Shown here: piece after piece, positions 1 to 53,917 of the stretch
Position numbering within the stretch: position 1 is the first letter of the stretch
How the letters are laid out: every line of letters starts with the position of its first letter
Assembly (NCBI GenBank): GCA_903916735.1
Contig: CAIWXX010000092.1
Location: 1-53,917, forward strand
Length of the DNA stretch: 53,917 nt
Origin: an uncultured Acidobacteriota bacterium
GTDB taxonomy: Bacteria > Acidobacteriota > CAIWXX01
Reading direction: 5' to 3'
The notes under the pieces: model-generated
Told to the model about the DNA's origin: nothing
Database searches by the model: none
Seen by the model: only the letters and a program-made list of their open reading frames with translations
Program-made: the position numbers and the translations under genes

Positions 1-38
1 CTTGACTCTCCGACCCCTTCGGTGTTCTTCTTCTCCAT
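1..38 (-). CDS. possible 5' end of a gene leaving the window
   Basis: On the minus strand an ATG at 38 is preceded by a good ribosome binding site (AAGGAG, about 9 nt upstream) and the frame stays open to the window edge, giving a start MEKKNTEGVGES. Only 12 codons are visible, so no function can be assigned. Between this start and the next gene (39-233) lies a short G+C hairpin (CCGGG-ctccaa-CCCGG, 59-74) that may be part of its leader. The call rests only on the RBS and could be chance. Confidence 0.3.
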   Translation of the reverse strand, partial: MEKKNTEGVGES

Positions 39-233
39 GGCGGCGATCTCCTTTCCTGCCGGGCTCCAACCCGGTTTGTTTTCTGCTTCAGGTAGGGTAC
101 TCGCCGCCTCTACGCTTTTCCACACCTTTTGAGGTTACCTCCCCCTATCCGTCAATCTGCTATCCATCATACACCTCTAAGCGAATATTCCATCTTCTGA
201 TATGATTATTACTCGCAATAGAAAGAAGCCGAA

Positions 234-1469
234 TTGAGCCTTATGAGTCAAACATCGTTCCATGAACGGCGATTTGGTTTGTTAGCCACGTTGGCGCTGG
301 CTCAATACCTGCCAATGATTCTTCAAGCCGATGCTATCCCGCCGCGTTCGGCTGAAATTGCCGCAAAGCAGGCCGAAAAAGCCAAACACCTCACGTCGTA
401 CCAGCCGAACTCAGTTGAACGAATTGTCACCAGGGTTCATCCCCAGGGATTCGAAAATCCGCCAGTGGGGTTTTATCCCTGGCTGGGGAGCATTTATGCC
501 GATGGAAGCGCAGCCGCCGGCACGGGATATCGACGGCCCTATGGCAACAACGGAGTGTTCGACCTTCATGGGGCTTGGTCTATCAAAAACTATAAGCTGC
601 TCGACGCATCGCTCCACCTGCCTGAAATGAGAGCCGGTTATTTTGCCACTGAGTTGACAGGCACTTATATTGATGCGCCGCAAGTCGCATATTATGGGGT
701 TGGAAACAAAACACGTAAAGCAGACAAGACGGCTTTTGATTATCAGCCAATGACGATCGGTTTTATGGAGATTTTTCGACCCATGAGCTGGTTGTCACTC
801 GGAGGCGGCTTTCAGTACCTTGAGATCGAAACAAAAGCGGCGAAGGGCTTCAGGCCATCTATCGAGAATAAATTTACTCAAACGACGGCGCCGGGGTTAG
901 GCACCGATCCGGCTTACACATGCGCTCATGCCTACGCGGAAATTAATTGGCGACAACCTGTTCGGTATTCTATCAAAGGAGGTTCCTATCGTTTTGAGTG
1001 GACTTCATTCAATCGGACAGGGGAGGACCGGTCATTTGACTTTCGCCGATTCGACATCGAAATCAAGCAATTTTTCCCAATTCGACGAGGTAACCAGGGG
1101 ATCGCCCTGAGAGGCCTAGCTTCTACGACAGGTGTGGCAAAAGGCCGGGAAGTTCCATTTTTCCTTATGCCGATGCTGGGAGGCGGGCAGGAAATGCGAG
1201 GATTCGCGGATTATCGTTTTCGAGATCGCCACCGTCTTCTTTTGACATCCGAGTATCGATGGAGACCTTCCAAATTTCTGGATATGGCCCTTTTTTATGA
1301 AGCAGGGAAGGTCGCCTCTCGAACTCGGGAGTTGAACCTGGATGAGATGCATACATGCTATGGGATTGGTGCTCGAATCCACGCACCTTATGCCATTGTT
1401 CTCAGGGTCGAAGTAGCCCACAGCATCGAAGGAACACGCCTGCTCCTTTGCGGTGGGGACGTCTTTTAG
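234..1469 (+). CDS. Omp85/BamA-TamA-like outer-membrane surface-antigen protein
   Basis: Predicted outer-membrane beta-barrel of about 411 aa. The N-terminus is hydrophobic and signal-like (residues about 15-35). The body has alternating aromatic/polar strands. Near residues 315-345 it carries the Omp85 barrel signature: a GG-EMRGF-like motif, then RFRD, then an EYRW-type strand. The length suits a barrel-only or short member without a full POTRA series, unlike BamA (about 800 aa). The start is TTG at 234 (SD AGAAAG upstream) or ATG at 243. The next gene begins 12 nt downstream, so the two are probably co-transcribed. Role (surface protein insertion or lipid/protein export) is inferred from family; the substrate is unknown. 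Confidence 0.75.
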   Translation: MSLMSQTSFHERRFGLLATLALAQYLPMILQADAIPPRSAEIAAKQAEKAKHLTSYQPNSVERIVTRVHPQGFENPPVGFYPWLGSIYADGSAAAGTGYRRPYGNNGVFDLHGAWSIKNYKLLDASLHLPEMRAGYFATELTGTYIDAPQVAYYGVGNKTRKADKTAFDYQPMTIGFMEIFRPMSWLSLGGGFQYLEIETKAAKGFRPSIENKFTQTTAPGLGTDPAYTCAHAYAEINWRQPVRYSIKGGSYRFEWTSFNRTGEDRSFDFRRFDIEIKQFFPIRRGNQGIALRGLASTTGVAKGREVPFFLMPMLGGGQEMRGFADYRFRDRHRLLLTSEYRWRPSKFLDMALFYEAGKVASRTRELNLDEMHTCYGIGARIHAPYAIVLRVEVAHSIEGTRLLLCGGDVF

Positions 1470-1481
1470 ACCGAGGCGCTG

Positions 1482-3173
1482 ATGCTCACGAGACGAAACG
1501 TGAAGTTGCTTTTGAGATACGTCTTGAGTCTCATTTTATGTTCGGTCAGCCATGCGAATGGTATTGCTGCGCCCAAATTCCATGATGATGATCCGATCCT
1601 TCGTGAACCTGAATCACAAGATGCCACCGGCGCCAAATTCCGTATCTTTGATCCGGTCTACAATAATCTGGAGAATTTCTTTTCCAAGCCGGGAGACCCG
1701 GCGCAAAATGTTCGAGCGCAGAATATCAATACAATTGATGAAGTGCCTGATTCAAGCTGGTTCACCAACCGTATCGGCACCAGACTCATGACAATGGAAG
1801 AGATTGAGAAAGGTCCATGCGACCTGGACAAGCGGCTTGCCAATTCGTTGACTGTGCTCGAAATCGATAATACCGGGGACCTTCCTGCACTGACTGTCGC
1901 TGATGCTTCAGGACAGACATGGACGATCGCATTCGATCCGCCGGCCTATCCCACGATGGCGACTGGGGCAGGGATGATTGTGTCGAGATTGTTATGGGTG
2001 ATCGGTTACAACGTGCCTGAAAGCCAGATCATTCGATTGCATATCGAGGATCTGGCGATCGATGAAAACGCTGCTATCCGGATGCCATCTCTCCAAAAGA
2101 AAAGCATCATGAGAAAAGATCTCGTCACTCTGCTACAAAAAGTTCGAAAAGAGGAGGATGGATCCATTCGAGCCTTGGCAAAGAAGGTGCCCCGGGGTCA
2201 GCCACTTGGACCATTCTGTTATGAAGGGATGCGACCGGATGACCCGAATGATGTCATTCCACACGAACATAGGAGAGAGCTTCGCGGTTTCCGCATCATA
2301 GCTGCCTGGCTTAATATCGTTAACTGCGATGCAACGCATACATATGACGCGCTTGTCTCAAAGAATGGCACGTCGACGGTGATGCATTATTTATCTGATT
2401 TTGATTCTGCGCTGGGCAGCGGAGGTTTTCGACCGCATGATTATTGGGAAGGCTATGAATACCAATTCGAAGGATTCAGATCGATATTACGAAATCTGGC
2501 GAGCTTCGGCTTTCAATCGAAGCCGTGGCAAACTATTGACTTCTTCGAATCCAGTTCCATAGGACGAATGCCCGGCGACAATACCAGATGGGATCCAATT
2601 GGCTGGAAACCATGGATGCCACATCCAGCCTTCCTGCGTGCACGCGATGATGATTCATTCTGGGCAGCCAAAAAGGTGATGGCGATATCCGATGAGCTCA
2701 TCGGGGCTGCGGTGCGAGCAGGTCAGTTGAATGATCAGAAATCAGAACTGTTCTTGAAAAAAGCACTCATTGAGCGTCGTGATTCTATTGGCAGTGCCTA
2801 TTTCACACGCTTGAATCCGATTGCGAAGCCTGCGATTGAAGCATCGGGAATATTGCAATTCAAAAACCTTGTCGCCACCAATCGGGTTGTCAATCCAACA
2901 GAAAAATACCAAGTGACTTGGTTTCTTTTCGATAACTCATCCGGCCAATCAACCTGGGTGGGAGAAACCAGCAATTCATCAGGAGAAATGGCTCCTCCGG
3001 TTGCATTGCCAAATGATCTAGACTCGATTGTAAGGATCGATATTTGTCAGGTGGTCCAGCAAATGCCATGCTGGGAACGACCATTGACGGTGTTTTTCCG
3101 CTTGACACAAAAGGGGTGGAAACTCATCGGCCTCGAACACTCATGTGTTATTGCAAATCAGTCCGCTCGATGA
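1482..3173 (+). CDS. conserved-looking secreted protein of unknown function, possibly kinase-fold
   Basis: 563 aa with an N-terminal hydrophobic segment (about 9-28) typical of a signal peptide. The early part contains a PDSSWFTNR motif. The middle contains a segment beginning HRRELRGF followed by an AAWLN helix and then an HYLSDFDSALGS motif, which resembles the DFG-like part of HipA/atypical kinase folds. The residue expected to be the catalytic Asp/Asn pair is not clear, so kinase activity is speculative. It follows the Omp85-like gene by 12 nt, with a GAGG-type RBS, and is probably in the same operon. I do not recognise a named family; a surface or periplasmic partner of the barrel is an inference from linkage. 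Confidence 0.6.
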   Translation: MLTRRNVKLLLRYVLSLILCSVSHANGIAAPKFHDDDPILREPESQDATGAKFRIFDPVYNNLENFFSKPGDPAQNVRAQNINTIDEVPDSSWFTNRIGTRLMTMEEIEKGPCDLDKRLANSLTVLEIDNTGDLPALTVADASGQTWTIAFDPPAYPTMATGAGMIVSRLLWVIGYNVPESQIIRLHIEDLAIDENAAIRMPSLQKKSIMRKDLVTLLQKVRKEEDGSIRALAKKVPRGQPLGPFCYEGMRPDDPNDVIPHEHRRELRGFRIIAAWLNIVNCDATHTYDALVSKNGTSTVMHYLSDFDSALGSGGFRPHDYWEGYEYQFEGFRSILRNLASFGFQSKPWQTIDFFESSSIGRMPGDNTRWDPIGWKPWMPHPAFLRARDDDSFWAAKKVMAISDELIGAAVRAGQLNDQKSELFLKKALIERRDSIGSAYFTRLNPIAKPAIEASGILQFKNLVATNRVVNPTEKYQVTWFLFDNSSGQSTWVGETSNSSGEMAPPVALPNDLDSIVRIDICQVVQQMPCWERPLTVFFRLTQKGWKLIGLEHSCVIANQSAR

Positions 3174-3296
3174 TAGTTATAATTGCCATCGTAATGACGA
3201 GAAAAATAAGCACAGATCCCGGGTCATTCCACGGCTTTGCCTTGAATGAAGGCCTCACTGAGCTCGCAGATCAGGTGGTCCTAAACGTAGACAGGG

Positions 3297-3338
3297 ACGT
3301 AAACGTGATCGATCAGCGCCTTTCGTCCACGTTTACGT
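3297..3338. repeat. inverted repeat ACGTAAACGTG / CACGTTTACGT
   Basis: Two perfect 11-nt arms (3297-3307 and 3328-3338) separated by 20 nt form a hairpin just upstream of the AT-rich sulfatase-like gene. The right arm continues with a further TTTACG unit, so the element is built from ACGTTT/ACGTAG-like hexamers. A similar hexamer repeat (ACGTCTACG twice) lies at 33484-33504. It may be a small mobile hairpin or a terminator for the preceding operon. Confidence 0.65.
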
Positions 3339-3403
3339 TTACGATATATGCTCTGGAGTCTCTAACCATATGTTGGTAAGGATCATGAGCCAAGGTGCCT
3401 AGA

Positions 3404-4864
3404 ATGAATACTATTAATAATAAACTTTATAAAAAGCGCAATATTTTCTATGTTTTTCTAATATCGACTTTTCCATCAACTTATCTCTATGTGCAAAACA
3501 TACAAGAAGTGTCGTTGAGGAGGGTAGCTCCTCCGATCCTTATTAATTTATTTGTGACAGCTTTTCTATGGTTTATTTGTAGTTTCATCTGGAATGAAGT
3601 TTACAAAAAGGCGATTATTATTTTCCTTTTATTGATAATCATTGAGCATTATGGGCTAATATTTGATTTCCTTCAAAATATAGCGATCGGTTTTGATTAT
3701 TCTCTTAATCATTTAATTCTTATACCTGTTTTGATAAGTTGTTGGGTTTATTGTGCAATTCAAATTTCCAAATCTAAACAGTCTTACGTATTAGTTAATA
3801 GAACGCTAAATTTTGCGGTATCGCTGGTATTCTGTTGGAACCTTGCTAATATTTTTTTCTTCCATTTGCCTTTATTATGCAAGAGTTATAAAGAACAAAC
3901 GAATCTTCAAAATGAAATTTCCAAAACTTTCAAAAGTAACAAAAACCCTGATATTTATTATATCATTTTTGATGAATTTGCTAGCATCGAATCCATGCAA
4001 AATCTCTTTCATTATGATGCATCAAAATTGAGTGAGAAACTGCAGATGGAGGGATTTTATTTTGCCAGTCAAAGTCGTGGGTTGTATGCATTTACGCAAT
4101 TTTCGCTGGCATCTTCCTTGAACATGCAGAGAGTGCCAAAAGGTTCCGATCCATACCAAATGGTTAGAGAGAGTCGAGTGGTTCATTTCTTAAAAAGAAA
4201 CGGTTATAGAATTATTGACCTTTCATCCGATTCAAATTTGCGATTTGCTGAGGCCGATGAGCGATATTCATATTCACTCGCTCATATTTCAATATTCTTT
4301 GATAAATATTACTATTCTCTTTTTGAATGGTCAATACTTTGCTACTTTTCAGAAGAATGGGCAAAAAAGAGAAGTGAATTATCCAAGTACTTTTATGACG
4401 AAACGCTATATTTTCTTCATACTCTTCAGGCCGTTGTGAAATTGAATAGTCCTAAATTTGTTTTCGTTCATCTCGTTTGTCCACATGAGCCTTTCGTATT
4501 TGATCGTTATGGTCATATGCAGGATCTCAATCATCTTTATGATCACTCAAATAGGAAATATTATTTGGAACAATATATTTTTATGAGTGAGCAAATGCTG
4601 AAGGTTTCCAAATACATCATCCAACATTCTTCTCAGCCTCCCATCATAATTTTGCAGGCTGATCATGGCTATCGCGGAGAGCTCGGGAGAGGTGGTTCTA
4701 AGATACCTCCATCTGAAATTCTAAAGATTTTCAACATGCTTTACTTACCCCGATTTCCGGTTGATGATTTTGATCCATCTTTATCACCGATAAATACATT
4801 TCGACTAATTTTTAACTTCTATTTCGGTCAGCATCTGCCGCTCTTGAATATTGATTTGGGTTAG
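3404..4864 (+). CDS. membrane-anchored sulfatase/alkaline-phosphatase-superfamily protein
   Basis: About 486 aa. Residues about 10-170 contain four to five membrane helices; the rest is an extracytoplasmic alkaline-phosphatase-fold domain. The metal-site and nucleophile landmarks are YIIFDEFAS (Asp), AFTQFSLASSLNM (candidate Thr nucleophile), HLVCPHEPF and LQADHGY (Asp-His). This architecture is that of phosphoethanolamine/phosphoglycerol transferases and related LPS- or glycan-modifying enzymes; the exact substrate cannot be read. ATG 3404 is preferred over GTG 3395 because AAGGTG sits 6 nt before it. The gene is strikingly AT-rich against its neighbours, uses many AAT/TTT/ATA codons, and follows an inverted repeat, so acquisition by transfer is likely. 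Confidence 0.75.
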   Translation: MNTINNKLYKKRNIFYVFLISTFPSTYLYVQNIQEVSLRRVAPPILINLFVTAFLWFICSFIWNEVYKKAIIIFLLLIIIEHYGLIFDFLQNIAIGFDYSLNHLILIPVLISCWVYCAIQISKSKQSYVLVNRTLNFAVSLVFCWNLANIFFFHLPLLCKSYKEQTNLQNEISKTFKSNKNPDIYYIIFDEFASIESMQNLFHYDASKLSEKLQMEGFYFASQSRGLYAFTQFSLASSLNMQRVPKGSDPYQMVRESRVVHFLKRNGYRIIDLSSDSNLRFAEADERYSYSLAHISIFFDKYYYSLFEWSILCYFSEEWAKKRSELSKYFYDETLYFLHTLQAVVKLNSPKFVFVHLVCPHEPFVFDRYGHMQDLNHLYDHSNRKYYLEQYIFMSEQMLKVSKYIIQHSSQPPIIILQADHGYRGELGRGGSKIPPSEILKIFNMLYLPRFPVDDFDPSLSPINTFRLIFNFYFGQHLPLLNIDLG

Positions 4865-4996
4865 GCTGAAGAGGCGATGCATAGATGATTATCGAAATCT
4901 CTTAATTTGAGGATATCCTGAAATTGATTGAAATTTGAATAGTGGCTCCAACTGTGGAAGAATCCACGGAGCAGAAATAGAGAATGAAGCCACCGA

Positions 4997-5520
4997 ATGA
5001 GAGTAGACACAAGGATGAAGAATAATACAGCCAAGGCGATACAGGAACCCGGCTTGGCGGCACGCATGCTTCAGAACGTCGGTCGGGCCAAACAGGCGTT
5101 TGATGCGATTCACATGGAGATGGGACGACTGGTCGCGAAGTCTATCATGCTGATGGAGCGGCAGAAGCGATCGGGGCCAGATTCTCACCCGGAAGACCCG
5201 GAGATTAGGAAGTGGGCCCGTCAACCCGGATCGGTGTATATGGGAGATCAAAAGGCCCCATTAGAGCAGCCGCGACTTCGCGGTTCGAACGGAGAAATCC
5301 CACTCGATACATACCAGAAGTTGAGGAAGCCGGGAGCATACGCTGAGGAACGCCTTGGACATGTTTTCCGTGATGTCTTGTCCGGAAGTAGGGGGAGGGA
5401 GATCGTTACAAACTCAACAGCCGAGCTTGGTGTCTCGCCGAGAGCCATTTCTAAGCACTTGGTCAAAACCATGGACATCAAGCTCCAGGAGCTCAAGGAA
5501 CTAAACCAATCTTTATTTTA
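4997..5520 (+). pseudogene. N-terminal remnant of an IS256/mutator-type transposase
   Basis: About 175 codons resemble the N-terminal part of mutator-family transposases: an EMGRL helix, a PGSVYMGDQK segment, then PRLRG-x-GEIPL, a degraded VLSGSRGRE box and LGVSPRAISK (helix-turn-helix). The DDE catalytic portion is absent, so it cannot be active. The reading frame remains open through the end of the fragment and continues in frame into the next gene (start 5540), giving an apparent 440-aa fusion. Terminal inverted repeats were not found. Confidence 0.7.
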
Positions 5521-5527
5521 TTTCCAG

Positions 5528-5534
5528 AAAGGAG
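5528..5534 (+). promoter_or_regulatory. ribosome binding site that sets the start of the barrel-like gene
   Basis: AAAGGAG lies 5 nt before ATG 5540. The ATG is followed by a clear signal peptide, showing that the true gene starts here and not at the upstream in-frame ATG at 4997 in transposase remnant sequence. Confidence 0.75.
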
Positions 5535-5539
5535 CACGC

Positions 5540-6319
5540 ATGATCGGAGATCGTATTCTTAAAACAGCTATTTTCGTTTTTTTGGTTTGTGCCGGACTTC
5601 ACATGGCCTTTGCTGAAACCGAGGATTTCAAGAAATTGCCGGAAGGAATGAGGCTTCCGTTACGCTATGGAATCGGATTTACATTTTATACGCAAAGTCA
5701 AAATTACATTATTGATAGCCTTGATGTTGGAATTCCAATATTTAATCCGGCTATGGCCGATCTCATTAAGGTTAAGAATGACACAACAACCGAGCATATC
5801 TCGGTCGATTGCTGGCTATTGCCGTTCCTTGACGTCGAAGCTCTTGTGGGAAGGGTTCATGGCACGACAAAAGTTAAAATCTCCGAGCTTCGCCTGCCCA
5901 TTCCACTCAGCGATCTCACAATAAAATATGACGGTTTGGTTTACGGGACTGGATTGACGCTGGCCGGAGGCCATGATCGTTACTTTGGGAGCTTCACTAC
6001 TCAGTACACCGGTACGGATCTTAATCTCAATGAATCCTCCGTGACAGCTATCGTTTTAACTCCCAAAGCTGGTGTGACGTTCAGCCGGGCGGCGATTTGG
6101 GCAGGAGCCATGTATCAACGTGCCAAAGAGGATCATCGAGGACGGTATACCATCCCATTTTTTGGTAACGTGTCATATTCTGTTAAGCTCCATGAGAAAT
6201 CCCCCTGGAATTTTCAAGCGGGATTCACGAGCGAGTTGGCGAAACACTGGCTCATTGTCGCCGAAGGTGGTCTTGGTGACCGAAAATCTTTGCTCGCCCG
6301 CATCGAATATCGCCTTTAA
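5540..6319 (+). CDS. secreted, probably outer-membrane beta-barrel-like protein
   Basis: 259 aa. A signal peptide (MIGDRILKTAIFVFLVCAG, ending near AFA-ETED) is followed by a body of alternating strands with glycines and aromatics, ending in a YRL C-terminus typical of barrel proteins. It resembles generic outer-membrane or porin-like proteins of about 250 aa with no named family recognised. The start is fixed by the strong RBS at 5528-5534. Upstream in-frame codons belong to a transposase remnant. It stands alone; 225 bp follow without a recognised gene. Confidence 0.65.
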   Translation: MIGDRILKTAIFVFLVCAGLHMAFAETEDFKKLPEGMRLPLRYGIGFTFYTQSQNYIIDSLDVGIPIFNPAMADLIKVKNDTTTEHISVDCWLLPFLDVEALVGRVHGTTKVKISELRLPIPLSDLTIKYDGLVYGTGLTLAGGHDRYFGSFTTQYTGTDLNLNESSVTAIVLTPKAGVTFSRAAIWAGAMYQRAKEDHRGRYTIPFFGNVSYSVKLHEKSPWNFQAGFTSELAKHWLIVAEGGLGDRKSLLARIEYRL

Positions 6320-6544
6320 GCTCCTTGGCAGATTCGGTGAGTGGAAGAGACCTGTTAAGACACGCCCGCATTGTGCGCGATGAATCGACTGCATCAATAC
6401 ATGCAATGAAAGATGCGATGTGAAGAATGCCGCCGAATCGGCGGTGTCGCGAGTTACTATTTGTCCGACAGCACTCTCAGATTTTTTTTCCTTCATGCAA
6501 GTGGAATTGCTGCTGACAGAGCGTACGATGATGATCTGCACGTT

Positions 6545-7031
6545 TTAGGCTTGATCTTTCGGAGTCGGCTTGTTTGAAAAGGTGAGATCGAGGTTTTTCT
6601 CATTGCGCAGATAGGCATGCCCTTTTTCGTCTGTAATTCAGAACTCATCTGCTGGCGACGTTGCGACAATTTGCTTGAGCCGGGTGCGAATCTCAGACGA
6701 GGATATTGCTGCATGGTTTTCCGCAATATCAACGAGGTGGGCGAGGAGAGTCGCTTCAACCAGCATCTGATACCCGATCAGATCCTCTGCCTTCTCAGGA
6801 ACGTCCGTGACAAAGCGATCACTCGCTTCCAAGACATCGATGACGGCAGCTGCTTTTTCCGCGGCTTCATCGATGAGAGCGCGGCGCGTATCGATGATCA
6901 CGATATAGCTGTTAACGGCCAGTGTAATCGCAAGGACGAACGCAAAGATGATGATCAGCTGTGTCCTGAGTCCTATGAGAATTCTCCTGATGTTATCCGG
7001 CTGCTCATCGACAATATCGGTCTTGACTCAT
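6545..7031 (-). pseudogene. broken membrane sensor N-terminus with in-frame TGA
   Basis: Read on the minus strand from ATG 7031 the sequence gives MSQD. Removing one base of the CC at 7019-7020 lets it continue as DIVDEQPDNIRRILIGL, a membrane helix (LIIIFAFVLAITLAVNSYIV), and an extracytoplasmic four-helix/Cache-like sensor segment. An in-frame TGA at 6638-6640 interrupts ...SPADEF and the frame then continues ITDEKGHAYLRNEKN to a TAA at 6545. The position of the TGA fits a Trp in a DEFWITDEKG-type motif (my recollection of such sensors), so a nonsense mutation is the simplest explanation. A selenocysteine tRNA lies 96 bp upstream on the same strand, so recoding is an alternative. The output domain is absent. 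Confidence 0.55.
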
Positions 7032-7077
7032 CTGTGTGATGTGCAAAAGCCCAGTGGTCAAATGAAGACAAATGCTG

Positions 7078-7095
7078 AACGGGAAAATACCCGTT
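7078..7095 (-). terminator. possible hairpin terminator after tRNA-Sec
   Basis: A perfect 6-bp stem (AACGGG-aaaata-CCCGTT), extendable by GCT/AGC with a one-base bulge, sits about 32 nt beyond the 3' end of the tRNA. It is not followed by a U-run, so the assignment is weak. Confidence 0.35.
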
Positions 7096-7126
7096 AGCAT
7101 CATAATGATAGCTCCTGCAAACTCCC

Positions 7127-7221
7127 TGGCGGAGGCGGATGGGAATCGAACCCACCCAACGGCCATAAGCCGCCGCACTGGATTTGAAGTCCAGGGGAGC
7201 CACCAGACCCCTTTCGCCTCC
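7127..7221 (-). tRNA. selC: tRNA-Sec (UCA anticodon)
   Basis: On the minus strand a 95-nt tRNA begins GGAGGCGAAAGGGG and ends GCCTCCGCCA, with encoded CCA. The anticodon arm is CTGGA-CTTCAAA-TCCAG, giving anticodon TCA. The D-region and the extended variable arm (TGCGGCGGC-TTAT-GGCCGTTG type) and the 95-nt length are characteristic of selenocysteine tRNA, not of a suppressor. The T loop is GTTCGATTC. It implies SelA, SelB and SelD elsewhere in the genome. No selenoprotein is certain in this window. Confidence 0.93.
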
Positions 7222-7227
7222 ATGCCG

Positions 7228-7233
7228 ATTATA
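7228..7233 (-). promoter_or_regulatory. -10 box of the tRNA-Sec promoter
   Basis: A perfect TATAAT on the minus strand ends 6 nt before the first base of the tRNA, so the predicted transcription start is G1 of the mature tRNA (7221). The -35 region is weak (TCGACA with a 19-nt spacer, or GACAGG with 17 nt). Confidence 0.65.
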
Positions 7234-7307
7234 CCGTCATTCAGGTGATGCCTGTCGACACTTGAGGACGCCTCCATTTATTGGACATCGCACATTATCT
7301 TCAGGAT

Positions 7308-7718
7308 TCATAGTCCAGCGTTGTGTCGCTGAATCAAGGCCTCGACAGCCTTCACCAAATCTCGTGGATCAACGATCGGCTTGGCCAGATAGGCATCCGC
7401 ATGGCTCTCATTCAGCAGCCGTTCTTCATCGCCACGCATCGCATGAGCTGTTGAAAGCAGTATCGGAATTGAGCTGGAATGGGAATCTGATTTGATCCGC
7501 CTGGAAATCTCTAGACCATCGATGGGCCGGCCTTCATAGATGCATCCATGGAGAGTGACATCCATGATGATGACATGGACTTGACGCTGGGATGTCAATG
7601 CGAATATCTCTTGAGGATCATTCGATTGAATCACCCTGTAGCCACCCAACCGTTGCAGAGAAATCTCCATCATCCGCCCGCCTGCCGGATCGCCGTCGAC
7701 GAGCAGAACAGTCTTCAT
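7308..7718 (-). CDS. single-domain response regulator (CheY-like receiver)
   Basis: 136 aa forming one receiver domain: an acidic pocket at VDGDP (residues 7-11), the phospho-acceptor Asp in IIMDVTL, the conserved Ser/Thr in LLSTAHA and the switch Lys in LAKPI. There is no output domain, so it probably acts by protein-protein contact or phosphorelay. Its ATG overlaps the stop of the upstream histidine kinase by 4 nt, so the two form a translationally coupled sensor-regulator pair. Confidence 0.9.
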   Translation of the reverse strand: MKTVLLVDGDPAGGRMMEISLQRLGGYRVIQSNDPQEIFALTSQRQVHVIIMDVTLHGCIYEGRPIDGLEISRRIKSDSHSSSIPILLSTAHAMRGDEERLLNESHADAYLAKPIVDPRDLVKAVEALIQRHNAGL

Positions 7719-10558
7719 CTTTTCGAACTCCAGAGCGGCAGGATGATCTCTATCGTGGTTCCCATGCCGATGCCGCCGCTTTTCATTTCGATTTTTCCGT
7801 TCATCATTTCTATGAGCCGGCGAGAAATTGACAGACCGAGTCCGGTACCCCCGTATTTACGGGTTGTGCCACCTTCAGCCTGCATGAAAGGCTGAAAAAG
7901 TTCTCCTTGGACTTCAGGTGCGACTCCAATACCGGTATCTACAATTGAAATGCGAACAGAGGTTGTTTCCTCAGCAGGAGATGCATGCATGGTTACCGAT
8001 CCTTTGGCTGTGAACTTGACGGCATTGCCCAGCACGTTCAGCATAACCTGTTTGAGCTTTTGAGAATCCGCCCAAATACGATCGAGTTTTTCAGCCGGCG
8101 GCTCGATTTGCAGACTCAGCTTCTTTTGTTCAGCTTGCACGCGAACGAGAGCCTCAACATCAGTGAAGAGATCGGAGAGATGCACGTCTTCAATAGTCAC
8201 GCTCATCCGCCCGGCTTCGATCTTCGCAATATCCAGGACGTCATTGATCAAAGAGAGCAGGTGTCTGGAGCTATCATAGGCGATCTGAATGAATTCCAGC
8301 TCCTCTTCTCGGCTCACGACGGCGTTTTCCATGACGAGCTTGAGAAATCCCATGATCGAATTCAGCGGCGTTCGGAGTTCGTGACTGGTGTTTGCCAAAA
8401 ATTCGCTCTTCATTCGGTTTGCCTGTTCGGCTGCCAGGCGTGCAAGTTCGAGTTCGGCGTTTTGCGTTTCAAGTCTCTGGCTGTACATCGAGAGTTGTGC
8501 CTGCGATGCAGAGAGGCGGTTATAGGCTGCGGAGAGCTCAGCCGTGCGTTGCTGAGCTTCACCCTGAAGCTTCTTGAGATGAATGGCGTAGTCCAGAAGC
8601 CTTTCCTGCGCCTGATTCCGCTCGGTGATATCCATTCCCAGGAGGATGACCTGCCTCACAGCTCCATTCTCATCTTTTCTCACGACTGAGTTCCAGGAAA
8701 CAACCCGCTTTTCGCCGTTGATCCCGACGATGGCCATCGGAAAATCGACGACGTTTGAAGCCCAGCTTTCATCCAGGATCTGATCCAATTGCCATTCTGC
8801 TCCCGGTGGCATGAGGGTTTGACGCCAGTCAGTTCGAGTGAGATCACTCAATGCATGACCCGTTGATTGTTCGACGGCCGGATTGATGAACTCAAGGTTG
8901 CCTGTTTCGCCAATGACGAGCACCAGCAGTGGAGCGTTGGCGACAATATGATCAATCAGTGTCTTTTCAACTTCTACGGCTCTCTGAGCGATCCTCACCT
9001 GAGTCATATCATGGCCGACTCCAATGAACATGGGATCGAGGCCTGGGCGAGGGAGATATTTCCTGAATGACCAGAGAATCGGGCGATGAATACCTTCGAA
9101 TTCTAATTCGGCTTCAGCATTTCCCTCCTTCAGAGCCTTGGCAATCATGCGATCTGCCCGGCTTCGGGCCTCTGATCCACCAATGAAATTTACGAACTCT
9201 TGCCCTAGCAGATTTCCCTTTTCGACTAATCGTGCCAAGGCTCGGTTGGCAAAAAGAATTTTGCCGTCCAGATCGAGCACAACGGCGCCTTCACCGAGTT
9301 CATTCTGCAGGATGGAACTTAGGTCATCCGAGAGTTGCCGCCGGCTGCTTTCAACAATGACAGCCGTCAGGGCGATAAGGCCGAACAGTAGTAGAGCTGT
9401 CAGAACGATACCAAGGAACCGGCTTCTTGTGATCTCCTGTGCCAGTCTGTTGGCCTCCATGTCCATGCCAAGCAACCCGACAAAATTTCCACTGTTCCCT
9501 TTCAAGGGTGCCCAGGCTGTCACCCATGTCCCCCATTTGTCTGTGCTCACCGGCTCCATAGCCAAATGAGGATTTCGGAACAGCGCTTTGAGAAACTCGC
9601 TTGCTTCTTCATAAACATCACCAGGAGCCGAATAATCGCTTGAATGTGGATCCGTGCCATCAACCAGGAAAGTGAGTTGCTTGTTCCGCTCCGCAAGAAC
9701 ATAGGCAAAACGGATAGTCGAATCGCCGCGAATAAGTGAGTGAAGCTGACTCCAGGCAGGCTCCGGCGGCGTTGAGGTATCGAGTCGATCTTTCAGCAGA
9801 CAAGTCGTATCCAGCATGTGGGCAGCAGTGGAGATACGTTGAAGCATCGAGCTCTCGATGTCCTGCTTCCGATTTTCGCCCATTTTCTCGACGAACAGGC
9901 CGCCAATAGCGAAGATAAAAATCCCCGCAAACGCTAGCCACGAGATTTGCGCGCTGATTTTGCGCGCCAGGAATCCCCATTCAAGGGCCGTTCCGCAGAG
10001 GAGTTCTGGAATCAAGGGCAGGACCATGAAGACAAGAACGGCGACGAACAAAAGCCGTATTGCTTCGGCCAAAATATTTCCTGAAAAAAAAGCCGTCAGA
10101 ATCGCCCATCCTAAGATCACAATTGAAGCGACAATCGCACGGAAATGTGATCGCCATGACAGGACCATGGCGTCCGTGGCAATCCCTATGATGATCATTC
10201 CTGAGGCGAATCCCCACTTCACGCCGCCAAACACCAATATCAGGGCAATTGAACAAAACGAGATTGCCATCGCCAATGCGACATACCTGGTTTTGCACTT
10301 TTTCGCTGCCAGAGTGCCAGCCATTACAGCAACCGCAATCAGGACAGTTGCCTGCAAAAGAGGAGACACCCAGGATGGAAAGTAAAATATTTGCAGGACT
10401 TTGGCCCATTCACAAAGGGTCTGTAGGAAAGCCGTGGCTGCTACACGGCGCGATCCCAATCGCCGGGCCGCAAATGCAACAATGCCGATGGCTGCGAAGA
10501 AGAAACCCGCTGAAAACCACACGAAATCCAATCTGCTTCCGATGAGATTTTCAAGCAT
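7715..10558 (-). CDS. multi-TM sensor histidine kinase with PAS domains
   Basis: 947 aa. Residues about 10-190 form six to seven membrane helices. A helix at about 205-224 leads into a periplasmic sensor segment (226-375) and another TM (381-402). Two PAS domains follow (about 412-525 and 535-650), then a coiled coil (650-715), HisKA with phospho-acceptor His726 in SHELRTP, and a HATPase_c domain with N box NVLGNAVKFT (841-850), G1 DTGIGV and G2 GGTGLGLS (903-910). It is a complete kinase without its own receiver; the receiver is the overlapping downstream gene. The ligand is unknown. A remnant of another membrane sensor lies nearby at 6545-7031. Confidence 0.9.
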   Translation of the reverse strand: MLENLIGSRLDFVWFSAGFFFAAIGIVAFAARRLGSRRVAATAFLQTLCEWAKVLQIFYFPSWVSPLLQATVLIAVAVMAGTLAAKKCKTRYVALAMAISFCSIALILVFGGVKWGFASGMIIIGIATDAMVLSWRSHFRAIVASIVILGWAILTAFFSGNILAEAIRLLFVAVLVFMVLPLIPELLCGTALEWGFLARKISAQISWLAFAGIFIFAIGGLFVEKMGENRKQDIESSMLQRISTAAHMLDTTCLLKDRLDTSTPPEPAWSQLHSLIRGDSTIRFAYVLAERNKQLTFLVDGTDPHSSDYSAPGDVYEEASEFLKALFRNPHLAMEPVSTDKWGTWVTAWAPLKGNSGNFVGLLGMDMEANRLAQEITRSRFLGIVLTALLLFGLIALTAVIVESSRRQLSDDLSSILQNELGEGAVVLDLDGKILFANRALARLVEKGNLLGQEFVNFIGGSEARSRADRMIAKALKEGNAEAELEFEGIHRPILWSFRKYLPRPGLDPMFIGVGHDMTQVRIAQRAVEVEKTLIDHIVANAPLLVLVIGETGNLEFINPAVEQSTGHALSDLTRTDWRQTLMPPGAEWQLDQILDESWASNVVDFPMAIVGINGEKRVVSWNSVVRKDENGAVRQVILLGMDITERNQAQERLLDYAIHLKKLQGEAQQRTAELSAAYNRLSASQAQLSMYSQRLETQNAELELARLAAEQANRMKSEFLANTSHELRTPLNSIMGFLKLVMENAVVSREEELEFIQIAYDSSRHLLSLINDVLDIAKIEAGRMSVTIEDVHLSDLFTDVEALVRVQAEQKKLSLQIEPPAEKLDRIWADSQKLKQVMLNVLGNAVKFTAKGSVTMHASPAEETTSVRISIVDTGIGVAPEVQGELFQPFMQAEGGTTRKYGGTGLGLSISRRLIEMMNGKIEMKSGGIGMGTTIEIILPLWSSKR

Positions 10559-10884
10559 GCCAGAACCTTAATCGAGTTTATGGCAACCGCAACAAGAGTG
10601 TCAAACCCTTTGCAGCTGAAATTCTTTTTTTAGGAAGTGCCCCCGATTCCGCGGTATTTTTTGGGTAGGACATGGGGGCTGGGGTGGAGCCGAGATGAAG
10701 AGGAGAGGAGATAAGCAGAACTCTCAACATACCTCCACTCCACATTACCGCCGCCCTTGCATCAAGAGATTGGTCTCGATGGCAACCTGAATGCATCGGG
10801 ATGAGGACGAGTTGACTGTGCTGATGTCCTAAGGGAAAATAGGTTTTTAGTTAAGCTCTCTAACAGAAAGGCCGCAAGAAGGTC
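10559..10884. other. intergenic region between divergent kinase and mot operons
   Basis: 326 bp with no convincing gene. It must hold the divergent promoters for the histidine kinase (minus) and the mot operon (plus), but no clear sigma-70, sigma-28 or sigma-54 promoter or known riboswitch could be identified by eye. A purine-rich stretch lies around 10685-10715. Confidence 0.5.
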
Positions 10885-11744
10885 ATGATAGCTATTATTG
10901 GGGTCTTGGTAATTTTCGGAGCAGTGATAGGCGGGTTTCTTTGGGAGAAAGGCCCTCTCGGAGTGCTCATGCAGCCGGCTGAACTATTGATCATTGGCGG
11001 ATCAATGATCGGCACAATACTGGTGTCGACACCGGCCCCTATTCTGAAAAACTGATCGGTGGGCTGGGCCTCGTGTTTGGTTCCAAGAAGCCTTCCAAAG
11101 GTGCCTACCTGGATTTATTCTCACTGCTCTATGAACTCTTCACAGTCGCTCGTCGCGATGGGCTCATGAAGATTGAGAGCCACGTGGAGACTCCTGAAGC
11201 GAGTTCGATTTTTTCGAAGTACTCTTCATTTTTGGAAAATCATCATGCGGTGAATTTTCTTTGCGACACACTGAAGGTCATGGTGGGAGGTGGCATCGCG
11301 CCTCAGGACCTCGAAACATTGCTTGAATCAGAACTCGATACGCATCATGAAGAAGCCAGCAAACCCGTCACCGCGTTGACAAAAGTCGGCGATGCTCTTC
11401 CGGGGCTCGGTATCGTCGCCGCCGTTCTGGGAATCATCGTTACCATGCAGGCTGTTGGCGGGCCTCCTGAGGAGATTGGTCATAAAGTCGCTGCGGCACT
11501 GGTTGGGACTTTCCTTGGGATTCTTCTTTCATACGGCTTCGTATCGCCATTAGCAACGAATATGGAATTTCTGTGTTCCTTCGAAGCCCGCTATCTAATG
11601 TGCATCAAAGAATGCGTTCTGGCATTTGCTCGAGGCGCCACCCCGATCGTCGCCGTTGAGTTTGGCAGGAGAGTCATTTTCTCAGAAGATCGGCCGGGAT
11701 ATAATGAACTCGAAGAGCATTGCCGGGTTGCCATCAAGAAATAG
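10885..11744 (+). CDS. motA: flagellar stator protein MotA, interrupted by a frameshift
   Basis: MotA is the inner-membrane proton-channel subunit of the flagellar stator. The first 56 codons (10885-11052) give the canonical N-terminus with two membrane helices, including GVLMQPAELLIIGGS. They end at TGA 11053 straight after CTG AAA AAC. The frame then continues one base back (from CTG 11052) as LIGGLGLVFGSKKPSKGAYLDL through the cytoplasmic domain, helices 3 and 4 (PGLGIVAAVLGIIVTM and ALVGTFLGILLSYGF) and the stop at 11744. Restoring one A in the A5 run (11047-11051) would repair it, giving about 286 aa, the usual MotA length. It may be a sequencing or assembly error, a true mutation, or -1 frameshifting. 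motB follows 5 nt later. Confidence 0.85.
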
Positions 11745-11749
11745 CCGGA

Positions 11750-12559
11750 ATGAAAATGGATCAGCAATCTCCGATACGAATCGTTGTCCGGAAGAAAAAG
11801 GCCGGTCACGGCGGGCACCATGGCGGCGCCTGGAAGGTCGCCTATGCGGATTTCGTTACGGCCATGATGGCTCTCTTCATCGTGCTCTGGATTGTCGGGC
11901 AGAGCCAGAATGTTAAAAAAGCCGTCGTCGGATATTTCACTGATCCGACGGGTTACATGGACAAGGTGGCTGCAGCACGTGCCGGGCAGAGCGGATCCGG
12001 AGGCGGTACGCTCGGTGCACCTCAATCAGTGCCGCAGACTCAAAAAGTATCGATCATCAAAGAGAAGGAGGTTCTCCAAGCGACAGCCCTCAAGATCAAG
12101 GAACTCATAGCCCAGGTTCCACAGTTTCAACGATTGAAGGACAATATTGTCATCGAGCTGACGGATGAGGGGTTGCGAATTCAGCTCATCGAAACCGAAA
12201 AGGGCATGTTCTTTGCTTCTGGAAGCCCGACACCGGATCCAACTGCCGTTCAGCTCTTAGGGGCGCTGGCGCGGGAACTCTCGCAAATGGAGAACTCGCT
12301 TGTCATAGAAGGGCATACCGACAGCCATCCTTATGTCTCAAACACAGGATATTCGAATTGGGAGCTGTCCACAGATCGGGCCAACAACGCTCGACGAATC
12401 ATGGAAGAAAACGGACTGGCGCCTGGCCAAGTGAGCGAAGTCCGAGGATATGCTGACCGGAAGCTGCGATATTCAGATCCTTATGATCCTCGCAATCGCC
12501 GGATCAGCATCATTGTCAAATATGCTGACCAACCGGAGCCGCCAAAGAGGGAACCATAA
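11750..12559 (+). CDS. motB: flagellar stator protein MotB (OmpA-like peptidoglycan anchor)
   Basis: 269 aa from ATG 11750; an in-frame ATG at 11756 is also possible. The N-terminal basic, His/Gly-rich tail (KKKAGHGGHHGG) precedes WKVAYADFVTAMMALFIVLWI. This is the MotB plug/TM segment with the essential channel Asp in YADF. A linker follows, then an OmpA/MotB domain (about 120-255) with GHTDSHPY and the NWELSTDRAN motif that binds peptidoglycan. With MotA it forms the stator. Its stop overlaps the next start (TAATG). Confidence 0.92.
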   Translation: MKMDQQSPIRIVVRKKKAGHGGHHGGAWKVAYADFVTAMMALFIVLWIVGQSQNVKKAVVGYFTDPTGYMDKVAAARAGQSGSGGGTLGAPQSVPQTQKVSIIKEKEVLQATALKIKELIAQVPQFQRLKDNIVIELTDEGLRIQLIETEKGMFFASGSPTPDPTAVQLLGALARELSQMENSLVIEGHTDSHPYVSNTGYSNWELSTDRANNARRIMEENGLAPGQVSEVRGYADRKLRYSDPYDPRNRRISIIVKYADQPEPPKREP

Positions 12560-13785
12560 TGATGAATCAAGCCAGACGAGCTCGCATCCTTATCGTCGAA
12601 GATGATCCTACCGCCCGTATGCTCGTCAAGCGCATTCTCGGCACTAAGGGTCTCTACGATCTCGACGTCGCCTCTGATGGCGAAACGGGGCTCCAGAAAG
12701 CACGCGAATTCCATCCGGATTTGATCATCAGCGATTACATGATGCCCGGCATGGACGGAATGGAGCTCTGCCGGGCTATCAAGGCCGATGACGCATTTGG
12801 AAATCCGATCTTCATGATCCTCACAGCCATGAACGAATCAGATCGCAAGACTCAAGGCCTTGAAGGCGGTGCCGATGAGTATATCTCCAAACCTCCGATC
12901 GCGGATGATTTTGTCCCCAAGGTCAACGCCTTCCTCAGGATCAAGCGACTCCAGGACCAACTTCGGGCCGATAAGAAGGAACTTGAGCTCCTGAACGCGC
13001 GCCTGGAGCAGTCCTTCCTGGATCTGGTTCGTCTGGTGACGCGTTTGATCGATATTCGAGTACCAGGAGCTCATGAAAAAGGAAATCGCTCGGCAAAGGT
13101 TTCTGTGTGGATTGCCCAAAAGCTGCTCCTGGCCGATGATGTTATCCGCGATCTTGAATTGGCCGCGCATTTGAGGGAAGTCGGGAAGATCGGAATACCC
13201 GAACAGGTTTCCAGAAAACATACGTTCGAATTGGAACCCGAAGAGTGGCCGGTATTTGCACGGCATCCGGTTTTCGCCGAGATGACAACGATGGAGGTCG
13301 AGCGTCTGCGAAATGTCGGCCTCATCCTCCGGCACCAGCTCGAAAACGTGGATGGCACCGGCTATCCGGATCATCTCGTAGGCGATGAAATTCCTCTTCC
13401 ATCACGGATCCTCCGGTGCATCGCCGGCTATGAAGACTTCCGAAAATCCATTCCTCAATCGACATCCCATCGTGACGCAATCTCGACCTTGCAGGTGGAG
13501 CATCATGGTGTCTTTGATCCGGCTATTTTACAGCTCCTGGCTGAGTATCTCACAACCACAGAAGACACTGCATGGCTTGCTGACAAAATCGCAGTGTCTG
13601 TCGTTGAGCTTGCTGACGGGATGAAACTGGCAGCAGACCTCATCACAAGCAGCGGCGTGAAGCTTCTGCCGACCGGCGCGAAACTGACATCTCGCATGGT
13701 TGAACACATCCAGAATCACCATGCCAATGATCCTATCATTGCCAGCGTCATTGTCTGGAGAGGTAGCAGTAGCGAGATGAGCTGA
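12559..13785 (+). CDS. response regulator with degenerate HD-GYP output domain
   Basis: 408 aa. The receiver domain (about 8-125) has acidic pocket VEDDP, phospho-Asp in IISDYMMPG, LTAMN and SKPP. A coiled-coil linker (128-150) leads to an HD-GYP-like domain (about 150-400). The metal-binding HD is changed to RE (AAHLREVGKIGIP), and the HHE motif is altered (RHQLENVDGTGYP), although the GYP and G-K-I-P framework is kept. The domain is therefore probably not an active c-di-GMP phosphodiesterase and may act as a binding scaffold. Its start overlaps the motB stop by one base (TAATG), so it is coupled to the stator genes and likely modulates motor function (inference). Confidence 0.85.
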   Translation: MMNQARRARILIVEDDPTARMLVKRILGTKGLYDLDVASDGETGLQKAREFHPDLIISDYMMPGMDGMELCRAIKADDAFGNPIFMILTAMNESDRKTQGLEGGADEYISKPPIADDFVPKVNAFLRIKRLQDQLRADKKELELLNARLEQSFLDLVRLVTRLIDIRVPGAHEKGNRSAKVSVWIAQKLLLADDVIRDLELAAHLREVGKIGIPEQVSRKHTFELEPEEWPVFARHPVFAEMTTMEVERLRNVGLILRHQLENVDGTGYPDHLVGDEIPLPSRILRCIAGYEDFRKSIPQSTSHRDAISTLQVEHHGVFDPAILQLLAEYLTTTEDTAWLADKIAVSVVELADGMKLAADLITSSGVKLLPTGAKLTSRMVEHIQNHHANDPIIASVIVWRGSSSEMS

Positions 13786-13851
13786 TCAAGCGCTTGAATG
13801 ATCAGAACCCAGGATTCAGCACCTCGGCACTCGGAGCTGAGGAGTGATGAT

Positions 13852-15258
13852 CTACTTGCTTTTGCCGAAAAGTCGTGACAGGAATCCGCCACCAGTGGGC
13901 TTTTTCTGCGCGGGTGAGGCTGGCTGTTTCCGAGGGGGCGCCGCGGCTACTGGAGGCCGGATTGGTGGTTTTGGACGAATCGGCATTCCAGGTCCGCCGG
14001 TCTCAGGAAGCCCTGGTGGGGGAGGCGCGGCAGCGCGTTTAGGCTGTGGAGCATCCTTCTGCTGTTGCTGAATCGGCGTGTAGTTTTCAGTCGGTGGTTC
14101 CAGATCACCACCGCTCTTTTCTCCGGGCCAGACGAATTTTATTTTATAGTTGCCAAGCTCAATGTCGTCCCCGCTTGTCAGATTATTTTGCTCGATCTGC
14201 ACATCATTGACAATAGTGCCATTCGTACTGTTTAGATCCTTGATGATCCATGCACCTTGCGAATCCTTGAAGATGGATGTGTGATAGCGGGAAACACTCG
14301 TGTCGGGAAGGCATAAATCATTTGTTTGATCGCGGCCTATACGAGTGGCATCCTTGAAAAGCACATGCTCGAATGTGACATTTTCAAGGGTAATGATGAG
14401 TTTCGGAAGAGTTAGGGCATCCACTATTTGCGTTTTTTGTATCCCACTGGCACTCGATGCTGAGCCTGTATCAAGTATTTCGCTGGCTGAGGCTTTCAAA
14501 TGCTGAGGGGCGATCGGTGTCACGTCTTCGGATCCCAGAGGTTGAGAGATATCTTTGGCGAGCGGGGTCGCCGCGGCAGCAATTGCGATGGGCTGGGCAC
14601 TCGGTTCGAGAATCGGCGTGGCAGGCTCGGCTGCTTTCTCGATAGGCCCCGCCATTGGCGCTGGAATAACTGCCGCCGGTTCCACAAGGGCGACAGGAGG
14701 CTTCTGAACAGGTTGGACAGCAGGAGGAGCTTCGATGATTGCGGCAGCGATGATGGGTGGGATGTCAATCGGAGTCGAAGCTGCTTGATGTGTCGGCGTC
14801 GATAATGGCTGCACAGGCGGTTGTTCCGTCACCAGGATTGCGGGAGCCGTTGATGGAGCCGGCATATCGCTCGTTTCATTTGGCGCGATCATTGTCTTCG
14901 CAATGATCTCTTGATTCCTCTCGGAAGGAGGGGGATTCTGCGACGCAGTGAAGCCGGTGCTTGCCGTCACGACGGCCTGGTTCGCGGTGTCTGATGGTGT
15001 GATATCCACTGGTATGATCCGCATCGCATCTCGCGTTGTTGAATCGGGTGGAGATATTTCGATCGGATGCGGTGTGACTTCGACGGGATTCGGCGTCGAT
15101 GCGTCGCTTTCAATTTCGATCGTGATATGGCCGATCTGCCATCGATCACCTGCTTGAATCGGTTTCGCGGGGCCACCCGCTTCAGACGAGAACGTTGCCG
15201 ACCGTTCCAGTTTGAATCGCAGCAGATTGTCTCCAAACTTGATGAGCAGGTTGTACAT
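13852..15258 (-). CDS. FHA-domain protein with long Pro/Ala-rich linker
   Basis: 468 aa. A short N-terminal beta-rich segment (1-52) is followed by a low-complexity Pro/Ala/Ile-rich linker (about 55-280). A canonical FHA domain (285-377) has GRD (308-310), the phosphothreonine-binding S-x-x-H (323-326) and NSTNGT (343-348). A Pro-rich C-terminal tail ends in a basic GGGFLSRLFGKSK. FHA domains bind pThr peptides, often in kinase, secretion or cell-envelope assemblies; no kinase is nearby. It is 4 nt from the upstream aminotransferase gene on the same strand, which suggests an operon. Confidence 0.85.
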   Translation of the reverse strand: MYNLLIKFGDNLLRFKLERSATFSSEAGGPAKPIQAGDRWQIGHITIEIESDASTPNPVEVTPHPIEISPPDSTTRDAMRIIPVDITPSDTANQAVVTASTGFTASQNPPPSERNQEIIAKTMIAPNETSDMPAPSTAPAILVTEQPPVQPLSTPTHQAASTPIDIPPIIAAAIIEAPPAVQPVQKPPVALVEPAAVIPAPMAGPIEKAAEPATPILEPSAQPIAIAAAATPLAKDISQPLGSEDVTPIAPQHLKASASEILDTGSASSASGIQKTQIVDALTLPKLIITLENVTFEHVLFKDATRIGRDQTNDLCLPDTSVSRYHTSIFKDSQGAWIIKDLNSTNGTIVNDVQIEQNNLTSGDDIELGNYKIKFVWPGEKSGGDLEPPTENYTPIQQQQKDAPQPKRAAAPPPPGLPETGGPGMPIRPKPPIRPPVAAAPPRKQPASPAQKKPTGGGFLSRLFGKSK

Positions 15259-15262
15259 GAAT

Positions 15263-16504
15263 TCACCGCCCGGAGCGAGCTTCAGGGGATTTCATCCACT
15301 CCGAAACCAATTCAGCCAATATGGCCACCCCTTTTTGAAGATTCTCCGGTCCTTCTTTTGAATAGGCAAGACGAAGTGTGTTCTTCCCGGCTCCGTTGAC
15401 ATGGAACGGGCTGCCGATAATGTAGGCAACTCCACGGTCAACACTCGCCGACAACATGGCTTCCGTATCAATGTGCTCAGGGAGCCTGACCCAGGCAAAA
15501 AATCCGCCCCGGGGCTCAGTCCATGTGACACCCGCTGGCATAGAATCCCGAAGAGCCTGGACGAGAGTATTTCTACGCCCGTAGTAAAAACTACGGATGT
15601 TCAAAACATGCCGGGCGAGATGGCCGCCGCGGCAGTATCCTAGAACAATCTCCTGATCGAGGGTTGATGAACAGATGTCGGCTGCTTCCTTGGCGATTTC
15701 GACCTTGGGCAAAAAGCCGGCATCAGCGCAAACCCACGCTGTCCGCAAGCCGGGGGTGAGAATCTTGCTGAAACTGCTGAGATAGATGACGCGCCCTTCG
15801 TTATCCAGGGATTTTATAGTTGGAGTGTCGGGCCGGTCGCCGAAATAGAGCTCATAATATGGGTCGTCCTCGATAATAACAAAGTCATGCTTCCGGGCAA
15901 TCGTAAGAACTTCCCGGCGCTTCGCAGTCGACATTGTGATTCCGGAGGGATTCTGAAAGGATGGTATCGTGTAGAGGAGCTTCACACGACGCCTCTGGGC
16001 CTTGAGTCTGATCACCGTTGTTTCAAGATCCTCGGTGACGATTCCATCATCGACCTGGTTGATCCCTATCAGTTCTGCTCCTGAATTGCGGAGGGCCGCG
16101 ATGCCCCCGGTATAGCTCGGCAGTTCAACGAGTGCCACATCACCGGGCGAGAGCAGTACGTCGGCCAAAAGCCTCAACGCCTGCTGACTGCCACTCGTAA
16201 GGAGAATATTCTCGGGGTTCGTCATCACGCCGCGTGTTTTCATGAAGTCGGCAAGCCATTCGATGAGCTCACGGTTTCCTCGTGTCAGCCCATATTGGAA
16301 TGATGCTGCTCCACGACGGCTATACGCTTCCTCCAATAGTTGCCGAATGATGTCCATTGGAAAAGTCTCGATACTCGGATATCCTCCAGCCAACGAGATA
16401 ATTCCCGGCTTTTGAGTCAGGTGGGCCATTCTTCGGATCGGGGATGGGATCATCAGATTGGCGTTAGCGGAATAGAAATTGGAATAATCCATAAATTTTC
16501 TCAC
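15263..16504 (-). CDS. PLP-dependent aminotransferase (class I/II, LysN/2-aminoadipate type)
   Basis: 413 aa. Fold type I aminotransferase features are present: SLAGGYPSIETFP near the N-terminus, LTSGSQQALRLLADVL, the PSYTGG segment, YTIPSFQNPSG, the Asp contacting the pyridine nitrogen in IIEDDPYYEL, and the Schiff-base Lys in SSFSKILTPGLRTAWV. This resembles the multisubstrate 2-aminoadipate/aromatic aminotransferase group; the substrate cannot be fixed. The start is GTG 16504 or ATG 16492 (MDYSNFYS), the latter plausible by homology. It probably shares a transcript with the FHA gene downstream. Confidence 0.88.
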   Translation of the reverse strand: MRKFMDYSNFYSANANLMIPSPIRRMAHLTQKPGIISLAGGYPSIETFPMDIIRQLLEEAYSRRGAASFQYGLTRGNRELIEWLADFMKTRGVMTNPENILLTSGSQQALRLLADVLLSPGDVALVELPSYTGGIAALRNSGAELIGINQVDDGIVTEDLETTVIRLKAQRRRVKLLYTIPSFQNPSGITMSTAKRREVLTIARKHDFVIIEDDPYYELYFGDRPDTPTIKSLDNEGRVIYLSSFSKILTPGLRTAWVCADAGFLPKVEIAKEAADICSSTLDQEIVLGYCRGGHLARHVLNIRSFYYGRRNTLVQALRDSMPAGVTWTEPRGGFFAWVRLPEHIDTEAMLSASVDRGVAYIIGSPFHVNGAGKNTLRLAYSKEGPENLQKGVAILAELVSEWMKSPEARSGR

Positions 16505-16695
16505 AGGACGAATTTCATAGCTTCAAACTAAACGCGGATAGAGTATTTGTCAAATAGATTCTGGGAGTCTGGCTCAGAACCGCACCAGAACACTCATCGC
16601 CACGCTTGACCGATATTCGGCGAGTGTCTACGGCTTTTATGAAGTCACGCGGTTGATAGGAAAATTATCATACTCTCATGGCCGGCACTTTTGCT

Positions 16696-17625
16696 TTACA
16701 GCCGGAGTCCGCTTAATCCGCCAGGCACTTTCAACATATTCACAAACTCCTTCGCCCGGGACTGAATCTGAGCCCGAGTTGTGTGGCCAATTGAATCGAG
16801 CCCGAATCCCTCACATGTGAAGGATGCCACGATAGTGCCAAAAATTGCAGCTCGGCGAAGGCTGTCGTTGTCTACTTTGCCGACGCGATCCAGATAGCCG
16901 AGAAATCCTGCGGCATAAGTGTCCCCGGCGCCGGTTGGATCCTGGACCCACTCGAGTGGATAGGCCGGAAGCAGATACACCATGTCTTGTCGCATTACGA
17001 AGCTGCCATATTCGCCGCGCTTAATGACGACTGTGGTAGGGCCCCATTCCAACAGTTTCTGGCAGGCTTTGAAAACATTAGGTTCATCGGTCAGTTCAAT
17101 CGCCTCGGAATCGTTGATGAAAAAGAGATTGACGCGGCGCAGGACCTGCTGAAGCAGATCCTTCTTGCCGCTGATCCAGAAATTCATGGTGTCACAGGCT
17201 GTAAATCGTGGAGAGAGGACCTGATCAAGAACATTCAATTGCAGTTCCGGATCGATGTTCCCCAGAAAGGCGACTGGACTGGACTTGTAAATTTCGGGGA
17301 GTTTTGGTGAGAACTCGGCGAAAACATTCAGTTCCGTGCAAAGGCTCGTCCGATGATTCATGTTCTGGCTGTATTCTCCCTTCCAGCGGAATGTCTTGCC
17401 TTCCGGGACGACTTCCAAACCAGTCAGATCAATTCTCTTGCCTCTCAGAAAATCCATGTCCGAGTGAGGGAAATCTCCTCCGACGACACCGACCAATCTG
17501 ACGTCGGTGAAGAGGGATGCAGCGATTGAGAAAAACGAAGCCGATCCGCCAAGAACGTCCGTCACTTCACCATGAGGTGTCTTGATAGAATCTAGAACAA
17601 CAGAACCGACGACAACGATCGACAT
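16696..17625 (-). CDS. PfkB-family carbohydrate/nucleoside kinase
   Basis: 309 aa ribokinase-fold protein: an N-terminal VVGSVVLDS strand, the DVLGGSASFFSIAAS glycine motif, and the C-terminal DPTGAGDTYAAGFLG anion hole with catalytic Asp. It follows the MTA phosphorylase gene by 12 nt with an AGAGG-type RBS. This linkage suggests a role in methylthioadenosine or purine/ribose salvage, for example phosphorylating the released sugar or nucleoside. The family also includes adenosine, fructose and ribose kinases, so the substrate is an inference. Confidence 0.85.
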   Translation of the reverse strand: MSIVVVGSVVLDSIKTPHGEVTDVLGGSASFFSIAASLFTDVRLVGVVGGDFPHSDMDFLRGKRIDLTGLEVVPEGKTFRWKGEYSQNMNHRTSLCTELNVFAEFSPKLPEIYKSSPVAFLGNIDPELQLNVLDQVLSPRFTACDTMNFWISGKKDLLQQVLRRVNLFFINDSEAIELTDEPNVFKACQKLLEWGPTTVVIKRGEYGSFVMRQDMVYLLPAYPLEWVQDPTGAGDTYAAGFLGYLDRVGKVDNDSLRRAAIFGTIVASFTCEGFGLDSIGHTTRAQIQSRAKEFVNMLKVPGGLSGLRL

Positions 17626-17637
17626 ATGATTAACCTC

Positions 17638-18501
17638 TTACTTGATATATTTGCCGATGATCGGCCGCAGCTTTTCTTTGGTCGCGGTATTCATCTTCTC
17701 AGGACTTGTGAAAACGGCCCCACTCAAGGCTGTCGCGCAGTGGCAGGTTCGATCGGATGGGATGTGCGGCAGAGCGATGTGAATGAGCTTTTTCACATTC
17801 TCCGCATTTTTTAAGAGATTCGAAACGATCATTTCAACCGTGACGGCATCATGATCCGGATGCCAGCAATCATAGTCAGTGACGAGGGCAATTGTGGAGT
17901 AACAGATCTCGGCTTCACGCGCAAGTTTGGCTTCGGTCATGTTTGTCATCCCAATTACATCCATTCCCCATTGGCGGTACACTCTGGATTCGGCCAAGGA
18001 AGAAAATGCCGGGCCTTCCATATTGAGATACGTCCCTTTGGAATGCATGGTGACCCCGGCGGTCTTGCCGGCATCATAGAGAGCGGCCGAGAGGTGAGGA
18101 CAAACCGGCAGGGCGAAGCTGATGTGACCGACGATGCCTTCTCCGAAAAATGTGGCCTGTCTCCGAGTCGTACGATCGAAAAACTGGTCGGGAATAACGA
18201 AATCGAGCGGTTTGATCTCCTCTTTCATGCTCCCGACGGCGCCGCACGAAATAATTCTCTCGATGCCCAATTCTTTGAAAGCATAAATATTAGCGCGATA
18301 AGGGACTTCGTTTGGAAGAAAAATATGTCCGATGCCGTGGCGCGTCAGGAAAGCGACTTTGATTCCTCCAAGCATGCCGACGATGAAAGGCGCCGAGGGC
18401 TTCCCGAAAGGCGTCTCTATTTCGATTCGCTGGATATCCTGCAATCCTTCCATCTCCTGTATGCCGCTGCCGCCGATGATTCCGATTCGTGCAGTTGCCA
18501 T
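17638..18501 (-). CDS. mtnP: S-methyl-5'-thioadenosine phosphorylase
   Basis: 287 aa, the usual MTAP/PNP-II length. Motifs: IGIIGGSGIQEMEG, the TRHGIGH phosphate-binding region, LPNEVPYRANIYAFKELGIERII, CGAVGSM, the substrate segment GTYLNMEGPAFSS, the VIGMTNMTEAKLAREAE box and TDYDCWH. It cleaves MTA with phosphate to adenine and 5-methylthioribose-1-phosphate in methionine and polyamine salvage. The RBS GGAGG lies 8 nt before ATG 18501. It heads a two-gene operon with the PfkB kinase. Some homologues prefer inosine or guanosine, so specificity is not certain. Confidence 0.92.
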   Translation of the reverse strand: MATARIGIIGGSGIQEMEGLQDIQRIEIETPFGKPSAPFIVGMLGGIKVAFLTRHGIGHIFLPNEVPYRANIYAFKELGIERIISCGAVGSMKEEIKPLDFVIPDQFFDRTTRRQATFFGEGIVGHISFALPVCPHLSAALYDAGKTAGVTMHSKGTYLNMEGPAFSSLAESRVYRQWGMDVIGMTNMTEAKLAREAEICYSTIALVTDYDCWHPDHDAVTVEMIVSNLLKNAENVKKLIHIALPHIPSDRTCHCATALSGAVFTSPEKMNTATKEKLRPIIGKYIK

Positions 18502-18621
18502 GATCAGTCCTCCATCGCATAAATTGGAAGGGATAGCCTATATCAAACAAGCCTGGTATGTCCAAAATCGTCCCGATGACCTGTTCAAATGGCAATCCTG
18601 ACAAGTCATCCTGCGGGAATG

Positions 18622-19233
18622 TCAGTTGCTGTTCTGACTTATTTTTTTGAGGATTTCGATTTCAGATTTCAATTGCGCTGCCCGTGGGTCGTTCGGGCTG
18701 GTTCTCAGAAGTCTCTCCCAGGCTACGATGGCTCCCTTGGCATCATTTTTTCCGTGAAGCTTCACGATCCCAAGGTTGAACAGAGTTTGCGGATGGTCGG
18801 GATTTATTTCCAGCGAGTGATTGAATTGAGCTATCGCGTCGTCGGGTTTCTGAAGATACCACAATGCCGTTCCGAGGTCGGTACTGATATTCACGTCGCT
18901 CGGATTCTTTTCCAGAATTTTGTGATACCAAACAATCGCCTCTTCATACCGCTCGGTATCATAGTAAGAATTGGCCAAGTTTGTCATCGCCTGAACATCA
19001 GCGGAATTGGCATCGATTATGGATTTAAGGCGATTGAGTTCAGCTTCTTTCGCTGCTGGAAAGGTCGACGGCGCTTTTGATGGTTGTGCCGATCTGGTTG
19101 CGATTGATCGTCCTTCGTGAGGATGCGGTCCGACGATGGTATAGATGAACGCCATACCCGCCAGGATGGCAATCATAAGCATGGTGTTTCTGCAAACGCT
19201 TGTTTGTTGCATCAGGATGACGTCTATTTGCAT
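18622..19233 (-). CDS. TPR-repeat protein with N-terminal membrane anchor
   Basis: 203 aa. A hydrophobic N-terminal helix (about 17-33) anchors the protein. Three TPR motifs follow (about 75-185), with the expected NLANSYYDTERYEEAIVWYHKILEK and TALWYLQKPDDAIAQFNHSL patterns. It probably acts as a periplasm-facing scaffold. It lies 10 nt after the tusA-like gene and likely shares its transcript; the function is not otherwise indicated. Confidence 0.8.
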   Translation of the reverse strand: MQIDVILMQQTSVCRNTMLMIAILAGMAFIYTIVGPHPHEGRSIATRSAQPSKAPSTFPAAKEAELNRLKSIIDANSADVQAMTNLANSYYDTERYEEAIVWYHKILEKNPSDVNISTDLGTALWYLQKPDDAIAQFNHSLEINPDHPQTLFNLGIVKLHGKNDAKGAIVAWERLLRTSPNDPRAAQLKSEIEILKKISQNSN

Positions 19234-19243
19234 CCGGAAAAAT

Positions 19244-19495
19244 TCATCGCAACCGCCTCACCGAGGCTTGATAGATCGTTCCCCTCTGTGCGATGCTGAT
19301 CAGCTGTTGACCATTGCTCAGACACCAGGCTTTTAGATCCTGCTGAATTCCGGCATCATCCGAGTGAACGATCAAAAGACCCCCAATGGGGATCTCTTTG
19401 ATGCGTTGCGCCGTCATGATAATTGGAATCGGGCATGCCACCCCCACCGTGTCAAGGACTTCAGCTTTTTCGCTCATATTTCTCATAATATCCAA
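19244..19495 (-). CDS. TusA-family sulfur-carrier protein
   Basis: 83 aa, the typical size of the SirA/TusA fold. The N-terminal DTVGVACPIPIIMTAQRIKEI contains the conserved CPxP with active Cys21. The C-terminal half forms the two-layer beta-sandwich ending QRGTIYQASVRR. TusA-like proteins carry persulfide sulfur for tRNA thiolation, Mo-cofactor or sulfur metabolism; which one applies is not evident here. It is divergent from the copper operon and precedes a TPR gene. Confidence 0.85.
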   Translation of the reverse strand: MDIMRNMSEKAEVLDTVGVACPIPIIMTAQRIKEIPIGGLLIVHSDDAGIQQDLKAWCLSNGQQLISIAQRGTIYQASVRRLR

Positions 19496-19558
19496 TGCGA
19501 TGAAAAGGTTAAAGAGAAAAGGGCTGCGCCGGTTGCCGCTTTCACAAAAAATGGCACG

Positions 19559-19587
19559 TTGAGAATAAAATTCAGTCCTCGTATATT
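19559..19587 (+). promoter_or_regulatory. sigma-70-type promoter of the copper operon
   Basis: TTGAGA (19559-19564) and TATATT (19582-19587) are separated by exactly 17 nt and precede the copZ-like start by 17 nt. No CueR-type dyad was recognised between the boxes. Confidence 0.65.
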
Positions 19588-19604
19588 CTTAATTTGAGGT
19601 GACG

Positions 19605-19820
19605 ATGATGAAAACATTGACAGCCCCGATTCCCAACATTTCGTGTGCTCATTGTGTCCATACGATAGAGACCGAACTTGGCGAACTGCCCGGTGTCAAA
19701 AACGTTGAAGTTCGCGCCGATATTAAAAACGTCACAATTGTCTACGATAGTCCTGCCACAGAAGAGTCGATTGAAGCGTTTCTGGCCGAGATCAACTACC
19801 CAATTGTGCGTCACGCATGA
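19605..19820 (+). CDS. copZ: HMA-domain copper chaperone (CopZ-like)
   Basis: 71 aa from ATG 19605, with GAGGT just upstream; ATG 19608 is also possible. It is a single ferredoxin-like HMA domain with the metal-binding ISCAHCVHTIE (CxxC) motif and the closing INYPI segment. It delivers Cu(I) to the CopA ATPase encoded next, 68 nt downstream, under the promoter at 19559-19587. Confidence 0.88.
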   Translation: MMKTLTAPIPNISCAHCVHTIETELGELPGVKNVEVRADIKNVTIVYDSPATEESIEAFLAEINYPIVRHA

Positions 19821-19888
19821 ATGTGTCATCCGGGGTCCAATGCTGCCACACCCCATCGTGGAGGAAGGATCTCTGAGGGAGAGGGTCC

Positions 19889-22336
19889 ATGTCGACAAAA
19901 GTGGTGACGTTGCCGATTAGCGGCATGACATGCGCCAATTGTGTCGCTACAATTGAGCGCAACATGAAGCGGCTGGATGGCGTTGAAACCGCTTCGGTGA
20001 ACCTTGCCACTGAGCGATCGACTGTCGGGTTCGATCCGGGGAAATTACGGCTGCATGACATCATCGTTCGAATTGAAAAATCGGGCTATGGCGTCCCGTT
20101 CGGCGAACTGAGGATTCCCGTCAGGCGCATGGCCGATGATAATGACGCTCGACGATTGGAAAAGGCCCTTATTTCCGATGACGGCGTCGTCGATGCTCAT
20201 GTTGCTTTTGCCTCTGAACAGGCATTCATCACATACATTCCAACAATCATTCAACCGGCCGATCTTCGCCACCATATCAACGCGCTTGGATTTGAAGCTC
20301 TCGACGTTGCCTCCGGAGATGCTGAAAGGGATGCGCGCGAGCGGGAAATTGCTCAACAACGCCGCTTGCTGGGAGTCGGCCTGGTATTAACCCTCCCGCT
20401 TTTTCTCGCCTCTATGACGCGAGATCTTCTGCATGGAGTTTCCAATTTTCAGGGACTCATGCCGGAATTTTTTCATTGGGCGGACTTGAATTGGATATTT
20501 CTGGCATTGGCTACTCCTGTGCAATTTTATGTGGGCCGGCATTATTACAGTGGGGCCTACAAGGCGATTCGCAACAAAAGCGCCAATATGGATGTATTGA
20601 TCGCAATGGGGTCCACGGTTGCATACCTGTACAGCACTTACATGCTGATCTCTGGAGCCTTTTCGCATCATCATCACACCGGGCATCTTTATTTCGAAAC
20701 CTCGTCGATGATCATCACTTTGATCGTCCTGGGCAAGTTTCTGGAAGCGCGAGCTCGTGGTCGCACATCCGATGCCATTCGCGCTCTAATGAGTCTGCAG
20801 TGCCGAACAGCGCGTGTCATTCGGGATAATGACGAAAAGGATCTCCCAATTGATGACGTTCTTGTTGGAGAAATCATCCGTGTACGACCAGGCGAAAAAT
20901 TTCCGGTTGACGGGATTGTCGTGGAAGGCGAGTCGTCAGTGGACGAATCCATGCTGACAGGTGAGAGTATGCCGGTGGATAAACGATCCGGAGATCGAAT
21001 CACAGGAGCGACCGTCAACAAGAACGGCCTGATCACATTTCGAGCAACACGCGTTGGGAAAGAGACCACCCTGGCGCAGATTATCCAGCTCGTCCAGGAA
21101 GCTCAGGGCAGCAAAGCCCATATTCAGAGACTCGCCGACAGGGTTTCATCGGTCTTCGTACCGGCGATCATTGTCACAGCTGTCTTGACTTTCGCTGGAT
21201 GGCTGGTCTTCGGTGGATCAGCTGATTCACAACTGATGATTCAACGCGCCATCATCAATGCTGTCGCGGTGCTCGTGATTGCATGCCCCTGTGCCATGGG
21301 ACTCGCCACCCCAACTGCGATCATGGTCGGGATGGGGCGGGGAGCCGAAGCCGGCATTCTTTTCAGAAACAGCGAATCGCTTGAGCGCTTGGGCCAAGTG
21401 ACTGCTGTTGTTCTCGATAAAACGGGCACAATTACTGCCGGGGCTCTATCTGTGACCGATATGATCACGATGGGAGGAATAGAGGAGGAGAACCGGTTTC
21501 TAAGGCTGATTGGAAGCGCCGAGAGTGGATCGGAACATCCGATAGGAGAGGCCATTGTTGCCGAGGCACGGAGGCGTGGCCTGCAATTAACGCCGTCGTC
21601 GAGCTTCCGATCCGAAGCAGGTCGAGGGATCTATGCGATCATTGAGGGGTTGGAGATCAAAGCCGGCAATCTGGAATGGATGGCAACAAATTCGATCGAG
21701 ATGAGTGAGATTCAAAAAGATGTACGGCGGATCGAATCGGAAGCAAAGACGGCTATCGTAGCTACCATCGACGGAACCATCGCGGGGATCATCGGTGTGG
21801 CCGATACACTCAAAGAGGATTCCAAAGAAGCCATCGGTGAATTACACCGGATGGGGATGCAGGTATTGATGCTAACCGGGGATAACCCAACAACGGCAGG
21901 TTCCATAGGGAAGAGTGTCGGAATTGATGAGGTGATCGCCGGAGTTCCGCCCAATGAAAAGGCTTCCCAGGTGGAGAAGTTGCAGCAGGCAGGCCGGATG
22001 ATCGCCATGGTTGGTGACGGCATCAACGATGCGCCGGCGTTGGCGCGCGCCGATGTCGGCATCGCCATAGGAACGGGCACAGACATCGCCATGGCTGCTG
22101 CGCCGGTAACGCTCATGAGTGGGAGTCTGTGCGGAGTGCCGCGAGCGATTCGCCTATCGCGCACGATCATGCGGACAATCAAACAGAATTTGTTCTGGGC
22201 CTTCTTTTATAATGTGATTTTGATTCCAGTCGCAGCCGCCGGCTTATTGAATCCCATGCTAGCCGCTGCCGCCATGGCATTCAGCTCTGTTTTTGTCGTC
22301 AGCAATAGTCTAAGATTGAGACGATGTGAATTATAG
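19889..22336 (+). CDS. copA: Cu(I)-translocating P1B-type ATPase
   Basis: 815 aa. N-terminal HMA domain 1 (about 5-70) has CANC (15-18). A second HMA-like domain (about 75-140) has lost its CxxC. Eight membrane helices follow, with a His-rich loop (HHHHTGH) after the fourth. Landmarks are the TGES actuator motif, the intramembrane CPC (466-468), phosphorylation Asp510 in DKTGT, the SEHP nucleotide-binding motif and GDGINDAP (709-716). It exports Cu(I) (or Ag) from the cytoplasm. It is in an operon with the copZ-like gene. Confidence 0.95.
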
Positions 22337-22359
22337 AGGCACACCAAGCGTGCGCCTCT
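22335..22359. terminator. bidirectional hairpin terminator
   Basis: AGAGGCACAC-caagc-GTGCGCCTCT forms a 10-bp stem with one mismatch between the convergent copA and PPIase genes. No long T-run follows, but position and strength suit a terminator for both. Confidence 0.6.
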
Positions 22360-22374
22360 AATGATGAATCCGTT

Positions 22375-23610
22375 CTACTTGCTTTCAGCTTGAACGAATC
22401 GTGTTTCCATATCCAGATAAACGGCCACTGGTTCAGGTTCCTTCGAATCCGGCGTCATTTCGGTTGCTGGATTGAAGGCCAGCTTTTTGGCCGCTTCGAC
22501 CGCGGCACCGTCCAACACCGGGTTTCCACAGCTTGATTGAAGCGCTACATCCGTGACATTTCCATCGGGATCGATGGTCAGTCTCAGGCGAGGCGTTTCC
22601 TTTGGAAGTAGAGTGCCGGCCAAAACATCAACACGAACCACTGCTGACGGCGGAGTTATGCCTTCTCCAACATCAACGGGCACCCCACCGCCGGTCGGTG
22701 CACTGATATTCAGTCCGCGGCTATCGATCTCGAAACGAACGCGTTGCGGATTTCCATTATAAGTAGCGGGTTGGAAGATCCAGGTGAGGGCTTGAGCGCG
22801 GAGCTTCGCCGCATCGGGTGTATCGAGTTTCGGGAAGCGGACATCAATGACCTTGCCTTGCTCATCAACAGCCAGCTCGATGCGAGTTGGCGCAGCACTC
22901 GTTTCAACGGCAACCGCGGCTTTCATTCCAGGCGCTTTCCAGAGATTATTCTTCGGATCAAAAGCACGTGGCCGTCGGCCGGGACCGGTCAGGGTCTCGC
23001 CGCTGACATCTGGGGCTTCCAGTGAAAGGACCTTTTCCGGTACTTTCCTTTCTTCCAGTCGAATCGTCACGGGAATTGGTTGGAGTGGATTATCATTCAG
23101 ATCACGCGGCACCTCGGAGATCTTGCGGGCGATGTTGAGCCCGGAGGTGAGTTCTCCGAAAATTGTGTATTTTTCATCGAGCCTGGGGATGTTTTCGAGT
23201 GCAATGAAAAACTGGCAGGACCCTGAATCAGGTTCATCGCCACGCGCCATCCCGACGGTCCCGGGGCGATAGTGAATGGTTTTGCTGAATTCGGCCTTCA
23301 GTGTTTTGTCGGCATCGCCGCCACCATCATCGCTGCGATCGGCGTTCTTGGAATTCGGATCACCTCCTTGAATGACGAAATGAGGAATGACTCGATGAAA
23401 GGTTGTGCCATCATAGAAGCCTTTGTTGATGAGCTCCATCACATAAGCTGTATGACCCGGCGCTTGCGATGGGAAGAACCGCCAAACAATTTCTCCAAAG
23501 GGTGTCTTGACAACAGCGACTTTTTCTTTCTTCGCAGCATAGGTCTCTGCTGCAAAGGAAAGACACATCAAACAGACGGCCAGCGAAAAGAAATGCATCT
23601 TTTTCTTCAC
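22375..23610 (-). CDS. secreted cyclophilin-type PPIase fused to TonB-C-like domains
   Basis: About 411 aa from GTG 23610, chosen because AGGAG lies 5 nt before it and a signal peptide follows (KKKMHFFSLAVCLMCLSFAA). A cyclophilin domain (about 30-195) has FHRVIPHFVIQGGD, GMARGDEPDSGSCQFFIAL and YTIFGEL. Two C-terminal segments (about 220-300 and 310-405) look like TonB C-terminal/energy-transducing folds; the second has RLTIDPDGNVTDVALQSSCGNPVLDGAAVEAAKKLAFNP-like spacing. It is probably a periplasmic peptidyl-prolyl isomerase. The fusion is unusual and has no TonB membrane anchor. It is convergent with copA. Confidence 0.85.
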   Translation of the reverse strand: MKKKMHFFSLAVCLMCLSFAAETYAAKKEKVAVVKTPFGEIVWRFFPSQAPGHTAYVMELINKGFYDGTTFHRVIPHFVIQGGDPNSKNADRSDDGGGDADKTLKAEFSKTIHYRPGTVGMARGDEPDSGSCQFFIALENIPRLDEKYTIFGELTSGLNIARKISEVPRDLNDNPLQPIPVTIRLEERKVPEKVLSLEAPDVSGETLTGPGRRPRAFDPKNNLWKAPGMKAAVAVETSAAPTRIELAVDEQGKVIDVRFPKLDTPDAAKLRAQALTWIFQPATYNGNPQRVRFEIDSRGLNISAPTGGGVPVDVGEGITPPSAVVRVDVLAGTLLPKETPRLRLTIDPDGNVTDVALQSSCGNPVLDGAAVEAAKKLAFNPATEMTPDSKEPEPVAVYLDMETRFVQAESK

Positions 23611-23711
23611 GATTTCTCCTGATTGGTTCAAGTGTCATTTTTCCGCAATGATCACGATCATCATGGTCGCTTTCTCATTGTATAGCCGTCCTCGATAAGA
23701 GCCAAGCAGGT

Positions 23712-25718
23712 CTATGGCGTATCTGCGGTTTTGGCTGATGCTTCCATTGTCGTCATTTCAGCAAAAGCCCTATTAACTTCTTCCCACTGCTGCATCCGCT
23801 GCTCGACTTCTTTGACGAGCGACTGATGCCGATCGATATGCTCCCGTGCCGATGCATGGTCGTCATAGAAATGGGGCTCTGCCATTGCGACTTCCAAATC
23901 TCTGATCATCTGCTCATGCTTCGCGATCTGGGATTCGAGATCGAATATTTGAGATTGAAGGCTCTTAATAACCCGTTCGCGCTTGCGTCCCTCGGCAACA
24001 GCCCGTTTTCGTTCTCCCCAAGCGCTCTTCGATGCCCTCGCTTCATTATCTGATGAGTCCGATGATGCCGCCGATTTCCCTCCCGGTCCATTCTCTTCCT
24101 GCGCCGCCATTTCCTGGCGCCTTTTCTGTTCAAGAAATTCTTCATATGTGCCGGGATAGAGAGTCGCTTTTCCATCGCCGACCTCAATAATTTTCGTGGC
24201 AAGGCGGTCGAGGAAGTACCTGTCGTGTGAGACAAAAATCAGCGTGCCGCCGTAATCGATGAGGGCATTGAGAAGGACGTCTTTTGAATCGATGTCGAGA
24301 TGGTTTGTGGGTTCATCCAGCAGAAGGGTGTTGGAAGGCCGGAGGAGCATGCGGGCGACGGCCAACCGCGTGCGTTCGCCACCCGAGAGAACACCGACGC
24401 TCTTGTAGACATCATCCCCTGAGAAGAGGAATCCACCCAGGATGTTTCGGATCATTGGAACCATGTCGGTTGGAGAACCGACGGCGAGTGTTTCATGGAC
24501 AGTGAGTGTTATGTCAAGTCGAGCTGCTTCGTCTTGAGCAAAATACTGCATGACCACCTGATGCCCTTCGATGCGTTCACCGTCATCAGAAGGTTCAACG
24601 CCGGTCAACAGGCGCATCAATGTGGATTTACCTGCGCCGTTGAGGCCGACGATTGCGATCCGTTCTCCTCTTTCAATATGTAAATCGACCGATCGAAAAA
24701 CCTCATTATCCCCATAGGCTTTGTGTACACGACGCAACTCAAATGCAATGCGACCACCCTTGGCGCAGGCCGGGAAATTGAAATGGACTCGCTTCCTCTG
24801 TGGAGGCACATCGATCGGCTTGATTTTTTCCAGCATTTTGATGCGACTTTGAACCTGGGAAGCGCGTGTCGCTTGATAACGAAAACGGTCGATGAATACT
24901 TTGATACGAGCGATTTCCTCATCCTGCCGCTCTTTAGCCTCCCGTAGCCTCTCAATACGCGCATCGCGTTCAACGAGAAACCGGCTATAGGTGCCCGGGT
25001 AATCGGTAAGAGTTTTCAGGCCGACCTCTGAGATGCGTGTGACCACCGCATCCAGGAAGTAGCGATCGTGCGATATCAGAACGACGGCATGCGGATAACC
25101 GGACAGATATGATTCCAACCAGTTACGCGCATCGATATCGAGGTGGTTGGTCGGTTCGTCCAGCAAGAGGAGCTTCGGTTTGAGAAGAAGCAGTTTGGCG
25201 AGAGCCAGGCGCATCTGCCAGCCGCCAGAGAGAGTGCTTGTCTCTTGTTGGAAACCGGCTTTCCTGAACCCCAGGCCACTCAGGACAGTCGCCACCTTGA
25301 GATCGATCGCATAACCTTCTTCCTGGCGAAATCTTTCCTGCAGATGGCTGTAGCGGGCCAAGACCGCTTCGTGTTCTTCTTGTGGAAGCGATGCATCGCC
25401 CAGTTGGTCCTCCAGAGAATGCATCTGGGCTTTCAAATCAAGCAGATCCTGAAAGGCCAGGCATGCTTCTTCGAACACACTCCGGCCGACATGCAGGATT
25501 CCATCCTGAGGCAAAAAACCGATCGTCAAAGCAGATGGTTTCTGGATATATCCGGTATCCGGAGGCTCCATATCGCAGAGCATTTTTAGAAGCGTCGTCT
25601 TTCCTGAACCATTCGCGCCACACAGGCCAATTCGATCATTTTTGGAGATCTGCCAATCTACATTTTCGAATAGAATCCGATCTCCGAACGCTTTGCTGAG
25701 CGATGAAATTTGAATCAT
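23712..25718 (-). CDS. ABC-F family ATPase (Uup/YheS-like)
   Basis: 668 aa with two ABC domains and no membrane helices. Domain 1 has GANGSGKTT and a signature LSGGWQMRLALAKLLL with LLLLDEPTNHLD. The charged inter-domain linker (about 240-300) contacts the ribosome E site in the family. Domain 2 has GLNGAGKST and LSGGERTRLAVARMLL with LLLDEPTNHLD. A C-terminal coiled coil (about 545-650) resembles Uup. ABC-F proteins act on stalled or antibiotic-bound ribosomes or in assembly; the subtype is not certain. Confidence 0.92.
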   Translation of the reverse strand: MIQISSLSKAFGDRILFENVDWQISKNDRIGLCGANGSGKTTLLKMLCDMEPPDTGYIQKPSALTIGFLPQDGILHVGRSVFEEACLAFQDLLDLKAQMHSLEDQLGDASLPQEEHEAVLARYSHLQERFRQEEGYAIDLKVATVLSGLGFRKAGFQQETSTLSGGWQMRLALAKLLLLKPKLLLLDEPTNHLDIDARNWLESYLSGYPHAVVLISHDRYFLDAVVTRISEVGLKTLTDYPGTYSRFLVERDARIERLREAKERQDEEIARIKVFIDRFRYQATRASQVQSRIKMLEKIKPIDVPPQRKRVHFNFPACAKGGRIAFELRRVHKAYGDNEVFRSVDLHIERGERIAIVGLNGAGKSTLMRLLTGVEPSDDGERIEGHQVVMQYFAQDEAARLDITLTVHETLAVGSPTDMVPMIRNILGGFLFSGDDVYKSVGVLSGGERTRLAVARMLLRPSNTLLLDEPTNHLDIDSKDVLLNALIDYGGTLIFVSHDRYFLDRLATKIIEVGDGKATLYPGTYEEFLEQKRRQEMAAQEENGPGGKSAASSDSSDNEARASKSAWGERKRAVAEGRKRERVIKSLQSQIFDLESQIAKHEQMIRDLEVAMAEPHFYDDHASAREHIDRHQSLVKEVEQRMQQWEEVNRAFAEMTTMEASAKTADTP

Positions 25719-25942
25719 AGGGCTGAAAGAAAATACGGGCGTGATCGAATTTCAATCACCTTGTTAGCGACTTTCCGCATCTTTTGCCCTGCTGTTTCGC
25801 TTTCTACTCCCTTGCCTGGCCATCTTCCCGGCAACACTTTTATCGACCTTCATAGACATCGTCAATGCTATCATTAAAAACTCACTTCATCTTGCTTTCT
25901 CGACACAAGCTCATCTACACTGCAGCGTTCTTGCAAGACTCA

Positions 25943-27859
25943 ATGAGAAGGAAATGGATTGAATCGATGAAACTGATTGTTCGATGGATCCTGGGCTGTA
26001 TTATCATGGCGCTGGCCCTTAATGTAATTGGCATACTCTACACCGGCGGTTTCAAGGTCCCATTCCTCATGCTGATCATGGGTGGGAAATCACTTGCGGC
26101 GAATCTCATTCTCTTAATCCTCGCTTCAGCAGCGTCCTTCGTTCTGGCGCATCCTCGGCGATCCTCGGACGTTCCTCTCGTGCATGTGAAGACATTTCTT
26201 TTTCTCGGAATTTTGGGATACTACCTTCTCAACGGACAGACTCTGGGATCCGGTGATACATGGCCGGCTCGTTTTCTGCCTCTTCACATTCTTCGAAATC
26301 ATGATTTTTATTTGGATGCGTATCTGGATCTGTTTCAACGAGACGGCGCATTTAATGCATTTAGAAAAGTCGGGGATCATTGTGTATCGGCTTATCCTGT
26401 CGGCTCGGCCCTCATGGCACTCCCTCTTTATATTCCATCAGCAATCGGGCGTGTCGGGATGGGAGATGCTTTACTCGAGTCCATTGAAAAGATCGCTGCT
26501 GCCATAATCGTGGCGCTTTCGGCGATTATCCTTTATGCGGCCCTCTCCAGACTCTGTTCCAGAAAAATGTCTCTTTTTGCCACTCTAGCCTATGCACTGG
26601 GGACCAGCAGTCTCAGCATCAGCAGTCAAGCGCTTTGGCAGCACGGCCCCAGCCAGCTGGCACTGGCGGCGACACTCTATTGCTTGGTGAGAGGACGAAT
26701 CGAACCTCATTGGATCTGCTTCGCCGGGTTTCCTCTCTCGCTGTCGATTATCTGTCGTCCCAATGACGTCATGATCGCGATTCCCATCGGCATCTATGTC
26801 CTTTTTCACTACTTTCGTAGAATTTACGGGTTTTTACTTGCCGGCGTTCCGGCTGTTGCATTTCAGCTCTGGTACAATACCACCTATTTTGGTCATCTCT
26901 TCCATACGCAATTTTCATTCGGACACTCTGATTACTGGTCGACGCCTCTTCTCGACGGTCTTTCAGGATTGCTTTTCAGTCCCGGTCGGGGACTCTTCAT
27001 CTACTCACCGGTTGTCATTATTGGAATTGTTGGATTTGTTCTTGCGTGGCGACGTGGCGGTGATGTGCTATTGCGCTATCTGAGTATCGGATCGATTTTC
27101 TTTCTGCTGCTCCATGCCAAATGGTGGAATTGGTGGGGAGGTTACTGCTTCGGCCCGCGCCTGCTTGCCGACCTCGGCCCTCTTTTAATGCTCGGCTTTT
27201 ATCCTCTCGATTCACTCCTCAATAGGCGTCTATCGTTTCAGAAGGCTGGAATCCTATTATTTTCCTGGTCGGTCATCGTGCATTCCATAGGCATCTTCTG
27301 GAATAACGGGAGATGGGATGGCTATATTTACCCCGAAGGCCTCTGGAATTGGACTGATAATCAGCTCGTGAACCCACCTCGAATTCTCTATGATCGCATT
27401 CGGATCATCTTCAATGGGCAGCCGACAAGCCAAACATCACCGGAACTCTTATCTGTTTCATATGTCCTGCCTCTTCAAGAATTAACGGGCAAATATACCA
27501 ATAGGGTTAAGGCATGGCTGGAAGCGAGCAACGATGGTAGTTCGATTTGGCTTGTCGGGCCCAGGGATCAACGGGGCACGATCATGCTTTCCTGGACCAT
27601 ACGGAAAAATGATACCGGCAATGTGATCACATCCGGAATGCAGCATCTGCGCCATGACGTTTTTCCACGCGATTCATATCTCTTTGGATTCAACGTCCAT
27701 ATTCCCAAGCTGGAAGGTGAATATGATCTCGATGCCGGCTTGGTGTACATAGATGATTTTCACTATATACCCTTTCACAATCCACCGGCTCATATGAAGA
27801 TTATTTCTCTTCCAAGGAAGCATGGTGCGAAGGCGGAGCCAGCAGACCTGGAACGATGA
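25943..27859 (+). CDS. polytopic membrane protein, glycosyltransferase-like
   Basis: 638 aa from ATG 25943. The frame is open upstream to ATG 25865, but those codons look unlike a membrane-protein start; ATG 25967 (MKLIVRWILG) is also possible. About 11-12 membrane helices run to residue about 470. An extracytoplasmic loop early on resembles GT-C-type enzymes (HILRNHDFYLDAY...; SAYPVGSALMALPL), and WWGGYCFGPRLLADLGP is a motif shared by such hypothetical membrane proteins. The soluble C-terminal domain (about 475-638) is beta-rich. It probably acts on lipid-linked sugars, but no donor or acceptor is visible. It stands alone, convergent with dnaE2 18 bp downstream. Confidence 0.65.
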   Translation: MRRKWIESMKLIVRWILGCIIMALALNVIGILYTGGFKVPFLMLIMGGKSLAANLILLILASAASFVLAHPRRSSDVPLVHVKTFLFLGILGYYLLNGQTLGSGDTWPARFLPLHILRNHDFYLDAYLDLFQRDGAFNAFRKVGDHCVSAYPVGSALMALPLYIPSAIGRVGMGDALLESIEKIAAAIIVALSAIILYAALSRLCSRKMSLFATLAYALGTSSLSISSQALWQHGPSQLALAATLYCLVRGRIEPHWICFAGFPLSLSIICRPNDVMIAIPIGIYVLFHYFRRIYGFLLAGVPAVAFQLWYNTTYFGHLFHTQFSFGHSDYWSTPLLDGLSGLLFSPGRGLFIYSPVVIIGIVGFVLAWRRGGDVLLRYLSIGSIFFLLLHAKWWNWWGGYCFGPRLLADLGPLLMLGFYPLDSLLNRRLSFQKAGILLFSWSVIVHSIGIFWNNGRWDGYIYPEGLWNWTDNQLVNPPRILYDRIRIIFNGQPTSQTSPELLSVSYVLPLQELTGKYTNRVKAWLEASNDGSSIWLVGPRDQRGTIMLSWTIRKNDTGNVITSGMQHLRHDVFPRDSYLFGFNVHIPKLEGEYDLDAGLVYIDDFHYIPFHNPPAHMKIISLPRKHGAKAEPADLER

Positions 27860-27877
27860 TACGATCCCTTTCATGAA

Positions 27878-30800
27878 CTATTCTCCGCGGCCCCCCTGGC
27901 ATGTCGTCTCTTCCAGAAGCCTGGGTTGATGCGAGACACGTTGAGGCTTCATTTCCGCCGGCTTCATTTTGACATCATCCAGAAATCCGATCCAATCAAC
28001 AGTGAGTGAGCAGGCGCCGGCGTCGGTTTCGACCTTCCCGCGAAGGACATAGGGTTTGACACGCGACAACATGTGGCAGAACCGGCGATAGGCATCGGGG
28101 AAGAAAATGGTCTCGTAGATGGCGGTTGTGTCTTCGAAGCTGACGAACTCCATCGGCTCTTCCTTCTTTGTGTACACAAGCTTGGATGTGACGAGCCAGC
28201 CGATCATCGTGACGCGCCGGCCCGTGTGGCGATGCATCTCGGATGCCGGCACGTACGAGAGCTGTCGGAGCACTTCGCGATGGAGTTCCAGAGGGTGGCG
28301 GCTGATTAAAAAGTCCAGGGTCTCGATTTCATGACGAAGGAGTGTATGCGCGTCATATTCATGGCAGTTGCCGGTTGTCGGTTCCCAGTTCCCAGCTTCT
28401 CTGGGAACGCTCTGTCTGGGAGCTGGTAACTGAGAACCGGAAATTTCTTCAAAAAGTCCCGGTTGATGAATCTGCGGCTTCTCGCGCGCCATGAGCTCAT
28501 ACAGCCTCCACATCATGGCCGGGCGTGTCATGCCGAATGAATCGAGACAACCGGCCTTGATGAGGATCTTCACGTCGGAAGGCGGGATGTGCATCCGGTT
28601 CATAAATTCATCAAAACTCCGAAAAGGCCCGTTTTTCCGCCGTTCGGCGACAATCTGCTCGGCCGATGTTCTGTTGAGGGACTTGAGTTGCATGAGGCCG
28701 ACGCGAACCCAACCACGGTCGGAGTTGCCAGTTGCCGGTCCCCAGTTCCCCGTCTCTTTTGAGACGTTTTGACTACTGAGAACTGGGAACTGAGAACTGG
28801 CAACTTCTCTGCAATGAGAATGGCTCAATCCTGTATACGCGATCTCACTTTCATTCACATCAGGAGGCAATACCTGCAGTCCCATCCGCCGCGCCTCGCT
28901 GACATAAGCAAATGCCGAATAATACCCACCCTGGTTTGAAATCACGGAGGCAATGAATTCTGCCGGGTAGTGCGCTCGCAAGTAGGCACTCTTGAAGCTC
29001 ACCATCGCATAGCTCGCGCTGTGCGGCTTGCAGAAGCTGTAGCCGCTGAACGAAAGGATCTGCTCCCAGATCTGCCGGATAACGGCACTCGGCACACCTC
29101 GCTCCCGCGCGCCCTGGAGGAACTGCTGATAGTAATCCCTGAGCTTCTTCTCGCGGTGTTTCTTCGTCAAAATCTTCCGAAGCTGATCGCCGTCGTATGC
29201 CGAAAAACCCGCCAGCGCCATCGCGATTTGTGTGACGTGTTCCTGATAGATCATCACACCGTAGGTCTCGTCGAGCACCGGCTGGAGCAACGAGTGCATG
29301 TGCTGCCATTTCTCGCCGTGCATCCTCCGCACGAAGATATGAATGAACTTATTCGACGCCGGCCGGATGATCGATGTCGCCATCACGAGATGCTCAAAAA
29401 TGTCCTTCTCCTCGTAGCCGGGATAGCGGTTGTCGCCCCACATCTTCTTTAATAACAGGCGCGTCGCCGGCGATTCGATGTAAAAGCATCCCATGGTATC
29501 GCCTTGCTGGATCAGCCGGCATGTGGCCGGATCGTCAGCGGGACGCCAGCGGCCAATGTCGAACTCGTCGAAGCAGTTCTTAGTTCCCAGTTGCCGGTTC
29601 TCAGCAGGAGGAGCCGCGGAGTCACTTAGAACTGAGAACTGAGAACCGAGAGCTCCGTTTCTGCGAACCGCCGCCATGGCATCGCGGATGACGGCCAGAC
29701 TGCGATTGCCGAGCAGGTCGATCTTGACGAGTCCCGCGTCCTCAGTCTGATCCTTTTCCCATTGAATGACCTGTAACCCCTTGGGAGCGATCTCGACCGG
29801 CACATATTTGCGAATTTCATCAGGGACGATGACAACACCACCGCAGTGCAGAGAAATGTACCGGAAGTGCCCGGACAGCCGCCGCGCCGTATCGATGATC
29901 TCCGGCCACGGAGGTGAGAGTTGAAGATCCTTGAATAGCGGGTGGCGTGAGATCGCATCGAACGGCACGTCTTCATACCAGAGCTGCCCCATGCGGCTCG
30001 TGATCCTGCCGATCTCGGCATCCGGCATCCCGTACACCTTGGCGACTTCGCGGATGGCCGCTCGTGCCTGGAGCGACGGGTGATTCGCCACCATCGCACA
30101 CCGCTGATTTCCGAATTTTGAGAAAACGTAGTCGAGTATCCGATCGCGTTCATCCCACGCAAAATCCACGTCGATGTCCGGAGGATCCACGCGTCCCGGA
30201 TTCAGAAACCGTTCGAAAAAGAGATTGTGCCGGATCGGATCGACGTCGGTAATGCGAAGCGTGTAGCTCACGATCGAAGCCGCCGCGCTGCCGCGCCCGC
30301 AGGTGAGGCTGCTTTCTTTGACGATATCCTGGACGAGCAAAAAATAGTGAATGAAACGCTTCTGGCGAATGATGGCGAGCTCATATTCGATTCTGGCCGT
30401 GACAACCGGCGTCAGTTCACCATAGCGCCGGCGCGCTCCGTCAAACGTCATCTGCCGCAGCAATCGATACGCTTCTTCATCATTCAGTGACCGGTAGGCA
30501 GGGAAGATCGTCTCGCGAAAATCCCAGTCGCGCTTGCAAGAAGAGGCAACCGTGAGCGTGTTGTCGATCGCATGCGGAGCGTGAGGGAAGGATTCGGCCA
30601 TCTCGGCCGGCGTTGTCAGATACCCGCGCTCGGTTGCGACATCCTCGGGGCGCAGCCGTGAGAGGCGAGTGTTGAGCTGGATCGCGCGAAGGAATCTGTG
30701 GAAATAATAATCCTCCGGCCTCAGAAAGCGCACACGATTCGTGGCGAGTGGGGGAAGACTCAGCTGCTTGCTCAACGCATAGGCCTGATGTGCAAGGTAA

Positions 30801-31222
30801 CCGGGTGACATCTCAGCGTAGAGATCTTCAGAGCCGCCTCGCTTGAGCTTCGACAGCACTATGGCATCGTCGGTCGCTACGATCAGCCCGTCCCGCCATC
30901 GAGAAATGGCCGGTGCCAGATCAAAAGCCGGATCGCAATGCTTCTCCGAAATGATCCGGCAGAGATTGGAATAGCCGGTGGAATTCTTTACGAGCAAAAG
31001 CGCGCGGTGCCCGCCGTGCACAATCTCACTCCCGACAATCGGTTCGATGCCAGCCTCGCGCGCCGCCTGCAGGAAGAAGACGATTCCATAGAGACCATTG
31101 GTGTCGGTGAGCGCGATCATTCGATAGCCCATTTCCACAGCCCCCGCAACCAGATCGTGAGGTGACGCGACGCCTTCCATTTTGCTGTAGGAGGAGTGGA
31201 TGTTGAGGTGAATGAAGCGCAT
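27878..31222 (-). CDS. dnaE2: error-prone DNA polymerase III alpha subunit (DnaE2 type)
   Basis: 1114 aa; family members are usually somewhat shorter. The N-terminal PHP domain (HLNIHSSYSK, ALTDTNGLYG) is followed by the polymerase core with GRGSAAASIVSY and the catalytic PDIDVDF (about 345-351), KIDLLGNRSL, YQEHVTQIAMALAGFS, then FSGYSFCKPHSASYA and C-terminal HhH and OB-fold regions. It performs translesion synthesis with ImuB. Three hairpin repeats encode in-frame peptides of about 27-30 residues near positions 521-549, 805-833 and 925-953, probably surface loops. The start is ATG 31222; its RBS region (GGAACTGGGAACTAAC) is itself heptad-repeat sequence. It sits downstream of imuB and an unknown gene. 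Confidence 0.9.
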   Translation of the reverse strand: MRFIHLNIHSSYSKMEGVASPHDLVAGAVEMGYRMIALTDTNGLYGIVFFLQAAREAGIEPIVGSEIVHGGHRALLLVKNSTGYSNLCRIISEKHCDPAFDLAPAISRWRDGLIVATDDAIVLSKLKRGGSEDLYAEMSPGYLAHQAYALSKQLSLPPLATNRVRFLRPEDYYFHRFLRAIQLNTRLSRLRPEDVATERGYLTTPAEMAESFPHAPHAIDNTLTVASSCKRDWDFRETIFPAYRSLNDEEAYRLLRQMTFDGARRRYGELTPVVTARIEYELAIIRQKRFIHYFLLVQDIVKESSLTCGRGSAAASIVSYTLRITDVDPIRHNLFFERFLNPGRVDPPDIDVDFAWDERDRILDYVFSKFGNQRCAMVANHPSLQARAAIREVAKVYGMPDAEIGRITSRMGQLWYEDVPFDAISRHPLFKDLQLSPPWPEIIDTARRLSGHFRYISLHCGGVVIVPDEIRKYVPVEIAPKGLQVIQWEKDQTEDAGLVKIDLLGNRSLAVIRDAMAAVRRNGALGSQFSVLSDSAAPPAENRQLGTKNCFDEFDIGRWRPADDPATCRLIQQGDTMGCFYIESPATRLLLKKMWGDNRYPGYEEKDIFEHLVMATSIIRPASNKFIHIFVRRMHGEKWQHMHSLLQPVLDETYGVMIYQEHVTQIAMALAGFSAYDGDQLRKILTKKHREKKLRDYYQQFLQGARERGVPSAVIRQIWEQILSFSGYSFCKPHSASYAMVSFKSAYLRAHYPAEFIASVISNQGGYYSAFAYVSEARRMGLQVLPPDVNESEIAYTGLSHSHCREVASSQFPVLSSQNVSKETGNWGPATGNSDRGWVRVGLMQLKSLNRTSAEQIVAERRKNGPFRSFDEFMNRMHIPPSDVKILIKAGCLDSFGMTRPAMMWRLYELMAREKPQIHQPGLFEEISGSQLPAPRQSVPREAGNWEPTTGNCHEYDAHTLLRHEIETLDFLISRHPLELHREVLRQLSYVPASEMHRHTGRRVTMIGWLVTSKLVYTKKEEPMEFVSFEDTTAIYETIFFPDAYRRFCHMLSRVKPYVLRGKVETDAGACSLTVDWIGFLDDVKMKPAEMKPQRVSHQPRLLEETTCQGGRGE
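28364..28440. repeat. heptad-repeat hairpin within dnaE2 (copy 3)
   Basis: Arms built from AGTTCCC/GGTTCCC-type heptads (28364-28398) and their inverse (28402-28440) are inserted in frame, encoding SQLPAPRQ...AGNWEPTTGN near residues 925-953. Confidence 0.75.
28723..28806. repeat. heptad-repeat hairpin within dnaE2 (copy 2)
   Basis: The best-preserved copy. Left arm 28723-28755 carries AGTTGCC/AGTTCCC units and right arm 28777-28806 the inverse (GAACTGG GAACTGA GAACTGG), around a GTCTC...GAGAC core. It is translated in frame as SSQFPVLSSQ...TGNWGPATGN. Confidence 0.85.
29576..29655. repeat. heptad-repeat hairpin within dnaE2 (copy 1)
   Basis: Left arm TTAGTTCCCAGTTGCCGGTT and right arm of GAACTGA/GAACCGA units surround a short G+C spacer. 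It encodes GSQFSVLSDSAAPPAENRQL near residues 521-549 without breaking the frame. Confidence 0.8.
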
Positions 31223-31223
31223 G

Positions 31224-31238
31224 TTAGTTCCCAGTTCC
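31224..31238. repeat. heptad half-site upstream of dnaE2
   Basis: TAGTTCCCAGTTCC lies directly before the dnaE2 ATG on the opposite strand and is inverted relative to the heptads at 31552-31585. The pair brackets the four-helix-bundle fragment and one copy of the 225-bp repeat. Confidence 0.65.
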
Positions 31239-31461
31239 TAACGCGGCAGAGCCGCAACCAACGAAGGTGGCTTCGACAACCATCGCACCCGAACCTCTCA
31301 GGAATGCAGGAAGAGAGGAAAGCAGGAACGGATTTTGATATCGACCAGTGGTGATTCCATAAACCATTCCTGCATTCCTTAAGTTTCCTGAGATGAATTC
31401 ACACTTCTGCATGACCACAACTTTTGCCATTTTGTGCACAGATGTCACCTGTTAGACACTA
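31238..31461 (-). repeat. dispersed repeat A, copy 1 (about 224 bp)
   Basis: Read on the minus strand it runs from TAGTGTCTAA (31461) to GCCGCGTTAG (31238). It shares with copies at 34195, 37215 and 47244 the blocks AAAATGGCAA, GGAATGCAGGAATGG, CCGTTCCTGCTTTC, CTTCCTGCATTCCTGAGAGG, GGGTGCGATG and GGTTGCGGCTNTGCCGCGTTAG. The centre is an imperfect inverted repeat. It interrupts the four-helix-bundle gene. Confidence 0.85.
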
Positions 31462-31535
31462 GTTATCGTGTAAATCTTTACGACTAATTCCACTGCCTTC
31501 TGCCAGACTAGTAATTCCTTGTAATGCTTTTTCAT
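31452..31535 (-). pseudogene. truncated four-helix-bundle (S23/IVP-like) protein gene
   Basis: From ATG 31535, with a strong GGAG RBS at about 31542, 27 codons read MKKHYKELLVWQKAVELVVKIYTITSV. KELxVWQKAxxLVxxIY is the hallmark N-terminus of the four-helix-bundle family (23S rRNA intervening-sequence proteins, relatives of the Avd accessory protein). The family is normally about 115-130 aa. Here the gene ends at the boundary of repeat A, whose TAGTGTCTAA supplies the last codons and the stop. Heptad repeats lie on both sides. Confidence 0.75.
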
Positions 31536-31536
31536 T

Positions 31537-32001
31537 TCATCTCCTTTCCAATAACTGAGAACTGAGGACCGGCAACTGGGAACTGTCATCAAAACTGCAC
31601 CGTAACCATTTTCCATCTCGCCACACAAAATCCGCCTTGTCGATAAGATCTGTTTGTTGGACTTCGTTCCGCATATCATCTGCGTCCCGGCCGGCAAACG
31701 AGATGACCGTCACGTGAGGGCCGGCTTGGTCATCTTCCTGAAACAGATAAATCTTTTTACCCCAGCCGTTGTAAAAAACATTCCTGGTTTTCAGAACGCG
31801 GGAGACAAAGAGCCTTTTCGCATCGGCCGCCGCCGGGTTCTTCATGCAGGTCGCCCCGATGTACTCCATGTGAACGCGTGTCACGTTCGCCAACACCCGG
31901 TCACGACAGTGCAGCGCACATCGCGTGGCCATCGGAGCAAGAGAGAGCGTTGCAAGGACACAGGCACTCAGACGAATCATGATGGATCTGTTCACGCACA
32001 T
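31537..32001 (-). CDS. unknown signal-peptide protein in the mutagenesis cassette
   Basis: 154 aa. The start ATG 32001 (GAGG 5 nt upstream) lies inside the end of imuB, overlapping it by 10 nt, so translation is coupled. Residues about 8-26 (MIRLSACVLATLSLAPMA) look like a signal peptide or membrane anchor. The mature part has a few Cys (CALHC, TCMKN) and a beta-rich central section (KKIYLFQEDDQAGPHVTVISFAGRDADD). The last 20 residues (SSQLPVLSSQ...) come from heptad-repeat DNA, so the natural C-terminus may be lost. No family is recognised. It sits where some imuB-dnaE2 cassettes are contiguous; a role in mutagenesis is inferred from position only. Confidence 0.6.
   Translation of the reverse strand: MCVNRSIMIRLSACVLATLSLAPMATRCALHCRDRVLANVTRVHMEYIGATCMKNPAAADAKRLFVSRVLKTRNVFYNGWGKKIYLFQEDDQAGPHVTVISFAGRDADDMRNEVQQTDLIDKADFVWRDGKWLRCSFDDSSQLPVLSSQLLERR
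31552..31585. repeat. heptad repeats downstream of the unknown gene's body
   Basis: TAACTGAGAACTGAGGACCGGCAACTGGGAACTG is a run of AACTGAG/AACTGGG-type heptads. It is inverted relative to the half-site at 31224-31238 and codes for the C-terminus of the preceding unknown protein. Confidence 0.75.
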
Positions 32002-33383
32002 AGGGACCTCATTTCTGATGACAGAGGGGATCTTTCACGAGGCGCTTGTTGGAGGAGGGATACTTGGAATGGGAGCTGAAGCGGGGGTGCGGAGGAGCCG
32101 AGGAGCGGAGGAGTTGCCGGTACCACCTTCACCTCTGCTCCTCGGCACCTCTGCCCCTCCGCATCCGCTATGGCTTCCTTTTTTTTTACAGCGCCGGGAG
32201 GGACCCGCCCGAACCGGACCGCTGCATATCCATGCTTTCCGCGGATCCGGTCGAGTGCTTCGAGCAAGCCGCTGTGCCGTACAGAAACGTCATCCGATTC
32301 CTCATCGAAATCCAGATCAAGCTGCCTCGGCCTTTTTTCGGCATGCGCGAATGACACCTTCATGTGACGGACCCGTGTACGCCGTTCATTGGCCTTGAAA
32401 TAGAGTTTTTCGATCACTGCGTACAGATCGAAATCCTGGAAAGACGGGATTGGCAGGTCTGCACGGCGCGTCGTTTCAACTCCATCCGAGTATCGCACCG
32501 TCAGTGTCGCATCGCCGGCCCGCAGTTCGGCGGTACGCATCCGGGCCGCGATCTGTTCGACAAGCGAGTAGAGATGGCCGAGGAGCACCCGGTCGTCGTT
32601 TGTGTCTTCGGCCAGCGTGATCTCATCGGCACTGGCCGGCCGGCGCACGGGCGGGCGGACGGGATCGAGGTCGAGCCCAAGAGCGCGCTGATGCAGGACG
32701 ATCGCAAATGCACCGAAGATCATCCGTAAATGGGGGAGGGAGATCGTGGCGATTTCCCCGATGAGCTTCACGTTCAGATCATCAAAGAGCGTCCGCACAC
32801 GGGCATCCCCAACGCCCGGCAGCAGACGGACGCTGAGCGGCGCAATGAAAGATGCTTCATTCCCACGCTCGACATCGATAATCCTTCGAGGAGGCACTGT
32901 GCGAGCCGCGATGCGCGAAACCAGCTTGTTGGCGGCGATTCCCAACGACGCTCTCATCGTCATGCCCCGCTCGAGTTCCTTCTCGACCCGCCACGCCACG
33001 TCCCGCGGCGGCCCGAAAAGTCTCCGGCTGCCGCTCATGTCCAGAAAAATATGTCCCGGCGCGTGCGGTTCCCAGAGCGGTGTGAACTGCGCCACCAGCA
33101 TCCCCAGCGCGCTTGAGGCCTTCTCATAGAGACCTGGGTTCGGCGAGATGACCGTGAGTCCCCGGCAGATCCTCAACGCCACGCCCAATGTCATCCCTTC
33201 CGAAATCCCCTCGGCCCGCGCCTCCCGCGACACTTCCAGCAGCGGCGAACGAGATGAGTGGGGGAGAGCAACGGCAACGGGCCGCTCTCGCAGTCGCGGC
33301 GCACCAACGCGCTCCACTTCGATCCGAAAGGAGGAGACGTTGAGATAGAGGATATCGCGGGTGAACATATAACGCTTCTTCAA
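31992..33383 (-). CDS. imuB: ImuB-like Y-family polymerase paralogue, catalytically degenerate
   Basis: 463 aa. Y-family palm and little-finger architecture, but the first catalytic Asp is Asn15 (ILYLNVSSFRIEVE) and the second pair is D115-M116 (HIFLDMSGSRRLFG) instead of Asp-Glu. This is as in ImuB, which recruits DnaE2 without synthesising DNA itself. A beta-clamp-binding-like QLDLDF sits at about 354-359. The conserved region ends at about 393 (AAVRFGR). The following 70 residues are encoded by a purine-rich hairpin repeat (TPPLLGSSAPPLQ) and are probably acquired. The start is TTG 33383 or ATG 33368. It overlaps the downstream unknown gene. No ImuA/RecA-like gene is present. Confidence 0.85.
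   Translation of the reverse strand: MKKRYMFTRDILYLNVSSFRIEVERVGAPRLRERPVAVALPHSSRSPLLEVSREARAEGISEGMTLGVALRICRGLTVISPNPGLYEKASSALGMLVAQFTPLWEPHAPGHIFLDMSGSRRLFGPPRDVAWRVEKELERGMTMRASLGIAANKLVSRIAARTVPPRRIIDVERGNEASFIAPLSVRLLPGVGDARVRTLFDDLNVKLIGEIATISLPHLRMIFGAFAIVLHQRALGLDLDPVRPPVRRPASADEITLAEDTNDDRVLLGHLYSLVEQIAARMRTAELRAGDATLTVRYSDGVETTRRADLPIPSFQDFDLYAVIEKLYFKANERRTRVRHMKVSFAHAEKRPRQLDLDFDEESDDVSVRHSGLLEALDRIRGKHGYAAVRFGRVPPGAVKKKEAIADAEGQRCRGAEVKVVPATPPLLGSSAPPLQLPFQVSLLQQAPRERSPLSSEMRSLCA
32085..32166. repeat. GGAGGAGC-type hairpin repeat forming the ImuB tail
   Basis: Left arm 32085-32113 and right arm 32138-32166 are an imperfect 29-nt inverted repeat made of GGAGGAG/CGAGGAG units, about 80 percent paired. 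It lies in the 3' end of imuB, downstream of the conserved domain. Confidence 0.75.
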
Positions 33384-33483
33384 TGTGGGAGCAGATCAAA
33401 AATTTTTGCAGACAATGCAAGAAATTCGATGGAAACTTTGTAGACATCTAATTTTTCGTGGGCGAGCATGTCAGTTCTCGACG

Positions 33484-33504
33484 ACGTCTACGTTCACGTC
33501 TACG
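33484..33504. repeat. direct repeat ACGTCTACG x2
   Basis: ACGTCTACG at 33484-33492 and 33496-33504 lies in the lexA-imuB gap. It resembles the ACGTTTACG hexamer repeat at 3297-3343, so it may belong to the same small repeat family. Confidence 0.5.
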
Positions 33505-33536
33505 ATTTTTAAGATAGTTATCATGGTTTCCCTCTT

Positions 33537-34148
33537 TCACCTGACATACCGCACCACACCCACCAGAATCCCCTGGATCTCGACATCCGATGCACTCACC
33601 ACGATCGGCATCATTGCCGCGTTCGCCGGGCGAAGCTCGATTCTCCCATCACCGCGCGGATGGAATTTCTTCACAGTGGCGGCATGCCGATTGAGCAACG
33701 CAACGACTGTCTGCCCGGTTTCAGCCGTTGATTGCCTCCGCACAACGATGTAATCACCATCCACGATACCTTCCTCGATCATCGAATCCCCCTTCACTTT
33801 CAAAACGAAGTTTTCGCCCTTCGCAACCATGGGCGAAGGTACTTCGAATGCATCGAGCTCCTCGATGGCTTCGATTGGTTTGCCGGCGGCGATCGTTCCG
33901 ACAAGCGGCAAGAAAGAAGAGGAGGACTCGCCGGCACCGACAACTTCAATCGCGCGTTTCTGATTCCACGCCATTTTGATGTAACCGTGAGCCACGAGCC
34001 GCCGCAGATAATTCTGCACCGTCCCAAGTGACCGGAATCCGAAATGCTGTGCCATCTCCTCCTGGCTCGGGACCATGCCATTAACCTGCTGAAAATCAAT
34101 GATGTAATCGAGAATTTTCTTCTGTTTGGGCGTCAAGCTTCTTTTCAT
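33537..34148 (-). CDS. lexA: LexA repressor
   Basis: 203 aa from ATG 34148 (MKRSLTPKQKKILDYI, the classical LexA start); an in-frame ATG at 34154 directly abuts the -10 box. N-terminal winged helix with SQEEMAQHFGFRSLGTVQNYLRRL. The C-terminal S24 peptidase domain has the Ala-Gly cleavage site in GTIAAGKP, Ser in GDSMIEEGI and Lys in ATVKKFH. It represses SOS genes and is cleaved on RecA activation. It lies upstream of imuB and dnaE2 on the same strand, with 153 bp before imuB. Confidence 0.95.
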   Translation of the reverse strand: MKRSLTPKQKKILDYIIDFQQVNGMVPSQEEMAQHFGFRSLGTVQNYLRRLVAHGYIKMAWNQKRAIEVVGAGESSSSFLPLVGTIAAGKPIEAIEELDAFEVPSPMVAKGENFVLKVKGDSMIEEGIVDGDYIVVRRQSTAETGQTVVALLNRHAATVKKFHPRGDGRIELRPANAAMMPIVVSASDVEIQGILVGVVRYVR

Positions 34149-34154
34149 ATCCAT

Positions 34155-34183
34155 AATATAAGCGTAAGTTTTGCGTAAGTCAA
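34155..34183 (-). promoter_or_regulatory. lexA promoter, predicting a leaderless mRNA
   Basis: TTGACT (34183-34178) and TATATT (34160-34155) are separated by exactly 17 nt. The start site 7 nt beyond the -10 box falls on the A of ATG 34148, so the transcript would have no leader. Confidence 0.75.
34162..34180 (-). promoter_or_regulatory. candidate LexA operator (direct repeat ACTTACGC)
   Basis: ACTTACGC occurs twice with an 11-nt period (one helical turn) within the lexA promoter spacer, overlapping the -35 box. It is a direct repeat, not the CTGT-N8-ACAG or GAAC-N4-GTTC palindromes. Autoregulation is inferred from location. I did not see the same repeat upstream of imuB. Confidence 0.55.
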
Positions 34184-34194
34184 GAGAGAGGGAT

Positions 34195-34424
34195 TAGTGT
34201 CTAAACGGCGAAATGTCGACACGAAATGGCAAGAACTTCGGAACATGCAAGATCCCATCCGAACCTTTGAGGAATGCAGGAAGTAAGGAAACCAGGAACG
34301 AACCGACCATTGCCAGCACACTACCTTCCGTTCCTGTATTCCTCCCTTCCTGACTTCCTGAGAGGTCTGGAGTCCCTCTGTGATGCGGCCACCGTCTTTG
34401 GTTCTGGCTCCGCCAGGTTTTAGG
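34195..34424 (+). repeat. dispersed repeat A, copy 2 (about 230 bp)
   Basis: It runs from TAGTGTCTAA to a diverged GGTTCTGGCTCCGCCAGG-TTTTAG end, with the central GGAATGCAGGAAG and TTCCTGACTTCCTGAGAGG blocks. It is the most diverged copy and begins 12 nt upstream of the lexA -35 box. Confidence 0.75.
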
Positions 34425-34546
34425 GGATAGGGGCTGAACTAGGTCGTCCTGATGAGGCAATAAGGTATTGATTTTTTGGTGGTTCGGTAGGTATATGCTA
34501 CTGATGCTATTCGTTTCGGCATGCTAAAATATTTGGTGACCCTAAT

Positions 34547-35491
34547 ATGACTAGCAATTTTGAGCCGACGTATCTGAAGCTCCTAGGCAGCGGAGAGCTC
34601 GAAGAGCGCGTTCACGTGGCATTCGAACACATGCGTTGTTGCCATCTCTGTCCTAACCGTTGCGGAGTCAATCGCTTTGAGACATGCCGGGGAGCGGCTT
34701 GCGGAACCAGCGAACAGGCAATCATTAATAGCCACGGTCCCCACCTGGGCGAGGAGGATCCTCTGCGCGGCTCGAATGGATCAGGAACCATCTTCTTCAG
34801 TCGCTGCAATTTAAGATGCATTTTTTGCCAGAATTGGGAGATCAGCCAGTGTGGGCTGGGGCAGGTATGCACGCCCGATGAAATCGCATCGATGATGTTG
34901 GAACTGCAGGCAAGTGAATGCCATAACATCAATCTCGTGAGCCCGAGCCATGTGATAGCGCCAATCTTGGCGGCGCTTCTCATTGCGGCTCGCGAAGGCC
35001 TCCGGTTGCCGATTGTCTATAACAGTGGCGGGTACGATAGCCTGGAAGCATTGGCACTGCTCGACGGCATTGTCGATATCTATATGCCTGATGCGAAATA
35101 CGGCGATTCAATCATTGCGGGAAAGTACTCGGGCATCAAGGATTATGTCGAAGTCAATCGTGCCGCGATCAAGGAGATGCACCGGCAGGTCGGAGATTTG
35201 ATGCAGGATTCGCAAGGGATCGCCATGCGTGGGCTGCTGATCAGGCATCTGATCCTTCCTGATGGGCTGGCAGGTACGAAAGAAGTCCTCTCGTTTGTCC
35301 GCCACGAAATCTCTCCGCATACATATATCAATCTGATGGATCAGTACCATCCATGCTATCGAGCCGATGAAGATCCCGCGCTTAATCGCCGGATCATTTC
35401 TTCTGAGTACAGGACAGCCGTCAAGATCGCTCAGGAACTCGGCCTCACGCGTTTGGATTCACACTGGCGCGGCATGATGCAGAGACGGTAG
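34547..35491 (+). CDS. radical SAM protein of the PflA/PflX type
   Basis: 314 aa. The radical-SAM [4Fe-4S] motif is C87-x3-C91-x2-C94 (CNLRCIFC), followed by QNWEIS as in pyruvate-formate-lyase-activating-enzyme homologues. An N-terminal Cys-rich segment (C31, C32, C35, C39, C47, C52) may hold a further metal site. The C-terminal half contains NSGGYDS, IYMPDAKYGD and RHLILPDGLAGT typical of the family. The substrate glycyl-radical or other target is unknown. It stands alone on the plus strand and ends 5 bp before a convergent small gene. Confidence 0.88.
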   Translation: MTSNFEPTYLKLLGSGELEERVHVAFEHMRCCHLCPNRCGVNRFETCRGAACGTSEQAIINSHGPHLGEEDPLRGSNGSGTIFFSRCNLRCIFCQNWEISQCGLGQVCTPDEIASMMLELQASECHNINLVSPSHVIAPILAALLIAAREGLRLPIVYNSGGYDSLEALALLDGIVDIYMPDAKYGDSIIAGKYSGIKDYVEVNRAAIKEMHRQVGDLMQDSQGIAMRGLLIRHLILPDGLAGTKEVLSFVRHEISPHTYINLMDQYHPCYRADEDPALNRRIISSEYRTAVKIAQELGLTRLDSHWRGMMQRR

Positions 35492-35496
35492 CCCAT

Positions 35497-35769
35497 CTAT
35501 CGGGGGTATTTTCTTTGCTTGAGTTGATTCTCGATCATCATGATTGCTTGCTGAATCCGAAGGATTTTCCGGTTCCGCTGTTGCTGGGCAATCGTGTCTT
35601 CGACCGGCGGCTGATTGGCACGAGCATCACGGATGGTTTTTTCAAGCTCGAACTTGAGCTGTTGAAGTTCGGCAGGAGTTGTCCTTTTCATGATACTCGG
35701 GTTGAACAGAATATAACCTTCGCTGATATCTCGCGCCATTGCATATGCGCTGCCACCAAGAAAGCCCAC
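35497..35769 (-). CDS. small protein of unknown function, coiled-coil
   Basis: 90 aa from GTG 35769, with a strong AAGGAGG 4 nt upstream. The N-terminal 30 residues are mildly hydrophobic; the rest is a charged helix (AELQQLKFELEKTIRDARAN... RQQQRNRKILRIQQAIMMIENQLKQ) likely to form a coiled coil. No family recognised. It follows the permease gene on the same strand with a short gap. Confidence 0.65.
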   Translation of the reverse strand: MGFLGGSAYAMARDISEGYILFNPSIMKRTTPAELQQLKFELEKTIRDARANQPPVEDTIAQQQRNRKILRIQQAIMMIENQLKQRKYPR

Positions 35770-35797
35770 ATTCCCTCCTTAGAAATCCCATTGTATC

Positions 35798-37147
35798 TCA
35801 ATTGCCTTTTCTTAGTCGCCTGGAATAGACAATGTATACCGGCAATCCAGCCAGCATGAGAATTGTACCGGCTAGCGATTCCAATGGCGTCTCCACCACT
35901 GTGTTAATCAAAAGTGCGGCACAGGCGACGAGAAAAACCGCTGGTATGCAAATTGGTACTTTGAATTCAGCAGCCTGTACTCCGCGATGCCGGAAGACGA
36001 AAATCGCTGCGACGCACATACCGTAAAAAACCCAGAGGGCAAAGACCGCGAAAGTGAAAAGCTGATCATATCGACCGCTCAAGGCCAGCAGGGCGGACCA
36101 GATGCCTTGAGTGAGGAGCGAAAAGACGGGTGTCCCAAAACGCGGATGGACGGCGCTCATGCGCGTCGGGAAGAGCCCATCCTGCGCTTGCGCCTGATAT
36201 ACACGAGCAGCCGCCAGGATCATGCCGTTGACACATCCAAAAGACGAGATCACGATAAACCCGGCAATAAGAGCTGTTCCCCAATTACCGATCACTGCGA
36301 GCATCGCATCTGCCGCGACTCGCTCGGAGCGCGATATTTGCCCGATATCGAGAATTCGGAGGTAGGCCAGATTCATCAATAAATAGATGAGAACGACGGC
36401 CCCGGTTCCGATTATCAGCGCCAGCGGGACGTTGCGCTTCGGATTTCGAGTTTCAGCTGCAACGAATGTGACATTGTTCCAACCGTCGAAAGCCCAAAGC
36501 GCCGCGACCATCGCAACACCGAACGCAGTGACATAAGCAAAACCATGCGGCGTTGGAACTGCGCCATGTGCCAGCACCGCTGACAAAGGCCTGGGCCCGA
36601 TTGCGATCGCGACCGCGACGATTGAAAGGCATGCCAGAGACTTCATCGCCGTGAAAACATTCTGTACCAGAGCTCCATAATTCAGTCCGATGGCATTCAA
36701 AACCGTCAGAAACATGATCAGCGCCGCCGCACATACTTGCGGCCCGGTGATGATAATTTGAAAGGGCCATGAGATGTGGATAATCGCTCCTGGCAGTGGA
36801 ATAAAATATGAGAGATACGCGGCAAAGCCGACACCGACGGCCGCGATTGACCCGGATTGCGCCACCCAGAAAAGGCTCCAACCGTAAAAGAATCCCCACA
36901 CCGATCCGAAAGCTTCCTTCAAATAGGCATATTGACCCCCGGCTTGAGGGAATATCGCGCCGAGTTCCGCGAAAGAGAGCGCTCCAAAGAGACTGAGCAA
37001 GCCCGCCACAAGCCAGACGAGAACGAGCGAGCTGGGTGTGCCGACAGCAGAGGCAATATTAGCGGGGACAAGAAAGATTCCAGAGCCAATGATGACGCCG
37101 ACGACGATTGAGATCCCATCCAAAAGCGATAGTTTCCTGGAAGGCAT
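35798..37147 (-). CDS. APC-superfamily amino-acid permease
   Basis: 449 aa from ATG 37147 (MPSRKLSLLDG); upstream in-frame codons look non-coding. Twelve predicted membrane helices. The first has the APC signature GVIIGSGIFLVP and the loop contains FAELGAIFPQAGGQYAYLKEAFG, as in LAT/YjeH-type amino-acid transporters and exchangers. The substrate is not evident. It precedes the small coiled-coil gene, and repeat A copy 3 lies directly upstream. Confidence 0.88.
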   Translation of the reverse strand: MPSRKLSLLDGISIVVGVIIGSGIFLVPANIASAVGTPSSLVLVWLVAGLLSLFGALSFAELGAIFPQAGGQYAYLKEAFGSVWGFFYGWSLFWVAQSGSIAAVGVGFAAYLSYFIPLPGAIIHISWPFQIIITGPQVCAAALIMFLTVLNAIGLNYGALVQNVFTAMKSLACLSIVAVAIAIGPRPLSAVLAHGAVPTPHGFAYVTAFGVAMVAALWAFDGWNNVTFVAAETRNPKRNVPLALIIGTGAVVLIYLLMNLAYLRILDIGQISRSERVAADAMLAVIGNWGTALIAGFIVISSFGCVNGMILAAARVYQAQAQDGLFPTRMSAVHPRFGTPVFSLLTQGIWSALLALSGRYDQLFTFAVFALWVFYGMCVAAIFVFRHRGVQAAEFKVPICIPAVFLVACAALLINTVVETPLESLAGTILMLAGLPVYIVYSRRLRKGN

Positions 37148-37214
37148 GAGCGGTATTGTTTCTTCATAGCGTGCAGCTGTCAAGCAAAAAGGGCAAGGAA
37201 ATGATTCCACCGAT

Positions 37215-37345
37215 TAGTGTCTGATCGGTGAAATCCGTGCACAAAACGGCAAAAGTTGTGATCAGGCAGAATCGTGAATTCCTGAGAGGTTCGGGTGCGA
37301 TGGTTGTCAAAGCCACCTTGTTTGGTTGCGGCTATGCCGCGTTAG
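37215..37345 (+). repeat. dispersed repeat A, copy 3 (131 bp, internally deleted)
   Basis: It keeps both ends (TAGTGTCTGATCGGTGAAATC and GGTTGCGGCTATGCCGCGTTAG) but lacks the central inverted-repeat block between GAATTC and CCTGAGAGG. Confidence 0.85.
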
Positions 37346-37727
37346 GGCTTGCGAACCAAGAAGCCTAATTGCCATCTTTTATTTCCACGGCTCGCCAGCA
37401 AAGTAGGAGGTGAATTTGATTTTGACAGTGCCACCACGGGCATGACAGCTCAAGCCCGATCCAATGCAAAGCCGCGAAGACACAATGTGATCATGAACTG
37501 CTTTGCATGTTTGCTTTGAAATGGAAGTGGGTGCATCGTCGATGAGGCGCGTTCAATGCTGATGGATGATAGTGCTCCCAGAATGGTTCTGCAATTTTCG
37601 AAAGTGGCAGCTAACCACTAAGGAAATCATCTTGCTATATGACAACTCCTCGATTATCCTTATTGACCAGAGCTGAGTCTTGCTAAATCGGCAGGGTGAG
37701 CTTCGAAGGACGTAAGAGGTTGGAGGA
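37346..37727. other. intergenic region upstream of greA
   Basis: 382 bp with no supported gene on either strand. It includes a Shine-Dalgarno-like GGTTGGAGG just before greA at 37728. No promoter could be assigned with confidence. Confidence 0.5.
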
Positions 37728-38195
37728 ATGAAGCAAATCAGGAAGACGCTTGAAGAGGAAGTCATGAAGCTCGATCATGAACTCCACCATGAGCTGCCCA
37801 AAGAGTTGAAGACAGCTCTTGCTCACGGCGACCTGCGGGAAAACGCCGAGTATAAGGCGGCGAAAGATCGGAAGGAGTTCGTGGAGGCGAGGATTTCCCA
37901 ACTAAAGATGCGAATAGCCGAGCTCTCACTTCTGAAGATGGACGACATACCGGAAGGCAAGGTGTCCCTCGGTTCGACGGTTGTTCTTTACGATATCGAT
38001 CGCGGAATTGAGATTACCTACAAACTTGTGACAGCCGAAGAGAGCGACATCAGCAAAGGCCTCATCTCGACGACATCGCCGATCGGCCGAGGCCTTATGG
38101 GCCGGGAGGAAGGCGATGAGGTCGATATTGCAATTCCCTCCGGCCGCAAGAAATTTGAAATAAGAAAACTAAGGACAATACATCAGGAAACCTAA
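37728..38195 (+). CDS. greA: GreA/GreB-type transcription elongation factor
   Basis: 155 aa. The N-terminal antiparallel coiled coil carries the tip motif GDLRENAEYKAAKDRKEF with acidic residues that stimulate RNA cleavage by RNA polymerase. The C-terminal FKBP-like domain starts at about 80 (SLGSTVVLYDI...SPIGRGLMGREEGDEV). It rescues backtracked polymerase. It begins an operon with lepB (1 nt gap) and miaB. Confidence 0.92.
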   Translation: MKQIRKTLEEEVMKLDHELHHELPKELKTALAHGDLRENAEYKAAKDRKEFVEARISQLKMRIAELSLLKMDDIPEGKVSLGSTVVLYDIDRGIEITYKLVTAEESDISKGLISTTSPIGRGLMGREEGDEVDIAIPSGRKKFEIRKLRTIHQET

Positions 38196-38196
38196 A

Positions 38197-38967
38197 ATGC
38201 TTAGCAACAAGGGAATTTTCCAGGTATTCAAAACAACTGAAAAAGTCGGAAGCGCGGTCGATATTGCCTATAAGAAAGGCATCCTCCGTGAATACTTCGA
38301 ATTGATCGTAGTAACGGTCATTTTCACACTTTTTCTGCAGGCATTCATCGTTCAGGCCTTCCAGATTCCCAGCAGTTCCATGGAAGATAATCTGCTCGTT
38401 GGCGATCATCTCCTCGTGAACAAATGCGTATTTTCAGACTTCGGCGCTGGATCCATCCTGAGCAAGGTCCTCCCATTTAGAGAGCCAAAAAGAGGAGATG
38501 TGGTTGTCTTTAAGTTCCCGGAAGAGCCAACAAAAGATTTTGTAAAGAGAGTCATTGGCCTCCCTGGGGATACAGTTGAAATCAGAAGTAAACAAGTTTA
38601 TATAAACGGACAAAAACTACAAGAAAACTACAAAATACACAAAGATGGCCACATATACTCACCTATGGATTTCTCCACTCGTCCGGAGGCGATGATTCGC
38701 GACAATTTGGGACTGATAAAGGTTCCCGCTGATCATCTTTTCGTAATGGGAGACAATCGCGATAACAGCATGGACTCTCGATATTGGGGATTTCTTCCAC
38801 GGGCGAATCTAAAGGGAAAGCCGCTCATCATTTATTGGTCCTATGCAGCCGATAAAGAAGAATACGCTACAGTTGAATATGGTAATCGGATCAAGAACAT
38901 TATTATGACGGTTATCAATTTTATACCAAAAACCAGGTGGTCTCGCTTCTTCAGAATCATCCGATAA
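38197..38967 (+). CDS. lepB: signal peptidase I
   Basis: 256 aa. An N-terminal membrane helix (about 33-55) precedes the catalytic Ser motif IPSSSMEDNLLVGD. The general-base Lys is in KDFVKRVIGLPGD, and box E is GDNRDNSMDSRYWGF. It removes Sec/Tat signal peptides at the periplasmic face. It lies between greA and miaB in one operon. Confidence 0.94.
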   Translation: MLSNKGIFQVFKTTEKVGSAVDIAYKKGILREYFELIVVTVIFTLFLQAFIVQAFQIPSSSMEDNLLVGDHLLVNKCVFSDFGAGSILSKVLPFREPKRGDVVVFKFPEEPTKDFVKRVIGLPGDTVEIRSKQVYINGQKLQENYKIHKDGHIYSPMDFSTRPEAMIRDNLGLIKVPADHLFVMGDNRDNSMDSRYWGFLPRANLKGKPLIIYWSYAADKEEYATVEYGNRIKNIIMTVINFIPKTRWSRFFRIIR

Positions 38968-39005
38968 CAGAGCCACTGGCAATCCTCGGATTTTTGCAGC
39001 CGATC

Positions 39006-40316
39006 GTGAATAAGAAGTTTTATATCGAAACATTCGGCTGTCAGATGAATGTGCACGACTCGGAGAAGATCGCGGGAATTCTCTATCAATCTGGATATGA
39101 GCGTGCTGAGGGAGAAGCGGATGCCGGCGTTTTCATAATTAACACTTGTTCAGTGAGGGCGCGTGCTGAACGGAAATTTCACGGTTATCTCGCCCGACTG
39201 GGAAGACGCAAAAAAGACGGTGCGGATATAACGATCGGGATTGCTGGTTGCGTTGCTCAACAGGAGGGCAACGATCTCCTAGCCAGAAATCCTTTCATAG
39301 ATTTTATTATTGGAACTCACCAGGTCCACGCCGTCGCAGAAGTTCTTAAGCAGATTGATGAAGTCCGCGCTCCAAGAGTTCAAACCGGGATGACAACAGA
39401 AATCAGCGAAGTAGAGCCATTTATCGCAAAGCGCTCTCATCCCGGCAGAGCATTCATCACGGTCCAGGAAGGCTGCAATAAATTCTGTGCCTTCTGTGTG
39501 GTCCCATTTACAAGAGGGCGTGAACGATGCCGCACTTTGGAAAACATTCTCATTGAAGCACGATATTTAGCAGAGCAAGGATATGGCGAGATCCAGATAC
39601 TCGGACAGAATGTGAATTGTTGGGCTGAAGGTGGCAATAATTTCATCGACCTCCTCAAATCACTCGATACCATCCACGTCAAGTGGCTCAGATTCGTAAC
39701 TTCGCACCCAGCTCATTTCACCGAACAGATGGTCGAATGGATGGGACAATCCAAAAAGCTTTGCCCACAACTTCACCTCCCAGTTCAATCAGGCTCAAAT
39801 CAGGTGCTTGAACGGATGCGGCGTGATTACACTTGCGAACAATTTCTCTCGATTTTGAGCCTGCTTAGGAGGTGTCGGCCGGGAATGGCAATATCTACCG
39901 ACATAATCGTTGGCTTTCCCGGGGAAACAGACGAAGATTTTGCAAAGACCACCGAACTCTGTGCGGAAGTTGGATTTGACTCAATGTTCTCCTTTGCATA
40001 TTCCCCTCGGAAGTATTCTCTTGCCAACAGGTGGGTGGACGATGTGCCGGTTGACGTTAAGCGCCGGCGCCTTATGGAACTGCAGGCTTTGCAACGGCAG
40101 ATACAAATCGAGAAACACAAGAATCTTATTGGCGATGAGCTCGTCGTTCTGATCGATGGCCCAAGCAAAAAAGCGACAGAAATCTATTCCGGGCATAGTG
40201 GTTGTAATCGAGTCGTCAACTTCATTTCTGCGAAAATTGCTGCTCCGGGGCAATTTGCACGCGTTCGCATAACCAATTCAGGGCCGAATAGCCTTTTTGG
40301 AAAAGCCATCGATTAA
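39006..40316 (+). CDS. miaB: tRNA-2-methylthio-N6-dimethylallyladenosine synthase
   Basis: 436 aa from GTG 39006, chosen because family members start just before FYIETFGCQMN; the frame is open upstream to ATG 38937, overlapping lepB. The N-terminal MTTase domain has three cluster Cys (GCQMN, NTCSVR, AGCVAQ). The radical SAM core is CNKFCAFCVVPFTRGRE. The C-terminal TRAM domain ends at about 430. It adds the 2-methylthio group to i6A37 of tRNAs reading UNN codons. Confidence 0.93.
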   Translation: MNKKFYIETFGCQMNVHDSEKIAGILYQSGYERAEGEADAGVFIINTCSVRARAERKFHGYLARLGRRKKDGADITIGIAGCVAQQEGNDLLARNPFIDFIIGTHQVHAVAEVLKQIDEVRAPRVQTGMTTEISEVEPFIAKRSHPGRAFITVQEGCNKFCAFCVVPFTRGRERCRTLENILIEARYLAEQGYGEIQILGQNVNCWAEGGNNFIDLLKSLDTIHVKWLRFVTSHPAHFTEQMVEWMGQSKKLCPQLHLPVQSGSNQVLERMRRDYTCEQFLSILSLLRRCRPGMAISTDIIVGFPGETDEDFAKTTELCAEVGFDSMFSFAYSPRKYSLANRWVDDVPVDVKRRRLMELQALQRQIQIEKHKNLIGDELVVLIDGPSKKATEIYSGHSGCNRVVNFISAKIAAPGQFARVRITNSGPNSLFGKAID

Positions 40317-40486
40317 GCTCAAAGCTCAATATTCTCAATAGGCGAAACTCATCGTTGAAATGGCCTAGTGGAAGGCACGGTGATGTTACGCTCTTTTTTT
40401 TCCAGAATCCTCGATACGCAACATACTCATTTATAACACTTAAGCTCAAGCCCTTTCTTTTTCCTTGTTTTACACCGTTATTGTAC

Positions 40487-40515
40487 TTGACACCATACCC
40501 CCAGAAACCTATATT
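40487..40515 (+). promoter_or_regulatory. sigma-70 promoter upstream of the BFN-domain gene
   Basis: A consensus TTGACA (40487-40492) and TATATT (40510-40515) with a 17-nt spacer lie 30 nt before the start at 40545, giving a leader of about 23 nt with AAGGAG. Confidence 0.8.
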
Positions 40516-40544
40516 TATGGCAAGTCGGCGGGAAAGGAGAAAAG

Positions 40545-41030
40545 ATGGAAGTCGAAATGAGGATCAAGGGACTGATGATCGACCCTATTACCAACATGCC
40601 GATTGTGATTCTACGAGAAAAGGACGGATCGAAGGTATTGCCGATTTGGGTTGGCATCTTCGAGGCCAATGCCATCGCACTTCAAATCGAGAACATCCAA
40701 ACTCCACGGCCGATGACCCACGATCTTTTAAAGAATATTATCATCGATATGAGGGCGTCAGTCAGCAAGATTGTGGTTAACCAACTGAAGGACAACACTT
40801 TCTATGCACTTATTTTTCTTGAGCAGAACGGTGAAATAATCCGAATTGACGCCCGCCCATCTGATGCGATCGCCTTGGCTTTGCGAACAGAATCACCAAT
40901 TTACGTGGAAGAGGAAGTCATTGCCGGCGCGAAAAGCTCTGAGACCATGAAGGATGCGGTCGACACCGAGCGCCTTCAGAAATGGCTTGAAAATCTTGAT
41001 CCCGACGAGCTCGGCAAATACAAGATGTAG
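40545..41030 (+). CDS. bifunctional-nuclease (BFN, DUF151) domain protein
   Basis: 161 aa. A BFN domain covers about residues 5-130: KGLMIDPITNMPIVILREKDGSKVLPIWVG, EANAIALQIENIQTPRPMTHDL, and RIDARPSDAIALALR. A short acidic C-terminus follows. Homologues are small, mostly uncharacterised proteins, some with DNase/RNase activity. It has a strong AAGGAG RBS and its own promoter. It precedes parA by 95 bp. Confidence 0.88.
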   Translation: MEVEMRIKGLMIDPITNMPIVILREKDGSKVLPIWVGIFEANAIALQIENIQTPRPMTHDLLKNIIIDMRASVSKIVVNQLKDNTFYALIFLEQNGEIIRIDARPSDAIALALRTESPIYVEEEVIAGAKSSETMKDAVDTERLQKWLENLDPDELGKYKM

Positions 41031-41125
41031 CTGATGCCCCGTAGCAGGACGTTAGGCGCCATCCAGTTTCCTGCTTATTGAACCATAGAACCATACGAGG
41101 AGTGCACTGAAGATAATAAACCGAA

Positions 41126-41881
41126 ATGATCATTACAATAGCTAATCAAAAAGGCGGAGTAGGAAAAACCACCACGGCAGTAAATCTTGTGGCAGCGTTG
41201 GCTTTTAAGGGCCACCGGACGCTCCTTTTAGACATGGATCCGCAAGCCAATAGCTCTATGACCTTCCTCGATGTTCGGTCGCTCGAACATTCAATGTATG
41301 ACATCCTGGTCGATCGGACGTGCCCCTTCGATAGAGTCATCAAACCCACTCAAGTATTGGGGCTTGACGTGGCTCCCTCCAGAATTGCCATGGCCAAGCT
41401 CGAGGCGAAACTCTTAGGCGAAGTTGACGGCTATTTCCGACTCAAGGATAGACTAACAGAGGTTATGGATAACTACGATTTCGTTGTTATCGACACGCCG
41501 CCAACGCTGGGGCTCATCACGGTTAACGCTCTTGTGGCAGCATCCCACCTCCTGATCCCAATTCAATCTTCATATTTCGCACTGGAAGGAACCGATGACC
41601 TTCTGGAAACTGTAGAAAAGGTGAAATCTAGACCGAACCCAGGATTGCAGCTTCTTGGAGTTCTGGTGACGCTACACGATAAGCGCACCACAGTAGCTCG
41701 GGACAGCATGACTGCTATCAGGAATCTATTTGGAGATAAGGTATTCAAAACCATCATCACAAAGAGCGTACGACTTGAAGAAAGCCCAGCATATAAGGAA
41801 TCGATCTTCACATACGCGCCAGACTCGTCTGGGGCGACGGAGTATAATCAACTGACCGAGGAGATATTAAGCTGTGCTTAA
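41126..41881 (+). CDS. parA: chromosome-partitioning ATPase ParA/Soj
   Basis: 251 aa. Deviant Walker A KGGVGKTT (9-16), switch I DMDPQANSS, Walker B-like FVVIDTPPTLGL, and no N-terminal HTH, so it is the Soj-like chromosomal type. It segregates origins with ParB. It overlaps parB by 8 nt. Confidence 0.94.
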   Translation: MIITIANQKGGVGKTTTAVNLVAALAFKGHRTLLLDMDPQANSSMTFLDVRSLEHSMYDILVDRTCPFDRVIKPTQVLGLDVAPSRIAMAKLEAKLLGEVDGYFRLKDRLTEVMDNYDFVVIDTPPTLGLITVNALVAASHLLIPIQSSYFALEGTDDLLETVEKVKSRPNPGLQLLGVLVTLHDKRTTVARDSMTAIRNLFGDKVFKTIITKSVRLEESPAYKESIFTYAPDSSGATEYNQLTEEILSCA

Positions 41882-42704
41882 AAAGGCCGGCCTGCCACAG
41901 GATTTGCGACTAAGACACGACTTTCATTTTGTAGAGGAGCTCGCGAATAAGAGTTCAAACGTCATTGGCAGGATGCTATCAATTGATCGTATTGATCCCA
42001 ATCCGAATCAACCTCGTTACGAAATAGGTGACATAAGTGAGCTTGTCCGCTCGATAAAGGAAAAGGGAATTATCGAGCCCCTCATCGTCAGGTTGGTTGG
42101 GGCCAGATACCAACTTATTTCTGGGGAGAGGCGATATAGAGCCGCGCTCGAAGCTGGACTAACCGAAGTTCCTTGCATTGAAAGAGAAGCGGACGACCGG
42201 GAGGCGCTTGAGCTTGCACTGATTGAAAATCTTCAGCGCAAAGATCTGACACCCTTCGAAGAAGCCGACGGATTTCGTGCCCTCTGCGATAAATTCGGGT
42301 ATACGCATGAGGACGTCGCTCAAAAGATTGGAAAGGCTCGGAACTCCGTAACGGAGCTTATTCGTTTGAGCGATATACCCGAGCATTTACGTGATATATG
42401 TCGGCGCGCCGACATTTCAGCTAAATCGGTCCTTCTCCAGATTGCAAAGTGCGCAAATGAGGAGGAAATGCAAGCAGTTATCGAAGAAATTTCCCGTCAC
42501 CAGATGACAAGGGATAATGTGAGAGCTTTTCGTCAGAAAAAAAAATCCCCTATTCAAAGCTCGGTTTTTAGGTTTAAAACAGATGATGGTCAGTTTGCTT
42601 GCGCTATCCGATACAAAAAAGAGGGGGCGTCCAGGAATGAGATTATCGAGCGATTGAGGGAATTAATCGCCAAGCTCGAATCGGAGGTAGACCAGAACGC
42701 TTAG
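41874..42704 (+). CDS. parB: chromosome-partitioning protein ParB
   Basis: 276 aa. The N-terminal CTPase/ParB domain (about 35-125) has PNPNQPRY, ISGERRYRAAL and LIENLQRKDLTPFEEA. The central HTH (about 140-185) is EDVAQKIGKARNSVTELIRLSDIP. The C-terminal dimerisation segment is about 225-276. It binds parS and loads the segregation complex. I saw no parS consensus (TGTTTCACGTGAAACA) in this window. Confidence 0.93.
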   Translation: MLKKAGLPQDLRLRHDFHFVEELANKSSNVIGRMLSIDRIDPNPNQPRYEIGDISELVRSIKEKGIIEPLIVRLVGARYQLISGERRYRAALEAGLTEVPCIEREADDREALELALIENLQRKDLTPFEEADGFRALCDKFGYTHEDVAQKIGKARNSVTELIRLSDIPEHLRDICRRADISAKSVLLQIAKCANEEEMQAVIEEISRHQMTRDNVRAFRQKKKSPIQSSVFRFKTDDGQFACAIRYKKEGASRNEIIERLRELIAKLESEVDQNA

Positions 42705-42727
42705 TCGAGTCAAGAAGGTTATAAACG

Positions 42728-44614
42728 ATGGGATTGTTGGACAAACTTTTTGGAAAAAGGACCGCTCCGGTGTCTTCAACGACAACCCAAAGAACAGCCA
42801 AACCTCTAGGATTGGTGCCTCTCTCGCGTGAAGAGGAAAAAATTCAGCAACTTCTTACAAAAGATGGTGGGCGCGAACCGGGCACTGGAATTAAGCCAAA
42901 GAATTCTCATGGAAAATCCATGGATCTTGAATCGACTTTGCTCGATATCACGCCACCCGAATATTTCCCTCCAACTGAAATTGTCACCTATGGATCGAGT
43001 CCAATCGAAAGAGAATTGAGAGGGATTCAATCGAATCTTATTAATCTGGACGACTTTGAGCTCGATGAACGGGTTAATCAATTAATAGTTAAGGTACAAA
43101 ATAACTCAGGTGATGCGGAAGGGCAAATCAGCCTGGACGGTCGGCTGCCTCTCTACGATGTACTAATCGAGGCTCTTTCTGTTTCAAAATTTCCAAAATC
43201 AAGGGCTTCATTACGCCAGCTTATGGAGGCTGATGTCAAGCTCCTCATCCTAAGGTCTCAAGGGCAGAATGCTGAAAAAATCCTATCGCAACTTAACTGC
43301 AAGAATATATTAGAGATTGCCCAACTGAGGCAGCTACAGAAGTTCTTCGCTGAACGTTCAGCCACCTCTGCGGCTGTAGCTATTGAGAAAGTCTGGGAAT
43401 ACCAATTGACTCCGGCTCAGTTCAAATTTTCAAAAAAAGTGGTTTCTCGATATTCCAGTTTGCTCAACGCAGCAGAGATGTTCCAGGCCGTTAGTGATGA
43501 CCAGATCCACTATCTCGATCGCCACATATTCGGCGTGTCTGAGGGGGAGTTCAGAGCGGCGCTCGTTAAGATGCGTATTCTGCGAGAAAAACGATCACAG
43601 GGAATTCAGATCCGGCAGGCTTTTGAAGCGCAATTTAATGAGTTTTTGGCTGGCGCGCCCGCGGAGCTCAGCACAAAGCTGATATCCCTGCGGAAAGAGG
43701 ACACGAAGCGCTGGGTGGTGGATATTTCCTCTACAATTGTAGAATATCTAGAAACCCTTGCCGAGAAATCAGGATCTGTTGATCGAAACTTGCTTGAGAA
43801 AGAACGCTGGGCTCTTGTGCAATTCATCGAAAAAGGAATGTTCAACTCGGTGGCCGAGCTTCTTGAGAAGTTGCGAAGCCAGGCAGCCCAGCCCAGAGAA
43901 CTTGCGTTCGAGCTTAAGAAACGTCAAACACGCTATTTCTCAAAACACCCTCCATTCTGGGTAGCGATTGTCGAAGTCATCGCGCGTGATCGCGACCATG
44001 TCCTGATCGATGGCAACCTCACAGGAGAAGGACCACTTGGAGGTGTTCCAGTCCAGCAAGAACGTGTCAATGTTTCCGAAAGAATCAAAGAAAATCTAAA
44101 GGGCAAGGATTTCTCTGCAATCACGGATATTGAAATTGCTGAAAAGACCGAACGCGCCGTTCAACTACTTGGAAGAAAGCTATCGCAGACTGGCAATTTC
44201 TTGAGTCTCTTTTATGAAGCCTTGCAGTCGGTAAAGTCCCCAGGAATCGATGAAATTGAATTGTTTCCACGTTCCATTCGAGCCATTCAAACTGAGGATC
44301 TCGACGCGACAAATCAAGCGTTGACTGCCGAAGGCAAGGAATTGCGCCCGACTGAGGAGGAGATTACCTCGACATTGAATAATCTCGAACCGATCATCGA
44401 TATGTATCCAACTCTACGGGAAAAAGGTGGTCTGGAAACCTTCATACAGCAGAGATTTTCATCTTTGAAAAATGGAAAATTTGCGCCGGCGGAAGCATGG
44501 CTCCGCCGAAAGGAAATTGCCGAGAGGCTCAATATCATCATCAGTCAGGTGTTGATGCCTTGGATCAAGAGAAGTCGTGAGAACATCGAGAATTCTCTGT
44601 TGAATCAAGGATAG
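42728..44614 (+). CDS. large cytoplasmic protein of unknown function in the par cluster
   Basis: 628 aa, no signal peptide. It opens with MGLLDKLFGKR, an amphipathic start often seen in membrane-associated cytoskeletal or partition proteins. It is otherwise mostly helical and charged, with Q/E-rich segments and no metal or nucleotide motif I can see. It follows parB by 23 nt with an AGAAGG RBS, so it is likely in the par operon. No family recognised. Confidence 0.65.
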   Translation: MGLLDKLFGKRTAPVSSTTTQRTAKPLGLVPLSREEEKIQQLLTKDGGREPGTGIKPKNSHGKSMDLESTLLDITPPEYFPPTEIVTYGSSPIERELRGIQSNLINLDDFELDERVNQLIVKVQNNSGDAEGQISLDGRLPLYDVLIEALSVSKFPKSRASLRQLMEADVKLLILRSQGQNAEKILSQLNCKNILEIAQLRQLQKFFAERSATSAAVAIEKVWEYQLTPAQFKFSKKVVSRYSSLLNAAEMFQAVSDDQIHYLDRHIFGVSEGEFRAALVKMRILREKRSQGIQIRQAFEAQFNEFLAGAPAELSTKLISLRKEDTKRWVVDISSTIVEYLETLAEKSGSVDRNLLEKERWALVQFIEKGMFNSVAELLEKLRSQAAQPRELAFELKKRQTRYFSKHPPFWVAIVEVIARDRDHVLIDGNLTGEGPLGGVPVQQERVNVSERIKENLKGKDFSAITDIEIAEKTERAVQLLGRKLSQTGNFLSLFYEALQSVKSPGIDEIELFPRSIRAIQTEDLDATNQALTAEGKELRPTEEEITSTLNNLEPIIDMYPTLREKGGLETFIQQRFSSLKNGKFAPAEAWLRRKEIAERLNIIISQVLMPWIKRSRENIENSLLNQG

Positions 44615-44789
44615 CACCTTTGCCCCATTGATACCTAGTCATTCGTTAATCATAATCTGGTGTTTGGTTATTCGTGACTTCGGCACACAGCTTAATTTCA
44701 CCTTGAATCTTAATTCGATTCGGCACCTTTTCCGATAGTTTTGATCCGGCCGTGCCTTTCAAAATTAATGACCAATGAGGAGGATATGA

Positions 44790-44999
44790 ATGGGAAATAA
44801 AAAGAAGGACCATGATGCTCTCGAACTCATCCAGGCCCATCGAAAGGCTCTTGCGAAAAAGGGAATCAATGTTTCGGAAATAAATCGGCTCTATGATCCT
44901 ATCCAAAAGGAAATCGTTTCTCTTCAGGAGCGGAATAAAATTCTTGATGGAGAAATTGAGAAGCTCCGAGAGAAATTGGGAATTTCGAAGAAAGATTGA
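44790..44999 (+). CDS. small charged coiled-coil protein of unknown function
   Basis: 69 aa from an ATG preceded by GAGGAGG. Residues about 40-65 (KEIVSLQERNKILDGEIEKLREKLG) form a heptad coiled coil; the N-terminus is basic. It is 175 bp after the 628-aa gene on the same strand. No family recognised. Confidence 0.6.
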   Translation: MGNKKKDHDALELIQAHRKALAKKGINVSEINRLYDPIQKEIVSLQERNKILDGEIEKLREKLGISKKD

Positions 45000-45213
45000 T
45001 TCATGGCCTTGGAAATTTGAATTCGCATAGCATTAGATTCGGATTAAACTTTCCTCTTCCCTTGAAACCATAAAATAGTTTATTTTATCTTTAAACCATA
45101 TAAAATTATTTATAATAACAAATAAATTGTTTTGACTTTAATAATACTCGGTACATTTATGTTTTATTAATATGTGATACGGCACCCCTTTTTTTCCAAA
45201 GAGCGATTCTGTA

Positions 45214-45242
45214 TTGACGGCATCTCAGATTCTTGCTATCTT
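45214..45242 (+). promoter_or_regulatory. promoter of the tmRNA gene
   Basis: TTGACG (45214-45219) and TATCTT (45237-45242) with a 17-nt spacer. The predicted start near 45249 leaves a leader of about 20 nt for RNase P to remove before the mature 5' end at 45270. Confidence 0.7.
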
Positions 45243-45269
45243 TATGTACGGAATTCAATTGAGTGAAAG

Positions 45270-45619
45270 GGGGGCGTATAGGGTTCGACGGGGATAATGA
45301 GGTCTTTAGTGGCACGCCAGGGCCCACCACCCCTGTAAAAAAGGTGGAAACTAAAAACTGCTAACAATCAGCTAGCACTAGCCGCTTAATGCGGCTACGC
45401 TCCCGGTGATCAGCCTGCGGGTTGCCGAGGGGCGTCAATTAGCAGGATAAGCCCAACCAAGATGCCCCATCGTGGAAGGGATGAAAATTTAAAAGGGGCT
45501 GGCAGGTCGAGCCCGCTGGCCGGCTGAACGACATGCGAGACAATGTTGGCTGGATAAGCGTGTAGAGGCTATCGGCTGAAGATTTCCGGACGCGGGTTCA
45601 ATTCCCGCCGCCTCCACCA
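45270..45619 (+). ncRNA. ssrA: tmRNA
   Basis: 350 nt. The 5' end GGGGGCGTATAGGGTTCGACGGGG and 3' end GGGTTCAATTCCCGCCGCCTCCACCA pair as the Ala-tRNA-like acceptor and T arm. The tag frame begins at the resume codon GCT 45360 and reads ANNQLALAA before TAA 45387-45389. This is a short 9-residue tag ending in the usual LAA degradation signal. Pseudoknot regions follow. It rescues stalled ribosomes with SmpB, which is not in this window. Confidence 0.95.
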
Positions 45620-45627
45620 AGGTATAA

Positions 45628-46458
45628 TTGATAAAATTTATTCTCGTTCTTGCCGGCGCGATCACTGTTGCTTTTTTCCTTGTATCGGCTGTTGAACCGA
45701 CGCAGGCACAGCCTCAGGTATCTCTCCCAGCTGCTCACGCTCCCAGGACCATCTGCATCGATCCTGGTCATGGGGGTCCAAACGTCGGCGCCGAAGGGCC
45801 GAGCGGTCTCCTGGAAAAGGACGTCTCGCTCAGGATCGCCCGGAAATTGAAATTTCTCTTGGAGGAGCGGATGGGAGCGAGGGTTGTGCTGACTCGTGAG
45901 AGTGATGAAGATGTCACGCTCGATGAACGAACTGCCATCGCCAATCATAATAACGCGGATATCTTTGTGTCCGTGCATTTAAACGCGAGCAGAAGCAGCA
46001 TGGCGTCAGGAAGTGAAACATATTTCCTAAATCATCAAGCGACAGATAGCGAAGCACGGGCAGCGGCAACCCAGGAAAATGGAGTTCTTCCGGTGGAAGC
46101 GGCGAAGGGTGGAGATGGCAGTCCTGATGTTCAGATGATTCTTTGGGAATTGGCGCAAGCCGAGTACTTACAGGATAGCAGTCAACTTGCTGAGTCCATC
46201 CAATCGGAACTTAACGGCCTCTACGATATTCAAGATCGCGGGATCAAGCAGGCGCCATTCCGGGTTCTCATCGGAGCACGAATGCCGGCGGTACTTGTCG
46301 AAGTGGGCTTTATCTCGAACAAGGAAGAGGAAAAAAAGCTCAACTCGGACTCTTTTCAAAACGCGATTGCCGGATCGTTGTTTCGAGCAATTTCAGCTTT
46401 TATTCGTTCATATGAGAAAAAGGTCAGCCCGGTCACTGGCGGTGGTGGCCCGGGTTAG
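45628..46458 (+). CDS. N-acetylmuramoyl-L-alanine amidase (AmiA/B/C type)
   Basis: 276 aa from TTG 45628, 8 bp after the tmRNA. Signal peptide (about 3-28), then an Amidase_3 domain with Zn ligands His in IDPGHGG, Glu in LLEKDVSL, His in SVHLNAS and catalytic Glu in VEVGFIS. It cleaves septal peptidoglycan during daughter-cell separation. It is the AmiC-like catalytic domain only, without an AMIN domain. The GerMN gene follows. Confidence 0.9.
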   Translation: MIKFILVLAGAITVAFFLVSAVEPTQAQPQVSLPAAHAPRTICIDPGHGGPNVGAEGPSGLLEKDVSLRIARKLKFLLEERMGARVVLTRESDEDVTLDERTAIANHNNADIFVSVHLNASRSSMASGSETYFLNHQATDSEARAAATQENGVLPVEAAKGGDGSPDVQMILWELAQAEYLQDSSQLAESIQSELNGLYDIQDRGIKQAPFRVLIGARMPAVLVEVGFISNKEEEKKLNSDSFQNAIAGSLFRAISAFIRSYEKKVSPVTGGGGPG

Positions 46459-46625
46459 AATCTGTGCAGGATTTCTGCGGTCACTGCTGGCATAATTCGA
46501 ATGGGGGATAAGGGGGCCATGTTTTTTCTCGATCGATTGTCTCTCTGCTTTGGGATATCTCTTCTCATCCACACCGGGATTCCGTCCTATTTGTATCGAC
46601 TGCACGCACCAATCAGAGGGCGCTC

Positions 46626-47246
46626 TTGAATTCTTCACTGCAATTACGAATTATCTATTTCCTGCTAGCGGTGCTCGGAGTGGCAACTCTTCTGACAGCG
46701 ATCATTTTCTTCATGACACGCAACCAGAGTGGCAATAATGATACGGCAGCCTCCAAATATACGGTTTCCAACCGCCCGCTGTACACTGCTGCTGAAAATA
46801 GGAGGAAAGTTACTCTTTTTTTCCCTGGAACCAACGGCTTCTTGCTGATTCCAAGAGAACGTGAGATTTACGCTACGAGCGCCATTACAAATCAGATGAA
46901 ACAGATCGTCGTTGAATTGATTAAAGGGCCCGGCCCTGACGATGATAAGGCACTACCAGCTCTTCCGGAATCAACTCGTCTGCGCGAAGTCTATCTGCGG
47001 GGGGATACGGCCTATGTCGATCTCACGAAGGATGTCTCCGAAAACCTACCTGGAGGCAGTGAAGCAGAATTGCTTACAATTTATTCAGTTGTTGATTCTC
47101 TGACGTTCAACTTCACCGAGATCAAGTGCGTCAAGATCCTCGTCGAAGGAGCTGAAGTGGAAACGCTGACTGGACATATCGATCTGACCAAGCCTCTCTT
47201 CAAGGATCTCGGCTTCGTGAGCAACGTTCCAACGCCGGGTGTTTAG
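46626..47246 (+). CDS. GerMN-domain membrane-anchored protein
   Basis: 206 aa. Start TTG 46626, within a short overlapping open frame that ends there, so it is of uncertain efficiency. One N-terminal TM helix (about 9-31) and a GerMN domain (about 62-195) with VTLFFPGTNGFLLIPRERE, IVVELIKGPG and TAYVDLTKDVSEN. GerMN proteins occur with amidases and RNase PH and are linked to envelope and sporulation-like processes. The stop codon TAG is the first base triplet of repeat A copy 4, so the C-terminus may be altered by insertion. Confidence 0.78.
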   Translation: MNSSLQLRIIYFLLAVLGVATLLTAIIFFMTRNQSGNNDTAASKYTVSNRPLYTAAENRRKVTLFFPGTNGFLLIPREREIYATSAITNQMKQIVVELIKGPGPDDDKALPALPESTRLREVYLRGDTAYVDLTKDVSENLPGGSEAELLTIYSVVDSLTFNFTEIKCVKILVEGAEVETLTGHIDLTKPLFKDLGFVSNVPTPGV

Positions 47247-47473
47247 TGTCTAATCGGTGAAATCTTTGCATAAAATGGCAAGACCTGTGACAGGGCATAA
47301 TCATGAATTCCTCTCAGGAAGCCATGAATGGAGGAATGCAGGAATGGCTTATGAAACCACCGCTGGTCGACATAAAAAACCGTTCCTGCTTTCTTATCTT
47401 CCTGCATTCCTGAGAGGTTTGGGTGCGATGATTGTGGAAGTCATCTTGTTTGGTTGCGGCTATGCCGCGTTAG
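47244..47473 (+). repeat. dispersed repeat A, copy 4 (about 230 bp)
   Basis: It runs from TAGTGTCTAATCGGTGAAATC to GGTTGCGGCTATGCCGCGTTAG with the full central inverted-repeat block (GGAATGCAGGAATGG ... CTTCCTGCATTCCTGAGAGG). It encodes an open frame similar to that of copy 1 (FLLSYLPAFLRG, then GAM and GCG-AAL). Confidence 0.85.
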
Positions 47474-47627
47474 AATGTTATGGCGATCAGATGTCAGTCG
47501 CTCATGACCGCGGCGGCCTTTTTTTTGATTCAATCGAGAGTCGTTGATATTCTTAACGATAAGAGAGCAATCTCCGAAAATCCAAAGGTGATCACTTAAG
47601 AGAAGCGATGCGGAGGAGAAGCAATAG

Positions 47628-48368
47628 ATGAAGCTACCGAGAATGGATGGCAGGCGCTCAAACCAAATGCGGCCGGTGGCGGTAACAACTGGCTATGTGA
47701 AGCATCCTGATGGATCCGTCTTAATCGAAATTGGCGAGACGCGAGTCATCTGTACAGCAACTAGGGAAGACAAGGTCCCTCCTTTCTTGAGAAATTCGGG
47801 AAAGGGGTGGGTGACCGCCGAATACGGGATGATTCCCGGATCGACCAACACACGCATGATGCGCGAAGTCATGCAAGGGCGTCCATCCGGCCGAACTCAA
47901 GAAATTCAGCGATTGATTGGGCGCGCCCTTCGTTCTGTTGTGGATCTCTCGCGACTTGGTGAACAGACGATCTGGGTCGACTGCGATGTGTTACAGGCCG
48001 ATGGATCCACTCGATGTGCCGCCATCACAGGTGGGTTCATCGCGATGGCACTTGCGATGAAGAAAATGGTATTCGAGAACAAAATCAAATCGATGCCTAT
48101 TAAAGACTATCTTGCCGCTGTCAGCGTCGGGGTTGTTGGTCAAGAAGCTCGCCTCGACCTCGACTACCAGGAAGATAGTTCGGCTGACGTCGACATGAAT
48201 ATCGTTCAGACAGGAAGCGGCCGATACGTGGAAATACAAGGGACGGCTGAACGGCATCCTTTTGGGAAAGACGAATTGCAGGCGCTGCTCGACCTGGCAG
48301 GCAAAGGCATTGCGGAGCTGGTGGACATCCAGAAACAGACACTGAAAAATATGAATTTCAGTTCCTGA
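47628..48368 (+). CDS. rph: ribonuclease PH
   Basis: 246 aa. RNase PH fold with [23 protein letters not shown], the phosphate-site [39 protein letters not shown], and [15 protein letters not shown] with metal-binding acidic residues. It trims tRNA 3' ends by phosphorolysis. It lies in the amidase-GerMN-rph-rdgB neighbourhood, separated from rdgB here by an opposing gene. Confidence 0.94.
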
Positions 48369-48429
48369 GTCAATCGACTGAATTCAAGATCACGGCGCAG
48401 CGAAACGGACTCTTTTTAATTCAGAGAGC

Positions 48430-50187
48430 CTATTTATGCGATTTGCCGGATTTCTTGTCTTTGGGCTCAGTGCCCAGTGCCGCCTGCAACTTTTCGGCAA
48501 AAAGCCCGAATTTCGGAATCTCGACGTTCGCCGGCGGAGGTGGAGTTACGGCAGGCTTTGTTGAAGCCGCTGTCGTAAGGGTCCGCGCCCCCAAATCAAA
48601 ACTGACTTTGGTCACATCGAGCCGATAGATTGCTTCAGGGACATCCTCGGGTTGCTGGAAGAAGGCGGGATAGGAGAGGAGCAACCGCAAAAATTTTTCC
48701 CATGGCACAAATGCCAGTGCGTCTAGGAGGTGATAGAGCTTGAGGATGTTCATCGGGTAGCTCTTCTTGGCATCACCGAGAGCATGAAAGAGCTTTGCGA
48801 CGGCTTCGTACAGATCACGGCGTCGGTGAATTTCCGGCTGGAGGGGCTCTGTCTTGTGGAGTTCCTCGGCCCCGACGATGGCAACTTCCAGCGACGCATT
48901 CTTCGAAGTGCGGTGTTCTTCTGGAGCCACGATGATCAGGTCGCGTCGCTCATCGTATTTGAAGCCTGTCGATTCGCCTCCATCAGCCTTATTGAACTGA
49001 AGGACAAAGCGACCGGATTCCTCTCGATTCAGAGTCACACGATCCGCCTGACGACATTCTTTGAAGAGGTCATCGAACCCCATCAAAAGCTGCACTTCAG
49101 GGATGTAATCGATAATGAACCGCCGATCTTGACATGTGACGGGGATCTCGCGCTCTTCTCCAAAAAAACCTTTCGCGATATGCACAGGCCGAAGAGCTCC
49201 GGCTCCGATGTCACGGAATGCGAGGCACATGTTGATGGAGTCAGGGCTCGTTGATTCCAGGAAGGGCAGAACTAGCCTCTCTCTTTTCCGCGAGAGTATC
49301 TCCTCCTCGCCGGCGATCGATTCGACGAAATCCTCAAGCCGCTCCTTCAAGCCATAAATCGAATTCTTCTTGGTTTCGATGTTTTCCCACAAATTCCAGC
49401 GGCCCCAGTCATAGAGAGAAACACAGACAAATTTCTTTCGATAGAAGTTTTCCAACGTGTGGTTGAAAGAGATCGCAAATGTGGGGAACTTGACATCACC
49501 CGTGTTGGTCGAAAATATCTCGGAGAGAATATCCTCAGTCGACAGCGAAACGCCGCGGTCTTTGATGAGCTTTTCCGTGCGGTGGATAATGCCCGGATTG
49601 ATTTCAATTTTTCGATCCGCAAGGAACCAGTACTTCTCCCAGTGGAGGAAGAGAGGCGACATTGCGACTTCCTGTTCGACTCGCGTTGTAAAAGCCGTGA
49701 TCTCTTCCGGAGTCGGCTCCTGGTCTTTGAGCCGAGGATCAAGTGCCTCTTCGACATACTTGGGCTCGACCGGTGCCTCACCCTGCCCGCATGGTATGAG
49801 TAATTTCGCGCCTGTCTTCGTCAAGAAATCAGTGTGGAGCCTGAAACTCCCGGTTCCCTCATAGCGGACTTCCAGCATCGTGCAGGGCAGGACGGAATGC
49901 CTGAATTTGTCGACAACCGCCAGCAGCACATCCTCGGTGACATGCGCTGTGCGAGTTTTGCCGGCACGGAGAGTCTCATCATACTTTTTCAAGATCAAAT
50001 CGCCGACGTCGTACTCGCACCGAGGATCGAATATTTTGATCCGACGGTGTGTGATGGCGGCGCGTTTCAGATCCAGGACATGCGCCAGAATGGTCGGCAT
50101 TGTCTGAGGCTCGTCCGTATCTTCGAAAAAATTCCGTACTGTGTCGATGTCTGCAGGGTCAAATTCGAATTTTGCTGTTTCAGTCAT
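48430..50187 (-). CDS. large protein of unknown function
   Basis: 585 aa, no signal peptide or membrane helix evident. It is globular with a Pro-rich segment near residue 553 (TPPPPANVEIPKFG) and ends KDKKSGKSHK. No catalytic motif recognised. Composition and an open frame of this length without rare codons support a real gene. It is opposite the rph and rdgB genes, splitting their usual linkage. Confidence 0.55.
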   Translation of the reverse strand: MTETAKFEFDPADIDTVRNFFEDTDEPQTMPTILAHVLDLKRAAITHRRIKIFDPRCEYDVGDLILKKYDETLRAGKTRTAHVTEDVLLAVVDKFRHSVLPCTMLEVRYEGTGSFRLHTDFLTKTGAKLLIPCGQGEAPVEPKYVEEALDPRLKDQEPTPEEITAFTTRVEQEVAMSPLFLHWEKYWFLADRKIEINPGIIHRTEKLIKDRGVSLSTEDILSEIFSTNTGDVKFPTFAISFNHTLENFYRKKFVCVSLYDWGRWNLWENIETKKNSIYGLKERLEDFVESIAGEEEILSRKRERLVLPFLESTSPDSINMCLAFRDIGAGALRPVHIAKGFFGEEREIPVTCQDRRFIIDYIPEVQLLMGFDDLFKECRQADRVTLNREESGRFVLQFNKADGGESTGFKYDERRDLIIVAPEEHRTSKNASLEVAIVGAEELHKTEPLQPEIHRRRDLYEAVAKLFHALGDAKKSYPMNILKLYHLLDALAFVPWEKFLRLLLSYPAFFQQPEDVPEAIYRLDVTKVSFDLGARTLTTAASTKPAVTPPPPANVEIPKFGLFAEKLQAALGTEPKDKKSGKSHK

Positions 50188-50372
50188 ATTGGCTGCATAT
50201 CACTTGTCTGTAGGATCACACACGTTGAAAAATGCATCGTACCATCCCATCATGAGCCTGTCAACGCTATGAGCCGGCTTAATCTCTTTCTTGCTTCACA
50301 GCCGTGCGAGTTGCTGAAAGGTTAGCACGGTCGCTTCGGCGGGCATGGCTCGTTGGAGCTGCCGCGATGTCG

Positions 50373-50639
50373 TTACTCGACTCCCTCTGACTCGTTGCTC
50401 CTTTTCGATCGCTTCACCATGACTGCGAGTCTGCGAAACTCGGCGGCGCGGCGGATGCCTTCCAGATCGGGATCCTCCTCCAATAGCGCACTATAGACAA
50501 ACCCCTTTTGCATAGTGTTATTGAGCGCTTTCACGGCGAGTGCGGAATCATGACCGATCGCTGCAAAGCAGGCAAGATCATACGCCGGAATCCACGAGTC
50601 AGGACGCGACTGCTGCGCTCGTTGGTAGTGAATCGCGGA
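50373..50639 (-). pseudogene. C-terminal remnant of a TPR protein
   Basis: On the minus strand an open segment without a start codon reads HYQRAQQSRPDSWIPAYDLA and continues CFAAIGHDSALAVKALNN, MQKGFVY and DPDLEGIRRAAEFRRL, ending at TAA 50373-50375. The spacing matches a C-terminal TPR unit, as found at the end of many TPR and kinase-TPR proteins. The 5' part is missing and the segment abuts a CARDB remnant on the other strand. Confidence 0.6.
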
Positions 50640-50980
50640 TCTCCAATGTGGCTGGCACAGCTGCCGGCCTGAATCATCTCTGTCATCACTTTGGTGAAAG
50701 GCCTGCCGAGCCGTTCAATGTTTCGGTGTACATTTCAAGAGATGTCGTGCTGGACCCGGGTGACACCTTGATCGCATCCAAAGATTTCTCCGGGCTCTTT
50801 CCGGTCGAATCAGCACCAGGCTTTCGAGTCCGCTATTACTCTGGCCGCTCGCTGATCGGCTGGTATATGATTGTTAGCACCGATTCGAAGGGTCAAGTTG
50901 AGGAAGGAAACGAGGATAACAATATCGTCACACGGTATCGCTGGCAGATCCTTCTCAGCGCTGCCGGCGTTATCAGATGA
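50639..50980 (+). pseudogene. remnant of a CARDB-domain secreted protein
   Basis: The segment FNVSVYISRDVVLDPGDTLI and its continuation GWYMIVSTDSKGQVEEGNED-NN is a CARDB-type adhesion-like beta-sandwich end, with the conserved D-x-V-x-E-x-NE-x-NN tail. It has no signal peptide or start of its own; the upstream codons are antisense to the TPR remnant. Probably the 3' piece of a larger surface protein. Confidence 0.6.
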
Positions 50981-51046
50981 TGTGGGGATGGGCTTGATTA
51001 TTGTGAGTCACTGATCATGTCCCATCTTAACAAGAGGCACTATTCT

Positions 51047-51688
51047 ATGAAGCCGGTGCTTGTCGTGGCCACCTCTAACGCGGGCAAAATCAAGGAACTC
51101 AGACGCCTGTTGAGAGGCTTGGGAATCCGCATTGATTGGCTGGGAAGCGGGCATTTTGCACCAATGCCGCCGCCGCACGAAGGCGGGAAGGATTTTCTTG
51201 AAAACGCCTGCCGAAAAGCGGCCGGCTACAGCCGACGTCTCCGGATGCATGTCTTTTCAGAAGACAGCGGTCTCTGCGTCACCGCTCTCGATGAATTTCC
51301 CGGGGTCCGATCGGCGCGTTTTCTCGGAGCCGGCAAGAATGATCAAGAGCGTTGCCGAAGACTTCTTCAAATGCTGACGAGCTACCGGCGTTCTCGAGAA
51401 CGCAAGGCCTGGTTTGAAGCCGCTGGAGCTATCGCCGATCCTGAGGGCAGGATTGTGTGGACAGACCGTGGACGGTGCTGGGGATGGATCTCCTATGAAG
51501 CACACGGCTCCAACGGCTTCGGATATGACCCGATCTTCTATTTTCCGCCTCTTAAGATGACATTCGCTGAGTTGACGGCGGTCGAGAAAAATCGAGTGAG
51601 CCATCGAGCTCAGCTGATCTCAAAGCTCCACCGCTTTCTCATTCACTGGCCTTCAGAGATCAGGGGAAGGTTAGGAGAGTCTCCTTAA
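51047..51688 (+). CDS. rdgB: dITP/XTP pyrophosphatase (RdgB/HAM1)
   Basis: 213 aa from ATG 51047 (MKPVLVVATSN); upstream frame residues look non-coding. Motifs: TSNAGKIKELRRLL, DFLENACRKAA, SEDSGLCV with Asp, EFPGVRSARFLG, GSNGFGYDPIFYFP, and the C-terminal SHRAQ. It hydrolyses non-canonical purine NTPs to protect nucleotide pools. It follows the rph region and is convergent with the sigma-factor gene. Confidence 0.93.
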   Translation: MKPVLVVATSNAGKIKELRRLLRGLGIRIDWLGSGHFAPMPPPHEGGKDFLENACRKAAGYSRRLRMHVFSEDSGLCVTALDEFPGVRSARFLGAGKNDQERCRRLLQMLTSYRRSRERKAWFEAAGAIADPEGRIVWTDRGRCWGWISYEAHGSNGFGYDPIFYFPPLKMTFAELTAVEKNRVSHRAQLISKLHRFLIHWPSEIRGRLGESP

Positions 51689-51909
51689 TACAAAGCTCAT
51701 TATCCAGAATAGAGCTCGCAGGCGCCATAGTGAAAGAGCCGGAAAAAACAAACACAGCAAAACAGATGATTCTTCGCTCCTCTCCCGATGACACAGGCGA
51801 TGATCAGGCTCATACACGAGTTGCGCTTGATCGGCCAACGACATCTCTTGGATATGTTCGAATGGCGCATTGCACACTGCGCCCCATTCTCTGAGAGATT
51901 TCTCTTGTT

Positions 51910-52905
51910 TTAGTTGTTCGCGACCATCTCCCGCAGATTCTTCCATTGCCCCGATTGGCGGAGTTTCCTCAAGGCATTGGCTTCGATCTGCCGTATGCGT
52001 TCCCGTGTGACATTGAATGCTTGGCCAACCTCATCGAGTGTGTACCTGTGAGGCTCGTCAATCCCGAACCTCATCTTTAGGACACGTTCCTCGCGAGGGG
52101 AGAGGGCATGCAGCGCATCGCGGATCTGATGCGCCATATCTCGCACCATCATCTCATCAACCGGCGAAACGGCATTGGTGTCGTTGATGAATTGCGAGAG
52201 CGTGCTTTCCTCTTCTTCTCCGATTGGTTTTTCGAGTGGGATCGGCGAATTCGCAACCTTCAGAGCATCGGCAACCTTTTCGACTGGGATTCCCATACGC
52301 CTGGCGATCTCATGTGGCGTTGCTTCATGACCGGATTCCTGTGTGATTTCCCGCCCATGCTTGATCACTTGATTGTAGATTTCCACCATGTGCACGGGGA
52401 TTCTGATGACACGCGCCTTATCCGCGATGGCCCTGATAACAGCCTGTTTGATCCACCATACAGCGTACGTGCTGAATTTGTTACCCAACTGGAAGTCGTA
52501 TTTCTCAACGGCTCTCATCAATCCAAGGTTGCCCTCTTGAATCAGGTCCATCAATGAGAGACCGCGATTGACATACTTTTTCGCGATGTTGACGACCAGG
52601 CGGAGGTTCGACACGATCAGCTCCTGGCGAGCTCTCTCCGCATCTTCTGCAGCAGCTCTCACCTTGCCTGCAAGCATCAGTCGATTTTTCTCAGCTTTCT
52701 TTCCGCGCTTGATTTTCAGGGCATCAAGCCGCCGGCGCTGGCGTTGAACCCATTTTGATTTTTCAATCCGCTTTGCGATCTCGATCTCTTCCTCGCGTGT
52801 TAGCAATGGGACTTTTCGGATGTCCCGAAGATACGTTCTTAAAGTTGTATCGGATTCTTCCCAAGTTGATCGTCCGGATGACCCAGGCCGAATGTTAATC
52901 TCCAT
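51910..52905 (-). CDS. sigma-70-family (RpoD-like, primary or group 2) sigma factor
   Basis: 331 aa from ATG 52905 (GGAG 8 nt upstream). Region 1.2 (DTTLRTYLRDIRKVPLLTREEE) is followed by a basic, Lys/Arg-rich non-conserved region. Region 2 has VSNLRLVVNIAKKYVNRGLSLMDLIQEGNLGLM and the -10-reading KFSTYAVWWIKQAVIRAI. Region 3 has GREITQESGHEATPHEIARRMG. Region 4.2 has RVLKMRFGIDEPHRYTLDEVGQAFNVTRERIRQIE. It lacks the long N-terminal region 1.1, which is common in RpoD-like or RpoS-like factors of many phyla. The regions match a vegetative-type factor. The TTGACA/TATATT promoters in the window fit this class. Confidence 0.92.
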   Translation of the reverse strand: MEINIRPGSSGRSTWEESDTTLRTYLRDIRKVPLLTREEEIEIAKRIEKSKWVQRQRRRLDALKIKRGKKAEKNRLMLAGKVRAAAEDAERARQELIVSNLRLVVNIAKKYVNRGLSLMDLIQEGNLGLMRAVEKYDFQLGNKFSTYAVWWIKQAVIRAIADKARVIRIPVHMVEIYNQVIKHGREITQESGHEATPHEIARRMGIPVEKVADALKVANSPIPLEKPIGEEEESTLSQFINDTNAVSPVDEMMVRDMAHQIRDALHALSPREERVLKMRFGIDEPHRYTLDEVGQAFNVTRERIRQIEANALRKLRQSGQWKNLREMVANN

Positions 52906-53653
52906 GAAGTTGCTCCCCACTTTTCATTTTTATATGAACATCTAACAGCCGGTTTCTTTTTTTCCGTTCCTCGCCCAACCATGATGCCGGTTCCCTCCTC
53001 TTTCTTCTTGATTCCGAGGAAGAGAAACCGCCACCTTATTGACACTTAAGCCAGTAATATTAATACCTCGCACTGCTCTGTAAACGGCCACAACGCCGTG
53101 CAAAACTGTGCAAGATCCATCCCCGATCGGCAACCGCCCCGGCCACCTTTGTTAAAGCTTTTGAACTAAATTCACACACCACTACCTCCTCTCGCCTTCA
53201 TTGCCTTGCCCTACGCCAGATATAGGACGCACAAGTACATTTGTCAAACAAAAATGGAGGAGTTCACGTTGGTAACTTGTGCATACGAAATTAGATATCC
53301 TGCTATAGCCAAAATCAAACAATCATGTATTAAATAGATTCTATATAATATTAATTACATCATAATCATTTATAATTCTTAATAAATTCAACTCTATTTC
53401 ATATCGATATGATGAAAATTGAATTCAAAAAGCCATGCGTCTCCCAATCCGACTACGTAGAATTCCGTATATGGCCACGCGTTTCTCACGGTGATGTAAT
53501 GCGAACGATAAAGCTCATCTTGGGAGCTATCCAATAGCGAATTCCAAAAAATAAGGCCAAAATAAGAGGGAATTGACGCTGACAATAATCCGGATAGGCC
53601 ATAACGCCTATCGACATCCAGGGCATAAGAAATGCTCGGCTTTCCCGCTCCTT
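52906..53653. other. intergenic region upstream of the tRNA genes
   Basis: About 750 bp with no supported gene on either strand. The middle (53285-53420) is markedly AT-rich. The sigma-factor promoter must lie in the first part, but no clear -35/-10 pair was recognised. Confidence 0.5.
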
Positions 53654-53683
53654 TTGACAGGAGGCAATGCCCTCTGCTAAAGT
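53654..53683 (+). promoter_or_regulatory. promoter of the tRNA-Pro/tRNA-Arg unit
   Basis: TTGACA (53654-53659) and TAAAGT (53678-53683) with an 18-nt spacer precede tRNA-Pro by 20 nt. Confidence 0.6.
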
Positions 53684-53703
53684 GGCGCGTTTGAATGCGG
53701 GAT

Positions 53704-53782
53704 CGGGACGTAGCGCAGCCTGGTTTAGCGCGCCTGCCTTGGGAGCAGGAGGTCGGTGGTTCAAATCCACTCGTCCCGACCA
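53704..53782 (+). tRNA. tRNA-Pro (UGG anticodon)
   Basis: CGGGACG acceptor pairs with CGTCCCG, followed by A and encoded CCA. The anticodon arm CCTGC-CTTGGGA-GCAGG gives anticodon TGG. T loop GTTCAAATC. 79 nt including CCA. A second tRNA follows 9 bp later. Confidence 0.93.
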
Positions 53783-53791
53783 ATGTGATCA

Positions 53792-53868
53792 GCGCCTGTA
53801 GCTCAGCTGGATAGAGCATCTGCCTTCTAAGCAGAGGGTCGCCTGTTCGAGTCAGGCCAGGGACGCCA
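53792..53868 (+). tRNA. tRNA-Arg (UCU anticodon), acceptor stem imperfect
   Basis: The anticodon arm TCTGC-CTTCTAA-GCAGA gives anticodon TCT. The D arm is GCTC-AGCTGGATA-GAGC and the T arm GCCTG-TTCGAGT-CAGGC. The acceptor 5' strand GCGCCTG pairs poorly at positions 2 and 3 with the 3' strand CAGGGAC before GCCA, so two mismatches result. It may be functional with a strained stem, mutated, or misassembled. Confidence 0.8.
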
Positions 53869-53869
53869 T

Positions 53870-53913
53870 TAAACTAAAAATTTTACTTTAGTTCACTGAA
53901 AATTTTTAGTTTA
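53870..53913 (+). repeat. AT-rich 15-bp inverted repeat after tRNA-Arg
   Basis: TAAACTAAAAATTTT (53870-53884) is perfectly complementary to AAAATTTTTAGTTTA (53899-53913) with a 14-nt loop. It could be a terminator-like hairpin for the tRNA unit or an end of a mobile element; the window stops just beyond it. Confidence 0.65.
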
Positions 53914-53917
53914 CATC

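Follow-up and report, generated by a model that had tools for sequence, protein, structure and literature searches.

An in-frame TGA codon close to a gene for tRNA-Sec raises the question of whether the codon specifies selenocysteine (Sec) or is an ordinary stop in a decayed gene. This arrangement occurs in the window analyzed here, which is a stretch of 53,917 nucleotides from an uncultured Acidobacteriota bacterium. Below the tRNA-Sec gene, a minus-strand frame reads SPADEF-TGA-ITDEKGHAYLRN or, in a longer reading, ...ATSPADEF-TGA(6640-6638)-ITDEKGHAYLRNEKNLDLTFSNKPTPKDQA-TAA(6547-6545). The initial annotation had pointed out this interrupted frame, whose TGA is confirmed, and had placed tRNA-Sec 96 bp upstream on the same strand; counted from ATG 7031 to 7127, where the tRNA ends, the distance is 95 bases. 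The tRNA is predicted by ARAGORN (anticodon tca) and by Rfam (RF01852, 7131-7221, 76.2 bits), and this copy is the single tRNA-Sec above the Rfam cut-off in the genome. The one same-family genome searched yielded no tRNA-Sec at E up to 1e-9. Our analysis indicates that the interrupted frame is almost certainly a truncated sensor pseudogene, in which a Trp-to-stop change is one of several lesions. The features of the locus are listed in Table 1, in which the interrupted frame is called the relict.

Table 1. Features on and around the TGA-interrupted frame, in window coordinates
Feature	Position	Strand	Basis
tRNA-Sec, anticodon UCA, intact, outside the relict	7127..7221	-	ARAGORN, Rfam
Extra base proposed after ATG 7031-7029; alternative start with +1 shift, unproven	7019..7020	-	Sequence
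Relict reading frame, TGA-interrupted: predicted N-terminal transmembrane segment and first half of periplasmic sensor domain	6548..7018	-	Homology, profile match
AGGAG, Shine-Dalgarno-like, 7 nt before ATA	6984..6988	-	Sequence; putative function
ATA, possible lost start codon	6974..6976	-	Start Met of homologues aligns here; profile position 1 = 6976
In-frame TGA at conserved Trp position	6638..6640	-	Alignment, motif scan, fold test
Second in-frame stop, TAA	6545..6547	-	Tyr next in homologues; homology and coding signal end

An open frame on the plus strand at 4997-6319 resembles two joined things. Its first ~168 residues are reminiscent of an IS256-type transposase fragment, and the part after them looks like an outer-membrane barrel. 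Searches with the first part turned up neither a family nor a plasmid relative, nor another copy in the genome.

The relict frame and its sensor family

A codon score was trained on 12,957 codons, contributed by the 27 long open frames of the window. Up to the TGA (112 codons), the relict scores 0.299 bits/codon, and between the TGA and the TAA (30 codons) it scores 0.218 bits/codon. For reference, the long genes of the window average 0.142 bits/codon (5-95%: -0.002 to 0.252), and the two other frames of the minus strand score negatively. A sensor profile from which the relict row had been left out also matches the frame, with a domain i-Evalue of 6e-23 (54 translated frames). This match, together with in-frame codon signal on both sides of the TGA, shows that the frame is a real former coding sequence and not a product of chance.

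Taken alone, the relict matches no Pfam family, no NCBIfam family near its cut-off and no PDB relative. Among plasmids, it matches 13 records, 12 of them from Azospirillum, and wherever a gene is listed at the match it encodes a SpoIIE- or PP2C-type phosphatase. The A. ramasamyi protein of this kind contains HAMP and SpoIIE domains, and a Paenibacillus homologue has HAMP and a chemotaxis signalling domain. By sequence, the relict is the N-terminal half of a predicted periplasmic sensor domain that fronts HAMP/SpoIIE phosphatases and chemotaxis receptors. In the alignment, it covers a putative transmembrane helix at the N-terminus and then half of the presumably periplasmic domain, so that the N-terminal sensor-domain sequence of the Azospirillum SpoIIE-phosphatase type is present in its first half only.

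The Azospirillum SpoIIE/PP2C-type phosphatases (for example, WP_111068993.1 and WP_012977593.1) have in common with the relict a transmembrane helix followed by LLSEATLxAHLV...DEMWITDNRGRAYLHN, with identities of about 30-45% where sequence survives. Unlike the relict, their genes are complete, with Trp at the TGA site followed by KFAGVAGVDKPRIVQVG, HAMP and SpoIIE, whereas the relict ends half-way through the sensor domain. Loci from Paenibacillus, Tumebacillus, Brevibacillus and Heliobacterium have an IDEFWVTDSKG-like motif at the same position as in the relict, but they have Trp at the site throughout and open frames of 666-686 codons. The plasmid copy of Paenibacillus cellulosilyticus is a chemotaxis receptor (HAMP and MCPsignal) and is the sole locus of these four genera whose output domain was checked. 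A literature search for the motif DEFWITD found nothing.

Some relatives have unusual arrangements. The Azospirillum thermophilum homologue (L034 2830-4838) is apparently frame-shifted, with its N-terminal and SpoIIE parts in different frames and the latter alone annotated. In Zobellella (L064 around 3001-3378), the sensor domain seemingly stands alone in a 199-codon open frame, with a lipoprotein-like signal ahead and no output domain. A genome of the same phylum, G205, carries tandem double sensor domains (L072 and L076), of which the second copy is degenerate and lacks the Trp.

No closely related orthologue of the relict was found, and homologue identities are about 20-45%. An initial scan of genomes that used the relict as its only query gave no confirmed relative, and 19 stretches fitted the pattern. 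Among 60 relatives, the relict alone finds matches (E up to 1) in 22, its own genome counted, with a best E elsewhere of 0.016; the alignments inspected among these matches are not of orthologues. A stop-tolerant search of 396 genomes of the phylum detected the domain in five, own genome included, and the matches in the four others contain no internal stop. Within the own genome, the sole match to the domain profile at E up to 1 is the relict, with one TGA and one TAA inside, and no intact copy lies elsewhere.

The residue at the TGA site

The initial annotation considered mutation of TGG (Trp) to TGA the simplest reading and proposed an alignment with intact orthologues to see whether Trp, Cys or Sec occupies the position. 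Homologues, in place of close orthologues, answer this with Trp and bear out the proposed mutation. The codon is TGG in 31/31 genome loci retrieved by a motif with this position unconstrained, in a scan that may not admit stops there. These loci come from Azospirillum (23), a Roseomonas-labelled genome, Zobellella, Paenibacillus (two), Tumebacillus, Brevibacillus, Heliobacterium and a Clostridia bin; they are not independent, because 23 are Azospirillum. Trp is likewise present in all eight plasmid homologues inspected, out of 13 matches (H7-H11 were left out).

In the genome G205, both first-copy domains have Trp, and Arg and His are found in the degenerate second copies. A distant match, L073, has Ala. 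These site residues leave out L074, as well as L075, whose profile match (1-67) stops short of the site. Neither Cys nor TGA was seen at the site among the genome loci, the plasmid homologues, G205 and L073.

Further lesions and the pseudogene reading

The decisive further damage, which the initial annotation did not list, is the TAA located 30 codons past the TGA and the loss of all sequence downstream. The TAA position is occupied by Tyr in 7/7 Azospirillum alignment rows, and beyond it the codon score drops to -0.042 bits/codon. When 33 homologue reading frames were used as queries, each gave one match on the relict, and 33/33 of these matches end at or before 6542, including those of seven queries, all Firmicutes, that are individually weak (E 0.001 to 0.11). 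Minus-strand homology to these queries is absent further down, save for one match with an E of 6.5. The relict also has no HAMP or output domain, as judged by the lack of homology past 6542 and of any Pfam match.

The normal start is missing as well. From the upstream TGA at 7030-7028 to GTG 6901-6899, the frame contains no in-frame ATG, GTG or TTG, and this GTG already lies beyond the predicted transmembrane helix. The first Met of homologues aligns with the ATA, and an AGGAG is present 7 nt upstream of it, which suggests that an ATG was lost there. It had been proposed previously that the frame is entered from ATG 7031 through an extra base. The interval 7024-6977 is coding-like over its 16 codons (0.258 bits/codon, a small sample), and therefore a +1 shift after this ATG is still possible; it is not established, because the start of relatives aligns with the ATA.

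The relict thus combines homology to intact genes with several disabling changes, as is expected of a pseudogene. What remains is almost certainly the 5' portion of a membrane sensor gene, coding for a single transmembrane helix and the initial half of a periplasmic domain. In it, a single-base change of TGG to TGA has turned the conserved Trp into a stop, and the TAA, the missing normal start and the loss of the remainder of the gene are further lesions. Ribosomes entering the frame would halt at the TGA, and nothing suggests that SelB acts there. We infer the order of the lesions, a recent inactivation and the absence of a protein.

The intact codon signal up to the TAA and the ability of the organism to decode UGA as Sec speak against a pseudogene. 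Given the codon signal, the decay may be young, or a short product may possibly still be under selection. A short truncated protein that still functions could arise, for instance by initiation at GTG 6901 with termination at the TGA (87 aa), or by initiation at an ATA. The codon signal is unbroken to the TAA, the ORF at 6638-6901 is open, and the Zobellella frame seems to be a free-standing copy of the domain. However, the GTG start lies past the transmembrane helix, and the product would lack the latter half of the domain, which is conserved (KFxGVxGVDKPRIVQVG) and which the Zobellella frame retains. We consider such a protein very unlikely.

Errors of sequencing or assembly could also make an intact gene seem broken, and each single-base difference could be such an error. 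Against this stand at least three separate defects, and homology and coding signal cease completely past 6545; the downstream half could not be removed by one miscalled base. This explanation is similarly improbable.

Selenocysteine decoding and the fold after the TGA

Sec decoding is possible in this organism, whose genome encodes SelA (404.6 bits), SelB (328 bits, over the cut-off) and SelD (317.6 bits) in addition to one tRNA-Sec. Its SelD is itself a selenoprotein candidate, with an in-frame TGA in DCAG-TGA-ASK (L092 1531-1533, contig C55 near 140576) that would be read as DCAG-U-ASK and is followed by a stable hairpin. We take the UGA in DCAG-U-ASK to be at the known catalytic position. 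This gene served as a control for the fold expected after a recoded UGA.

Insertion of Sec by SelB at 6640-6638 would give a selenium-dependent redox-sensing domain. The presence of SelA, SelB, tRNA-Sec and a SelD with an in-frame TGA is consistent with this proposal, as is the fact that the sensor frame is still coding-like over 30 codons past its TGA. SelD and the sensor frame share an in-frame TGA in a genome with Sec machinery, but they differ in that SelD has its UGA at the catalytic position and a stable hairpin, whereas the homologues of the sensor frame have Trp and no such hairpin follows its TGA. From the SelD TGA, the initial 45 nt fold with -19.0 kcal/mol (z of -2.34 versus shuffles; -1.60 for 50 nt and -0.65 for 60 nt). 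The sequence from the sensor TGA reaches only -4.0 kcal/mol at 45 nt and -6.9 kcal/mol at 60 nt, with no hairpin above shuffles (z of +0.67 for 45 nt, +0.71 for 50 nt and +0.06 for 60 nt). A stem-loop with a guanosine in the apical loop just past the UGA is accordingly not found, since no fold is stable, in agreement with the earlier impression that no convincing SECIS hairpin follows. Rfam at loose E-values reports no SECIS at the sensor TGA, nor does it at the SelD control TGA, and its negative therefore carries no information here.

Published screens for bacterial selenoproteins (PMC1088965, PMC12013277) rest on homologues with Cys or Sec at the site and a downstream stem-loop. Homologues with Cys or Sec were not found here, and relatives of the relict have Trp. 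The frame after the UGA does not reach a full domain, because the TAA and the end of homology intervene; read-through would end at the TAA and yield half a domain without an output module. Homologue residues, fold and truncation together argue strongly against a selenoprotein sensor, which we reject as having a negligible probability. Equally far-fetched is an atypical SECIS that recodes UGA at a Trp site to yield a truncated, free-standing selenium-containing sensor fragment. Genome-wide reading of TGA as Trp is rejected, because TGA terminates 7/27 long open frames, because a histidine kinase gene (7715-10558) ends in a TGA that overlaps the ATG of the following gene, and because the SelD TGA stands at a Sec site.

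The relict has the look of a common decayed gene rather than of a novel selenoprotein, and the proximity of tRNA-Sec to the broken frame is probably a coincidence. As a single decayed sensor gene, it carries little biological weight. It does provide a worked negative: an in-frame TGA beside tRNA-Sec in a Sec-using genome can be a plain Trp-to-stop change. What decides the matter is which residue the homologues carry, how the fold compares with that of a true selenoprotein gene in the same genome, and what becomes of the frame further down.

Follow-up and report, generated by a model that had tools for sequence, protein, structure and literature searches.

Copies of a dispersed heptad repeat lying in frame at three loops of an acidobacterial dnaE2, with other hosts' own repeats at the corresponding loops of their DnaE2

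Introduction

Di Nocera et al. 2013 described in-frame REPs within the genes of DnaE2, UvrA/B, RecB, Pol I and other proteins. A gene may carry two of them, or be the one gene of its species with any, and flexible loops were suggested for them (PMC3733652). The TAACTGA heptamer direct repeats (MacGregor 2015) lie mostly between genes and near gene ends; their reverse orientation is stop-free and is occasionally translated as LSVISYQ (PMC4679880). The Rickettsia palindromic elements (Ogata 2000, 2002) are described (PMC10969869) as ~100-150 bp elements of conserved sequence occurring in many genes. We examined three heptad-repeat hairpins proposed, by a reading of the sequence alone, to lie within the dnaE2 gene of an acidobacterial genome assembled from a metagenome (5.37 Mb). 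The window is the whole stretch analysed, 53,917 nucleotides, and represents one contig of that assembly.

Results

The dnaE2 gene and its neighbours

27878..31222, minus strand: dnaE2 (imuC), error-prone C-family DNA polymerase, 1114 aa, frame intact, with NCBIfam and Pfam matches
31537-32001, minus strand: short ORF that separates the ImuB-like gene from dnaE2, without a Pfam match; a heptad array encodes the tail SSQLPVLSSQLLERR at its C-terminus
31992..33383, minus strand: ImuB-like Y-family polymerase homologue (PF00817 and PF11799), the upstream neighbour of dnaE2 in a presumed SOS mutagenesis cassette
33537..34154, minus strand: lexA repressor (TIGR00498, 187.7 bits, exceeding the cut-off)

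The protein has the PHP, Pol3, HhH and OB domains of DnaE2/ImuC and stops after OB without a CTD; it retains the catalytic PDIDVDF motif and other invariant residues, and the ImuB-like and LexA neighbours are those of a DnaE2/ImuC context. No imuA was recognised beside dnaE2, the ImuB-like gene or lexA. Compared with the nearest homologue, that of a sister-genus genome (public Acidobacteria MAG JACPPM, same family; G001), dN was 0.17 and dS was 1.47. The resulting dN/dS of ~0.12 indicates that dnaE2 is under purifying selection and, together with the intact frame, rules out a pseudogene. Two RNA genes elsewhere in the window matched Rfam, a selenocysteine tRNA gene (7131-7221, minus) and a tmRNA gene (45270-45619, plus).

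Three heptad inserts within dnaE2

28366..28445, minus strand: insert E1, inverted heptad arrays 28366-28395 and 28416-28445, loop 20 nt; ~residues 926-953, peptide ISGSQLPAPRQSVPREAGNWEPTTGNC
28723..28805, minus strand: insert E2, inverted heptad arrays 28723-28752 and 28776-28805, loop 23 nt; ~residues 806-834, peptide EVASSQFPVLSSQNVSKETGNWGPATGNS
29575..29654, minus strand: insert E3, inverted heptad arrays 29575-29604 and 29625-29654, loop 20 nt; ~residues 523-550, peptide GALGSQFSVLSDSAAPPAENRQLGTKNC

The sequence-only reading had placed hairpins at 28364-28440, 28723-28806 and 29576-29655, built of inverted AGTTCCC/GAACTGG-like heptad arms that encode similar peptides without a frame break, in a protein of 1114 aa with ~85 insert residues. 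All three hairpins were present within a few bases of those coordinates, the dnaE2 frame was open through all of them, and the measured excess over the three sites was ~83 residues. The calculated fold energies of the three insert regions were -42, -50 and -36 kcal/mol. Each insert consists of a ~30 nt arm of four RGTTSYC heptads, a loop of 20-23 nt and a ~30 nt inverted arm; the inserts are 80, 83 and 80 nt long, and the encoded peptides, of which NVSKETGNWGPATGN is an example in the predicted dnaE2 product, align nearly gap-free. The loops of E1, E2 and E3 are mutually unrelated, so that the heptads are the sole common sequence, and a CGTCTC-TTTT-GAGACG stem is present in the E2 loop only. 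The earlier proposal that a hairpin element landed repeatedly stands as regards insertions of a dispersed repeat; one discrete element hopping three times does not follow, because the loops are unrelated.

All three inserts are stop-free and in frame, with an identical reading phase in both arms. As the heptad unit is seven bases, any frame read along an array meets every phase of the unit. No stop arises in the RGTT orientation; in the AACY orientation, the dnaE2 inserts avoid TGA because the critical junctions are TGG, CGG, TGC or TCC.

Orthologue alignment and predicted structure

The DnaE2 alignment comprised 82 rows (81 distinct), and loop lengths were counted over 78 near-full-length orthologues outside the family. 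Between its flanking invariants the E3 site is exactly 23 residues in 78/78 of these, as against 50 here (+27) and 36 in the sister genus (+13). The E2 site is 15 residues in 76/78, 51 here (+36) and 33 in the sister genus (+18). The E1 site is a naturally variable linker of 12-130 residues and is 59 residues here, an excess of about +20; since the E2 and E3 loop lengths are almost constant elsewhere, natural variability accounts for E1 only. The alignment supports reading the E1, E2 and E3 segments as insertions absent from the orthologues, and the shorter fixed-length loops at E2 and E3 rule out ordinary conserved protein segments.

Alignment with E. coli Pol III alpha (5fku) puts E3 between the palm and the fingers, in a loop, E2 in a loop ahead of the HhH domain, and E1 in the linker from HhH to OB, directly behind a clamp-binding-like motif, QPGLF. 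An AlphaFold model built from 47 sequences predicted an intact polymerase fold (mean pLDDT 84.3) with the inserts in low-confidence surface loops. The internal segments predicted below pLDDT 50 were 527-553, 804-833 and 925-951, which are the three inserts, plus 918-920; the low values at the inserts partly reflect thin alignment depth there. The earlier suggestion that the inserts are tolerated as loops is in keeping with both the alignment and the model. We take QPGLF of this DnaE2 to be the internal clamp-binding motif region.

Heptads upstream of dnaE2

31224..31238, minus strand: a pair of heptads (AGGAACT GGGAACT) that stops three bases short of the dnaE2 ATG
31555..31584, minus strand: four-heptad array within the upstream ORF 31537-32001, for which it encodes the tail SSQLPVLSSQ at the C-terminus

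These two arrays are a fourth pair of heptad arms, around the dnaE2 start, that the earlier reading lacked, along with the heptad-encoded tail of the upstream ORF; the two arrays form a wide inverted pair bracketing the intergenic region. A separate intergenic repeat of ~230 nt (TTAGTGTCTAAT...CCTGAGAGGTTYGGGTGCG...GGCTATGCCGCGTTAG), without an Rfam match, has four copies in the window (31238-31461, 34194-34421, 37214-37345 and 47243-47473), one of them with an internal deletion; its first copy (31238-31461) is flanked by the two upstream heptad arms.

Heptads across the genome and in the sister genus

The pattern RGTTSYCRGTTSYCRG, allowing at most 1 mismatch, had 114 matches in the 5.37 Mb genome and its reversed pattern had 6. 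Sites were classified with a home-made codon-usage gene caller for ~65 sites with flanks, covering ~0.47 Mb around the listed matches (the best ~100 of 114). Among the matches listed, arrays of at least 23 nt outside the window contig were within a gene in 0/19 cases; the 15 intragenic matches were of two heptads only, several lay in conserved motifs, e.g. a P-loop, and they look like chance. The heptads as general gene invaders are ruled out on this account. Again among the matches listed, dnaE2 was the sole gene with internal heptad hairpins, and it is therefore an exception to the extragenic habit of the heptads genome-wide, contrary to the earlier idea that they might favour coding loops.

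A gene boundary lay within 60 bp on the RGTT side in 37/50 extragenic arrays and on the other side in 10/50, and the arrays adjoined stops (23) more than starts (14), both counts being among the matches listed. The extragenic arrays (loci L212-L266) have a fixed polarity, the RGTT side toward the gene, as if bracketing intergenic regions. Most genomic heptad sites are single arms, and strong hairpins are rare outside dnaE2. Matches to the generic pattern RGTTNNN x4 are weak phylum-wide evidence, because the reversed control was also high in many genomes.

In the sister-genus dnaE2, E1 and E2 are free of heptad inserts; E3 carries AAGTTTAAAGTTAAAAGTTCAAAGTTTAAAGTTG, in frame and in a phase identical to that of the E3 heptads here. 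Its AGTTYAA heptads had 352 matches in that genome (15 for reversed controls) and 0 in this one; 1/14 of the sites sampled there was intragenic, the one in dnaE2. Two histories fit the E3 heptads of the two genera: a separate insertion in each at a single site, or one old insertion that each genome has since converted to its own version.

Host repeats in DnaE2 of other lineages

Orthologues from unrelated phyla were compared for the same peptides at the same places, and different, host-specific repeats were found there instead. The host's own repeat was in frame at E1 in seven orthologues (L097, L112, L113, L129, L132, L136 and L140), and each such repeat was multi-copy in its genome with controls near zero. 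These comprised a palindrome pair in L129 (a MAG labelled Candidatus Hatepunaea), host repeats in the Deltaproteobacteria L132, L136 and L097, and ACGCTTC heptads in the Nitrospirae L113 and L140 and in an alphaproteobacterial-labelled MAG, L112. A Calditrichaeota MAG (L139) carried CATTCCCGCGCAGGCTGGAACCCA at E2, one of 27 genomic matches (0 controls). Matches compared with reversed controls were 73 vs 2 in the L132 genome, 110 vs 0 for L140, 51 vs 0 for L113, 61 vs 0 for L097 and 20 vs 2 for L129. Repeat-like inserts at E1 of L067, L069 and L071 had one to a few genomic copies and were for that reason counted as weak. A clear host repeat was present in ~10/81 distinct DnaE2 orthologues, some by common descent.

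Sampled copies of the host repeats were extragenic in 24/24 cases in genome G121 and 12/13 in G124; in G125, 17 copies were intergenic or end-overlapping and the repeat was intragenic only in dnaE2 (contig L306); in G127, 10/11 were extragenic, the exception being a RAYT-like gene. The comparison genomes were picked for a repeat-bearing dnaE2, so these counts show that dnaE2 is exceptional there and not the frequency of insertion. The genome of L129 has a RAYT-like transposase gene (L331:2320-3075) with its own REP repeats inside and around it, and the same palindrome is in frame in the dnaE2 of that genome.

Discussion

The inserts are probably copies of the genome's dispersed RGTTSYC repeat, translated as three tolerated disordered loops, and an instance of recurrent insertion of host repeats in DnaE2. 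The dispersed heptads would have been laid down in dnaE2 as inverted arrays with four heptads per arm, and would be translated, with neither splicing nor skipping, into three disordered loops of ~27 residues at the protein surface. The DnaE2 loops may accept extra residues harmlessly, above all the HhH-OB linker after the clamp-binding motif, and the same loops elsewhere would hold whichever short repeat abounds in the host. The inserts would then persist because these loops tolerate extra residues, and because an SOS-repressed, non-essential gene costs its carriers little; DnaE2 was non-essential in every genetic study covered by a 2013 survey (PMC3919608). Translation of the inserts in vivo, their neutrality and the cause of the dnaE2 bias are what we infer. 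Unrelated bacteria with their own repeats at the same loops make DnaE2 look like a recurrent landing place. Against the tolerance account, Di Nocera et al. found repeated hits on replication and repair genes hard to call fortuitous (PMC3733652).

A variant of this explanation, differing on timing and not on function, is that the E3 insertion (perhaps E2 also) predated the split of the genera and was overwritten by each genome's heptad through conversion or targeted re-insertion. We regard it as possible though doubtful. The sister genus has +13 at E3 and +18 at E2, sites near-invariant in the 78 others, and the E3 heptads are in the same phase and of each genome's own version. However, at a dS of ~1.5 no neutral ancestral repeat would still be legible; the variant therefore needs active homogenisation, and no mechanism for that was found. 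In addition, the E1 heptads are private to this genome.

The hairpins or loops could instead be selected, as mRNA structures slowing translation or as linkers tuning clamp or ImuB access. There are three inserts in one gene, dnaE2 carries repeats in several lineages, and E1 adjoins the clamp-binding-like motif. Arms paired within their own element at 24, 24 and 22 of 30 positions, as compared with 18-26 of 30 between elements and ~22 for random heptads (0.74 x 30); pairing in cis is no better than in trans or at random, and a selected hairpin, including the slow-translation site of the earlier reading, is accordingly not supported. No Rfam match for a structured RNA was obtained within dnaE2. 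The sister genus is without E1 and E2 heptads, most orthologues have no insert, and the repeats differ between hosts and are unrelated, all of which make selection for function unlikely. It is likewise improbable, and speculative, that DnaE2 is both preferred and in part selected as a target, with host-specific extragenic repeats placed at the same loops across phyla and homogenised to the host's current repeat, as a fast-changing element tuning stress mutagenesis through clamp or partner access.

Mobilisation of a REP/REPIN-type element by this genome's Y1 (RAYT) transposase has little to recommend it. There are 16 Y1_Tnp matches in this genome, and the dnaE2 palindrome of the L129 host recurs in and around a RAYT-like gene; nevertheless, one weak two-heptad match (L149) was near 1 of 21 Y1_Tnp loci in this and the sister-genus genome, the three inserts have no common core sequence or GTAG tag, and most genomic sites are single arms and not hairpins. 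We have rejected RAYT mobilisation for this genome on the count of matches near these loci. That the inserts are not translated through, acting as ribosome-bypass elements or as a very small removed intervening sequence, is scarcely credible, since the hairpins resemble known bypass elements in outline but the three keep frame (chance 1/27) and are stop-free (chance ~0.2), the repeat inserts of other lineages are likewise in frame, and ~27 residues are too small for an intein.

Under the preferred reading, that of host repeats inserted at tolerant loops, the old remark that REPs cluster in genes for repair and error-prone polymerases becomes a specific pattern, in which defined DnaE2 loops would be filled independently by host repeats. 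This bears on the spread of short repeats without a known transposase and on the gain of disordered segments by proteins, and on whether genes of stress mutagenesis are actual targets of repeats or just tolerate them. For annotation, it warns that such DnaE2 loops may be repeat-derived and not conserved protein.

Comparison with known systems

The inserts resemble the REPs of Di Nocera et al. as short, palindromic, otherwise extragenic repeats in frame in DnaE2; they differ as a degenerate heptad array and not a GTAG/CGTC REP, in numbering three per gene, in occurring in Acidobacteria, and in that different repeats share the DnaE2 loops across lineages. Like GTAG/CGTC REPs of the REP-RAYT system, the heptads are extragenic and near gene ends (37/50 on the RGTT side and 10/50 on the other, among the matches listed); unlike them, the inserts share heptads only, without a common tag or conserved palindrome, and copies do not flank a RAYT gene, a two-heptad match occurring at 1/21 Y1_Tnp loci. 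As regards a MITE, inverted arms are present, and no empty-site allele was close enough for a target-site duplication to be read.

With the TAACTGA repeats the heptads share seven-base tandem units with an AGTT/AACT core and a stop-free orientation, which encodes SSQFSVL here. The unit here is RGTTSYC (reverse complement GRSAACY), degenerate and not an exact TAACTGA, and occurs as inverted pairs and in the interior of a conserved polymerase gene. TAACTGA repeats are mostly intergenic and upstream of starts; the heptads are also mostly intergenic, with 23 at stops vs 14 at starts among the matches listed. The Rickettsia elements are in-frame, stop-free palindromic DNA in genes of working proteins, as are the inserts; here, by contrast, 80 bp of heptads with unrelated loops are found in dnaE2 only, among the matches listed, rather than one conserved element in many genes.

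REP-like DNA translated within DnaE2 (PMC3733652) and AACTG-core heptamer repeats (PMC4679880) are already published. What appears new, in the literature searched, is the degenerate heptad hairpin as an insert, three inserts in one gene, the sharing of sites by host-specific repeats across phyla, the breaking of invariant loop lengths by inserts, and their structural mapping.

Follow-up and report, generated by a model that had tools for sequence, protein, structure and literature searches.

The window, by which we mean the whole 53,917-nucleotide stretch of DNA that was analysed, comes from an uncultured Acidobacteriota genome of 5.37 Mb that is 98.7% complete (G000). ORF calls together with Pfam and NCBIfam searches place four genes in a row on its minus strand, in the order lexA, a Y-family gene resembling imuB, a gene for a 154-residue protein that we call X, and a dnaE2-like gene, which is the layout that a sequence-only reading of this DNA had proposed. 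The features of the region are as follows.

27878..31222, minus strand: dnaE2-like C-family polymerase gene (DNA_pol3_alpha 3.1e-70, PHP, HHH_6)
31452..31535, minus strand: truncated 23S_rRNA_IVP (four-helix bundle) gene of 27 codons, between X and dnaE2 (PF05635 0.0026, below cut-off)
31537..32001, minus strand: gene X, 154 aa, predicted to be exported or membrane-anchored and pilin-like (ortholog in G001, AF2 models and fold comparison, T2SSG profile shuffle test)
31992..33368, minus strand: inactive Y-family gene, imuB-like (PF00817 (IMS) 7.5e-30)
32074..32169, no strand assigned: imperfect palindrome in the imuB 3′ tail, with 38-nt arms that are 82% complementary
33380..33469, minus strand: 29-codon remnant, between lexA and imuB, that looks like the beginning of a gene for a four-helix bundle (23S rRNA IVP-like; by eye; no Pfam match)
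33537..34154, minus strand: lexA (TIGR00498 1.9e-55, above cut-off; Peptidase_S24)
34155..34183, minus strand: putative lexA promoter, TTGACT-17 nt-TATATT (read from the sequence, with the same layout in G001; the match to consensus is presumed)
34162..34179, minus strand: candidate LexA box CTTACGC-N4-CTTACGC, a direct repeat that lies between -35 and -10

Translation of lexA probably begins at 34148 (MKRSLTPKQ). For imuB, an alignment with JACPPM01 (G001) favours the ATG at 33368 over the TTG at 33383; G001 is a groundwater Acidobacteria MAG of a different genus and the one relative from the same family that the searches found. The start of X (32001) overlaps the stop of imuB (31992) by 10 nt. 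This overlap had also been described before, and it is identical in G001, where the order is lexA-imuB-X-IVP gene-dnaE2 and where an ortholog of X, with 44% identity, occupies the same slot despite unrelated repeats nearby. The imuB proteins of both genomes terminate in LCA, and their DnaE2 proteins are 77% identical. Within X, the DRVLANVTRVHME block is the same in both proteins, and the codons, read from the two sequences, differ at synonymous sites only; the last 15 or so residues (SSQLPVLSSQLLERR) look like a dispersed repeat and lie outside the conserved gene. X is thus more than a chance reading frame, since its ortholog sits between imuB and dnaE2 with an identical 10-nt overlap, and, as judged from this comparison, it is a genuine gene.

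X is nevertheless an uncharacterised narrow family. Of the 396 genomes searched from the phylum, none of the other 394 yielded it at the sensitivity of the search; across 84,980 species genomes the single sequence had no match, while a two-row alignment of X matched G001 only, again at the sensitivity of the search, and none was found in viral contigs and plasmids. A weak match in a further genome (G003; E 0.007, 41 residues) was rejected because its frame falls within unrelated ORFs. The sequence-only reading would have been undermined by absence or frameshift of the ORF in relatives; the gene is present in the same-family G001 and missing from the cassettes of five other Acidobacteriota. On this distribution, X is a lineage-specific addition to the cassette, known from two genomes only.

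Such a pattern raises the possibility that X is a passenger, namely a pilin-like gene with a secreted product, which ended up behind imuB, was retained as the overlapping start and stop are hard to lose, and plays no role in the damage response. Its rate of change is compatible with this, since X evolves fast relative to its neighbours, with a dN/dS of 0.44 compared to 0.11-0.16 for lexA, imuB and dnaE2 (rough values, as dS is >1.2), and so are its confinement to one family, the unrelated inserts that the operon also gathers (IVP gene fragments and palindromic repeats), and the stand-alone T2SSG-domain lipoproteins that are common elsewhere in both G000 and G001. However, the core motif is conserved between the two genera, and the DRVLANVTRVHME block differs by synonymous changes alone; together with a dN/dS below 1, this indicates selection on the protein. 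The imuB/X overlap has also been preserved although the flanking imuB tail has changed. We consider the passenger explanation unlikely, though with an appreciable chance of being correct. It is moderately surprising that, in both genera, selection appears to have kept an exported-looking protein together with a mutasome scaffold.

The Y-family protein next to X has lost all three catalytic acids, with D7/D105/E106 aligning to N15/G110/H111 (residues counted from TTG 33383). The earlier reading had deduced catalytic degeneracy from Asn15 and Met116; Asn15 indeed occupies the position of the first catalytic Asp, whereas Met116 is non-catalytic and the Asp-Glu pair aligns to Gly110-His111 instead. 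The N/G/H replacements are common to G000 and G001. The corresponding positions are D/G/Q in the cassette of one other relative (G019), and D/D/E is kept in the cassette Y-family proteins of four more (G034, G021, G059 and G016). In a tree, the G000 and G001 proteins pair up (96/100), G019 is weakly placed beside them, and the protein clusters with other PolY of the phylum rather than with canonical ImuB; a Nonomuraea match was rejected as an ordinary DinB. Near the C-terminus we recognised by eye, from a published description (PMC6511836), a RecA-NT-like motif, ALDRIRGKHGYAAVRFG. The protein ends shortly past this motif and lacks the ImuB-C (DUF6504) domain of canonical plasmid ImuB, and DUF6504 was not detected above cut-off anywhere in the G000 genome.

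ImuA was also missing, as had been noted from the cassette alone, and none was found in the whole G000 genome. In ten Acidobacteriota (G000, G001 and eight relatives) the ImuA profile NF033429 matched RecA-family proteins or weaker hits, all below cut-off; the finding that could have overturned the earlier proposal, an imuA adjoining other dnaE2 cassettes of the clade, was not encountered in this set. The only NF033429 matches in G000 are its two RecA proteins, far below cut-off, and a PF00154 search showed both to be full-length (contigs C82 and C85). A single RecA was seen in G001. Another five Acidobacteriota families or genera, represented by G019, G034, G021, G059 and G016, have cassettes of the form lexA-polY-dnaE2 without ImuA and without X, and the Desulfosarcina ovata plasmid Do28_1 carries another ImuA-less cassette without X, lexA-DUF72-polY-dnaE (L134 1339-7114). 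The DnaE of this plasmid shows 44-45% identity and its Y-family protein shows the same N/G/H losses, but its accessory gene, DUF72, precedes polY. The annotated start of the plasmid Y-family protein cuts off the Asn. From the ImuA-less relatives and the DUF72-bearing plasmid cassette it follows that, as far as gene content shows, a cassette without ImuA is the normal condition here, and that accessory genes are gained and lost.

These cassettes also bear on the suggestion that X takes the place of ImuA, which the missing imuA and the coupling of X to imuB had made attractive. We find no support for such a replacement, because ImuA-less cassettes do without X in five relatives and on the Desulfosarcina plasmid; moreover, X has no RecA-like sequence, is predicted to be exported, and coexists with two RecA proteins available to serve. 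In the canonical plasmid cassettes examined, imuA lies upstream of imuB and not between imuB and dnaE2. We regard a functional replacement of ImuA by X as scarcely credible.

G000 contains a single LexA. The repeat CTTACGC-N4-CTTACGC is found, at zero mismatches, as the sole copy per genome in G000 and G001, in each case in the lexA promoter, and comparable direct repeats with an 11-nt period were seen by eye at the same place in three further genomes (G019, G016 and G025); none was found near recA. The repeat is a candidate LexA binding site. In both genomes (34148-34183 in the window; L034 ~6970-7010 in G001) the -10 element TATATT stops 6 nt short of the likely start codon of lexA (ATG at 34148 in the window), suggesting that the lexA mRNA may be leaderless.

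The exported appearance of X, noted already from the single sequence, is shared by the two orthologs, both of which have a hydrophobic N-terminal segment (Kyte-Doolittle 1.8 and 2.4 over 17 residues) from which export is predicted. Neither Pfam nor NCBIfam, including PF08334 (T2SSG) and DUF6504, gave a match to X, nor did a PDB sequence search with an X profile; on inspection, both orthologs lack a prepilin-peptidase motif (G-F/M-x3-E), and no lipobox is present. Two AF2 models, built from an input of two sequences, contain a long N-terminal helix followed by beta-hairpins at low pLDDT (66 and 68). When these were compared with known structures using VIA-align, the top ten matches of one model were all pseudopilins or pilins (XcpT, EpsI/J, EpsG, PulG, XcpV and FimA among them; Z 5.6-3.7) and such proteins held ranks 1-5 and 7 for the other (Z 6.8-4.5), with best Z values (5.6-6.8) that lie within the range where chance arrangements occur. 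Foldseek alone returned nothing significant (E near 1), and for the second model its top rows were unrelated, with no pseudopilins in the first 50; hhalign of the two-sequence X profile against pilins did not rise above shuffled controls. With a profile built from Acidobacteriota T2SSG domains, the two X cores scored 3.8 and 3.2 bits, with W-G..Y, S.GRD and D..V..DG.[FW] collinear, and joint column shuffles of X equalled the mean score of the two in 3 of 5,000 trials and, in a repeat, in 0 of 3,000. Since the motif had been noticed before this profile was selected, this result is support rather than proof.

Together, the models and the profile point to a weak resemblance of X to pilins and pseudopilins. 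T2SSG (PF08334) pseudopilin-like proteins, including the stand-alone lipoproteins of G000 and G001, share with X the hydrophobic N-terminal helix, a predicted beta-sheet and the pattern W-G..Y / S.GRD / D-[IF]-V..DG.[FW]; unlike them, X falls below Pfam detection and has neither a prepilin cleavage motif nor a lipobox. X is most likely an SOS-co-expressed, membrane-anchored, pilin-like protein that stays outside the polymerase complex, with a presumed role in the damage response.

A different identity is suggested by the position of X. In operons of the Kyrpidia type, a stand-alone ImuB-C lies between the Y-family gene and dnaE2 (PMC6511836), and X could be a diverged version of this DnaE2-binding partner, in which case its hydrophobic N-terminus would not be a signal. 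The slot is the same, the neighbouring inactive Y-family protein has no ImuB-C of its own (PMC6511836, PMC3765255), and the C-terminal half of X is mostly beta with a conserved C-terminal Trp. A home-made ImuB-C profile, derived from six canonical plasmid ImuB proteins, matched the G001 ortholog over 16 residues, a score equalled by 12 of 3,000 shuffles. However, the G000 protein gave no match (1,605 of 3,000 shuffles did as well), and in the G001 protein the two local matches are out of order. The hallmark GPERI..W..RDYF is missing from X, DUF6504 was not found above cut-off in either genome or at the X locus, and both orthologs carry the hydrophobic N-terminal segment. Having been tested with profiles, a stand-alone ImuB-C identity is disfavoured, and we see only a slim chance that it is right.

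The cassette as a whole represents a variant of a type already described. ImuA-less variants have been reported (PMC6511836), and the PolY-DnaE2 operons of Timinskas and Venclovas (2019; PMC6511836) likewise combine lexA and dnaE2 with an inactive Y-family protein bearing a RecA-NT-like motif, in a genome without imuA; G000 likewise has an inactive Y-family gene beside dnaE2, the motif (assigned by eye) and no imuA. The Kyrpidia type differs in having a stand-alone ImuB-C in the slot that X holds in G000, and in the Streptomyces and Bacteroidetes types that slot is empty (PMC6511836). The canonical lexA-imuA-imuB-dnaE2 mutasome has in common with this cassette the LexA link, the dead Y-family protein and DnaE2, whereas G000 lacks ImuA and the ImuB-C domain and has X in addition. 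The Deinococcus deserti operon, lexA-imuY-(243-bp ORF)-imuC (PMC3901139), is also ImuA-less and, compared by its description, also has a small uncharacterised ORF separating the Y-family gene from the polymerase gene, although that ORF is about half the length of X.

On balance, we lean towards a LexA-repressed, ImuA-less translesion synthesis (TLS) operon in which a dead Y-family scaffold works with an error-prone DnaE2, and to which a coupled pilin-like X was added in an ancestor of the family. This ancestor would have acquired X directly behind imuB, in translational coupling with it. Upon damage, RecA would be activated and LexA would cleave itself and leave the direct-repeat box of the lexA promoter, so that a single mRNA could carry lexA, imuB, X and dnaE2. 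DnaE2 may then be recruited to the lesion by the dead Y-family protein, whose C-terminal RecA-NT-like motif would contact RecA, with RecA standing in for ImuA and DnaE2 serving as the working polymerase; this part is the best reading of the sequence features and the published relatives. X itself would use its N-terminal hydrophobic helix to lodge in, or pass through, the inner membrane, would present a small domain of pilin-like (T2SSG) type beyond the cytoplasm, and would therefore be co-induced with, yet not part of, the polymerase complex. It is conceivable, but rather improbable, that X is a dedicated envelope arm of the SOS mutagenesis operon, made in a fixed ratio with the dead scaffold upon damage and altering, for example, DNA uptake, adhesion or the state of the envelope.

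If X does act with the operon, DNA-damage mutagenesis would be tied to a change of the cell surface, for which the papers found in this analysis offer no precedent; a literature search likewise turned up no connection between pseudopilins and LexA/ImuB operons. Were X only a passenger, an inactive Y-family protein and DnaE2 with RecA in place of ImuA would still be the usual cassette in the Acidobacteriota examined, the N/G/H inactivation is common to the Acidobacteriota pair and a Desulfobacterota plasmid, and the operon slot accepts varied accessory genes.

The region also contains repeats. The 23S_rRNA_IVP gene between X and dnaE2, which is intact in G001 (L034 4332-4685, minus strand; PF05635 8.5e-21), is flanked by short inverted-looking repeats in both genomes. 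Imperfect palindromic repeats lie in frame within conserved genes, in dnaE2 (28723-28805, of the SSQFPVLSSQ...GNWGPATGN type), in the imuB tail (32074-32169) and also at 31537-31585; they presumably resemble the in-gene palindromic elements of Rickettsia. Different repeats occupy different positions in dnaE2 and X of G001. Hairpin-like repeats, AGGAATGCAGGA / TCCTGCATTCCT, recur in intergenic regions of the window at 31300-31379, 34270 and 47332-47411.
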